From the NCBI GenBank assembly GCA_017938885.1, contig JAGBAS010000110.1, forward strand, positions 1 to 37,781: DNA of 37,781 nt. Direction: 5' to 3'. The stretch's first letter is position 1, and each line of letters starts with the position of its first letter. This document shows positions 1 to 37,781 of the stretch, piece after piece. Both the position numbers and the translations under genes were made by a program. Source of the stretch: Clostridia bacterium (GTDB taxonomy: Bacteria > Bacillota > Clostridia > Oscillospirales > CAG-272). The notes under the pieces are model-generated. The model was given only the letters and a program-made list of their open reading frames with translations. It did not search any database and had not been told where the DNA came from.

Positions 1-432
1 ACTCCTTACTCCACCGGCGAGAGAGCAGCAGTTCGCTGCTACGGCGCTGACGACGTTCGCGAAGGCGTTGCAGTTATGTGGAAAGAGGGCGTTGACGTTT
101 CCATCACCGGCAACTCCACCAACCCCACCCGCTTCCAGCACCCCGTCGCCGGTACCTACAAGAAGTGGTGCCAGGAGAACGGTGTCGGCTACTTCTCCGT
201 CGCCTCCGGTGGCGGTACCGGCCGTACCCTCCATCCCGACAACATGGCCGCCGGTCCTTCCTCCTACGGTATGACCGACACCATGGGCCGTATGCACTCC
301 GACGCCCAGTTCGCCGGCTCCTCCTCCGTCCCCGCTCACGTGGAGATGATGGGTCTGATCGGCGCAGGTAACAACCCCATGGTCGGTATGACCGTGGCTG
401 TTGCCGTGGCGATTGAGGAAGCTTCTAAGTAA
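1..432 (+). CDS. GGGtGRT-family protein, C-terminal part only
   Basis: The reading frame is open from the first base of the window, so the start lies upstream; 143 residues remain. The name-giving motif SGGGTGRTLHPDN is present, followed by DTMGRMHSDAQFAGSS and a C-terminal stretch rich in Gly and Val (GNNPMVGMTVAVAVA). This matches the Pfam family called GGGtGRT, whose biochemical function is not established. From general knowledge the family is common in Clostridia and Bacteroidota anaerobes and often sits next to a NifU-like Fe-S scaffold gene; that neighbour would be off the left edge and cannot be checked here. Family members are usually a little over 300 residues, so a bit more than half the gene is missing. 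Codon use is strongly biased to C-ending codons, consistent with high expression. The family call is firm, the function unknown. Confidence 0.85.
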   Translation, partial: TPYSTGERAAVRCYGADDVREGVAVMWKEGVDVSITGNSTNPTRFQHPVAGTYKKWCQENGVGYFSVASGGGTGRTLHPDNMAAGPSSYGMTDTMGRMHSDAQFAGSSSVPAHVEMMGLIGAGNNPMVGMTVAVAVAIEEASK

Positions 433-447
433 TTTTCTGAAATAATC

Positions 448-490
448 AGGCGCGCCAATGCGGTTTTGTCCGCAGCGGCGCGCCTTGATT
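448..490 (+). terminator. Hairpin downstream of the GGGtGRT gene
   Basis: AGGCGCGCC (448-456) pairs perfectly with GGCGCGCCT (477-485), and inside it TGCGG (459-463) pairs with CCGCA (470-474). It lies 15 bases after the stop codon. The T tract after it is short (TTGATTTT), so it is a probable but not textbook intrinsic terminator. Confidence 0.6.
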
Positions 491-544
491 TTGACGTGAA
501 AAATCTGAACAAAAACCACCGTCGTTATTTGGGAAAAAGCAATC

Positions 545-573
545 TTGACAGACTCCTTCAATTATGGTATCAT
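545..573 (+). promoter_or_regulatory. Sigma-70-type promoter of the GH123-like lipoprotein gene
   Basis: TTGACA (545-550), a 17-base spacer, then TATCAT (568-573). The expected transcript start near 580 leaves a leader of about 30 bases with a GGAGGA ribosome site at 597-602. This placement also rules out the in-frame upstream ATG at 564, which lies inside the promoter. Confidence 0.8.
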
Positions 574-608
574 TAAAGTACAGAAATCCACCCCCCGGAG
601 GAACTCCT

Positions 609-3284
609 ATGAAAAAATACCGATCCCTTCTCCTCACAGTCCTCGCAGTGCTTCTGGTGATCCTCGCCTCCTGCGTAGGAGACGACCCCACACCTACGGG
701 CACGAGTGAGACAACCGTCGCTCACGACCCCACTGAGACTGCCGACGAGCCCGAAATCACTGATGAATCAACCGACGCCCCCGAGACCGAGGCCGCTCCC
801 GACGGCGAAACCACTGCCGAGGTTACAGACGATGAGACCGCCTCCGAGGAGCCCACCGACACCGCCGAGCCCGAGACCGAAGAAGAGACCCTCCCCAAGA
901 ATACGGTGGGTGATTGCGGCAACGTCTACTGGCGGGATTCCGATAAAAAGGTTGGTCAGGTGCGTCTGGATCAGGTCAAGCATGAGATCCTGGGTACCGA
1001 TTACGCCAAGGCCGTCAGCAAGGGCACCAACTGGACGGTCACCGTCAAGGAGGCCTCGGGCATGATCCAGCTCTATGGTTGGATCGGTTTCAGCTTTGAT
1101 AACTTCGAGCTGGGTTGGCGCATCGGCACCGACAGCGAGACTCCCTACACCACCGTTAACGCCTTTGCCGTGGAGCGGGAGGCCGCCGTCCTCCAGGCCG
1201 CCAAAAAGGAGGGCTACACCAACGCCACGGGCTACAGCTACTACCTCAACATGAGCGCCTTTGAGAGCGGCGACGAGGTCCACCTGTTCATCAAGGACAA
1301 AGCCACCGACACGGTTTACTGCTTCTGCGAGCTTACCGTCACCGTCAACACCGTCTCGGGCAACCTGTCCAACGCCACCCTGAACGAGAAGTACGGCCTG
1401 GGCTTCGGGTCGGATATGGACGTCTCCTTCTACGATCCCATCCCCGAAAAGGAGACAGTCACCGCCCCCGACGACGATCCCACCCTCAAGCTCTGGTTCG
1501 ACCACCTCACCGAAAAGGTCACCCGCTACGACCTGTCGGGCATGGAGACGGGCGCGGAGTCCTACACCATCCAGATGGGCAAGAACGAGATCGAGGGCTG
1601 TCAGTTCTTCCTCTACTCTCCCACCACCAAAAAGCTCCACATCAAGATCTCCGACTTCGAAAACGATAAGGGCGAGACCCTGACCACCAACCTGGGCGTG
1701 GAGTTCTACATGGAGGACGGCTATGTCACCCATAACGGCTTCCCCGCCTCCTTCGTCTACCCCGACGCCGTCATCCCTTACGATTCCTACATTGCGTTTT
1801 CGAGCAACACCGAGAGCGGCCGCTACGGTATGGATGCCGACAGCAAGATCGACTACGGCCCCTACATCTTGATCGGTCCCTTCTCGGGCTCGGATTGGAA
1901 CCACGAGAAATACCCCTTCCGCGACTCCATTCGGGGCTTCGTGGTGGAGGCCGAGACCACCAAAGACACCACTCCCGGTGCCTACAAGGCCACCATTGAG
2001 ATTCTCGACGCCGACACAGGCAAGTGCATCAAGATGGCCAACGTCTACACCTACGTCTACAACGTGACCCTGTCCGACGAGACCGCCCTGGATACGGCTT
2101 TCGGTCTCTGGGATATCGTCAGCGTATACAACCAGCAATATAATGAGAATCCCGACCGTCATCGCTACAGCGACGTGGAGATCACCCAAGCAGTCGCCAA
2201 CTACTTCCTGAAGCAGCGCATCACCCTCACAGGAAGCATCACCTACTTCAACATGATGGGTGCCGAATGGTTCAAAAATCCCCGCGTCACCTCACTCCGT
2301 GTGCTGACCAAGGAGCAGTTCGATTCCATCAAGGACGATCCCGTCCTGGCGGAAAAGATGTTCTACTACGGACAGGACGAGCCGGGTGTTCCCCGGGGCT
2401 GGCGTCCCATCACCTGGCCCGACGGTACCTCCGAGACGGTCTACGACAACACGGGACTCCTCAGCGTTCTGGCGATTGCCAAGGAGGTCGATCAACTCAA
2501 GAACGTCTGGGGCTGGGAGAATTACCGCTTGCTGACTCCTTTCGAGCGGAATATTGATTTCAAATCCTTTAACTTCAACGGTGTCGATAAAACTACCGCA
2601 TTCCCTGCCTGGTATAATCAGTACGCTGTGAACGGCGAACGCGACGCCATCGAGTATCTGGCGAAGCATGGCATAAACCGCTGGGTACCCCACCTGTTCA
2701 GCTATACCCCCCGTGATCTCAAAAGCACCACGGGCGCTCAGTTCATTCAGTCCACCTCCATCGACACGGCCTTCGGCGAGTTTTCCGAACGTTTGAACGG
2801 CTACGTGGAGGCAGGCGGTGAACGCTGGAGCTACGTTTCCTGTGAGCCCAAGTACACGTCTCCCTACCAGAACATCCTCCTGTTTAACGACGGCACCGAG
2901 GGCCGCACCATGTTTTGGACAAACTACTTGAACGACGTCACGGGCTTCCTCTACTGGCACGTTTCCTATTACGACGCCGCAGGTAACAATACCTACCAGA
3001 TGCGGAACCCCGTTTCCAAGACAGGCCCCGGCGACGGTATCCTGGTCTATCCCGGCTCGGCCTACGGTCAGCTTGATCCCATCCCCTCCATTCGTCTGCT
3101 CAATATGCGGGACGGCATCGAGGACTACCAGCTTCTTACCATGCTGGAGCAGGCCAAGGGAACAGATTACACCGACGAGCTGGTCAGCCATATCACCACG
3201 AGCACCCTCACCTATACGAGAGACGACGGCGTGATCTATAACGTCCGTTCCTATCTCTTGAGAGCACTGGAGGAAGCACAATAA
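609..3284 (+). CDS. Secreted GH123/DUF4091-type glycoside hydrolase lipoprotein
   Basis: The product is 891 residues. The start at 609 is set by GGAGGA seven bases upstream and by the promoter. Residues 1-21 are a lipoprotein signal ending LASC, so Cys22 should carry the lipid. Residues about 24-97 are a disordered stalk of Thr, Glu, Pro and Ala. Then come beta-rich domains and, from about residue 530, the DUF4091 region now grouped with the GH123 catalytic domain. The pattern FYYGQDEPG carries Asp590-Glu591, matching the adjacent Asp/Glu pair of GH123 beta-N-acetylgalactosaminidases that act through the substrate acetamido group. Further family signs are TGFLYWHVSYYD and RLLNMRDGIEDYQLL near the C terminus. 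It should act outside the cell, releasing GalNAc-like sugars from glycans. DUF4091 contains many uncharacterised proteins, so the substrate is inferred. It is transcribed alone. Confidence 0.75.
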   Translation: MKKYRSLLLTVLAVLLVILASCVGDDPTPTGTSETTVAHDPTETADEPEITDESTDAPETEAAPDGETTAEVTDDETASEEPTDTAEPETEEETLPKNTVGDCGNVYWRDSDKKVGQVRLDQVKHEILGTDYAKAVSKGTNWTVTVKEASGMIQLYGWIGFSFDNFELGWRIGTDSETPYTTVNAFAVEREAAVLQAAKKEGYTNATGYSYYLNMSAFESGDEVHLFIKDKATDTVYCFCELTVTVNTVSGNLSNATLNEKYGLGFGSDMDVSFYDPIPEKETVTAPDDDPTLKLWFDHLTEKVTRYDLSGMETGAESYTIQMGKNEIEGCQFFLYSPTTKKLHIKISDFENDKGETLTTNLGVEFYMEDGYVTHNGFPASFVYPDAVIPYDSYIAFSSNTESGRYGMDADSKIDYGPYILIGPFSGSDWNHEKYPFRDSIRGFVVEAETTKDTTPGAYKATIEILDADTGKCIKMANVYTYVYNVTLSDETALDTAFGLWDIVSVYNQQYNENPDRHRYSDVEITQAVANYFLKQRITLTGSITYFNMMGAEWFKNPRVTSLRVLTKEQFDSIKDDPVLAEKMFYYGQDEPGVPRGWRPITWPDGTSETVYDNTGLLSVLAIAKEVDQLKNVWGWENYRLLTPFERNIDFKSFNFNGVDKTTAFPAWYNQYAVNGERDAIEYLAKHGINRWVPHLFSYTPRDLKSTTGAQFIQSTSIDTAFGEFSERLNGYVEAGGERWSYVSCEPKYTSPYQNILLFNDGTEGRTMFWTNYLNDVTGFLYWHVSYYDAAGNNTYQMRNPVSKTGPGDGILVYPGSAYGQLDPIPSIRLLNMRDGIEDYQLLTMLEQAKGTDYTDELVSHITTSTLTYTRDDGVIYNVRSYLLRALEEAQ

Positions 3285-3287
3285 AAC

Positions 3288-3330
3288 ATATACACCCCTT
3301 GCCCATCAGGTAAGGGGTGTATATTGTTTC
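3288..3330. terminator. Bidirectional intrinsic terminator
   Basis: ATACACCCCTT (3290-3300) pairs perfectly with AAGGGGTGTAT (3312-3322) around an 11-base loop. T-rich tails follow on both strands (ATTGTTT to the right, ATGTTTTATT to the left on the minus strand). It separates the convergent GH123-like gene and the minus-strand operon that ends at 3349. Confidence 0.85.
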
Positions 3331-3348
3331 AGAAACTATTTGTATCGA

Positions 3349-4302
3349 TCAAAGCGAAACAATCCATTCCGCCGCAAGCAGAACCAACGGCAGAGTACCT
3401 ACCGAGAGCAGGGACGAGGTGCCGACCGTCTGGGAGGCGTAGCCCGCGTTGAGATCATACATTTCGGAAAACATGGTGATGGTGGCCGCAGAGGGAAGGG
3501 CCGCTTCTACCGTGGCGAACAATACCATGTCGTGAGGGAGTCCTATCAGCTTCCCGATCACACAGACCACCAGAGGGATGCCTACCAGCTTCATTGCCGA
3601 AAAATAGTAGATCTTTCCAGAGCCGAAGATCTGCTTAGGGGTTCTGGTGGCCAGCAACGCGCCCGTAATGAGCACCGAAATGGGTGTGCAGAGGTTGGAG
3701 AGGTACAACATGAACTTGGAGAGAAAGGCAGGGAGGGCAAAGCCCGGGAAGGGGATACCAAGCATATAGATCAAAACACCGATCAGACAGGGAACAGAAC
3801 CAAGATTGATGAATATCTTCCTTACGGTAAGCTTGATATCGGGACGCTTTCGCGCCAGAATGGCAATGCCCCAGGACCAGATGAACAGATGGAAGCTGAT
3901 GACGTAAAAGGAAGCGAGAAACAGCCCCTTCGCACCGAACAGAGCCTCCATGATGGGAAATCCGATGAAGCCTGCGTTGGTAAAGACCAGGGAAAACTCG
4001 GTGATCTTTCGCTCGTCTGCATCGCGGAAGCCCTTGCAGAGAAAGAAGGCCATGACCGCCATGACGGCGTGGAGTACCATGCCCAATGCCACGATTATGA
4101 GGCCGTCCTTCAGATTTTCAAAGGAAAACTCCGCTTCGGTCAGAGCCGAGACGATCATCATGGGTTGACCGATCTTGATGATGAGCGAGGAGAGACGCTT
4201 GGAGGCAACATCATCAATAATGCCCTTTTTGCGAGCGAAAAAACCGCAGGCCATGAGAAGGAACAAGGTGGCAATAATCGTGAGGAGGGCGGAAAAATTC
4301 AT
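3349..4302 (-). CDS. AEC family transporter (auxin efflux carrier-like)
   Basis: A 317-residue, almost wholly hydrophobic protein with about ten predicted membrane segments in two groups of five, the layout of the AEC family. The N terminus (MNFSALLTIIATLFLLMACGFF) and the loop with KRLSSLIIKIGQPMMI resemble bacterial AEC permeases, which export or exchange small organic anions such as malate or amino-acid-like compounds. The substrate cannot be read from the sequence. An AAAGGAAA ribosome site lies about seven bases before the ATG. It is the last gene of the minus-strand unit, 21 bases after the uracil-DNA glycosylase gene, and ends at the bidirectional terminator. Its function has no obvious link to the genes ahead of it. 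Confidence 0.88.
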   Translation of the reverse strand: MNFSALLTIIATLFLLMACGFFARKKGIIDDVASKRLSSLIIKIGQPMMIVSALTEAEFSFENLKDGLIIVALGMVLHAVMAVMAFFLCKGFRDADERKITEFSLVFTNAGFIGFPIMEALFGAKGLFLASFYVISFHLFIWSWGIAILARKRPDIKLTVRKIFINLGSVPCLIGVLIYMLGIPFPGFALPAFLSKFMLYLSNLCTPISVLITGALLATRTPKQIFGSGKIYYFSAMKLVGIPLVVCVIGKLIGLPHDMVLFATVEAALPSAATITMFSEMYDLNAGYASQTVGTSSLLSVGTLPLVLLAAEWIVSL

Positions 4303-4323
4303 GTTATGTTTCCTTTCATGTGC

Positions 4324-4893
4324 TCAATGTTGGGCACGGAGTAAGTCAAGCTGCTCCTTAATGCGCTCAAAATCCAGGAGCATATCTTCTTTTTTCGAAC
4401 CATCGCGGAGCAGGGCGGCGGGATGGTATACGGCGGTCATGAGGTAGCCTCCCTTGCGGACAAACTGCCCGTGCTCGCGGGTAATGCGGTAGTCGGGGCG
4501 TATGAGCCGCATGGCCGAGATGCGGCCAAGGCAGACAATGATTTTGGGCTGGATGAGTCTGACTTGCTCGCGCAGATACCCGATGCAAGCGTCCTCCTCC
4601 TCGGGCAGAGGATCACGATTGCGGGGAGGACGGCATTTGAGGATATTGGCAATGTACACCGACTCTCGCGGTATGTCCACCGCAAAGAGATATCGATCCA
4701 GTAGCTTTCCCGCCGCACCCACGAAGGGGATACCTTGCTCGTCCTCGGCTTGTCCGGGAGCCTCACCGACGAACAGAAGGTCGGCATTGCGGTTGCCCGT
4801 GCCGAAAACTAAATTGGTGCGAGTCTTACCCAGAGGACAATTCCGGCAACTCCGGCAAAGGGTCTCCAGGTCATTCCATAAGGCATCGGACAT
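4324..4893 (-). CDS. Type-4 (family 4) uracil-DNA glycosylase
   Basis: 189 residues, the usual length for family 4 UDG. It removes uracil from DNA that arises by cytosine deamination or dUTP incorporation. The four 4Fe-4S cysteines are visible: two in CRSCRNC (13, 16 or 19), then Cys87 (ILKCRPP) and Cys103 (EDACIGYL). Motif A is GEAPGQAEDEQG (43-54), where family 4 enzymes have a Glu in place of the usual Asp/Asn region, and motif 3 is HPAALLRD (157-164). It sits 26 bases after whiA and 21 before the AEC gene in the same transcription unit. All key residues seem present, so it should be active. Confidence 0.93.
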   Translation of the reverse strand: MSDALWNDLETLCRSCRNCPLGKTRTNLVFGTGNRNADLLFVGEAPGQAEDEQGIPFVGAAGKLLDRYLFAVDIPRESVYIANILKCRPPRNRDPLPEEEDACIGYLREQVRLIQPKIIVCLGRISAMRLIRPDYRITREHGQFVRKGGYLMTAVYHPAALLRDGSKKEDMLLDFERIKEQLDLLRAQH

Positions 4894-4919
4894 GGCTTAC
4901 CTCACTCATTCCTCCCGTA

Positions 4920-5852
4920 CTATCGGGTATTTTTCACATTTTTCTCATAAAACGCCATAACCTTCTCCAACCGATGATAGACCCCCGACTTGGAAACGGG
5001 CGGGAAGTGCAACTCCGCCAGCTCGGAGAGGGTAATATCGGGATTGTTCAGCCGTAGGCGTGCGGTGAATTGCAGATTCTCGGGGAGTGCAGGAATCAGG
5101 TCGTGATCCTCCAGATATTGAATGGCGGCCAGATGCTTGGCTCCCGTGCGGATGGCGCGGTTGATGTTCTCGGTGACACAGTTGGTGGCACGGTTTTCAT
5201 CGTTGCGGATGGAACGTTCGATCTGGGCGTTGAAAAAATCGAAGACAGAGGAAGTAGCACCCATAAAGGCCAAAAGCTCCTGTATGGTATTTCCGCTCTT
5301 GAAGAACAGACCCGAAAGTCCGTTTCGGCCGGTCTGTCCTCCCTCGTAGCCCGACTCGGCCAAAAGGATGCGTAGAGGCTCCACCCGTCCGTCGGAGGGA
5401 AGCTTGATTTCCAGATGGTAAGACTTGGCAGGGTCGTTAACAGTACCGCTTGAAATGAATACCCCACGCAAAAAGTGAGCGGCGCAATGCTCACATTTGA
5501 AGCCCATATGGCGAGCCAGAGTCTCGCATTCGGCCTCAGCCTCGGGAAGCTCAGCCATAGTGCGGAGATTTTTGGCAGCCGCTTTGAAATGAAAGGTCAG
5601 ATGGGCGTAGCGATGGGCTCCCCGTGAAATAAAGCTGACGGAGGCTTCACGGGAAAACAGGGTATGTATGAGGCTGACGGCCTGCTCGTGTGGATGGTAG
5701 GCCGCGTCCTTCACCACCGGGAAGGTGGCCATGACGGTATCCTCCGCGACTTCGGCACCGTAGATCAGACCGTACAGGTAAGCGCGGCGACAGCATAGGG
5801 GTTTAATGGGTAATTGACCCAGCTCATCGCGGATATCCGATGTAAATGACAT
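4920..5852 (-). CDS. whiA: DNA-binding protein WhiA
   Basis: A 310-residue WhiA orthologue: an N-terminal domain related to LAGLIDADG homing endonucleases without nuclease activity, and a C-terminal helix-turn-helix (residues about 225-305, containing NPDITLSELAELHFPPVSKS). WhiA controls sporulation-septation genes in Streptomyces and affects division and chromosome segregation in Bacillus. An upstream in-frame ATG at 5882 exists, but AAGGAG at 5859-5864 lies six bases before the ATG at 5852, and the product then starts MSFTSDIRDEL as in other WhiA proteins. Clostridia usually carry whiA after murB and rapZ; here rapZ is absent and whiA follows murB directly by 26 bases. Confidence 0.95.
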   Translation of the reverse strand: MSFTSDIRDELGQLPIKPLCCRRAYLYGLIYGAEVAEDTVMATFPVVKDAAYHPHEQAVSLIHTLFSREASVSFISRGAHRYAHLTFHFKAAAKNLRTMAELPEAEAECETLARHMGFKCEHCAAHFLRGVFISSGTVNDPAKSYHLEIKLPSDGRVEPLRILLAESGYEGGQTGRNGLSGLFFKSGNTIQELLAFMGATSSVFDFFNAQIERSIRNDENRATNCVTENINRAIRTGAKHLAAIQYLEDHDLIPALPENLQFTARLRLNNPDITLSELAELHFPPVSKSGVYHRLEKVMAFYEKNVKNTR

Positions 5853-5878
5853 ATTCTTCTCCTTTTGGCTGAGTCGTA

Positions 5879-6904
5879 TCAAACGGTGTCCCAGCCGTCG
5901 TCCTCGTTCAGTCCGTCGCTGACCAGCTGGATCTCACATTCCAGGCGGTAACGATAGAGCTTTTCAACCTCATCCCGCACCAACCGTACCAGAGCCTTGA
6001 CGTCGGCGGCGGTGGCTCCGCCTCTGTTGACGATAAAGCCCGCGTGCTTTTCAGACACTTGCGCCCCGCCAACGGCCACACCCTTGAGTCCGGCTGTATC
6101 GATCATGCGGGCGGCGAAATTGTCCACGGGACGCTTGAACACACTCCCCGCGCTGGGATATTCCAGCGGCTGCTTTTCCCGACGGGCCTCCATATTTTTC
6201 TTCATTTGCTCACGAATGTCAGGTCCGTAGCCGTAGCTCAACTTGAAGACACCGCTCAAAACCACCCAATCGGGATGCTCTAAAAAGATGCTGTGGCGGT
6301 AGGAAAGATGCATCTCGGAATCCCGAAGCTGACCCGTACAGCCGTTTTGCAGATCATAGTAATCTGCTGAGACCAGAACTCGTTCCACGTCCGAGCCGTA
6401 AGCCCCTGCGTTCATGACGATGGCTCCGCCAACCGTCCCGGGGATACCGTAGGCAAATTCCAGTCCGGACAGCTCCCGATCGGGTTGCCCACAGGCGAAG
6501 GCCAGTGCCATGAGGGAAGCACCGCACTCGGCATAAACGCGGCAGTAGGGCTCACTGCCGGTTTCGGCGCGGCGGCGAAATTCCGCGCGATTGGGTGCCT
6601 CGTCCTCCTCGTAGACCACACGCTTTGCCTTGGTGGTCAGCACCACCAGACCGCAAAAGCCCTCGTCGGCAATCAGGACGTTCGAGCCCTTGCCCAGCAC
6701 GCAGAGAGGACAGCCGTCCCCCAGATCCCGCCACAAGGACAGAACCAGTATGAGTTGGGTTTTTCCCGATGGCCAGACTGCCAAGGCGGCATTGCCGCCG
6801 ATCCTAAAGGACGTATGAGCCGACAGCGGCTCATTCCATTTGCAGAGAATACCGTTGGCGCGGAAGGCCTCAAACAGGGCTTCCAGGGCTTCCTTGAAGG
6901 GCAT
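5879..6904 (-). CDS. murB: UDP-N-acetylenolpyruvoylglucosamine reductase
   Basis: MurB reduces the enolpyruvyl group to give UDP-MurNAc in peptidoglycan synthesis, in the cytoplasm, with FAD and NADPH. FAD-binding segments are HTSFRIGGNA (30-39), LGKGSNVLIADEGF (70-83) and YGIPGTVGGAIVMNAGAYG (152-170). The catalytic set is visible: Arg203 in SYRHSIF, Ser254 in YPSAGSVFKRP, and Glu324 in LECEIQLV. The form is the short (type II) one. At 341 residues it is somewhat long because of a charged insert (about 98-120, EEDEAPNRAEFRRRAETGSE) after the first FAD lobe. It lies 51 bases after the yjjG-like gene and 26 before whiA. Confidence 0.95.
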   Translation of the reverse strand: MPFKEALEALFEAFRANGILCKWNEPLSAHTSFRIGGNAALAVWPSGKTQLILVLSLWRDLGDGCPLCVLGKGSNVLIADEGFCGLVVLTTKAKRVVYEEDEAPNRAEFRRRAETGSEPYCRVYAECGASLMALAFACGQPDRELSGLEFAYGIPGTVGGAIVMNAGAYGSDVERVLVSADYYDLQNGCTGQLRDSEMHLSYRHSIFLEHPDWVVLSGVFKLSYGYGPDIREQMKKNMEARREKQPLEYPSAGSVFKRPVDNFAARMIDTAGLKGVAVGGAQVSEKHAGFIVNRGGATAADVKALVRLVRDEVEKLYRYRLECEIQLVSDGLNEDDGWDTV

Positions 6905-6955
6905 ATCGGCTCCTTTCCCGCGCGGGGCGCGTGCTTTGAATTGCTATGCGATGAA

Positions 6956-7642
6956 TCAGCCGAGTAGTATGGGCTTTATTTCCGAAAGACGGCTGACTGT
7001 GTATGTAACCGACATCCCTGAAGGAGCGATTTTTCCCGCAGGATTATACCAACAGGTATCCAAACCCGCGTTGATACCGCCCTGCATATCCGAGGACAGG
7101 GAATCGCCGATCACGAGAGCCGTTTCGGGATCAAAATGCGGTATGGAAGCCGCTACCAGGTCGAAGAATCGTTTCTCGGGCTTGGCGCAATTCATTTCCT
7201 CGGAAATGAAGCAGCCATCGAAGTACGGCGCGATCGCGCAATGGCTGAACCGATTCTTTTGTACCGCTGTGATACCGTTCGTAATAATGTAGAGAGAGCA
7301 TTTCCCGTGCAGAGCCGAGATCAGCTCAAAGGCACCGTCCAGTAATTGGGATTGCATAGACAGTGCCGCCTCATAGTCCCTGGCCATGAAAGCGGGATCG
7401 CCGCCAAAGGTAAGGGCCGAAAAGAGATCGCGGAATCGTTCAACCTTCAGACGGTCTCGGGTGGTTTCTCCACGCTCCAGCCGTTTCCAATGGCTGTCGT
7501 TTATAGCAGAGTAGGCGGCCAGCGTATCCTCGTCTGTGGGAAGCTCTCTTGCTGACAGACAGATGGAGATGGCCTGCCTTTCTGCCAAAGTGAAATTCAG
7601 AAGCGTATTGTCGGCATCAAACAGAGCAATATGATAGGGCAT
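6956..7642 (-). CDS. YjjG-family noncanonical pyrimidine nucleotidase (HAD superfamily)
   Basis: 228 residues, the family length. HAD motif I is FDADNTLLNF with Asp9 as nucleophile and Asp11 as acid/base; motif II is ITNG, motif III the Lys in KPEKRFFD, and motif IV VIGDSLSSDM. The cap is the helical type. YjjG/YfnB enzymes hydrolyse nucleoside monophosphates, including damaged or halogenated pyrimidines, as house cleaning. The ribosome site AAAAGGAG lies six to seven bases before the ATG. It is the first gene of the murB-whiA unit and has its own promoter at 7701-7729. Substrate is inferred from the family. Confidence 0.88.
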   Translation of the reverse strand: MPYHIALFDADNTLLNFTLAERQAISICLSARELPTDEDTLAAYSAINDSHWKRLERGETTRDRLKVERFRDLFSALTFGGDPAFMARDYEAALSMQSQLLDGAFELISALHGKCSLYIITNGITAVQKNRFSHCAIAPYFDGCFISEEMNCAKPEKRFFDLVAASIPHFDPETALVIGDSLSSDMQGGINAGLDTCWYNPAGKIAPSGMSVTYTVSRLSEIKPILLG

Positions 7643-7700
7643 GGCGGACTCCTTTTACAGACTATGCGGATGGGAGCGAAGGCGTGAAAACTCATACTAT

Positions 7701-7729
7701 ATCATACCACAAAAACCGAAATTTTGCAA
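7701..7729 (-). promoter_or_regulatory. Promoter of the yjjG-murB-whiA-udg-AEC unit
   Basis: Read on the minus strand: TTGCAA (7729-7724), 17 bases, TATGAT (7706-7701). It faces away from the promoter of the membrane-protein gene at 7836-7844; about 110 bases lie between the two. Confidence 0.75.
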
Positions 7730-7835
7730 GGGTCAAAGCCCCAAAAAGAGTCGGAATCTGCAAAATTCTTCACAGGGTCTTTACAAACAGTTTTCAAGTT
7801 GTCTCCAAATCCCTGTGGAATATGGGAGCCTTTCA

Positions 7836-7844
7836 TGGTATAAT
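7836..7844 (+). promoter_or_regulatory. Extended -10 promoter of the membrane-protein gene
   Basis: TGGTATAAT, that is TG-N-TATAAT with the -10 at 7839-7844. No good -35 is seen at 17 bases (TGGAAT at 7816-7821 is poor), as is common for extended -10 promoters. The predicted transcript start near 7851 coincides with an in-frame ATG, so that ATG cannot be the translation start. Confidence 0.65.
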
Positions 7845-7892
7845 ATCCGTATGGTCGTCAGACAAAGATTTTCATGCTTACGGAGGTGCATT

Positions 7893-9500
7893 TTGACCGC
7901 TCGATCTTCCTGCCCGTTGGGGTTGCTCACCCGCATCTGCTTATGCGGCATCGCCTGTATTGCGGCTCTCGCCATGCTCATGCTTACGATCGGAAGCCTT
8001 CTGATCACCGCAGATATGAGTACCGATAATCCCATGCAGGAGCTGATCCTGTTCCGCCCCGATTCCTTGCTTCGCAATATCGCCGTCCTTGTGCCGGCTG
8101 TCCTTTTGGGGAGCACGGTCATGCTTCTGTTCCGCTGTTCAGGACTCACCGGAAGGCTCAAGCCCTGGATACTCGCACTCTCCCTCGGAATCTGGGTCAC
8201 CATCCTCGGATCCTTGTGGGTTGCTATGTCCCTGTCCACGCCGACTCATGATTCCTATATCGTTACCAGCGCGGGAGTCTCGGCGGCGAACGGAGACTTG
8301 TCCAGCATCTTGGATCGTGTATATTTTACACGCTTTCCCTTCCAACTTGGTTATGTCTTTTGGACGGAGCTTTGGGCTCGCCTATTGTCCCTGACACATG
8401 AGGACTATATTGCCCTTGAGATTATCAATATCCTATGCCTGGCACTCGGGGAAGCCGCTTTGGTGCTGACCACAGAAAGGCTTTTCCAAAACCGCGAGAT
8501 CACCCTGGCCGCTACACTAGGGCTTGCCGTCTTTTTCCAACCTATGATTTTCTCCACCTTCCTTTACGGTACCATCCCGGGCTTCTGTTTCTCTGCCTGG
8601 GCGATCTACTGCTTTGTACGGTATCTGAAGGAATACAGGATGCGGTATCTTGTCACCTCTTCGGTTCTTTTGGCAGTCGCCGTGTCCTTGAAGCTGAATA
8701 ATATGATCCTTTTTGTGGCCATGGCCATTCTTTTGGCAGTTCAACTGCTGAAAAGAAAGCCCCTGCGACAGCTGGCGGCACTTCTGATCCTGTGTGCGGT
8801 GGTTTTCACCGTACCCAATATCGGTAAGTGGCAATATGAGCTCCGTACCCAAAAGGAATTTGGTGACGGTATCCCCATGGTATCCTGGATGGCTATGGGA
8901 CTCCACGATGCAGAGACCGCGCCCGGTTGGTACAACGGCTATTATACCGTCACCAATTATCATAGCCACAACAAGGACTCGGATGCCGCCGCCAAGGCCT
9001 CCTTAGAGGTCATTCGGGATCGCCTGGGCTATCTGGCTGAGCACCCGAAGGAAGGCGTGGTTTTCTTTAGAGACAAGATTCTCAGCCAATGGAGCGAGCC
9101 TACCTACCAATCCATTTGGCAGAATCAAGTGCGCGGCCACGCAGGGGATCCTTGGGGGCTTGCCCCCTACGTCTGCGGTGCCGGAGAGCACCGTGTGACC
9201 GCCCTTATGGATCACGGCATACATCTGATCTTCTGCGGAATGCTTGCATCCTGCGTGTGCTTGATCTTGAAATCTGTAAAAAAGACTAAAAAGGAGGAGC
9301 CTCTCGGAACCGAGCTCTATCTCATCCCTCTGTTGTTTGTAGGCGGGTTTCTATACCATGCCCTGTTTGAGGCTAAATCCCAGTACGTCATTACCTACGT
9401 TATTTTCATGATCCCATACGCCGCGTATGGCTTTTACAAGCTTTGTTCTGCGGGAAAAAAGCTTGGTACTAGGCTTTTTCAGATAAAAAAATCAACTTGA
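7893..9500 (+). CDS. Polytopic membrane protein, GT39/ArnT-like glycosyltransferase candidate
   Basis: 535 residues if translation starts at the TTG at 7893. That codon is preceded by GGAGG (7882-7886) at a six-base spacing, while the in-frame ATG at 7851 lies on the expected transcript start and has no ribosome site. The protein has about 11-12 hydrophobic segments. After the third comes an extracytoplasmic loop with the pattern THDSYIV...GDLSS, similar to the Asp-bearing first loop of GT39/PMT-type glycosyltransferases that move sugars from polyprenyl-phosphate carriers. Later segments alternate with basic loops, and the tail is Lys-rich. The family call rests on overall layout, so the donor and acceptor are unknown. 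Only 23 bases separate it from the next lipoprotein gene, so they are likely co-transcribed and may work together at the cell surface. Confidence 0.7.
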   Translation: MTARSSCPLGLLTRICLCGIACIAALAMLMLTIGSLLITADMSTDNPMQELILFRPDSLLRNIAVLVPAVLLGSTVMLLFRCSGLTGRLKPWILALSLGIWVTILGSLWVAMSLSTPTHDSYIVTSAGVSAANGDLSSILDRVYFTRFPFQLGYVFWTELWARLLSLTHEDYIALEIINILCLALGEAALVLTTERLFQNREITLAATLGLAVFFQPMIFSTFLYGTIPGFCFSAWAIYCFVRYLKEYRMRYLVTSSVLLAVAVSLKLNNMILFVAMAILLAVQLLKRKPLRQLAALLILCAVVFTVPNIGKWQYELRTQKEFGDGIPMVSWMAMGLHDAETAPGWYNGYYTVTNYHSHNKDSDAAAKASLEVIRDRLGYLAEHPKEGVVFFRDKILSQWSEPTYQSIWQNQVRGHAGDPWGLAPYVCGAGEHRVTALMDHGIHLIFCGMLASCVCLILKSVKKTKKEEPLGTELYLIPLLFVGGFLYHALFEAKSQYVITYVIFMIPYAAYGFYKLCSAGKKLGTRLFQIKKST

Positions 9501-9523
9501 GTGCATGGTAAAGGAGGTATACT

Positions 9524-10771
9524 ATGAACCCAATAAGAAAAATTACGGCGTTGCTGGTGTCTATGCTCGCCCTTGCAGGGGGGATTCTGTCGCTTCCCTC
9601 CTGTGAGCTGGACGTCAATGTCAGCTTCAGCGACGAGCCTGCCGATGGCGCGACCCTGCGGTTGACTGTTGCCTTCTGCGAGCCACCGCTTCCCGATTCG
9701 GTGGAGGAGGATTGCTTTTACGCCCACGATGCCTCGGGAAGCCTCTACCGCGTCATTTGGAACGATACCTGTGAGATCGGGGAAGGAAGCGAGGTTTACG
9801 TAGACTTCGATGCCGTTCGCCAGCTTTCCTATACAAATGGCTACCCCAACGGCTGGACACCGCGCTACGAGGTTTCAGCCAAGTCCGTGCGCCTGCGTCT
9901 TCCCTTTGAACTGCCGGATTTCCCTGAGCAGGAGCGACGGGAATTCGGCTGGGGCGGCTGTGAGCATATTTACGATGACGAAGTAACCCTGAACCAGGTG
10001 AGAAAATATGTCAAGGAGTTGGAAAAGGAGGGCTTTACTGTGGTTCGCTCCGAGGAGGTCCAAACGGATCGCTACGTTGGAGACGCCTTTCTCCTGTACC
10101 GTGAAAACGTCACGATCCTGATCGGAAAATCCGATTACCAATGCACGCTGCGATACCATATCACAAGATCTCCCGAGGGAAACGCCTATACACCCGGTGT
10201 GTTCTCTCCCTTGACTTCTGAAGAATTGTTGACTCGTCTGGACAACGAAAAAGCGTTGTACGCTTTTGAGGTCACCCCGCGAGCTCTTCATAATGCAACA
10301 GGTGCCAGACTCTACGAGGTAGTTGTTGAGGATGTTGAGGCCGCCGGCGGTTACTATGAATGTCAGGCCTTGACCACGAATCTGATCCTGGTAGGGAAGG
10401 AAGGAATGCTTCCGCTTCACGGATTGTTTCCCGAAAAGCTGTATTTTTGGGATGCTGACGGAAACGGCTTTACGGAGATTTATTACATCAGCGCAGGCTA
10501 TACCTACGGAGTCCGTACCGAGCTGATCCATGTTCTGGAGGTCGTAAACGGTACTCCGACGGTGAAAGCCGTGGAGCTGGTTTACATGAGAGGGGATCTT
10601 TCCTTTGCAGAAGCGGAGGATGGAAACCTCCTTTTACGCGAAACTCCCCTGGATCCTGAAAATGCTATTGCTCCGGCCGAGTATCCATTCATCGTCGAGG
10701 ACGGACACGTATATCTCATCATTGATGGCGAAAAGGTTTCCTTTTCCGAGACAGCAGAAGGGGTCGAATAG
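9524..10771 (+). CDS. Putative lipoprotein of unknown family
   Basis: 415 residues with a strong AAAGGAGG site. The N terminus MNPIRKITALLVSMLALAGG is a signal sequence ending in LSLPSC, so Cys27 may be lipidated. The rest is a soluble, acidic, mixed alpha/beta protein without long repeats or a membrane segment. A middle part (about 150-215) contains a helix-rich stretch EVTLNQVRKYVKELEKEGF, and a later part (about 300-345) has an FWDADGNGFTEIYYISAGY segment, which looks like a single calcium-loop or FG-GAP-like blade (DADGNG). I do not recognise the family. It follows the GT39-like membrane gene and ends at a strong terminator. It lacks the Thr/Glu/Pro stalk seen in the other lipoproteins of the window. 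Confidence 0.75.
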   Translation: MNPIRKITALLVSMLALAGGILSLPSCELDVNVSFSDEPADGATLRLTVAFCEPPLPDSVEEDCFYAHDASGSLYRVIWNDTCEIGEGSEVYVDFDAVRQLSYTNGYPNGWTPRYEVSAKSVRLRLPFELPDFPEQERREFGWGGCEHIYDDEVTLNQVRKYVKELEKEGFTVVRSEEVQTDRYVGDAFLLYRENVTILIGKSDYQCTLRYHITRSPEGNAYTPGVFSPLTSEELLTRLDNEKALYAFEVTPRALHNATGARLYEVVVEDVEAAGGYYECQALTTNLILVGKEGMLPLHGLFPEKLYFWDADGNGFTEIYYISAGYTYGVRTELIHVLEVVNGTPTVKAVELVYMRGDLSFAEAEDGNLLLRETPLDPENAIAPAEYPFIVEDGHVYLIIDGEKVSFSETAEGVE

Positions 10772-10836
10772 ATTCCATCCATATCCCCGCACCAAGCCGA
10801 CGATTCGGATACGGTGCGGGGATTTTGGATGGAATT
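10772..10836 (+). terminator. Strong two-part terminator hairpin
   Basis: TCCCCGCACC (10784-10793) pairs with GGTGCGGGGA (10813-10822), followed by TTTT. An outer arm ATTCCATCCA (10772-10781) pairs with TGGATGGAAT (10827-10836). It closes the transcription unit of the unknown lipoprotein. Confidence 0.85.
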
Positions 10837-10847
10837 TACAAAACGTA

Positions 10848-10876
10848 TTGACAAACGTGCTTTACCATGGTAAAAT
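10848..10876 (+). promoter_or_regulatory. Promoter of the BadF-SIS-SIS operon
   Basis: TTGACA (10848-10853), 17 bases, TAAAAT (10871-10876) with a TG just upstream of the -10. The palindrome CCATGG lies in the spacer. No clear operator or cre-like site is visible. Confidence 0.8.
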
Positions 10877-10911
10877 ATACGCAAGATTCGGAACCAAAGG
10901 AGCATGGCCCT

Positions 10912-11880
10912 ATGCAAAAATCCTACTATCTCGCCGCCGACGGAGGCGGAAGCAAGCTCCAAGCCGTTCTGTATGACGAGAATTTTCAAGTCTATCGTAC
11001 AGGGCGCGTAGCGGGTGTCAACACCCTTTTTAAGCCGACCGAGGTGGTTCGTAATAATATTGAGGGCATGATGAAAGAGCTCTTAGCCGCAGGAGAAGAC
11101 GGAAACGTCCCATCCATCGCCGCCGCTGATCTTTGCATGGTCGGCGCGGCAGATATGATGCGCGATATACTGGAACGCTTGGGAAACGGGACGAGGATCA
11201 CCTTCCATGCGGAGCCCGTCGTTGGTCTGGCGGCTTGCCTGCGCACCGAGGGAGCCGTAGCTCTTTCCGGTACAGGCTCTGATGCCTTTTTCGTCAAGAA
11301 CGGAAAGTGCCTTCGCTCGGTCGGAGGCTGGGGGCCGCTGTTGGGCGATGAAGGAAGCGGCTACGATATCGGTCTCAATACCATCAAGGCGGCGATCTAT
11401 TCCTTCGATGGTCGTCGGGCACCTTCCATACTCTACGACTTGGTCATGGAACGCTGGAGTCTGGATCATCTGTGGGGCATTGTTACCCATCTGGCCGGAA
11501 ATCCCGACGCGCGCCACGAGGTCGCCTCCGCTGCAACCCTATGCGCCAAAGCAGCACATATGGGCGACCCGACGGCTCTTCGGATTTACGAGCACGCCGC
11601 CTTGGAAATGTCCCTCCAGGCCCGAACAGTCATTGAGTCCTATCGGGAGCTTTGGGACGGTACCATCGTAGTCATGGGAGGAGCATGGAAAGGTCATCCC
11701 CATATGTATGACGTTTTTCAAAGCGAGCTGAGATTGATCTATCCCGAGGCAACCGTATTTTGGCCCCTGTATGAGCCCGTCGTTGGTTGCGTAGTCCTTC
11801 GGTGTCTGCGGGAGGGAATGTCGCCCGAGGCACTTCGCAAGCCGCTTTCGGAGGGGTTTGCTCCGTTTATCTATCAGTAA
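10912..11880 (+). CDS. BadF/BcrA-type sugar kinase (N-acetylglucosamine kinase-like)
   Basis: 322 residues, starting at 10912 behind AAAGGAG; the in-frame ATG at 10867 lies inside the promoter and is excluded. The ASKHA-fold phosphate loops are AADGGGSKLQAVLYD (8-22) and SGTGSDAFFV (about 119-128). The adenosine/glycan segment GGWGPLLGDEGSGYDIG is the signature of BadF/BadG/BcrA proteins that act as N-acetylglucosamine, N-acetylmuramate or glucosamine kinases. A cytoplasmic ATP-dependent sugar kinase is the best reading; the activator of dehydratase subfamily is unlikely because no Fe-S cysteine pair is seen at the dimer interface. Its operon mates are two SIS-domain proteins, 14 and 12 bases apart. 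That points to an amino sugar whose phosphate is then isomerised or cleaved. The exact sugar is not known. Confidence 0.85.
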   Translation: MQKSYYLAADGGGSKLQAVLYDENFQVYRTGRVAGVNTLFKPTEVVRNNIEGMMKELLAAGEDGNVPSIAAADLCMVGAADMMRDILERLGNGTRITFHAEPVVGLAACLRTEGAVALSGTGSDAFFVKNGKCLRSVGGWGPLLGDEGSGYDIGLNTIKAAIYSFDGRRAPSILYDLVMERWSLDHLWGIVTHLAGNPDARHEVASAATLCAKAAHMGDPTALRIYEHAALEMSLQARTVIESYRELWDGTIVVMGGAWKGHPHMYDVFQSELRLIYPEATVFWPLYEPVVGCVVLRCLREGMSPEALRKPLSEGFAPFIYQ

Positions 11881-11894
11881 GAAAGGAACCGATC

Positions 11895-12638
11895 ATGTCT
11901 GCCATTCAAGCGTATTACAGTCGTATTTCCGAGATCCTGAACGAGGTCTTTTTACAGGAAGCCGAGAGCATGGAAAGGGCTGCCCAAGTGCTGGCTTGCG
12001 CCAATCGAGAAGGGCATTCCATCTTTGGATTCGGATGTAACCATGCAGGACTCATAACCTTGGAGCTTTTCTACCGCACAGGCGGGATGGTCACGGTCAA
12101 CCCCATCCGTGCGCCCGGCATGATGCTGGAGTTGTCTCCCCCCACCATGACCAGCGAAATGGAGCGCATCCCCGGGTACGGAAGGATCATTCTGAACAAT
12201 GAGCCCTGTAAAGCGGGAGATATACTCATCATCCATTCGGTTTCGGGCAGAAACGCCGTCACCATCGACATGGCCGAGTGTGCAAGAGAGAAGGAGATGA
12301 CCGTCATTGTGGTGACCAATATGAACACAGCCACCTCGGTCACGTCCCGCCATCCCTCCGGTAAAATGCTTCACGACTTCGCTTCCATTCTGATCGATAA
12401 TCACGGAGACCTCGGTGACGCGACCATCCAGCTTCCCGGCTTTGAGCAAAAGCTGGCTTCCTCCTCCACCGTGGTCGGTGCCGCCATTCTCAACGCCGTC
12501 ACCGCAAGAGCCTCCGAGATCCTCTGGGAGCAGGGAATTACCCCGCCTGTTTTTATGAGCGGAAACATTGACGGCGGTGATGCCTATAATCAACGGGTCA
12601 TTGCCGAACACAAGGACAATATTTTTTACACGAGATAA
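11895..12638 (+). CDS. SIS-domain protein (UPF0309-like), first of two
   Basis: 247 residues; GAAAGGA before the ATG sets the start at 11895. A single SIS (sugar isomerase) domain: the phosphosugar loop is SVSGRN (115-120), and the N-terminal FGFGCNHAGLITLELFYRTGG (44-64, shown by its ends) resembles the UPF0309 group. The C terminus SGNIDGGDAYNQRVIAEH aligns with that of the next gene. SIS proteins bind phosphosugars and act as ketose/aldose isomerases, lyases (MurQ) or regulators. There is no helix-turn-helix domain, so it is an enzyme or subunit and not an RpiR regulator. It lies between the sugar kinase and a second SIS gene in one transcription unit. Substrate unknown. Confidence 0.85.
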   Translation: MSAIQAYYSRISEILNEVFLQEAESMERAAQVLACANREGHSIFGFGCNHAGLITLELFYRTGGMVTVNPIRAPGMMLELSPPTMTSEMERIPGYGRIILNNEPCKAGDILIIHSVSGRNAVTIDMAECAREKEMTVIVVTNMNTATSVTSRHPSGKMLHDFASILIDNHGDLGDATIQLPGFEQKLASSSTVVGAAILNAVTARASEILWEQGITPPVFMSGNIDGGDAYNQRVIAEHKDNIFYTR

Positions 12639-12650
12639 AGGAGGTTCCAT

Positions 12651-13298
12651 ATGCTGATCGACCGATACCATCAAGCCGTAGACAATCTTCTGAAAACCGT
12701 CCGCGAAACACAAAGAGAAGCCATCATCCGGGCAGGCGAGCTGGTCGCCGAGGCCGTCGAGCACGGCCATAAGATCTACCTGGGCCACATCGTCCATGGC
12801 ATCGAGATGGATCTCATCTATCGCGGCGGCGGCCCCATCTTCTACAAAGAGTATAAGCCCGGTGAGACAGAGCTGAAGGCGGGAGATGTGCTGTTCGTCT
12901 CTTCGGTGTCAGGCCGCACCAAGTCGGTGGTGGACCTGGCCTGGGACTGTATGCAAAAGGGCATCAAGGTCATCGCCCTGACCTCCATGACCTATGCTAC
13001 CCAAGTTGACCCCGTCCACGAATCGGGCAAAAAGCTCTATGAGTTCGTAGACCTCGTTCTGGATAACTGTGCGCCCGCCGCCGAGGCTATGCTGGAGGTA
13101 GAAGGCATCGAAGCCCACTACGCCGCCGCCTCCGGTATCGCATCGGACTACATCATGTGGAGTCTGACCTCGGTCTGCGTAGAGAAGATGCTCCGTGATG
13201 GCTTTACTCCGGGTATCCTCAAGTCCGCAAATTTCCCCGGCGGCAACGACTACAACAAACAGATCATCGAGCCTCATTACGATGAATTTGGGTGGTAA
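12651..13298 (+). CDS. SIS-domain protein (UPF0309-like), second of two
   Basis: 215 residues, with AAAGGAGG seven bases before the ATG. It is a divergent paralogue of the preceding gene: same order of a helical N terminus, LGHIVHGIEMDLIYRGGG (44-61), a phosphosugar loop SSVSGRT (84-90), and a C terminus FPGGNDYNKQIIEPH that matches the GGDAYNQRVIAEH end of its neighbour. It is about 30 residues shorter. Its codon use is richer in C-ending codons than the first SIS gene. SIS proteins are often dimers with residues from both chains in the active site, so a heteromer of the two products is possible. It ends the operon at a hairpin 9 bases downstream. Confidence 0.85.
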   Translation: MLIDRYHQAVDNLLKTVRETQREAIIRAGELVAEAVEHGHKIYLGHIVHGIEMDLIYRGGGPIFYKEYKPGETELKAGDVLFVSSVSGRTKSVVDLAWDCMQKGIKVIALTSMTYATQVDPVHESGKKLYEFVDLVLDNCAPAAEAMLEVEGIEAHYAAASGIASDYIMWSLTSVCVEKMLRDGFTPGILKSANFPGGNDYNKQIIEPHYDEFGW

Positions 13299-13306
13299 AT
13301 AACAAA

Positions 13307-13332
13307 AACGCCTCACAGGGATGTGGGGCGTT
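13307..13332 (+). terminator. Terminator of the BadF-SIS-SIS operon
   Basis: AACGCCTCACA (13307-13317) pairs with TGTGGGGCGTT (13322-13332) with one G-U pair and a four-base loop. The following T tract is weak (TTAATCATTG). Confidence 0.7.
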
Positions 13333-13379
13333 AATCATTGAAAAACAAAAATTAGCAAAGTCCAATTGCACAAAACCCA

Positions 13380-13408
13380 TTGACATTCCCTGTGCAATAT
13401 GCTATAAT
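13380..13408 (+). promoter_or_regulatory. Perfect consensus sigma-70-type promoter
   Basis: TTGACA (13380-13385), exactly 17 bases, TATAAT (13403-13408). It is the only full-consensus promoter in the window and drives the small lipoprotein gene at 13475. Confidence 0.9.
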
Positions 13409-13416
13409 ATCATCGT

Positions 13417-13432
13417 TTGGCCTACAGGCCAA
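13417..13432 (+). promoter_or_regulatory. 5' leader hairpin of the small lipoprotein transcript
   Basis: TTGGCC (13417-13422) pairs with GGCCAA (13427-13432) around TACA, starting at the expected transcript start. A second small stem CCCG/CGGG follows. A hairpin at the very 5' end may protect the message from decay; that role is inferred. Confidence 0.5.
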
Positions 13433-13474
13433 GCCCCGTGTAAATCGGGTCAATATTCCACAAGGAGAACATCC

Positions 13475-14236
13475 ATGAAAAAGACCATACTCATCCTAGC
13501 CTTCGCCCTCCTGACCGTCGTCTCTCTGACCTTCGTGGCCTGCGATCGTGACAAGACCCCCGAGGACACCGCCCCCGACACTACCGTCACCACCGACGCC
13601 CCCACCGAGCCTGTGACTGAGGCTCCCACCTCTCCCGAAACCAACAACGAGACCGAGGCCCCCACCGAAGAGTCCACTCCGGCCGAAACCGAGGCCCCCA
13701 CCGCGGAGGAGACCACTGAGGAGGTCACCGAGCCCGAGACCCTGACCGTTGACCTGGAGAAAGTCACCATCTCCAGCAGCCTCGCCCTCTTTGAGTCTCA
13801 TTTCACCACCGCCGACAAGGACACCTGCGTGGACGACCTGGTGGACGTCTTTGGCGATCCCGCCGTTGAGGACGGTGTCAAGATCCCGCTGGTCTACCAG
13901 GGAGCCATCCATCTGGGGGACGTCGACCTGTCCAAGTACAGCAAGGTCACGGTCACCTACGCCACCAGCGCCGCCTCGGGTACCATCGCCGACTACGAAA
14001 CAACCCAAAAGCGGGCCATGCTGACCCAGGCCGACACCAAGGGCGAGCTGTCCCCCGCCGAGGACGCCATCATCGCCTCCGCCGTCTACTCCATCCCCTC
14101 CACCACCTGGCAGCTCACCACCGTGGAGATCGACCTGACGAACGTAGACTACAGCGGCGCGCTGTTTCTAACCTTTGATTTCACCGAGGGTGTCAATCTG
14201 TATCACGCGGTTACGGGTATTGTATTTGAGAGTTGA
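13475..14236 (+). CDS. Stalked lipoprotein with a beta-sandwich-like C-terminal domain
   Basis: 253 residues; AAGGAG seven bases before the ATG fixes the start. The signal sequence ends LTFVAC, so Cys23 should be lipidated. Residues about 24-88 are a stalk of repeated APTE, TEAPT and PAETE units. The C-terminal 165 residues are soluble with alternating beta patterns (LSKYSKVTVTYATSA, TTWQLTTVEIDLTNVDYSGALFLTFDF). That pattern resembles carbohydrate-binding jelly-roll modules, in which YSKV.V.Y and a closing F.F strand are usual, but I cannot assign a family. No catalytic motif is visible. It has its own very strong promoter and is likely abundant at the cell surface. It shares the stalk design of the proteins at 609, 17081 and 20221. 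Confidence 0.8.
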   Translation: MKKTILILAFALLTVVSLTFVACDRDKTPEDTAPDTTVTTDAPTEPVTEAPTSPETNNETEAPTEESTPAETEAPTAEETTEEVTEPETLTVDLEKVTISSSLALFESHFTTADKDTCVDDLVDVFGDPAVEDGVKIPLVYQGAIHLGDVDLSKYSKVTVTYATSAASGTIADYETTQKRAMLTQADTKGELSPAEDAIIASAVYSIPSTTWQLTTVEIDLTNVDYSGALFLTFDFTEGVNLYHAVTGIVFES

Positions 14237-14275
14237 TTCACAAAATTAGCACAAACTATCCATGCGTTTGCATCT

Positions 14276-14308
14276 GGAAGCAGCTTTTCGTACCAACGAG
14301 CTGCTTCC
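14276..14308 (+). terminator. Hairpin after the stalked lipoprotein gene
   Basis: GGAAGCAGCT (14276-14285) pairs perfectly with AGCTGCTTCC (14299-14308). No T tract follows, so it may be a processing or decay-blocking stem instead of a terminator. It lies in the gene-free stretch 14237-14534. Confidence 0.5.
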
Positions 14309-14368
14309 GGAATAATAGTCACCCAAAAGCGGTGCTTTCCGTTAAGTAGGTTTGATTACCAAAAAATC

Positions 14369-14403
14369 AAAAGGAGTACGGACGATTTGTTCGTGCTCCT
14401 TTT
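14369..14403. terminator. Bidirectional terminator in the 14.2-14.5 kb gap
   Basis: AAAAGGAG (14369-14376) pairs with CTCCTTTT (14396-14403), extended inward by TACGG against TCGTG with a G-U pair. On the minus strand a TTTTGATTTTTT tail follows, so it can stop transcripts from the XRE gene as well. The rest of 14404-14534 shows nothing I can name. Confidence 0.7.
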
Positions 14404-14534
14404 CTATACAGTCGGTGGTAAAAACCTCACTTGTGGCAAAGTGGGTGGCTCGCATAGAACGAAACCAAGGGATTGTTAAAAGCAAAATACTATATATCAA
14501 ACGATCCAACAGCTACCTTTGTTGACAGCTTCTT

Positions 14535-15578
14535 TTATGGTACAATTAACGCCTTAAAGTCCTCTGTTTCTCTGATAGGATCAAAACAACGATTGTTATT
14601 CAAACAGCGAATATAATTATCAACATCTGTTGCATCCGAATCTGTAACCGGGAGTTCCTCTTCGACAAGTGAAAATAATGGAGCCGTGAATTTTATTATC
14701 CTTTGGTGGTTAATTTTTGTCATTTCTACCGCATGGTATCTTGCTTTTTTTAGTTCTTCTAATACACAATCATATTGTTGTGTTTGGCAAAATAAAAAGG
14801 CTTTGCTAATAGAATTGTATTGCAGAGTATTGTGATAATACTGAAAATTACCGTCCGGGAACATAATATTCAATATTTTTTCAACGGCATCACACACTTC
14901 TATTGAGTCTTGACCGAATTGCAGTTGGTAGAGAAAGCTATTTAACTTTGTATTTGTAAGGTGCTGACAATGCTTTTTCCTTTCTTCACCCTCCAAGCAC
15001 CAACAAAGCAGCTCATCTCTTTTCTCCTCATCCTCTTCTAACATAGCATATTGTTTAGCTTCGTCCTTTTTTTGATTACTGCTAAGTGCAAGAACGATTC
15101 CAGATAATGCTTTGGAATACAACTTTGCATCCTTGGTGTTATCCAAAACCAATTTATAATGTTTTGCAGAATTTTCAAGCAAACGCGTATATTTACTATT
15201 ATCCGAGGTAGGTAAAGCTACATAATATTCTGCCGATGCCAACCATTCCACATATTCCAAATTCCCCGGATATTCAGTCACTGCACGAAGAGCAATTTGA
15301 TAATTTTTTTCTTTGTCGTCATATTCCCAATATTTGTGGAATGCTTCGTCAAATTCCGCTTTTCTCAAATCCTTTTGGTAGGTTTCCATTCCAAGCAGAT
15401 GGTCGGTGGTTACATGAAATAAATTGGCAAGAGGCGGTAATAAGGAAATGTCAGGCATAGCAACATCTGTTTCCCACCGACTGACCGCCTGCGGAGAAAT
15501 AGAGAGAAATTCTGCAAGTTTTTCTTGTGTTATATTTGCCTCTTTTCGAAGAGCTTTAATTGTTTGTCCAAATGTCAT
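14535..15578 (-). CDS. XRE-family transcriptional regulator with a TPR-like C-terminal domain
   Basis: 347 residues. The start at 15578 follows AGGAG at a seven-base spacing; the in-frame ATG at 15596 has no ribosome site. Residues 1-62 are a Cro/C1-type helix-turn-helix (TITQEKLAEFLSISPQAVSRWE, within residues 15-36, then PDISLLPPLANLF). The rest is all-helical with repeated pairs such as NYQIALRAV and YDCVLEELKKARY, as in regulators whose TPR-like domain senses a peptide or partner. The gene is A+T-rich with AAA, TTT and ATT codons, unlike its neighbours. It lies alone next to a tRNA gene, which suggests acquisition from elsewhere. No partner gene is seen, so its target is unknown. Confidence 0.9.
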   Translation of the reverse strand: MTFGQTIKALRKEANITQEKLAEFLSISPQAVSRWETDVAMPDISLLPPLANLFHVTTDHLLGMETYQKDLRKAEFDEAFHKYWEYDDKEKNYQIALRAVTEYPGNLEYVEWLASAEYYVALPTSDNSKYTRLLENSAKHYKLVLDNTKDAKLYSKALSGIVLALSSNQKKDEAKQYAMLEEDEEKRDELLCWCLEGEERKKHCQHLTNTKLNSFLYQLQFGQDSIEVCDAVEKILNIMFPDGNFQYYHNTLQYNSISKAFLFCQTQQYDCVLEELKKARYHAVEMTKINHQRIIKFTAPLFSLVEEELPVTDSDATDVDNYIRCLNNNRCFDPIRETEDFKALIVP

Positions 15579-15620
15579 GTGCTTTCTCCTAAACATATTA
15601 CTTTACCGGTATGTGATTAT

Positions 15621-15649
15621 ATTATAACAAATTTCTGAAGATTTGTCCA
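15621..15649 (-). promoter_or_regulatory. Promoter of the XRE regulator gene
   Basis: On the minus strand: TGGACA (15649-15644), 17 bases, TATAAT (15626-15621). The transcript would start near 15614, about 36 bases before the chosen ATG. Confidence 0.75.
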
Positions 15650-15720
15650 TCTCGCGTTAATTGAGATTTTATAAACTGAAAATTGAGTCAACTTAAAAAG
15701 TATGGGGTGGTTTTTCTATT

Positions 15721-15797
15721 GGAGCTGATGGCGGGACTCTGAACCCCGCCGAGCAAAGCTCGTCAGCAAGTTGCTCTCCGCTCCCGCCGGTCGCTCC
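15721..15797 (-). repeat. 77-bp imperfect palindrome derived from tRNA-Thr
   Basis: On the minus strand it begins GGAGCGACCGGCGGGA and ends TCCCGCCATCAGCTCC. The ends are inverted copies apart from the four bases in the middle (GACC against ATCA), so they read GGAGC-NNNN-GGCGGGA. The 3' part is the T arm and acceptor strand of the neighbouring tRNA-Thr with one base added in the T loop (TTCAGAG). The 5' part is not tRNA-Thr. With a length of 77 it is tRNA-sized, yet it lacks a usable D arm and anticodon arm. Confidence 0.6.
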
Positions 15798-15865
15798 AGA
15801 TACAAAATTTATGCATTCACTGGCAACTTGAAGCGATTTCTCCCACCCAACGATCATTTCCAATA

Positions 15866-15889
15866 GAAAATCCCATCTCAAGAGATGGG
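15866..15889 (-). terminator. Intrinsic terminator of tRNA-Thr
   Basis: On the minus strand CCCATCTC (15889-15882) pairs with GAGATGGG (15879-15872) around a two-base centre, followed by ATTTTCTATTGG. It starts ten bases after the tRNA CCA. A wider stem CCAATAGAAA/TTTCTATTGG surrounds it. Confidence 0.75.
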
Positions 15890-15898
15890 AGTTTCTAT

Positions 15899-15974
15899 TG
15901 GAGCTGATGGCGGGACTCGAACCCGCGACCTGCTGATTACGAATCAGCTGCTCTACCAACTGAGCCACATCAGC
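15899..15974 (-). tRNA. tRNA-Thr (anticodon CGT)
   Basis: A 76-base gene with CCA encoded (complement of 15899-15901). The acceptor stem GCTGATG pairs with CATCAGC, with T as discriminator. The D arm has GCTCAGTTGGTAGAGC, the anticodon arm is GCTGA-TTCGTAA-TCAGC, which puts CGT at 34-36 and so reads ACG, and the T arm is GCGGG-TTCGAGT-CCCGC. All arms are intact. It has its own promoter and terminator and is divergent from rsmA. Confidence 0.97.
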
Positions 15975-15995
15975 ATTGAATTTCACAACAGTATT

Positions 15996-16024
15996 ATTAT
16001 ACCATAAAATTTCGTATTTTGCAA
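15996..16024 (-). promoter_or_regulatory. Promoter of tRNA-Thr
   Basis: On the minus strand: TTGCAA (16024-16019), 17 bases, TATAAT (16001-15996), with a TG before the -10. The transcript start would be about 15 bases before the tRNA. Confidence 0.8.
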
Positions 16025-16088
16025 TAGGTTTTTCAAAAATATTTTCAGAAAAAATCCTTATAAATTTCCCCGCATGCGTCTGCAAGTC

Positions 16089-16117
16089 TTGATTTTTTTG
16101 TGAAAATATGGTAAAAT
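16089..16117 (+). promoter_or_regulatory. Promoter of rsmA
   Basis: TTGATT (16089-16094), 17 bases, TAAAAT (16112-16117) with TG upstream of the -10. Confidence 0.65.
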
Positions 16118-16147
16118 ATGATTGAAAACTGAACCATAGGTGATTTT

Positions 16148-17023
16148 ATGAATCTAACTGACATTCGCACCATCAAGGAAATCATGTCCATCTACGATAT
16201 CCACTTCCGCAAGGAGTTCGGACAGAACTTCCTCACCAACATCTCGGTCGTGGAGGACATCGCCGATTCCTGCTCGGATACTCCCGACGCCACCGTCCTG
16301 GAGATCGGCCCCGGTATCGGTGTCCTGACCCAAGAATTAGCCTTCCGCTACCGCAAGGTCATCGCCATCGAGATCGATAACGGCCTCATCCCTGTTCTGC
16401 GCTACACCCTTCAGGATTGCCCAGAGGGGGTGGTGGACGTGGTCCACGCCGACGTCATGAAGGTGGATCTTGGCGAGCTTCTGAAGCCCGCATTCGACGC
16501 GGGCAAGGTCTCTGTCTGCGCCAATCTGCCCTACTACATCACCACCCCCATCCTCATGGCTCTGCTGGAGTCGGGCTTGCCCTTTGAGTACATCACCATC
16601 ATGATCCAGTCCGAGGTGGCCGACCGCCTTTGCGCGAAGGCGGGGAGCAAGGAGTATGGTGCCATCACCGCCGTGCTGAAATACTACGGCGAGGCCGAGA
16701 AGCTCTTCAAGGTCTCGGCGGGGAACTTCATCCCTGCCCCCAAGGTGGACTCCACCGTGGTCCGCATCCGCCTCCACAAGCAGAAGCCCTACGTCCCCAA
16801 GGACGAGGAGACCCTCTTCAAGACCATCCGCGCCGCCTTTGAGCAGAGGCGCAAGACCCTCCCCAACGCCCTCTCAGCGGGCTTCCCCGAGGTCCCCAAG
16901 GAGACCCTCACCGCCCTCATCGAGGCGTGCGGCCACCGTCCCGACATTCGCGGCGAGCGGCTGGATATCGCGGATTTCTTGGCTTTGGCGGATCAGATCT
17001 TCGAGGTGAAGAACCAGGCTTGA
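16148..17023 (+). CDS. rsmA: 16S rRNA (adenine(1518)-N6/adenine(1519)-N6)-dimethyltransferase
   Basis: RsmA (KsgA) dimethylates two adjacent adenines in helix 45 of 16S rRNA late in small-subunit assembly, using S-adenosylmethionine. The 291 residues match the family length. Visible motifs are FGQNFL (24-29), the SAM loop EIGPGIGVLT (52-61), the acidic IAIEID loop, and the catalytic NLPYY (126-130). The C-terminal helical part EQRRKTLPNAL is the rRNA-binding end. The ribosome site AGGTGAT is modest and close to the ATG. Loss of the family confers kasugamycin resistance. The next lipoprotein gene begins 57 bases later on the same strand and may share the transcript. Confidence 0.96.
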   Translation: MNLTDIRTIKEIMSIYDIHFRKEFGQNFLTNISVVEDIADSCSDTPDATVLEIGPGIGVLTQELAFRYRKVIAIEIDNGLIPVLRYTLQDCPEGVVDVVHADVMKVDLGELLKPAFDAGKVSVCANLPYYITTPILMALLESGLPFEYITIMIQSEVADRLCAKAGSKEYGAITAVLKYYGEAEKLFKVSAGNFIPAPKVDSTVVRIRLHKQKPYVPKDEETLFKTIRAAFEQRRKTLPNALSAGFPEVPKETLTALIEACGHRPDIRGERLDIADFLALADQIFEVKNQA

Positions 17024-17080
17024 CCGAACTTGACGAAACATAAGAATCCCCCCGCAAATCAAAAAATAAAGGAGGTACCC

Positions 17081-20000
17081 ATGAAACGGAAGCTCATGAC
17101 CGTCGCGATCTTGACTTTTGTCCTGTTGCTGACAATGGTCTCCTGCGACCTGACCACCCCCTCGGTAGACACCACCACTCCCGAGACCGTCGTCCCCGGC
17201 GGCAATCCCTCCGAGCCGGAAAAGGAAACTGACCCCATGGATACCGAAGCCTCCACCGAAGCCCCCGCTCCCACGGCCTTTCCCATCACGGTCCGGGTCG
17301 AGGGCAAGGGCGCCGTCACCTTCAACAACGACGACGTGGTGGATGCTCTGACGAAAGAGCTGACCACCTCCAACGTCATCTCCCTTACCGCAGACCCAGC
17401 AGAGGGCTATATCCTCAAGGGCTGGTTCGAGGAGACCGACGGCGAGCGAAAGCTGCTCCAAGAGGAGGGCTCCGCCACCTTCACCGTCCCCGCCCGTGAG
17501 GTGACTTTGGTGGCGATCTTCGAGAAGGCCTTCCTTTTGGAGGTGTTTACCGACGATCCCGACGCGGGCGTCTTCACAGCCAATGGTGAGGAGCTGACCG
17601 AGAAGGATTGGTACGCCGCCGAGCAGACGGGGATCACCCTGACCGCCGTTCCCGCTGATGGCTACATCTTCGACGCCTGGTATGAGATCGACGCCGACGG
17701 AAACGAGTCTCGCTATGCCAACGAGGCCACCGTAGAGGTCACCTACGGTCAGATCGACCGCACACTGTTCTGTAGATTCATCAAGGTCTACAAAGGCACC
17801 CTCCTCATCGAGGGACAGGGTACCGTGACCGTCAACGGCGAGGAAAGGGAAAGCGGTACCACCTTGTCTCTCCGTGGCGGTGAACAAATGACCTCGCTGG
17901 CCACCCCCGCAGAAGGCTATATCTTCAAGGGTTGGTACGAGCGAAAGGACGGACAGGAGGACAAACTGCTCGTTGAAACTCCCGACACCACCTTCATCAT
18001 GCCTGAGACCGCCTGCGTCATTGTGGCGGTCTTTGAGAAAAAGGTCACCCTGACCGTCAAGGTGGAGGATCCTTCCCACGGACACCTTACGGCAGAGGGG
18101 GTGGATGGTACCTTTGCCAAATACGATGTGGAAGGAAAGGGGTCCGCCGTTACCTTTACCGCTTACCCTGCCCATGGGTACGCCTTCCATTACTGGCTGG
18201 ATGTCGATACCAACTCTATCCTGTCCCGTGAAACTACCTACTCCGCAACTGTCCATAAGAATGGCACCGTCGTGGCCGTGTTCCGTTCCCTCAACCAACT
18301 GCTGGTCAAGTCAACCGCAGGCGGCCGCGTTTCGATGAATGGTGGCTCGCTGACTGACCTCTACATCGGCAGTCTCGCCTACATGGATCCTATCGAGCTT
18401 TCCGCCGTAGCCGACGAGGGTTATATCTTCAAGGGCTTCTACACCGCGAACGCCGAGGGCAAGCCCGACAAGCTGATCCACGATCTGAGCGCGGACGTGG
18501 ATCTGAGCATGACCGAGGAGGACTACAGCATCATCGCCGTCTTCGAGGCCATCCCAACGAACTATACCATCGTCATTATGCAAGAGGACGATGCCCAAGG
18601 CAGCTTCACCGTAGAAGGCTTTGAGGGCACCTATACCCGCTTTGAGGATAAGCAGACCGCTTCGAAAACCTACAAGGTAACAGCCACCCCCTCCCCTATG
18701 TACCGTTTCCTCGGCTGGTACCGCGTGGATGGAGACCAAGAGACTCTCCTCAGCGAAAACGAGACATGCACCTTTACACAGCCAAACGCCGATATCACGG
18801 TCAAGGCCAAGTATATCCGCCTGTATAATGTCAAATTCCGCGTAGAAGGAGGCGGCACCTTCATCGCCAACGGACAGAACGTGGACGGCGTGCTGAACGT
18901 ACAGCTGGCCGTGACGGACTACATGACCCTGAAGGCCATCGCCCCCGCCAACACCCGCTTCGTGGGCTGGTATGAGGTGGTGAACGGCGAGCGCATCCTC
19001 CTGTACGATCAGGCCGACGTGATCTTCACCGTCCCCGCGCGGGAATGCACCATCCTCGCCGTCTTTGAGGACGCTCACTACCTGTCCATCAACTCCGCCC
19101 AAGGGCAGTTCATGCTGGAGGGCAGCGAGATCCTGTATAGCGACTATTCCGATCACGTCTATCTCCCCTACGAGTTCACCGTCATCGCTCAGGTGCCCGA
19201 GGGCTACCGCTTCGACGGCTGGTACGAGGTGCGCGGCGATGAATGGATCCTTCTCACGAACGATCTTACCTACAGTGGCCAAATGCCCGACCGCGATCTC
19301 CATATCAATGCCCGCTTTGAGGAGCTGTACACCGTGACGGTTCAGCTTCACGGCGACTGGAAGGTGCTCCACGAGGAGAGCGGTATCACCTATGCCGATA
19401 CCTTCACCCTGGATCTGGCCAAGGACGAGGTCTTCACCCTGACTATCCCGTGGTCCGGCGATTGGGCCTTGGACGCATGGTATCTTGTGAGCTTCGACGG
19501 CAAGCTCGGCGACCGCATCACCGACGACAGCATCGAGTGTCCCTTCACCGTCTCGGGTGACATGACCATTACCCCCGTTTTCCTGCCCAAATACAGCCTC
19601 CACGTCTCGACCGACGAGGGCATCGGCAGCTTCACGGTCCATGGCATCGACGGCACCTTCACCGATTGGGGCGCCAATGACGCGAGAAGCTACACCTACG
19701 TGCTGAATGCCGTAGCCCCCGTGGGCTACCGCTTCGGCGGTTGGTTTGAGGTCTTCGGTGAAGAGTCCCGCCTCATCTCCGAGAATCCTTCCTACGCCGC
19801 CGTGGTGGACGGAAGCGACCGCCGCATCGTGGCCGTTTTCGTGGAGATGGAGGACGTCCTGTTCACCGTCTACCTCATGGATTTCGTGGGGGCAAGCTTC
19901 CTATGGAATGGCGAAGAGATCCCGGGGAGCGGCTGGGAGTGGAATCTTCCCTATGGCTCCACCGTGACGGTAACAGTGATTCCCGAGGAGGGCTACACCT

Positions 20001-20173
20001 TCGCAGGCTGGTATATGGAGTACTTCGACGAGGAGTACAATACCTACTTAGAATTCTACTCCAACGAGCTGACCGTTGACTACACCTGCGTCGATGGTTA
20101 CTACTTCACCCTCGTCGCCTTTGTGGAGAGCGGTCCTATCCTGGAGGGTGATATTCCTCCCGTCGTCAATTGA
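17081..20173 (+). CDS. Giant stalked lipoprotein with 11 InlB/Flg_new-like repeats
   Basis: 1030 residues, AAAGGAGG before the ATG. The signal sequence ends LTMVSC, so Cys22 should be lipidated; a Thr/Pro/Glu stalk runs to about residue 68. The rest is 11 copies of an 80-90 residue beta module. Each has a strand of the VRVEGKGAVT type, a centre such as AEGYIFKGWYE, and an end such as TLVAIFEKA. This is the divergent InlB B-repeat/Listeria-Bacteroides repeat class. Well conserved centres occur in repeats 1-3, 5, 7, 8, 10 and 11; repeats 4, 6 and 9 are worn (HYWLD, PMYRFLGWY, LDAWYL). No sortase signal or catalytic domain is seen, so it is likely an adhesin or a surface spacer. Some repeats have changed codon use (18.0-18.8 kb is less C-rich). 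Confidence 0.88.
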   Translation: MKRKLMTVAILTFVLLLTMVSCDLTTPSVDTTTPETVVPGGNPSEPEKETDPMDTEASTEAPAPTAFPITVRVEGKGAVTFNNDDVVDALTKELTTSNVISLTADPAEGYILKGWFEETDGERKLLQEEGSATFTVPAREVTLVAIFEKAFLLEVFTDDPDAGVFTANGEELTEKDWYAAEQTGITLTAVPADGYIFDAWYEIDADGNESRYANEATVEVTYGQIDRTLFCRFIKVYKGTLLIEGQGTVTVNGEERESGTTLSLRGGEQMTSLATPAEGYIFKGWYERKDGQEDKLLVETPDTTFIMPETACVIVAVFEKKVTLTVKVEDPSHGHLTAEGVDGTFAKYDVEGKGSAVTFTAYPAHGYAFHYWLDVDTNSILSRETTYSATVHKNGTVVAVFRSLNQLLVKSTAGGRVSMNGGSLTDLYIGSLAYMDPIELSAVADEGYIFKGFYTANAEGKPDKLIHDLSADVDLSMTEEDYSIIAVFEAIPTNYTIVIMQEDDAQGSFTVEGFEGTYTRFEDKQTASKTYKVTATPSPMYRFLGWYRVDGDQETLLSENETCTFTQPNADITVKAKYIRLYNVKFRVEGGGTFIANGQNVDGVLNVQLAVTDYMTLKAIAPANTRFVGWYEVVNGERILLYDQADVIFTVPARECTILAVFEDAHYLSINSAQGQFMLEGSEILYSDYSDHVYLPYEFTVIAQVPEGYRFDGWYEVRGDEWILLTNDLTYSGQMPDRDLHINARFEELYTVTVQLHGDWKVLHEESGITYADTFTLDLAKDEVFTLTIPWSGDWALDAWYLVSFDGKLGDRITDDSIECPFTVSGDMTITPVFLPKYSLHVSTDEGIGSFTVHGIDGTFTDWGANDARSYTYVLNAVAPVGYRFGGWFEVFGEESRLISENPSYAAVVDGSDRRIVAVFVEMEDVLFTVYLMDFVGASFLWNGEEIPGSGWEWNLPYGSTVTVTVIPEEGYTFAGWYMEYFDEEYNTYLEFYSNELTVDYTCVDGYYFTLVAFVESGPILEGDIPPVVN

Positions 20174-20220
20174 CGGTCGAGAGCCTAAAACTCAAAATCA
20201 ACATACAAGGAGGCCCCACC

Positions 20221-21063
20221 ATGAAGCTCAAGCACTTTCTCGTCACCCTCTTGACCCTCTGCCTGCTCCTCACCGCCGCCGCCTGCGACAAGGCAGACGA
20301 CCCGCCCGCAAGCGACACCACCGCCGAGATCACCACCGACACGCCCACCGAGGCCCCTACCGAGAAGTCTACCGAAGCCCCCACCGAGGAGGAGACTGAA
20401 GCTCCTACCGAGGCGCCCACCGATGAGCCCGCCGAGACGGATCCCCCCTCTGCCGAGCCCACCAAGAAGTACCGCGAGGACTGGGACGATAACGATCCCG
20501 AGAACCCCTTCTACAATCTGATCCCCGTGGGCAAGAGCTACGACGGCAAGACCACCGCTTACGACGGCCGCTATGATTTCGGCTACGCGATCTGTCAGAC
20601 CAACGATGGCGAGTATTTCTATTCGGTCCAGGAGGCCATCTACCACCTGGAGGACATTGGCGGTGGCGCCATCCATATGCGTGAGCATACCGATATCTGC
20701 CTCTCCCTCTGGATCCCCGAGGATTTCTGTGACTACCGCCTGTACTACGAATTCAAGAACGTAGACTTCATCTTCAATTACGGAAACGTCTACGATGATT
20801 GCTCTCCCAACGGTGAGGGTATCAACGGGTATGCCTACTATGCTGACCTCTACGTACTGGATTCCATTGGCGGTTTGGGCGACACCAAGATCTGGATGAT
20901 TGGCGGTAACGAGGGGTTTGAGGATCAGGATCCCGGCTGTTACGTCATCATTGATGAATACAATGAGGATCCGGATTATTTATACCTCTACCAGTATGTT
21001 CTGGAAAGCAATCTTGAAGCCTGGCCCGGTTTACCCCTCGGCGAATTTGTGCCGGAAGAATGA
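20221..21063 (+). CDS. Stalked lipoprotein with unknown C-terminal domain
   Basis: 280 residues; the ATG at 20221 follows AAGGAGG, 47 bases after the giant repeat gene. The signal sequence ends TAAAC, with Cys22 as the lipid site. The stalk (about 24-85) is built from TEAPTE and APTDE units. The soluble domain (about 86-280) is rich in Tyr and Asp. It includes YFYSVQEAIYHLEDIGGGAI, which resembles the opening of a parallel beta-helix (a helix such as SVQEAI.A....G.I), and later a Gly/Asp pattern around LDSIGGLGDTKIWMIGGNE. I do not recognise a family or an active site. Position and design suggest it works on the surface with the giant repeat protein. Confidence 0.78.
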   Translation: MKLKHFLVTLLTLCLLLTAAACDKADDPPASDTTAEITTDTPTEAPTEKSTEAPTEEETEAPTEAPTDEPAETDPPSAEPTKKYREDWDDNDPENPFYNLIPVGKSYDGKTTAYDGRYDFGYAICQTNDGEYFYSVQEAIYHLEDIGGGAIHMREHTDICLSLWIPEDFCDYRLYYEFKNVDFIFNYGNVYDDCSPNGEGINGYAYYADLYVLDSIGGLGDTKIWMIGGNEGFEDQDPGCYVIIDEYNEDPDYLYLYQYVLESNLEAWPGLPLGEFVPEE

Positions 21064-21077
21064 ACGATCATAGTAAG

Positions 21078-21110
21078 AAAAGGCTCCCTGTCTTGTCGGG
21101 GAGCCTTTTC
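21078..21110. terminator. Bidirectional terminator between lipoprotein gene and aroQ
   Basis: AAAAGGCTCCC (21078-21088) pairs perfectly with GGGAGCCTTTT (21099-21109). T tails exist on both strands. It ends the plus-strand lipoprotein unit and, eight bases past its stop codon, the minus-strand aro operon. Confidence 0.88.
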
Positions 21111-21117
21111 TGCCCAA

Positions 21118-21552
21118 TCATGATTGTAACCATTTTTTTAAGGCTCGGATCGCCTCGCGATACCCTTCGAACCCCATGCCTTGGATAGTCTTGACAGCAT
21201 AGTAACTCACAAAGGAAATCTGTCTGAACGCCTCTCTTTCGCTGACCTTTGATATGTGCACCTCCATGGTCGGGATGGCGACCGCCTTGAGCGCGTCCAG
21301 AATCGCAACGCTGGTGTGGGTATAGGCGGCGGGATTGATAATGATGCCGTCTACCTTTCCGTACGCCTCTTGGATCTTATCCACGATCACACCTTCATGA
21401 TTGGATTGGAACAGTTCACACTCGATGCCCTCTTCCGCACACCAATCCTCACAGAGTTGACAGAGCGTAGTATAGCTTCGGTCTCCGTAAATGCCCGGCT
21501 CCCGAAGTCCCAGCATATTCAAATTGGGGCCATTGATGATGAGAAACTTCAT
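21118..21552 (-). CDS. aroQ: Type II 3-dehydroquinate dehydratase
   Basis: 144 residues, the usual length for the dodecameric type II enzyme, which converts 3-dehydroquinate to 3-dehydroshikimate. The N terminus IINGPNLNMLG, the mobile lid REPGIYG with Arg17 and catalytic Tyr22, SNHEG (50-54), INPAAYTHTS and EVHIS with His99 are all present. It is the last gene of the operon and overlaps the stop of aroE/K by four bases (ATGA), so it is translationally coupled. All key residues are there. Confidence 0.96.
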   Translation of the reverse strand: MKFLIINGPNLNMLGLREPGIYGDRSYTTLCQLCEDWCAEEGIECELFQSNHEGVIVDKIQEAYGKVDGIIINPAAYTHTSVAILDALKAVAIPTMEVHISKVSEREAFRQISFVSYYAVKTIQGMGFEGYREAIRALKKWLQS

Positions 21553-22847
21553 GGTAATCCTCCTTGCGACTTGTAGCCCAGTGCTTTCAGAATGCTTTGA
21601 ACGGTGTTCTCAGGTGAGCCGTCGTTGTCGATTTCCACGTCGGCAAAGGCCTTGTAGAGAGGCAAACGCCGGGCATACAGCTCCTCAACGGGATTGGCCT
21701 GGGAAATAGGGCGGCCGCTCACGGGAAGCTTTTTCAGATCACGGTGCATGAACACGATTTTGCCGTTTTGGGAAAGAGGCGCGTAGTTCCGCTCCTGCGT
21801 AACCACACCTCCGCCCGTCGCGATGACGGCACCGCTCATCATGCCCGCCTTTTTTACCGCAGTCGTCTCCAGAGCGCGGAAATATTCCTCTCCTTCAGTA
21901 GCGAATATATCTGGGATAGCCCTGCCGGCATCCTCTGCAATCAGAGCGTCGGTATCAAAGAAGGGTCTTCCCAGAGCCTTGGATAAGGCCAATCCCACGG
22001 TGGATTTCCCGCTTCCCGGCATACCGATGAGAATGATGTTTTCGGTTTTGCGGGCAATATCGGACACGATCGGTTCAATAAGCCCGTCGTCAAGCGCCTC
22101 ATCCAAAAACAGCTCGGAAGCCCGTTTGGCCTGCGCCACCAACATGAGAAGGCCGTTATAAGCGGGGATGCCCAGGGAGATGGCCTCCTGTAAAAGTGCC
22201 GTGCGGGCGGGATTGTAGACCATATCGAATACCGCCTTGACGTGCGGCAGTCGATTCAGCTCCACAGGAGCTTGTCCGATCAGCTTGGGATACATGCCAA
22301 CAGGGGTACAGTTGACTACCACCTCCGCGTCGGGATGACGCTCGTAGACGGTCTCGTAGGATTCGGGTACAATGCCACCTACCGAACGGTTACTGCGCCC
22401 GATCAGCACCACCTCGGCCCCCATATCGGACAGTACGGTAACAGCTGTAGCCGCCGCGCCGCCATTACCCAGCACGAGAGCCTTTTTGCCCTTTGGGTCA
22501 CAGCCGCAGGCGGCCAGCGTGCGGTGAAAGCCAAAATAATCGGTATTGTCTCCCTTGAGTTGCCCGTTGGAGAGACGCGTAACCGTATTGACGGCACCAA
22601 TGCGCCGGGCTTCGTCGGTAATGATATCGAGATAAGGAATGACGGTCTGCTTGTAGGGGATGGTGACGTTCAAGGCGTCCCAATCCGTGCCTTTCATAAA
22701 TGCCTCCACCTCGTCGGGGGCACGCTCAAAGAGCGCGTAGGCATAGCGGTCGCCCACCAGAGCACGGTGTATTTGCGGCGAAAAGCTATGCGAAAGCTTT
22801 TCACCCAGAAGACCGTTGCGCATGGGTCGTTTTGTTGATTGGTTCAT
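21549..22847 (-). CDS. Fused shikimate dehydrogenase / shikimate kinase
   Basis: 432 residues carrying two consecutive shikimate steps. Residues 1 to about 262 are AroE: EKLSHSFSPQIH (16-27), catalytic Lys66 in TIPYKQ, Asp103 in GDNTDYFGF, an NADP loop GNGGAAATAV (127-136), and GRSNRS for the phosphate of NADP. Residues about 268-432 are AroK: Walker A GMPGSGKST (275-283), FFDTD (296-300) and FRALE with GGGVV for shikimate binding. No stop, frameshift or long linker separates them. The order matches the pathway order AroE then AroK, so shikimate could pass between sites. The ribosome site is weak (TAAAGGCAACC), which could mean coupling to the gene 11 bases upstream. Gene symbol left empty since it is aroE plus aroK in one frame. 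Confidence 0.95.
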   Translation of the reverse strand: MNQSTKRPMRNGLLGEKLSHSFSPQIHRALVGDRYAYALFERAPDEVEAFMKGTDWDALNVTIPYKQTVIPYLDIITDEARRIGAVNTVTRLSNGQLKGDNTDYFGFHRTLAACGCDPKGKKALVLGNGGAAATAVTVLSDMGAEVVLIGRSNRSVGGIVPESYETVYERHPDAEVVVNCTPVGMYPKLIGQAPVELNRLPHVKAVFDMVYNPARTALLQEAISLGIPAYNGLLMLVAQAKRASELFLDEALDDGLIEPIVSDIARKTENIILIGMPGSGKSTVGLALSKALGRPFFDTDALIAEDAGRAIPDIFATEGEEYFRALETTAVKKAGMMSGAVIATGGGVVTQERNYAPLSQNGKIVFMHRDLKKLPVSGRPISQANPVEELYARRLPLYKAFADVEIDNDGSPENTVQSILKALGYKSQGGLP

Positions 22848-22858
22848 AATGGTTGCCT

Positions 22859-23830
22859 TTACTGTGTGAATCGATTGTAGGTTTTTTGATGGATGACTGA
22901 AAGCCTGTAGAAATCTTCCTCGGTCAGAAGATCGGGACGGGCGAGCATATTCGCCAAAACGTCAAAGAAAGCAAAGCCCTCGGTACTCGTCATTTCATGG
23001 ATGAAGATAGGGTCGCCGCATTGGGCGTAATCGAGGTCGCTGTCCCGCTTGCCCAGAAAGCGCAGCCGATTAAATCGAATCTGGGCAACCGTCATACGGA
23101 AGGTAACGAGCCCCTGCTCGTTGGAGGCGTGGGCAAGAGAGAGTAGGAGCGAACGGTCTGCACCGTGGAGTGCCACCTTGCGGGCACGGGGCGGCTCGGT
23201 CACCAACGCGTGAGCGGTGGCGATGAGATCTCGGATACCGGCCTTGATCTGCTCCTCCGTCCCCGTAACCGAGGCAGAGTAGGACAGCGCGGCGGCATCG
23301 GGATCACTCTCGTCCTCGTCCCGGTCTCCGTCGTTCAAGCCGTTCCACCCGTCGTTGGGGTGGTGCACCGTGAGCTTTAAATAGCCCCCCTCCGCGTCGC
23401 TGATATCAAAGGCAGGAAGAGAAATATCTCCTGCGCGGATCAAGCGCGTGATACACGCGTCAAAACTTACCCGATCGGCGGTGAGGCAGTCCTCAGAAAC
23501 CTCGGGACGCTCCATCGAGCAAAACCGTGCCTCGTTCTTTTGGTGGGCTTTATACTCACCGAAGAGCTTTTGTACGGGGGAGATGGCTGCTAATTTTTGC
23601 CCTTCGGGGGTGATCGTGAGAGGAGTGGTTGCCGAGATCACGTGTCCTTGGTCGGGCTCAACCTTTACGAATCCGCCCGCGACCAGACCGCGTATGGCAT
23701 GGAGCAGACAGGGCATGGAAACGGGATAGCCTATAAAAGTACACATACTCTCATACGCCGCCTCCACGGTACGCGCTTTCAATCCGACGGCCGAAGATAG
23801 AAAATAGAAATCCGAAACCTGATACTTCAT
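22859..23830 (-). CDS. Unknown protein with N-terminal winged-helix-like domain, inside the shikimate operon
   Basis: 323 residues from the ATG at 23830, which has AAAGGAG seven bases upstream; an in-frame ATG at 23872 has none and lies before that site. Residues about 1-80 look like a winged helix (CLLHAIRGLVAGGFVKVEPD then LTITPEGQKLAAI). The middle has an acidic, probably disordered loop (GDRDEDESDPDAA, near 190). The C-terminal third is mixed alpha/beta with no catalytic motif I recognise. It has no signal sequence or membrane segment. It sits between aroC (45 bases upstream) and aroE/K (11 bases downstream). It could be a local regulator or an adaptor; both are guesses. Some clostridial DUFs have similar layouts. 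Confidence 0.75.
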   Translation of the reverse strand: MKYQVSDFYFLSSAVGLKARTVEAAYESMCTFIGYPVSMPCLLHAIRGLVAGGFVKVEPDQGHVISATTPLTITPEGQKLAAISPVQKLFGEYKAHQKNEARFCSMERPEVSEDCLTADRVSFDACITRLIRAGDISLPAFDISDAEGGYLKLTVHHPNDGWNGLNDGDRDEDESDPDAAALSYSASVTGTEEQIKAGIRDLIATAHALVTEPPRARKVALHGADRSLLLSLAHASNEQGLVTFRMTVAQIRFNRLRFLGKRDSDLDYAQCGDPIFIHEMTSTEGFAFFDVLANMLARPDLLTEEDFYRLSVIHQKTYNRFTQ

Positions 23831-23875
23831 AATACGGCTCCTTTCGATATTCTCGGTACAGGCGTTCCTCACCCG

Positions 23876-24982
23876 TTAATCATCCAATAGCAAATCCATC
23901 ACCGCTATTGCCGCCGCCGCTTCCACAACAGGGACAGCACGGGGGACGATACAGGGGTCGTGACGACCCTTGACCGTCAAAGCGGTATTCTCACGGCGTG
24001 AAAGCGAAACGGATTCCTGTTCCGATCCAATAGAGGGAGTAGGCTTAAAGGCGCAGGAGAAGATCACGGGCATACCCGTGGACATTCCGCCCGCGATACC
24101 GCCGCAATGATTGGTCTTGGTGATGATCCTGCCGCTTTCTGCCATGCGGTAGGCATCGTTGTGGGTCGAGCCGTACCCTGTGACAAAGTCAAAGCCGTCT
24201 CCAAAAGCCACCGCTTTGACGGCGGGGATAGAAAACAGAATGGAGGAAATACGGCCCTCCATGCCGTCGAAGGGATGGTCTCCAAGCCCAACGGGGAGTC
24301 CGATCACGCCGCACTCTACCGAACCGCCAACCGAATCAGCCGTCATACGGGCGCACTCGATCTCGCCCCGCATGGCCTCTCCGGCTACGGGATCAATGAC
24401 CGCAAAGGTGGAAGAACCTGGCGCATGGAGTGCCTCAGCAGTAAGGCTGAGACGGTCGTAGCCGGTATCCTTTACCGCACCGATCTGTTGAATATGTGCG
24501 CCTACCTCGATTCCGCGTTTGCGGAGGTAAGCCAGACAGAATGCACCCGCAATGCAAAGCGGAGCGGTCAACCGCCCCGAATACTTTCCGCCGCCTCGCA
24601 GATCAACGGTATCCCCGAACTTCACCCGCGCAGGATAGTCGGCATGGGAGGGACGGGGCGTGTCGAGCAGGGAAGAATAGTCGCCCGAACGCTGATTCAT
24701 ATTGATTATCACCGCCCGCATGGGGGTTCCGTCGCTGATATAGACTCTGCCGCCTTCTGTCGTCTCTACAGAAACACCCTCGGTGAATACGGGAATATCA
24801 GGCTCCTTGCGGGAGGTCGCCCACGGTCCCTGACCCGGTGCACGGCGGATCATAAAGGCCAGAAGTTCGGCCTCAGGGAGACGTACACCGGCGGGGAAGC
24901 CCGTGAGGGTCATGCCGATCTCGGTGTCATGAGAGCCGCCGAAAATCGTCAACTTCAAATGATTGCCATAGGTATTTGCCAT
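23876..24982 (-). CDS. aroC: Chorismate synthase
   Basis: AroC makes chorismate from EPSP with reduced FMN. The open frame extends upstream to 25234 on top of aroA, but the true start is the ATG at 24982, 11 bases after the aroA stop with TAAAGGAG in front. That gives 368 residues, beginning NTYGNHLKLTIFGGSH. Signature segments are GSHDTEIGMTLTGFPAG, RSGDY with DTPRPSHADY, and GGGKYSGRLTAPLCIAGA. The GGKYSGRLTAP form is the one seen in Clostridia and Bacteroidota. MSTGMPVIF and FKPTPSIG near the C terminus are also typical. Confidence 0.96.
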   Translation of the reverse strand: MANTYGNHLKLTIFGGSHDTEIGMTLTGFPAGVRLPEAELLAFMIRRAPGQGPWATSRKEPDIPVFTEGVSVETTEGGRVYISDGTPMRAVIINMNQRSGDYSSLLDTPRPSHADYPARVKFGDTVDLRGGGKYSGRLTAPLCIAGAFCLAYLRKRGIEVGAHIQQIGAVKDTGYDRLSLTAEALHAPGSSTFAVIDPVAGEAMRGEIECARMTADSVGGSVECGVIGLPVGLGDHPFDGMEGRISSILFSIPAVKAVAFGDGFDFVTGYGSTHNDAYRMAESGRIITKTNHCGGIAGGMSTGMPVIFSCAFKPTPSIGSEQESVSLSRRENTALTVKGRHDPCIVPRAVPVVEAAAAIAVMDLLLDD

Positions 24983-24993
24983 GTGAAACTCCT

Positions 24994-26307
24994 TTATTTG
25001 AGGCTGAGCCGCTGAAATTCTTCCCAAAAAGCGGGATAGGACTTTGCTACCGACTCCGCTCCGACCACAAGGGTCGCCTCGCGGCACACCGTAGCCGCCA
25101 CCGCGCCGCTCATGGCGATGCGATGATCTCCCGCCGCGTTCACAACGCCACCGCGCAGAGAAGATACCCCGCGGATGAACAACCCGTCGGGGGTTTCGGT
25201 CACGTCTCCTCCCAAGGCCGATAGCAGATCGCAAACCGTCTTGATTCGGTCGCTTTCCTTGAGGCGCAGGCGTGCCGCACCGTATATGCGGGATTCCCCT
25301 TCAGCAACCGAAGCCGCTACCGCCAGAATGGGAACCAGGTCCGGGATCTGAGCGGCGTTGATCTCCACGCCGCAGAGACGGGAGGGGGACGCGATGAGCT
25401 CACCGCTTTCGGTTACGGTGATCCTGCCGCCCATTCGGCGCAGAACATCTACAATGGCCTTATCCCCTTGACGGGAATGCGGATCGAGGCCGGTCAGGGT
25501 GACGGAGGTTCCTTTACGGCCAAGAACTCCGGCTGTCAGGAAAAAGGCCGCTCCCGACCAGTCGCCCCCGACGAGGGAAGCACGATCATCGGGGAGTTTG
25601 GGGGGACGAGAGCTGCGCCCAGCGACAGAAAAGTGGGGCAGATCCCCCCCGATTGCCCCCGTCACGCGGGAAATGGCATCGACAGTCATGCCAATATAGG
25701 GAACCGATTCGATCCGTCCGGTTACGGAAAGAGTGCTGTTTTCTGCAAGCAGAGGAAGAGCGAAAAGCAGACCACTGATAAACTGGGATGAGACCCCGCC
25801 GTCCACAGTATAGCTCCCGGCGGTCAGCTTTCCTTGTACCACCAGGGGATTTGTCCCCATTGGGGAAAGAATGGCACCGTGAGCGACCAGCTCCTCATAC
25901 AAAGGGGACAAGGGACGCTCGGGAAGCCGTCCGTGACCCATCAGAGACACGGTAAAACCTTTGGGTACACCCGTAATTCCCCCCAACGCACAGCAGACGG
26001 GAAGTAGGAATCGCAAGGTCGAGCCCGATTCTCCGCAATCCAATACTGCGTTCGAGGGGATTTTACGGATCGGTGTGACCGAAAAAACTTCGCCGCTCCG
26101 CTCGATCTCAGCACCCAGGGTGGAAAGACAGCGGACGGTAGCCTCTATGTCCTCGTTCAGATCGGTACAGCGCACACGGCGGATACCGTCACCTGCGCCG
26201 TACAGCCCTGCCAGAGCCGCCGCGATCAAGGCGCGGTGAGCTTCCGATTTGGAAGAGGGAGCCCGTATTACACCGTTCAAACGAGGGGTATGCAATGTCA
26301 TTTCCAT
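24994..26307 (-). CDS. aroA: 3-phosphoshikimate 1-carboxyvinyltransferase (EPSP synthase)
   Basis: 437 residues, two-domain EPSP synthase, which joins shikimate-3-phosphate and phosphoenolpyruvate. Visible are APSSKSEAHRALIAA (17-31) with the active-site Lys, DCGESGSTLRF with the PEP loop, GHGRLPERPL, SSQFISGLLFALPL, DLVPILAVAA, RLKESDRI and GDHRIAMS. In GESGSTLR the residue after Gly-Glu is Ser where class I enzymes have NAGTAMR and many glyphosate-tolerant class II enzymes have ESG; the enzyme is therefore of the Gram-positive type. The ATG at 26307 is nine bases after aroB; the closest GGAGG is 14 bases upstream, so ATG at 26301 is an alternative. Confidence 0.95.
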   Translation of the reverse strand: MEMTLHTPRLNGVIRAPSSKSEAHRALIAAALAGLYGAGDGIRRVRCTDLNEDIEATVRCLSTLGAEIERSGEVFSVTPIRKIPSNAVLDCGESGSTLRFLLPVCCALGGITGVPKGFTVSLMGHGRLPERPLSPLYEELVAHGAILSPMGTNPLVVQGKLTAGSYTVDGGVSSQFISGLLFALPLLAENSTLSVTGRIESVPYIGMTVDAISRVTGAIGGDLPHFSVAGRSSRPPKLPDDRASLVGGDWSGAAFFLTAGVLGRKGTSVTLTGLDPHSRQGDKAIVDVLRRMGGRITVTESGELIASPSRLCGVEINAAQIPDLVPILAVAASVAEGESRIYGAARLRLKESDRIKTVCDLLSALGGDVTETPDGLFIRGVSSLRGGVVNAAGDHRIAMSGAVAATVCREATLVVGAESVAKSYPAFWEEFQRLSLK

Positions 26308-26316
26308 AAAGCGATC

Positions 26317-27414
26317 TCAATCCTCCGCAAGCCCTGCGCGGATATAGCCCTCCAAGGCATCCACGGGAACCGTCACAAGACGAGAATCAGCCACACCAAA
26401 GGGAACTACCAGAGTGATGGTTCCGCCCGCCCGTTTTTTGTCGGACAGGGCCACGGCATAGAGCTGTTCGGCGGTAAAGGGACACTCGGTGGGCAGACCG
26501 TATTTGACCAGTAGTGCTACCAGCGAAGACAAGGTTTTCGCCTCGCAAATCCCCATTTTGACCGCCGCACGGGTGATGATGACCATGCCCTCAGCTACTG
26601 CACTTCCATGAGAAATGGTAAAATCCGAGCAAGCCTCAATGGCGTGACCCACGGTGTGACCCAGATTCAGGAGCTGTCGAGCCCCCACGTCGGTCTCGTC
26701 GGTCTCCACCAAAGCGCGTTTATCCTCCACACACAGGCGGATGATCTCTTCCATGCAATCGTGAACCTCTCTAAGAAGTGCTTCGAACAGCACCTTATCG
26801 TTTATGAAAGCGTACTTGATGACTTCTGCCATGCCGTCTGAAAAGACGTTTGCGGGGAGGGTGGATAGACAGTCCGGGTCACAAATGACCAAGGAGGGTT
26901 GATGGAAGGCTCCGACCAGGTTCTTGCCTGCCTCCAGATCAATGGCGGTCTTACCGCCTACCGAAGCGTCTACCATGGCCAAGAGTGTGGTGGGGATCTG
27001 AACGAAGGGAATGCCTCGCTGATAGACCGCTGAAGCGAATCCTCCCAGATCACCCACAACGCCGCCCCCCAGAGCAATCAGCAGATCCGAGCGGGTCATA
27101 TGCTCTTTCGCCATTGCTTCCAGAAGAGAAAACAGCGTGCCCGCAGATTTGGAAGCTTCCCCATGGGGCACGACGTGACGCACCACGGAAAAACCGATTT
27201 TGGCCAGAGAAGCTGTTACGTCGTCGGCGTACAGTACCTCTACCGTATCGTCGGTCAGGAGCAGGGCACGACAGGGCTTGTGAACGGCGGCAATCATCTC
27301 GCCGGCGCAATGACGGAGACCTCTTCCAATGGGAATGTCATACCCAAAGGGGGGCTTTGAGGGGAGGGAGACGCGGACGACGGAGGAGGGGGTGGCAGAT
27401 TCAAAATGGGACAT
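26317..27414 (-). CDS. aroB: 3-dehydroquinate synthase
   Basis: 365 residues from ATG 27414, with AAAGGA ten bases upstream; an upstream in-frame ATG at 27480 lies within the promoter and is rejected. AroB turns DAHP into 3-dehydroquinate with NAD and a metal. NAD and substrate segments are PHGEASKS, ALGGGVVGDLGGFASAVY, PTTLLAMVDASVGGKT, and the metal-binding NLGHTVGHAIE and SHGSAVAEGM. It is the first gene of the aro operon. DAHP synthase (aroF/G) is not in the operon or elsewhere in the window. Confidence 0.96.
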   Translation of the reverse strand: MSHFESATPSSVVRVSLPSKPPFGYDIPIGRGLRHCAGEMIAAVHKPCRALLLTDDTVEVLYADDVTASLAKIGFSVVRHVVPHGEASKSAGTLFSLLEAMAKEHMTRSDLLIALGGGVVGDLGGFASAVYQRGIPFVQIPTTLLAMVDASVGGKTAIDLEAGKNLVGAFHQPSLVICDPDCLSTLPANVFSDGMAEVIKYAFINDKVLFEALLREVHDCMEEIIRLCVEDKRALVETDETDVGARQLLNLGHTVGHAIEACSDFTISHGSAVAEGMVIITRAAVKMGICEAKTLSSLVALLVKYGLPTECPFTAEQLYAVALSDKKRAGGTITLVVPFGVADSRLVTVPVDALEGYIRAGLAED

Positions 27415-27451
27415 GTCGTAAACTTCCTTTAAAAATGAATTACTACGCTCT

Positions 27452-27480
27452 ATTATAACACAAACCCTCCCCCGATGCAA
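27452..27480 (-). promoter_or_regulatory. Promoter of the shikimate operon
   Basis: On the minus strand: TTGCAT (27480-27475), 17 bases, TATAAT (27457-27452). The leader before aroB is only about 35 bases, too short for a T-box or attenuator, so tRNA-sensing control is not supported here. Confidence 0.8.
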
Positions 27481-27625
27481 GAGTATTTTCGAAAAAAACA
27501 GCGTAAATCATCTTTTTTTCAAATATGCTTTGAGAGAATACCGTGATGGACTTTCACTCATCACCGAAAAAAACGGGATAAAGTTCGAAATAACCGTTAC
27601 AAAATGAAATTTGAGAAAAAACTTC

Positions 27626-27675
27626 TTGCAAATTTTCGAAAAGTACTTGCAATTCTGCGAAGAATGGTGTATAAT
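27626..27675 (+). promoter_or_regulatory. gdhA promoter with an upstream direct repeat
   Basis: TTGCAA (27647-27652), 17 bases, TATAAT (27670-27675). An upstream copy of CTTGCAA followed by TTTTCGAAAA begins at 27625, and the -35 copy is followed by TTCTGCGAAGA, so two related 17-18 bp units lie 21 bases apart (two helical turns). TTCGAA also occurs at about 27487 and 27583. A regulator site is possible. Confidence 0.7.
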
Positions 27676-27691
27676 GTAGCACATAGGTTGA

Positions 27692-27730
27692 GACGGCTTC
27701 CGTCCCCACCCGACGGACACCGTTTCGGTG
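27692..27730 (+). promoter_or_regulatory. gdhA leader with alternative hairpins
   Basis: CCGTC (27700-27704) can pair with GACGG on the left (27692-27696, loop of three) or with GACGG on the right (27712-27716, loop of seven). A further stem CACCG/CGGTG (27718-27730) follows. The two first pairings exclude one another. Confidence 0.5.
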
Positions 27731-27763
27731 CGCCAGATTCCATACATAAAAGGAGATAAAACT

Positions 27764-29107
27764 ATGTCTTACGTTGATGAGATCATTGACAAAGTGATCG
27801 CCCAAAATCCCGGCCAGCCCGAGTTCCACCAGACCGTCAAGGAGGTTCTTGACTCCCTCCGCCCCGTGGTAGACGCCAACGAGGAGAAGTACCGCCGCGA
27901 GGCCCTTCTTGAGCGCATGACCATGCCCGAGCGCGTCATCATGTTCCGCGTTCCGTGGGTAGACGACAAGGGTCAGGCCCAGGTCAACACCGGCTACCGC
28001 GTTCAGTTCAACGGCGCCATCGGCCCTTACAAGGGCGGTCTGCGCTTCCACCCCTCTGTAAACCTGTCCATCATCAAGTTTTTGGGCTTCGAGCAGACCT
28101 TTAAGAACTCCCTGACCGGTCTCCCCATGGGTGGCGGTAAGGGTGGCTCCGACTTCGATCCCCGCGGCAAGTCCGACCGTGAGATCATGGCCTTCTGCCA
28201 GTCCTTCATGTCCGAGCTCTTCCGCCATATCGGCCCCGATACCGACGTTCCCGCCGGTGACATCGGTGTAGGTGCCCGCGAGGTTGGTTATATGTACGGC
28301 CAGTACAAGAGACTGGTCAACCGCTACGAAGGCGTGCTGACCGGTAAGGGCCGCGCCTACGGCGGCTCTCTGATCCGTCCCGAGGCTACGGGCTACGGCG
28401 CCGTGTACTACACCGTCGAGATGCTCAAGTACCTGGGTGAGGACATCAAGGGCAAGACCTTCGCTGTCTCCGGCTTTGGTAACGTGGCTTGGGGTACCGT
28501 CCAGAAGGTCACCGAGTTGGGCGGTAAGGTCGTGACCATCTCGGGTCCCGACGGTTACGTCTACGATCCCGATGGTATTAACACCCCCGAAAAGATCGCC
28601 TATATGCTTGAAATGCGCGCATCCGGCCGCGATAAGGTGCAGGACTACGCCGACAAGTTCGGCGTGCAGTTCTTTGCCTGCAAGCGTCCTTGGGAGCAGA
28701 AGGTGGACGTCATTATGCCCTGCGCGACCCAGAATGAGGTTGGCATCGAGGATGCCAAGAACATCGTGGCCAACGGCGTGAAGTATTACGTCGAGGTCTC
28801 CAATATGCCCACCACCGCCGAGGCCTTTGAGTACCTCAAGGAGAACGGCGTGGCCATCGCTCCCTCCAAGGCCGTCAATGCCGGCGGCGTTGCCGTTTCC
28901 GGTTTGGAGATGAGCCAGAACTCCATGCGCTATTCCTGGACTGCCGAGGAAGTGGATGCTAAGCTCCACCAGATCATGTCCGATATCTTCAACAACTCCG
29001 TAGCTGCCGCCAAGAAGTACGGCATGGAGGGCGACCTGGTCGCCGGTGCCAACATCGCAGGCTTTGAGAAGGTTGCCGATGCTATGCTGGCTCAGGGTCT
29101 GGTCTGA
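27764..29107 (+). CDS. gdhA: NADP-type glutamate dehydrogenase
   Basis: 447 residues, a typical hexameric class I GDH, which makes glutamate from 2-oxoglutarate and ammonia in the cytoplasm. The ATG at 27764 follows AAAAGGAG. Substrate-binding PYKGGLRFHPSVN, catalytic Lys in LPMGGGKGGSDFDPRG, DVPAGDIGVG with the catalytic Asp, the NAD(P) loop SGFGNVAWGT and the end GANIAGFEKVADAMLAQGLV are all intact. The codon bias is strong, which fits high expression. There is no terminator after it: the stop codon abuts coding sequence of the convergent M14 gene. Confidence 0.97.
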   Translation: MSYVDEIIDKVIAQNPGQPEFHQTVKEVLDSLRPVVDANEEKYRREALLERMTMPERVIMFRVPWVDDKGQAQVNTGYRVQFNGAIGPYKGGLRFHPSVNLSIIKFLGFEQTFKNSLTGLPMGGGKGGSDFDPRGKSDREIMAFCQSFMSELFRHIGPDTDVPAGDIGVGAREVGYMYGQYKRLVNRYEGVLTGKGRAYGGSLIRPEATGYGAVYYTVEMLKYLGEDIKGKTFAVSGFGNVAWGTVQKVTELGGKVVTISGPDGYVYDPDGINTPEKIAYMLEMRASGRDKVQDYADKFGVQFFACKRPWEQKVDVIMPCATQNEVGIEDAKNIVANGVKYYVEVSNMPTTAEAFEYLKENGVAIAPSKAVNAGGVAVSGLEMSQNSMRYSWTAEEVDAKLHQIMSDIFNNSVAAAKKYGMEGDLVAGANIAGFEKVADAMLAQGLV

Positions 29108-30703
29108 TTCTGATGCGACCGAAGACCAGATGAAGCTTGTGCCGAAATCCTTGTCGCCATCTGCGTCAAAATTGTGACAGCTCAAGAAGAAAGCGGCATC
29201 ACGGTTCTCCTTCAGGATGGCATCAATATAGCGGGATTCTACCTCGGAAAGAGGTGCGGGACCCCCATAATTCACAGAGGAAGAGGAGATCACCTCGTGC
29301 TCAACAGCAAAATTTCGGTGGATCTCGACACCGTTTGCGTTGAGTCTGCCATTGGTTTTCTTATAGTTTTCAGGATACAGACAATATGGATTGACCATCG
29401 GAACCACGATCAGATGAACGTTACGGCGCAGGTCGCGGAACGCGGGATTGATGATGATAGACTCGAGGGCAAAGTAGAGAGACCAGATCCCCATCCACTC
29501 GGCATGTATGCCGCTGATGAGAATAGCCTTAGGACGTTGGATCTCAGGGTGAGTACCCCCGGGATATTCATGGGGGTCCGGGGCGCAAAAATCGTAACGG
29601 TAAATAGGCGTTACGCCGTCTGAGGCCATGCCGAGCAGGGACTTCGTGATGTAGGCAGGGTAGGCGTCCATGAGTGCGTCATAAGCTGCGTAGACGGTTT
29701 CGACCGATATCATGCTCGACGTGATCCCGTTCTTGTCGTTGCCGATCAAGACGACATCGGAGTTCTCATAGATGGGCTTGTTCCATTCCTTCATGAGCTT
29801 GAGAGCTTCCAGTCTGGTTGTGGGAAGATCGGGATGATCGCGTTCGATCACTTCCAGAATATAATCGATCTTCTCCTCATGATCAGAAACTTCATTTTCA
29901 AGTGCTTCGATACGCTGATCGTTGCTTTCAGGTACGTATGCTGTTCCGGTATTGACCCATTGATACTCGGTTTTTGTACCATATTGAAGATGCTTGTTGA
30001 CGTATATCTCTTCATTTGCGTCAAAGGTGCCGCCGGATATACGCATGTATGCAATCTTATCCAAGAAAGCTGCTTCGCTACTCCCCGTTAGCTTCAGAGA
30101 GCTCGCGGAAAGCGTAACGTTGAATCCGGCTCCATCATAATCGACAGATAGCCAATTAGCAGCAATGATGCGGGTGCCTTGGTTAGGAAGCCAGTAGCAC
30201 TTAACAAGCTGTTTGTTCTGATCATAGAGGCAAATATAGCAAGAAGTACCGGTGATAAGCTGCCAACCGCTCACGTGGATAACATCATTACTTTTTACGG
30301 GGATATATTCAGTCGCGCAGGCTACAGAAGAGTCCGCAGTAGTTCCGTTGCTCTTCAGTCTTGTTTTGGTCACGAACCCGTATTGCGTCAACGCGTTGAC
30401 GGGCTCGATCGGAACGCTGACCTCACGGTATTGATAGATCATACCATCAAGTACGTACAAACGGGTAGGATCTGTCATCTGTTCAATCGAATCAACAAAC
30501 ACCGGAGCCATATCCCCGGTATAAAAAAGTGGGGTCAATGGCAGAAGTCCGGAATCGGGATCTAAAGCGAAAGAGGCAAACGATTGGTTGTAGGGATCCT
30601 GATGCGATTGTAGCTCAGTCGCTGAGACATTTATGCTCAGCGTGCGGGATGATCCGGATATGAGCAAAGAAACGCACAGAAGGGTTACGAGTAGTTTTTT
30701 CAT
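29108..30703 (-). pseudogene. Secreted M14-type zinc carboxypeptidase gene, 3' end missing
   Basis: The ATG at 30703 follows AAAGGAGG. The first 25-28 residues are a Sec signal without a lipid cysteine. Residues about 60-250 form a beta-rich domain, residues about 270-300 a coiled coil (QRIEALENEVSDHEEKIDYI), and from about 365 an M14 peptidase domain. Zinc ligands are suggested by GIHAEWMG (His400) and SCHNFD (His510), with GVEIHRNF in place of the usual N-R pair. The frame runs on antisense through gdhA to 27554, giving 1049 codons, but those last 500 or so residues are plainly the complement of gdhA. So the family part, including the catalytic Glu expected about 70 residues after His510, is missing. 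It is either truncated or a chimera. Lower-bias codons than its neighbours. Confidence 0.65.
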
Positions 30704-30762
30704 AGATGATTTCCTCCTTTTTTCACTCTCGGTTTTTTATGCGCGCAGTATATGTAGTATAT

Positions 30763-30791
30763 ATTCTATGTTTTTCACTGAAAAATGTCAA
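30763..30791 (-). promoter_or_regulatory. Promoter of the M14 gene
   Basis: On the minus strand: TTGACA (30791-30786), 17 bases, TAGAAT (30768-30763). It shows that the truncated gene still has an intact upstream end. Confidence 0.75.
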
Positions 30792-30938
30792 GCACAAAAC
30801 ATCATATTTTCTGCTGAATGTTTCACAAAAAATGCCGTGCAGAATTGTGCATGATTACCTGTAAGGACAGAATATGCGTAAGTTGTTAATAAAATGTAAA
30901 AAATAGCGATAATCGATACAAATTTTCTGTAAATATAG

Positions 30939-30944
30939 TATAAT
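30939..30944 (+). promoter_or_regulatory. Possible -10 of the nucleotidyltransferase-nahK-galE-galM unit
   Basis: TATAAT at 30939-30944; the bases at the -35 position (ATACAA or GATACA) are poor. The transcript would start about 55 bases before the ATG. The rest of 30704-31004 shows only A+T-rich sequence. Confidence 0.5.
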
Positions 30945-31004
30945 AATAGGCGGTATACATACTATCATTGCTACTTAAGTAATACGCATATGGAGGAAAC
31001 AAAC

Positions 31005-31931
31005 ATGACACTCGTAATTCTGGCTGCCGGTATGGGCTCCCGCTTCGGCGGTGTCAAGCAGATGGAACCCATTGACAAGGACGGCAACTTTATCATCGAC
31101 TATTCGGTCTTCGACGCCAAGCGTGCGGGGTTTGATAAGGTGGTTTTCATCATCAAGGAAGCCATCGCAGATGACTTCAAGGCTACTATCGGTGCCCGTG
31201 TGGAGAAGCACATCACCGTGGAATACGCCTACCAGGAGCTCTCCGATATTCCCGAGGGCTATACTGTACCCGAGGGTCGCGTCAAACCTTGGGGAACCAC
31301 CCATGCGGTTCGCTCCACCCGTGAGATCGTGAAGGAGCCCTATGGCGTCATCAACGCCGACGACTTCTACGGCCGCAATACCTACGAGAAGCTGGCCGCC
31401 CATCTCTCAAAGCTGGAGAAGGGCGAGCTCGGCGGTGACGGCATCTGCCATTGCTGCGCTGTTGGCTTCAAGGTCAACAAGACCCTCACCGATAAGGGCG
31501 GCTGCTCCCGCGGTATCTGCAAGGTGGATGAGAACGGTATGCTGTACGACCTGGTGGAGACCCACAAGATCGAGAAGCTGGGTGAGAACGCCCAGTATCC
31601 TGACGCCGACGGCAACATGGTCTTCCTGGACGGCGAGACCGTGGTCTCCATGAACTGCTGGGGCTTGGGTGCCGAGACCATCGGTATGCTGGACGCCGAC
31701 TTCGACGTATTCATGGAGAACCTCCACAATGCCGCCGATCCCTGCAAGGCCGAGTGCCTGCTCCCCACGTCCATCGACACCTTCGTCAAGGCAGGCAAGG
31801 TGGACGTCAAAGTCTACCCCACCGAGAGCGAGTGGTATGGTGTGACCTACAAGGAGGATAAGCCCTGGGTGGTGAACGCCATTCAGGCCCTCATCGACGC
31901 GGGCGAGTACCCCGAGCACCTGTGGGGCTGA
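31005..31931 (+). CDS. Sugar-phosphate nucleotidyltransferase
   Basis: 308 residues. The ATG at 31005 follows GGAGG at eight bases; an earlier in-frame ATG at 30990 overlaps that ribosome site and is rejected. The product shows the NTP-transferase fold: LAAGMGSRFGGVKQM (6-20) holds the nucleotide, KPWGTTHAV (94-102) matches the PLGTAGA-type region, and INADDFYG (116-123) binds the metal. It transfers a nucleotide onto a sugar 1-phosphate. Its place just before an N-acetylhexosamine 1-kinase, with galE and galM next, suggests UDP-GalNAc, UDP-GlcNAc or UDP-galactose as product. Known Bifidobacterium versions of this pathway use GalT instead. The family call is sound; the sugar is inferred. Confidence 0.85.
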   Translation: MTLVILAAGMGSRFGGVKQMEPIDKDGNFIIDYSVFDAKRAGFDKVVFIIKEAIADDFKATIGARVEKHITVEYAYQELSDIPEGYTVPEGRVKPWGTTHAVRSTREIVKEPYGVINADDFYGRNTYEKLAAHLSKLEKGELGGDGICHCCAVGFKVNKTLTDKGGCSRGICKVDENGMLYDLVETHKIEKLGENAQYPDADGNMVFLDGETVVSMNCWGLGAETIGMLDADFDVFMENLHNAADPCKAECLLPTSIDTFVKAGKVDVKVYPTESEWYGVTYKEDKPWVVNAIQALIDAGEYPEHLWG

Positions 31932-31934
31932 TCC

Positions 31935-33035
31935 ATGACCCGGCCTACATATGAGCAGGTCTTCGCCGTCTGTGACCGTTTTGCCTTCGATGGTACGGTG
32001 TCCGACCTCAAGGTCTGCGGTAACGGCCACATCAACAGCACCTATATCGTCACCGTTGAAAACGGAAAACGATACATCCTCCAGATCCTCAACACCGCCA
32101 TCTTCAAGGACCCCGTCGGGGTCATGAACAACATCGTCGCGGTCACCGACCATATCCGCAAGGGTCTGGCCGAGGCGGGCGAGGATACCGAGCGGGGAAC
32201 CATGCGGGTTGTCCTCACCAAGGAAGGAGCCAACGGCTACACCGACGATGAGGGCCATTTTTGGCGCGCCTACGACTTCGTGGAGGGCACCGTCTGCCGT
32301 CTCACGGTGGACAGCCCCGAGACATTTGCCCGCGTAGGTGAGGCCTTCGGCGACTTCCAGAGGCGGCTCGCGGACTTTGACGCTTCACAGCTCATCGAAT
32401 CCATCCCGGATTTCCATAATACCAAGAAGAGATACGCCGATTTCCTGGCCGCCGTGGAGAGAGACGCTGCGGGACGGGTGGATTCCGTCCGCGAAGAGAT
32501 CCAATTCATCACCGACCGCGCCGACAAGTGCTCCCTCATTGTGGACGCCTTATCGAGCGGCGATCTCCCTCTGCGCGTGACCCACAACGATACCAAGCTA
32601 TCCAATATCCTACTGGACGAAGTGACCCAGGAGGCCGTCTGCATCATCGACCTGGACACCGTCATGCCCGGCTCCAGCCTCTACGACTTTGGCGACTCCA
32701 TCCGCACGGGTGCCGCCTCTGCCGCCGAGGACGAGCCCGATCTCGAAAAGGTCCACTTCCTCCCCGAGATGTTCAAGGCCTACGCCAAGGGCTTCATTAA
32801 AGGCACGGGTGGCGCGCTGACCGAAACCGAGCTGCAAATGCTCCCTGACGGCGGCTATATCATTACCCTGGAGCAGGCTATCCGCTTCTTAAGTGACTAT
32901 CTGGACGGCGACACCTACTACCACACCGACTACCCCAACCATAACCTCGTCCGCGCCCGCACACAGCTCAAGCTGGTGGAAGAGACCGAGGCGTACATGG
33001 AGGAGCTACGGGAGTTTGTGAAGGGGCTTTGCTGA
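31935..33035 (+). CDS. N-acetylhexosamine 1-kinase-like phosphotransferase (NahK/LnpB type)
   Basis: 366 residues in the APH-fold kinase superfamily, beginning three bases after the nucleotidyltransferase stop. The N-terminal GNGHINSTYIV (29-39) is the phosphate loop. The catalytic HNDTKLSNILLDE (217-229) and the metal site IIDLDTVMPGSSLYDFGD (237-254) match Bifidobacterium NahK closely; I recall NDTKxxN and IIDLDTVMPG as its hallmarks. NahK phosphorylates the anomeric OH of GlcNAc or GalNAc with ATP. Aminoglycoside or homoserine kinases are less likely because of the IDLDTVMPG string. Together with GalE and the nucleotidyltransferase it would feed GalNAc into UDP-GlcNAc. Codon use is C-rich as in the rest of the operon. 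Confidence 0.85.
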   Translation: MTRPTYEQVFAVCDRFAFDGTVSDLKVCGNGHINSTYIVTVENGKRYILQILNTAIFKDPVGVMNNIVAVTDHIRKGLAEAGEDTERGTMRVVLTKEGANGYTDDEGHFWRAYDFVEGTVCRLTVDSPETFARVGEAFGDFQRRLADFDASQLIESIPDFHNTKKRYADFLAAVERDAAGRVDSVREEIQFITDRADKCSLIVDALSSGDLPLRVTHNDTKLSNILLDEVTQEAVCIIDLDTVMPGSSLYDFGDSIRTGAASAAEDEPDLEKVHFLPEMFKAYAKGFIKGTGGALTETELQMLPDGGYIITLEQAIRFLSDYLDGDTYYHTDYPNHNLVRARTQLKLVEETEAYMEELREFVKGLC

Positions 33036-33087
33036 TCCCCGCCGCGTAAAAAGATGCAAGTTATAAGATACCATATATATTTGGTCG

Positions 33088-33106
33088 GGCAGATCTTGTA
33101 TCTGCC
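33088..33106 (+). promoter_or_regulatory. Intercistronic hairpin before galE
   Basis: GGCAGAT (33088-33094) pairs with ATCTGCC (33100-33106) around CTTGT in the 134-base gap between the kinase gene and galE. No T tract follows. It may be a partial terminator or a processing stem. No convincing second promoter was found in this gap. Confidence 0.5.
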
Positions 33107-33169
33107 GAGTTTGCTCAGCGTTTATCGTGTATCTATTGCAACAGAATATATAATCAAGGAGATACCCCC

Positions 33170-34189
33170 ATGGCCATCCTTATCACCGGCGGAACCGGCT
33201 TCATCGGCTCCCACACCGTCGTCGAGCTCATCGAAGCAGGTGAGACCCCCATTATCGTGGACAATCTTTCCAACAGCAAAGAGATCGTCCTGGACCGCAT
33301 CGAGACAATCACGGGTAAGCGACCCAAGTTCTACAAGGCCGATCTTTGCGACGCCGAGGCTCTGGACAAGGTCTTTTCTGAGAACCCCGATATAGAGAGC
33401 GTCATCCACTTCGCAGGTCTGAAGGCCGTAGGCGAATCGGTGGCCATCCCCTCTACCTACTACTATAACAACCTGGTATCCACCCTCAACCTCTGTGATG
33501 CCATGAAGAAGCACGGTGTCAGGATCATTGTCTTCTCCTCCTCGGCAACCGTCTACGGCGACCCCGCCGAGATCCCCATCAAGGAGACCACCCCCCTGGG
33601 CAAGACCACCAACCCCTACGGCGAGACCAAGCAGATGATCGAGCGGATCCTCGCCGATATCCAGTACGCCAACAGGGACCTGTCGGTGAGCATCCTGCGC
33701 TACTTCAACCCCGTGGGCGCCCACAAGTCGGGACTCATGGGCGAGGACCCCAAGGGCATCCCCAATAACCTCTTCCCCTACGTCACCCAGGTAGCCACGG
33801 GCCGCCGCCCCTACCTCAGCGTATTCGGCAACGACTACGATACCCCCGACGGAACCGGCGTCCGCGACTACATCCACGTGGTGGATCTGGCCCGCGCCCA
33901 CCTCTGCGCCCTCAACCGCGCCCGCGCCGTAAACGGTGTGGAACATTACAACATCGGTACGGGCAGCGGCTACTCGGTGCTGGATATCGTCAAGTCCTTC
34001 GAGGCCGCCACGGGGAAGGCCATCCCCTATAAGATCGTGGATCGCCGCCCCGGTGACATCGCCACCTGCTACGCCGACGCCACCAAGGCCAAGGAAATCC
34101 TCGGCTGGGAGGCGCAGTACGATATGGTGGATATGTGCCGCGACGCCGATAGATGGCAGACCATGAATCCCAACGGATACGACGCGTAA
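33170..34189 (+). CDS. galE: UDP-glucose 4-epimerase (predicted to accept N-acetylated sugars)
   Basis: 339 residues, AAGGAG at eight bases. Short-chain dehydrogenase fold: NAD loop GGTGFIGSH (7-15), VFSSSATVYG (121-130), catalytic Tyr150-xxx-Lys154 (NPYGETK), and RYFNPVGAH. GalE interconverts UDP-Glc and UDP-Gal. The gate residue is Cys300 in GDIATCYAD. E. coli, which does not use UDP-GalNAc, has Tyr299 at that place; human GALE has Cys307 and handles UDP-GlcNAc/UDP-GalNAc. So this enzyme likely takes both, which fits the NahK-like kinase upstream. galM follows by 15 bases. Confidence 0.96.
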   Translation: MAILITGGTGFIGSHTVVELIEAGETPIIVDNLSNSKEIVLDRIETITGKRPKFYKADLCDAEALDKVFSENPDIESVIHFAGLKAVGESVAIPSTYYYNNLVSTLNLCDAMKKHGVRIIVFSSSATVYGDPAEIPIKETTPLGKTTNPYGETKQMIERILADIQYANRDLSVSILRYFNPVGAHKSGLMGEDPKGIPNNLFPYVTQVATGRRPYLSVFGNDYDTPDGTGVRDYIHVVDLARAHLCALNRARAVNGVEHYNIGTGSGYSVLDIVKSFEAATGKAIPYKIVDRRPGDIATCYADATKAKEILGWEAQYDMVDMCRDADRWQTMNPNGYDA

Positions 34190-34204
34190 AAAGGAGAACA
34201 TACC

Positions 34205-35287
34205 ATGAATATCTATTCCCGCCCCTGGGGCACCATTTCGAGTGGTGAGACCGCAACCCTCTATACCCTGGTCAACGACAGCGGCATGACCGTGGAGATT
34301 ACCGACTTCGGCGGTACCATCATCAGTATCAAAACAGCGGACCGAAACGGCAAGCTCACCGATATCTGCCTGGGCTACGATTCGCTGTCCGACTACGAAA
34401 AGGCCGACGGCTACCTCGGCGCCCTGGTGGGCCGCGTGGCCAACCGCATTGCGGGAGCCTCCTTCGAGCTGGAGGGCAACACCTACAGCCTCTACGCCAA
34501 CGACGGCCCCAACTGCCTCCATGGCGGCAAGAAGAGCTTCTCCTACGTCATCTGGAAGTCCGAGGCCGCCTCTGATGCCGACAAGGCCACCCTTACTCTC
34601 ACCTACTTCTCCCCCGACGGCGAGGAGGGTTTCCCCGGCGACCTCACCACCAAGGTCACCTATACCCTGGACAATACCAATGCCCTCGCTATACGTTACG
34701 AGGCCGAGACCGACAAGGCTTGTCCCCTAAACCTCACCAACCACGCCTACTTCAATTTGGCGGGCAATGCCTCGGGTCCCATATTCGGCCATACCCTTTG
34801 GATCGACGCCGAATCCTACCTGGCAGGAGATAAAGATCTGATCCCCTTGGCCATCAAGCCCGTGGACGGCACCCCCTTCGATTTCACCGAGCCCAAGCCC
34901 ATTGGTAAGGACTTTTTCGCCGACTTCGAAGACCTCCGCATGGCAGGCGGCTACGACCACTGCTTCAACTTCACCGGCTGGAAGAAGTGTAAGTCGGGCG
35001 GTACTCTCCTGCTCCGCGCCGTGGCCCGTGAGCCCGTGTCGGGGCGTAAGATGGAGATGTACACCAACCAGCCCTGCGTCCAGTTCTACTCCGCCAATTT
35101 CCTGAAGAACCCCTGTTTCCCCCTCCGCGGCGGCAAGCCCCAGCAGACCCAGACAGCCTTCTGCCTGGAGACCCAGACCATGCCCGACAGCATCCACCAC
35201 CAGGGCGACGCCGACTTCACCGACGGTGTCCTCCGTGCGGGCGAGAAGTACGACTACACCACGGTGTACAAGTTCTCCGCCGAGTAA
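34205..35287 (+). CDS. galM: Aldose 1-epimerase (galactose mutarotase)
   Basis: 360 residues; GalM interconverts alpha and beta anomers of hexoses, here supplying the anomer used by the upstream kinase. The catalytic pair and ligands are His106 (NCLHGGK), His180 (LTNHAYFNL), Asp251 (GGYDHCF) and Glu322 (AFCLETQTMPD). AAAAAGGAG precedes the ATG. No signal sequence, so it is cytoplasmic. It is the last gene of the operon, closed by the hairpin at 35315-35360. Confidence 0.95.
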   Translation: MNIYSRPWGTISSGETATLYTLVNDSGMTVEITDFGGTIISIKTADRNGKLTDICLGYDSLSDYEKADGYLGALVGRVANRIAGASFELEGNTYSLYANDGPNCLHGGKKSFSYVIWKSEAASDADKATLTLTYFSPDGEEGFPGDLTTKVTYTLDNTNALAIRYEAETDKACPLNLTNHAYFNLAGNASGPIFGHTLWIDAESYLAGDKDLIPLAIKPVDGTPFDFTEPKPIGKDFFADFEDLRMAGGYDHCFNFTGWKKCKSGGTLLLRAVAREPVSGRKMEMYTNQPCVQFYSANFLKNPCFPLRGGKPQQTQTAFCLETQTMPDSIHHQGDADFTDGVLRAGEKYDYTTVYKFSAE

Positions 35288-35314
35288 ATACCCGCAAACA
35301 TTAACCAAGTCTTT

Positions 35315-35360
35315 GGAAGGGGCGCCATCCTCGCAAGCTCGGGGTGTGTGCGCCCTTTTC
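35315..35360 (+). terminator. Terminator after galM
   Basis: GGAAGGGGCGC (35315-35325) pairs with GCGCCCTTTTCC (35350-35360) with G-U pairs, and the right arm ends in TTTT. The loop of about 24 bases is long. Confidence 0.65.
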
Positions 35361-35402
35361 CCTACCAAGCATACACCAAGCCCTGTAGAAAGGAGGAACG
35401 AA

Positions 35403-36407
35403 ATGAGCAAGCAAAAAAGCTCCACCGAGGAAGGGAAGGACACCCCCAAGAACTGCGTGGAGATCCCCCTGCCCGAGCTTGTGGACGACAGCTTTGATGA
35501 AAAGGGGCGGGTGTTTCAGTACCGCACCGCCCGCTGGGCTTACGGCTTTCTGCTGTTCATCATCATCGGCTGTGTCCTGATCGCCGCGACCGAGCTACCC
35601 GACGGCCTCTTCCTCGTGTCGGGCTTCCTCCTGCTTCCGACGGTGGCGTTGCTCCTCATCTCCAAATACGAGATCCGCCATGACCGAGAATGCTTTTCGG
35701 TCTGCCTGGGTAAACGCGTCCTCCGTCGGCACAGCTGGTCGGAGGTGACGGCGGTGGACAGCCAAAAGCGGGTATTCGTCAACGGTAAGAAGCTCTTCGC
35801 CGAACCCTCCATGTCGGGCTATGAGGCCTTCTACGACCGCGCCCATGCCGCCGCCAAGAAGAAAAGCAAGGATCTGCCCGCCACCCCACCCGCCGAGAAC
35901 GCTCCCAAGCCTGCGGAACGGCAGGAAGAAGATCCAAGATCCAAGGGCTATATCGAGCTCGACCTCTCCCGCCTCAAGGATAAGCTGGACGACGGCTACG
36001 AGCGGTTCGCGTTCGGCAGTAAAAGCCGCAAGTTTGACGGAGCCTATGAAAAGGGCAAAGGCCGCTTGGGTCTGGAGCCCTTCTACGGAAAGGCGGGGAT
36101 CATCTCCTCCGCTTTTACGGGGATCGTTCTGATCCTCTGCGCCGTCTTCCGCGCCGACATCGGTGTCATCCTGCTCTTGGGCTTTCTGACCTTCCTCGGC
36201 CTGCTCCTCACGGTCATCGGTAAATATGAGATCCGCTTTGACAGGGACGGCTTTTCCACCCGCCTCGGTAAGCGTGTCCTCCATGAATACCAGTGGTCGG
36301 ACGTGACCGACGTGCAGGACGGCCGCAAGGTCTTCGTGCAAGGGAAAGGGCAAGCCCACACCTCCCTCCGAGAAAAAGCAAAGGGACCGCAAAAAACAGG
36401 GAAGTAA
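35403..36407 (+). CDS. Membrane protein made of a duplicated two-helix plus PH-like module
   Basis: 334 residues from ATG 35403 (AAAGGAGG upstream); the open frame starts earlier, inside galM, but has no ribosome site there. Two copies of one module can be read. Copy one (about 45-145) has two membrane helices, then ISKYEIRHDRECFSVCLGKR and WSEVTAVDSQKRVFVNGKK. Copy two (about 225-325) has two membrane helices, then IGKYEIRFDRDGFSTRLGKR and WSDVTDVQDGRKVFVQGKG. The soluble part is a small beta-rich, PH-like domain on the cytoplasmic side. Between them is a charged linker rich in Lys, Pro and Ala. I cannot name the family. It may bind membrane lipids or a partner; this is a guess. Confidence 0.8.
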   Translation: MSKQKSSTEEGKDTPKNCVEIPLPELVDDSFDEKGRVFQYRTARWAYGFLLFIIIGCVLIAATELPDGLFLVSGFLLLPTVALLLISKYEIRHDRECFSVCLGKRVLRRHSWSEVTAVDSQKRVFVNGKKLFAEPSMSGYEAFYDRAHAAAKKKSKDLPATPPAENAPKPAERQEEDPRSKGYIELDLSRLKDKLDDGYERFAFGSKSRKFDGAYEKGKGRLGLEPFYGKAGIISSAFTGIVLILCAVFRADIGVILLLGFLTFLGLLLTVIGKYEIRFDRDGFSTRLGKRVLHEYQWSDVTDVQDGRKVFVQGKGQAHTSLREKAKGPQKTGK

Positions 36408-36424
36408 CCCCCTGTCATAAAACC

Positions 36425-36466
36425 GCCACCCCTCTCATATCCTCTACCGAGAAATGAGAGAGGTGG
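36425..36466 (+). promoter_or_regulatory. Leader hairpin covering the dacF ribosome site
   Basis: Left arm GCCACCCCTCTCAT (36425-36438) pairs with right arm ATGAGAGAGGTGG (36454-36466) with one mismatch. The right arm contains GAGAGGTGG, the likely ribosome site for the ATG at 36474. Confidence 0.5.
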
Positions 36467-36473
36467 TATTTCT

Positions 36474-37670
36474 ATGCGTCCCAACACAAAGCGGTTCCTG
36501 CTCCTTGCCCTGGCTCTGTGCCTCCTGGCGGTCACGGTCATCCCCGCCGCGTCCGCCGCGCCGAGTCTCGCCGTCCCTGTTACGGCCGAGCCCGACCCAG
36601 GCCTCACCGCCAAGAGCGCCGTCCTCATGGAGGCCTCCACGGGGAAAATCCTCTACCAAAAGAACTCCGAAGAAGCCATGCCCCCCGCCTCGGTGACCAA
36701 GATCATGACCTTGCTCCTGGTCATGGAGTGCATAGACGCAGGGACCCTCGCATGGGAGGACACGGTCACCGCCTCGGCTCACGCAGCCTCCATGGGCGGG
36801 TCCCAGATCTACCTCAAGGAGGGGGAGCAGATGACCGCCCGCGACCTTATCAAGAGCGTGGTCATTGCCTCCGCCAACGACGCTGCTGTGGCCCTGGCCG
36901 AGCATACCTACGGCTCGGAGGAGGCTTTCGTGGGGCGCATGAATGAGCGCGCCGCCGAGCTGGGCATGACCGCCACCCACTTTGAAAACACCAACGGCCT
37001 GGACGATACTGCCCAAAACCACGTCACCTCGGCGGGCGATATCGCCATCATGTCCCGCGAGCTGATCCGACACAAGGAAATCCTAGAGTACAGCTCCACC
37101 TGGATGGACACCATCCGAAACGGTCAGTTCGGTCTTACCAATACAAATCGCTTGGTACGCTTTTACCGAGGCTGTAACGGATTGAAAACAGGATCCACCC
37201 AAAAAGCGGGCTTCTGCGTGTCGGTTACAGCCGAGCGTGAAGGAATGACACTAATCTGTGTTATTATGGGAGCTGAGTCCCGAGACATACGCAACGCCGA
37301 GGCCCAAAAGCTCCTGGACTGGGGCTTTGCCACCTACGGCCTCTTCACCGCCGAGGGCGGCACTCTGGACCCTCTTCGGGTCACAGGCGGTACCGCTGAC
37401 GAGGTGGGACTGTCCTATCCGCAATTCACCGCTGTACTTCCCAAGGCCGATATCAAAGCTGTGGAGCATACCGTCACCCTCCCCGAGTCGGTCAAAGCCC
37501 CCGTCCGCGCGGGGGAGGCAGTGGGGAGGATCACCTATACCTGTAAGGGTCAGTCCTTGGGGGAGGTGAGCATCACAGCTACAGAAACGGTGGAGGAGCT
37601 GGGGTTCTTTGACCTTTGGGTGCGGATGCTGAAGGGATTACTCTGTATATGTGAAGGGAAGCCACTCTGA
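36474..37670 (+). CDS. dacF: D-alanyl-D-alanine carboxypeptidase (serine-type, S11 family)
   Basis: 398 residues. Signal sequence 1-28 ending AASA. The penicillin-binding motifs are SVTK (73-76, nucleophile Ser73), SAN (133-135) and KTG (238-240), and the C-terminal part (about 300-390) is the usual beta domain followed by an amphipathic tail (WVRMLKGLLCI) that holds it to the membrane. It trims the terminal D-Ala from peptidoglycan stems, outside the membrane; DacF-type enzymes act in sporulating Bacillota. The ATG has a GAGAGGTGG site that may be hidden in a hairpin. The symbol dacF is by best guess among dac paralogues. Confidence 0.9.
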   Translation: MRPNTKRFLLLALALCLLAVTVIPAASAAPSLAVPVTAEPDPGLTAKSAVLMEASTGKILYQKNSEEAMPPASVTKIMTLLLVMECIDAGTLAWEDTVTASAHAASMGGSQIYLKEGEQMTARDLIKSVVIASANDAAVALAEHTYGSEEAFVGRMNERAAELGMTATHFENTNGLDDTAQNHVTSAGDIAIMSRELIRHKEILEYSSTWMDTIRNGQFGLTNTNRLVRFYRGCNGLKTGSTQKAGFCVSVTAEREGMTLICVIMGAESRDIRNAEAQKLLDWGFATYGLFTAEGGTLDPLRVTGGTADEVGLSYPQFTAVLPKADIKAVEHTVTLPESVKAPVRAGEAVGRITYTCKGQSLGEVSITATETVEELGFFDLWVRMLKGLLCICEGKPL

Positions 37671-37690
37671 AATAGGGGTGGCTTTCAAAT
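37659..37690 (+). terminator. Terminator of dacF
   Basis: AAGCCAC (37659-37665, inside the last codons) pairs with GTGGCTT (37678-37684), followed by TCAAATTT. The stop codon lies in the loop. Confidence 0.65.
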
Positions 37691-37727
37691 TTGGGTTTGT
37701 CGGTGAGTTGGGTTTCCGCGTTGAAAG

Positions 37728-37769
37728 CCTTCCCTTGTAAGGGAAGGTGTCACGCCCTAAGGGCGTGAC
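37728..37769 (+). repeat. Double-hairpin interspersed repeat
   Basis: CCTTCCCTT/AAGGGAAGG (37728-37747) is followed by GTCACGCCC/GGGCGTGAC (37749-37769) and GGATGAG. From general knowledge, repeats of this form (CCTTCCC hairpin, GTCACG hairpin, GATGAG) are scattered in many gut Clostridia genomes. The window ends twelve bases later, so the full length is not seen. Confidence 0.65.
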
Positions 37770-37781
37770 GGATGAGTAGCC

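Follow-up and report, generated by a model that had tools for sequence, protein, structure and literature searches.

NagS (SCO4393) is the GlcNAc-6P dehydratase of Streptomyces, a homodimer encoded by a single gene that adjoins dmdR1, with structures deposited as PDB 9eol, 9f7o and 9f7v (PMC12680351). Its H53A, R64A, E94A and D179A variants are inactive and those with S91A or N228A are weakly active; the substrate held by one subunit is acted on by Arg64 and Asn228 of the other (PMC12680351). True NagS is described as confined to Streptomycetaceae, and distant homologs, with 25-36% identity, do not have NagS activity (PMC12680351). On the kinase side, MurK of Clostridium acetobutylicum serves for comparison (Reith 2011, cited in PMC5790795). 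We found no characterised BadF-SIS-SIS pathway in the open-licence literature that we searched, and in this we agree with an earlier note on the DNA, whose author knew of no characterised pathway with a kinase and two SIS proteins.

We analysed a stretch of 37,781 nucleotides from a Clostridia bacterium (hereafter the window), in which a kinase gene (K) is followed by two genes for SIS proteins, SIS1 and SIS2 (Table 1). The earlier note had described three genes 12-14 bases apart, enclosed by one promoter and one terminator. The gaps are 14 bases between K and SIS1 and 12 bases between SIS1 and SIS2, as described, and we confirm that K, SIS1 and SIS2 form a three-gene operon. The promoter also stands, as a predicted near-consensus element (11/12 positions); an alternative opening of the K reading frame, ATG 10867, would overlap its -10 box. 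The terminator stands only in part. The hairpin 3' of SIS2 is strong, but there is no U-tract after it on the + strand, the T-run being on the - strand, and it is not among the terminators listed by the terminator scan. Without a U-tract on the + strand, the hairpin does not qualify as a canonical intrinsic terminator of the operon. No transporter gene is present in the operon. Two further elements were seen in the vicinity: a very strong hairpin (10772-10842; -42.9 kcal/mol, z -8.9) that separates the operon promoter from the preceding gene, and a perfect 12/12 sigma-70 promoter (13380-13408; TTGACA-17-TATAAT, with TG), downstream of which lies a gene whose Thr-, Glu- and Pro-rich, lipoprotein-like product has no Pfam match.

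Table 1. Positions in the window of the three genes, their predicted expression signals and the residues discussed in the text.
Feature	Positions	Strand	Description
Promoter, sigma-70 type	10848-10876	+	TTGACA-17-TAAAAT, extended -10 TG; consensus scan, 11/12
K	10912-11880	+	BadF/NagK-type kinase, 322 aa; AAAGGAG ahead of start
K codon 101, GAG (Glu)	11212-11214	+	Catalytic-Asp position of NagK/MurK/hexokinase
SIS1	11895-12638	+	NagS-like SIS_2 protein, 247 aa
SIS1 Glu90	12162-12164	+	NagS catalytic Glu94 by alignment
SIS1 Asn224	12564-12566	+	NagS Asn228, mobile loop, by alignment; NagS structure PMC12680351
SIS2	12651-13298	+	Short diverged SIS_2 paralog, 215 aa
SIS2 deletion site (short form)	12840-12870	+	About 30 residues, from alignments; short clade 98/96
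SIS2 Glu145	13083-13085	+	Position of essential NagS Asp179; Glu in SIS2 of 80 loci
Strong hairpin 3' of SIS2	13307-13332	+	Fold -18.3 kcal/mol, z -6.8

The products belong to the families that had been named for them, a BadF-type kinase and two SIS proteins. K matches Pfam BcrAD_BadFG (E 3.6e-17; 63.2 bits vs a cut-off of 31.5), and SIS1 and SIS2 match Pfam SIS_2 with E values of 6.8e-36 and 1.4e-16. Both SIS proteins also exceed the 135-bit cut-off of PRK02947 (269.9 bits for SIS1 and 167.4 bits for SIS2), and the closest solved relatives of both are NagS (9eol) and 3cvj. Their common ancestry, likewise proposed earlier, is borne out by 30% identity (E 5e-34), and the C-terminal motif that they have in common is real; it spans the mobile loop of NagS (226-232) that carries Asn228.

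Scanning GTDB genome contigs, we found 205 SIS2 relatives and kept 80 loci, mostly from metagenome-assembled genomes (MAGs) of gut and rumen Clostridia. These loci and the window hold 60 complete trios, window included, with the order SIS1-K-SIS2 in 32, K-SIS1-SIS2 in 27 and K-SIS2-SIS1 in one. Most of the other loci are truncated where the contig ends, and a few have SIS2 alone or K-SIS2; of the 51 loci flanked on each side by 3.5 kb or more, 45 have the complete trio. Around the Clostridia trios, no recurrent neighbour was found beyond the trio itself, the largest neighbour cluster having 7 members. Among 118 genomes of the window's family, SIS2 occurs in 21 and SIS1 in 22, and 21/21 genomes with SIS2 also have SIS1 (Fisher p 2e-22, relatedness ignored); these calls use bit-score cut-offs (SIS2 >250, SIS1 >318) that were set once a gap between the scores had become apparent. 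The two genes lie on different contigs in genomes G013, G025, G085 and G103, and 12 of the 15 genomes that have no SIS1 near SIS2 have SIS1 elsewhere (>310 bits). Because many of the genomes are incomplete MAGs, absences are weak evidence. Conservation of the three genes together in relatives, on which the earlier note had made its proposal depend, is thus seen both in the 60 complete trios and in the 21/21 shared genomes, which rules out chance adjacency of K, SIS1 and SIS2. That the three genes act as one unit is well supported. One locus (L121, 2-1429) has two consecutive SIS2 genes.

SIS1 is 40% identical to NagS SCO4393, and in the alignment all of the essential NagS residues, H53, R64, E94 and D179, are present as H50, R61, E90 and D175. 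SIS1 also keeps NagS S91, S119, S121 and N228 as S87, S115, S117 and N224, and has Ala for Ser54. A true NagS is recognised by an identity of at least about 58%, by its origin in Streptomycetaceae and by a dmdR1 neighbour; here the identity is 40%, the genomes are Clostridia MAGs and the neighbours are other genes. SIS2 retains NagS H53, R64, S119, S121 and N228 as H49, R58, S85, S87 and N194. Ser91 and Glu94 are missing from the window SIS2, along with about 30 deleted residues, and within the essential set H53/R64/E94/D179 the protein thus lacks Glu94 and carries Glu in place of Asp179. Glu94 is absent from SIS2 in 80/80 loci and position 179 is Glu in 80/80; the full-length orthologs, which do not have the deletion, are likewise without Glu94. 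Loss of the phosphosugar site in one SIS protein had been named as a test of the original proposal, and here the outcome is divided, since the phosphate serines of SIS2 are kept and its catalytic Glu is lost.

SIS2 keeps Arg64 and Asn228, which in NagS act on the neighbouring subunit's substrate, and loses Glu94, which acts in cis, a combination that a SIS1:SIS2 complex would require. We tentatively favour the reading that the operon is an amino-sugar-6-phosphate module in which SIS1 would be catalytic and SIS2 would act jointly with SIS1, perhaps as a hetero-oligomer, and we place it somewhat short of an even chance. Retained phosphate serines and a lost catalytic Glu could also mark SIS2 as a phosphosugar sensor that binds the intermediate of the pathway and regulates SIS1, K or a further protein, in the manner of the NanR, MurR and GKRP SIS domains. 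In an AF2 model (pLDDT 93.4), the best fold match of SIS2 is NagS 9eol (Z 25.8, rmsd 1.8, 213 residues), followed by 3cvj (Z 25.7) and then by matches at Z of about 17; the SIS domains of MurR and NanR appear in this search, below NagS. NagS and 3cvj are thus by far the closest folds, and SIS2 has no DNA-binding domain, which makes a sensor role very unlikely in our view.

The phylogenies bear on how tightly SIS2 is bound to its partners. Gene order divides the SIS1 tree and the K tree, each with support of 100/100. The SIS2 tree is at odds with gene order (3 changes; a single change in 0/200 bootstraps) and separates short from full-length proteins, with the short clade (98/96) compatible with a single origin of the short form. 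The same SIS2 lineage thus occurs with different K+SIS1 pairs. Distances correlate at 0.90 for K and SIS1 and at r 0.65 for SIS1 and SIS2, and of the three genes SIS2 is conserved best (mean identity 0.70 vs 0.58 for SIS1). Strict SIS1-SIS2 co-evolution as proof of a complex is unsupported, given the r of 0.65 and a SIS2 tree that is independent of SIS1. An AF2 model of a SIS1-SIS2 fusion, built by reading TAA as Gly, gave a pTM of 0.53 and no confident packing; its 5-residue linker and shallow alignment of 30 rows make it a poor test of the complex.

An independent SIS2 tree would suit a second reading, in which SIS1 and SIS2 are separate homodimeric enzymes for successive steps and SIS2, with its changed active site, catalyses a different reaction, e.g. 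hydration of the product of SIS1 or its aldose-ketose isomerisation. In the trios, SIS2 retains a His53 and phosphate serines of its own; it is also better conserved than SIS1 and can be unlinked from it within a genome, all of which suits an enzyme in its own right. However, a residue essential in NagS is missing from it with no obvious replacement, and the short form lacks about 30 residues at that place. We take the possibility of successive enzymes seriously and place it only a little behind joint action.

Related loci in the wider Bacillota point to the kind of pathway involved. In these loci K and SIS1 are accompanied by a second diverged class, SIS2b, whose residue 228 is His rather than Asn in most members and whose Glu94 is usually Asp or replaced in some other way. 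ABC sugar transport genes, DUF6259 and GntR are found at the K/SIS1/SIS2b loci, and one genome, L187, additionally has NagA, NagB and a ROK kinase there. Such a context links the wider Bacillota group with the breakdown of amino-sugar phosphates, and by analogy the window trio may act on the same substrate. The amino-sugar 6-phosphate role that the earlier note had considered for a kinase and two SIS proteins is supported as probable. We also considered the trio as a replacement for MurQ, NagA and NagB and rejected it, because all three are present elsewhere in the window genome, MurQ on another contig. Tandem NagS-like SIS-SIS pairs were also seen in L204, L206 and L203; two are in loci whose genes, to judge from the sequence starts alone, include mannose-type PTS-like ones, and the pair in L203 adjoins a NagB-like gene. 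A protein of about 700-800 aa recurs beside K/SIS2b in the wider Bacillota (L187, 7404-9506; L200, 8000-10102; also L190, L198 and L201) and matches DUF6259 in the two cases tested, L187 and L200. It is possibly a glycoside hydrolase; among open-licence papers, we found none on DUF6259.

The kinase carries its own signature. The best solved relative of K in a phmmer search is the MurNAc/GlcNAc kinase 8zo3 (8.8e-28), and K scores 83.9 bits against the NagK equivalog NF046058, below the threshold of 370 bits. The ATP-binding motifs are kept (DGGxK, GTG, GGWG and the GDEGSG region). In alignments, E101 of K falls on D103 of 8zo3 and on D95 of the S. tokodaii hexokinase 2e2n, and a gapless count to the SGTGS motif equates it with D107 of human NAGK, where the HMMER alignment is gapped. 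We take the Asp at this position to be the catalytic base of the kinase family. The catalytic Asp of the BadF-type amino-sugar kinases NagK and MurK is thus absent from K, which has Glu101 instead, and this makes the kinase activity of K uncertain. Neither this exchange nor the missing catalytic Glu region of SIS2 had been anticipated in the earlier note. The Glu is invariant in the kinases of 60/60 complete trios and is also found in further trio kinases; mean identity among trio kinases is only 34%, yet Glu101 is kept throughout the complete trios. Asp occupies the position in 13 non-trio BadF kinases of related genomes, hand-picked from the family search rather than drawn at random; the one exception in this comparison, L216, has Glu. 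Three of these 13, as well as the kinase of L040, adjoin a single, different NagS-like SIS gene. Kinases of SIS2b loci in the wider Bacillota have Asp, except L193. The BadF kinase of L216 (410-1396) has the trio-type Glu, but the 1.8-kb stretch retrieved contains neither SIS1 nor SIS2, and the genome to which this kinase belongs (G023) does not appear among the genomes in which SIS1 or SIS2 was matched.

Such a consistent exchange, in all complete trio kinases despite their low identity and, among the non-trio BadF kinases of related genomes, only in L216, could mean that K is no longer a sugar kinase and has become an ATP-dependent sensor or uses another acceptor, a reading that is compatible with any of those for the SIS proteins. 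The ATP-binding motifs are retained, however, and Glu could still serve as the base. We consider the loss of sugar kinase activity distinctly unlikely.

If the operon is a joint-action module, K would phosphorylate an N-acetyl-amino sugar or a related sugar at O6, as its family suggests. SIS1 would be the catalytic SIS protein, opening the ring and removing the C2 proton via Glu90, His50 and Asp175, and would then either isomerise the sugar or eliminate the C3 group as NagS and MurQ do; the residues are in place and the activity is what they would predict. SIS2 would work with SIS1 on the same phosphosugar, most likely paired with it in a hetero-oligomer. This module is favoured by the 60 trios in three gene orders, by SIS1 in 21/21 family genomes with SIS2, by the division of residues between SIS1 (essential set complete) and SIS2 (phosphate serines, R64 and N228 kept, E94 not), by the pairing of the same SIS2 with different K+SIS1 pairs, and by the K/SIS1/SIS2b loci with ABC sugar transport genes, DUF6259, GntR and, in L187, NagA/NagB. 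Against it stand the higher conservation of SIS2 and its loose tracking of SIS1 (r 0.65), a poor fit to an obligate partner, the fused AF2 model without confident packing, the conserved phosphate site of SIS2 itself and its independent tree, the Glu for catalytic Asp in K, MurQ, NagA and NagB elsewhere in the window genome, an operon without a transporter, and the lack of NagS activity in distant homologs with 25-36% identity (PMC12680351). A bolder form of joint action would be a new phosphosugar system, in which a kinase with a Glu base and a SIS1:SIS2 hetero-oligomer, whose Glu-less subunit completes or tunes the partner site, carry out an undescribed amino-sugar-phosphate conversion; this we regard as unlikely.

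The operon is widespread and has sharp residue signatures, and a characterised counterpart was not found in the literature searched. Among gut and rumen Clostridia it forms a conserved set of three genes, the products of which have so far been recognised only as a kinase and sugar isomerases, and it can be marked in any genome by the Asp-to-Glu change in the kinase, the absence of Glu94 from SIS2 and the Asp179-to-Glu change in SIS2. Should the unit prove active, it would be a further route for amino-sugar phosphates in host-associated bacteria and would pair an intact with a Glu-less NagS-type enzyme, a case that is new to us.

Compared with NagS, SIS1 is alike in its 40% identity and complete set of essential residues, and SIS2 in its fold (Z 25.8) and mobile-loop motif. 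The trio differs in joining two paralogs to a kinase, whereas NagS is one gene and a homodimer, and in its residues, with Ala for Ser54 in SIS1 and, in SIS2, no Ser91 or Glu94 and Glu for Asp179. BH3325 (PDB 3cvj), a putative phosphoheptose isomerase, falls under PRK02947 like SIS1 and SIS2 and keeps Glu94 and Asp179; it is a single protein, however, and SIS2 is without the Glu that it keeps. The MurNAc/GlcNAc kinase 8zo3 resembles K in sequence (8.8e-28) and in the ATP motifs, but the trio kinase has Glu for the catalytic Asp. MurQ, the MurNAc-6P etherase, shares the SIS fold, the phosphate serines and the NagS-type elimination chemistry, whereas the window genome has its own MurQ, and SIS1 and SIS2 group on the NagS side.
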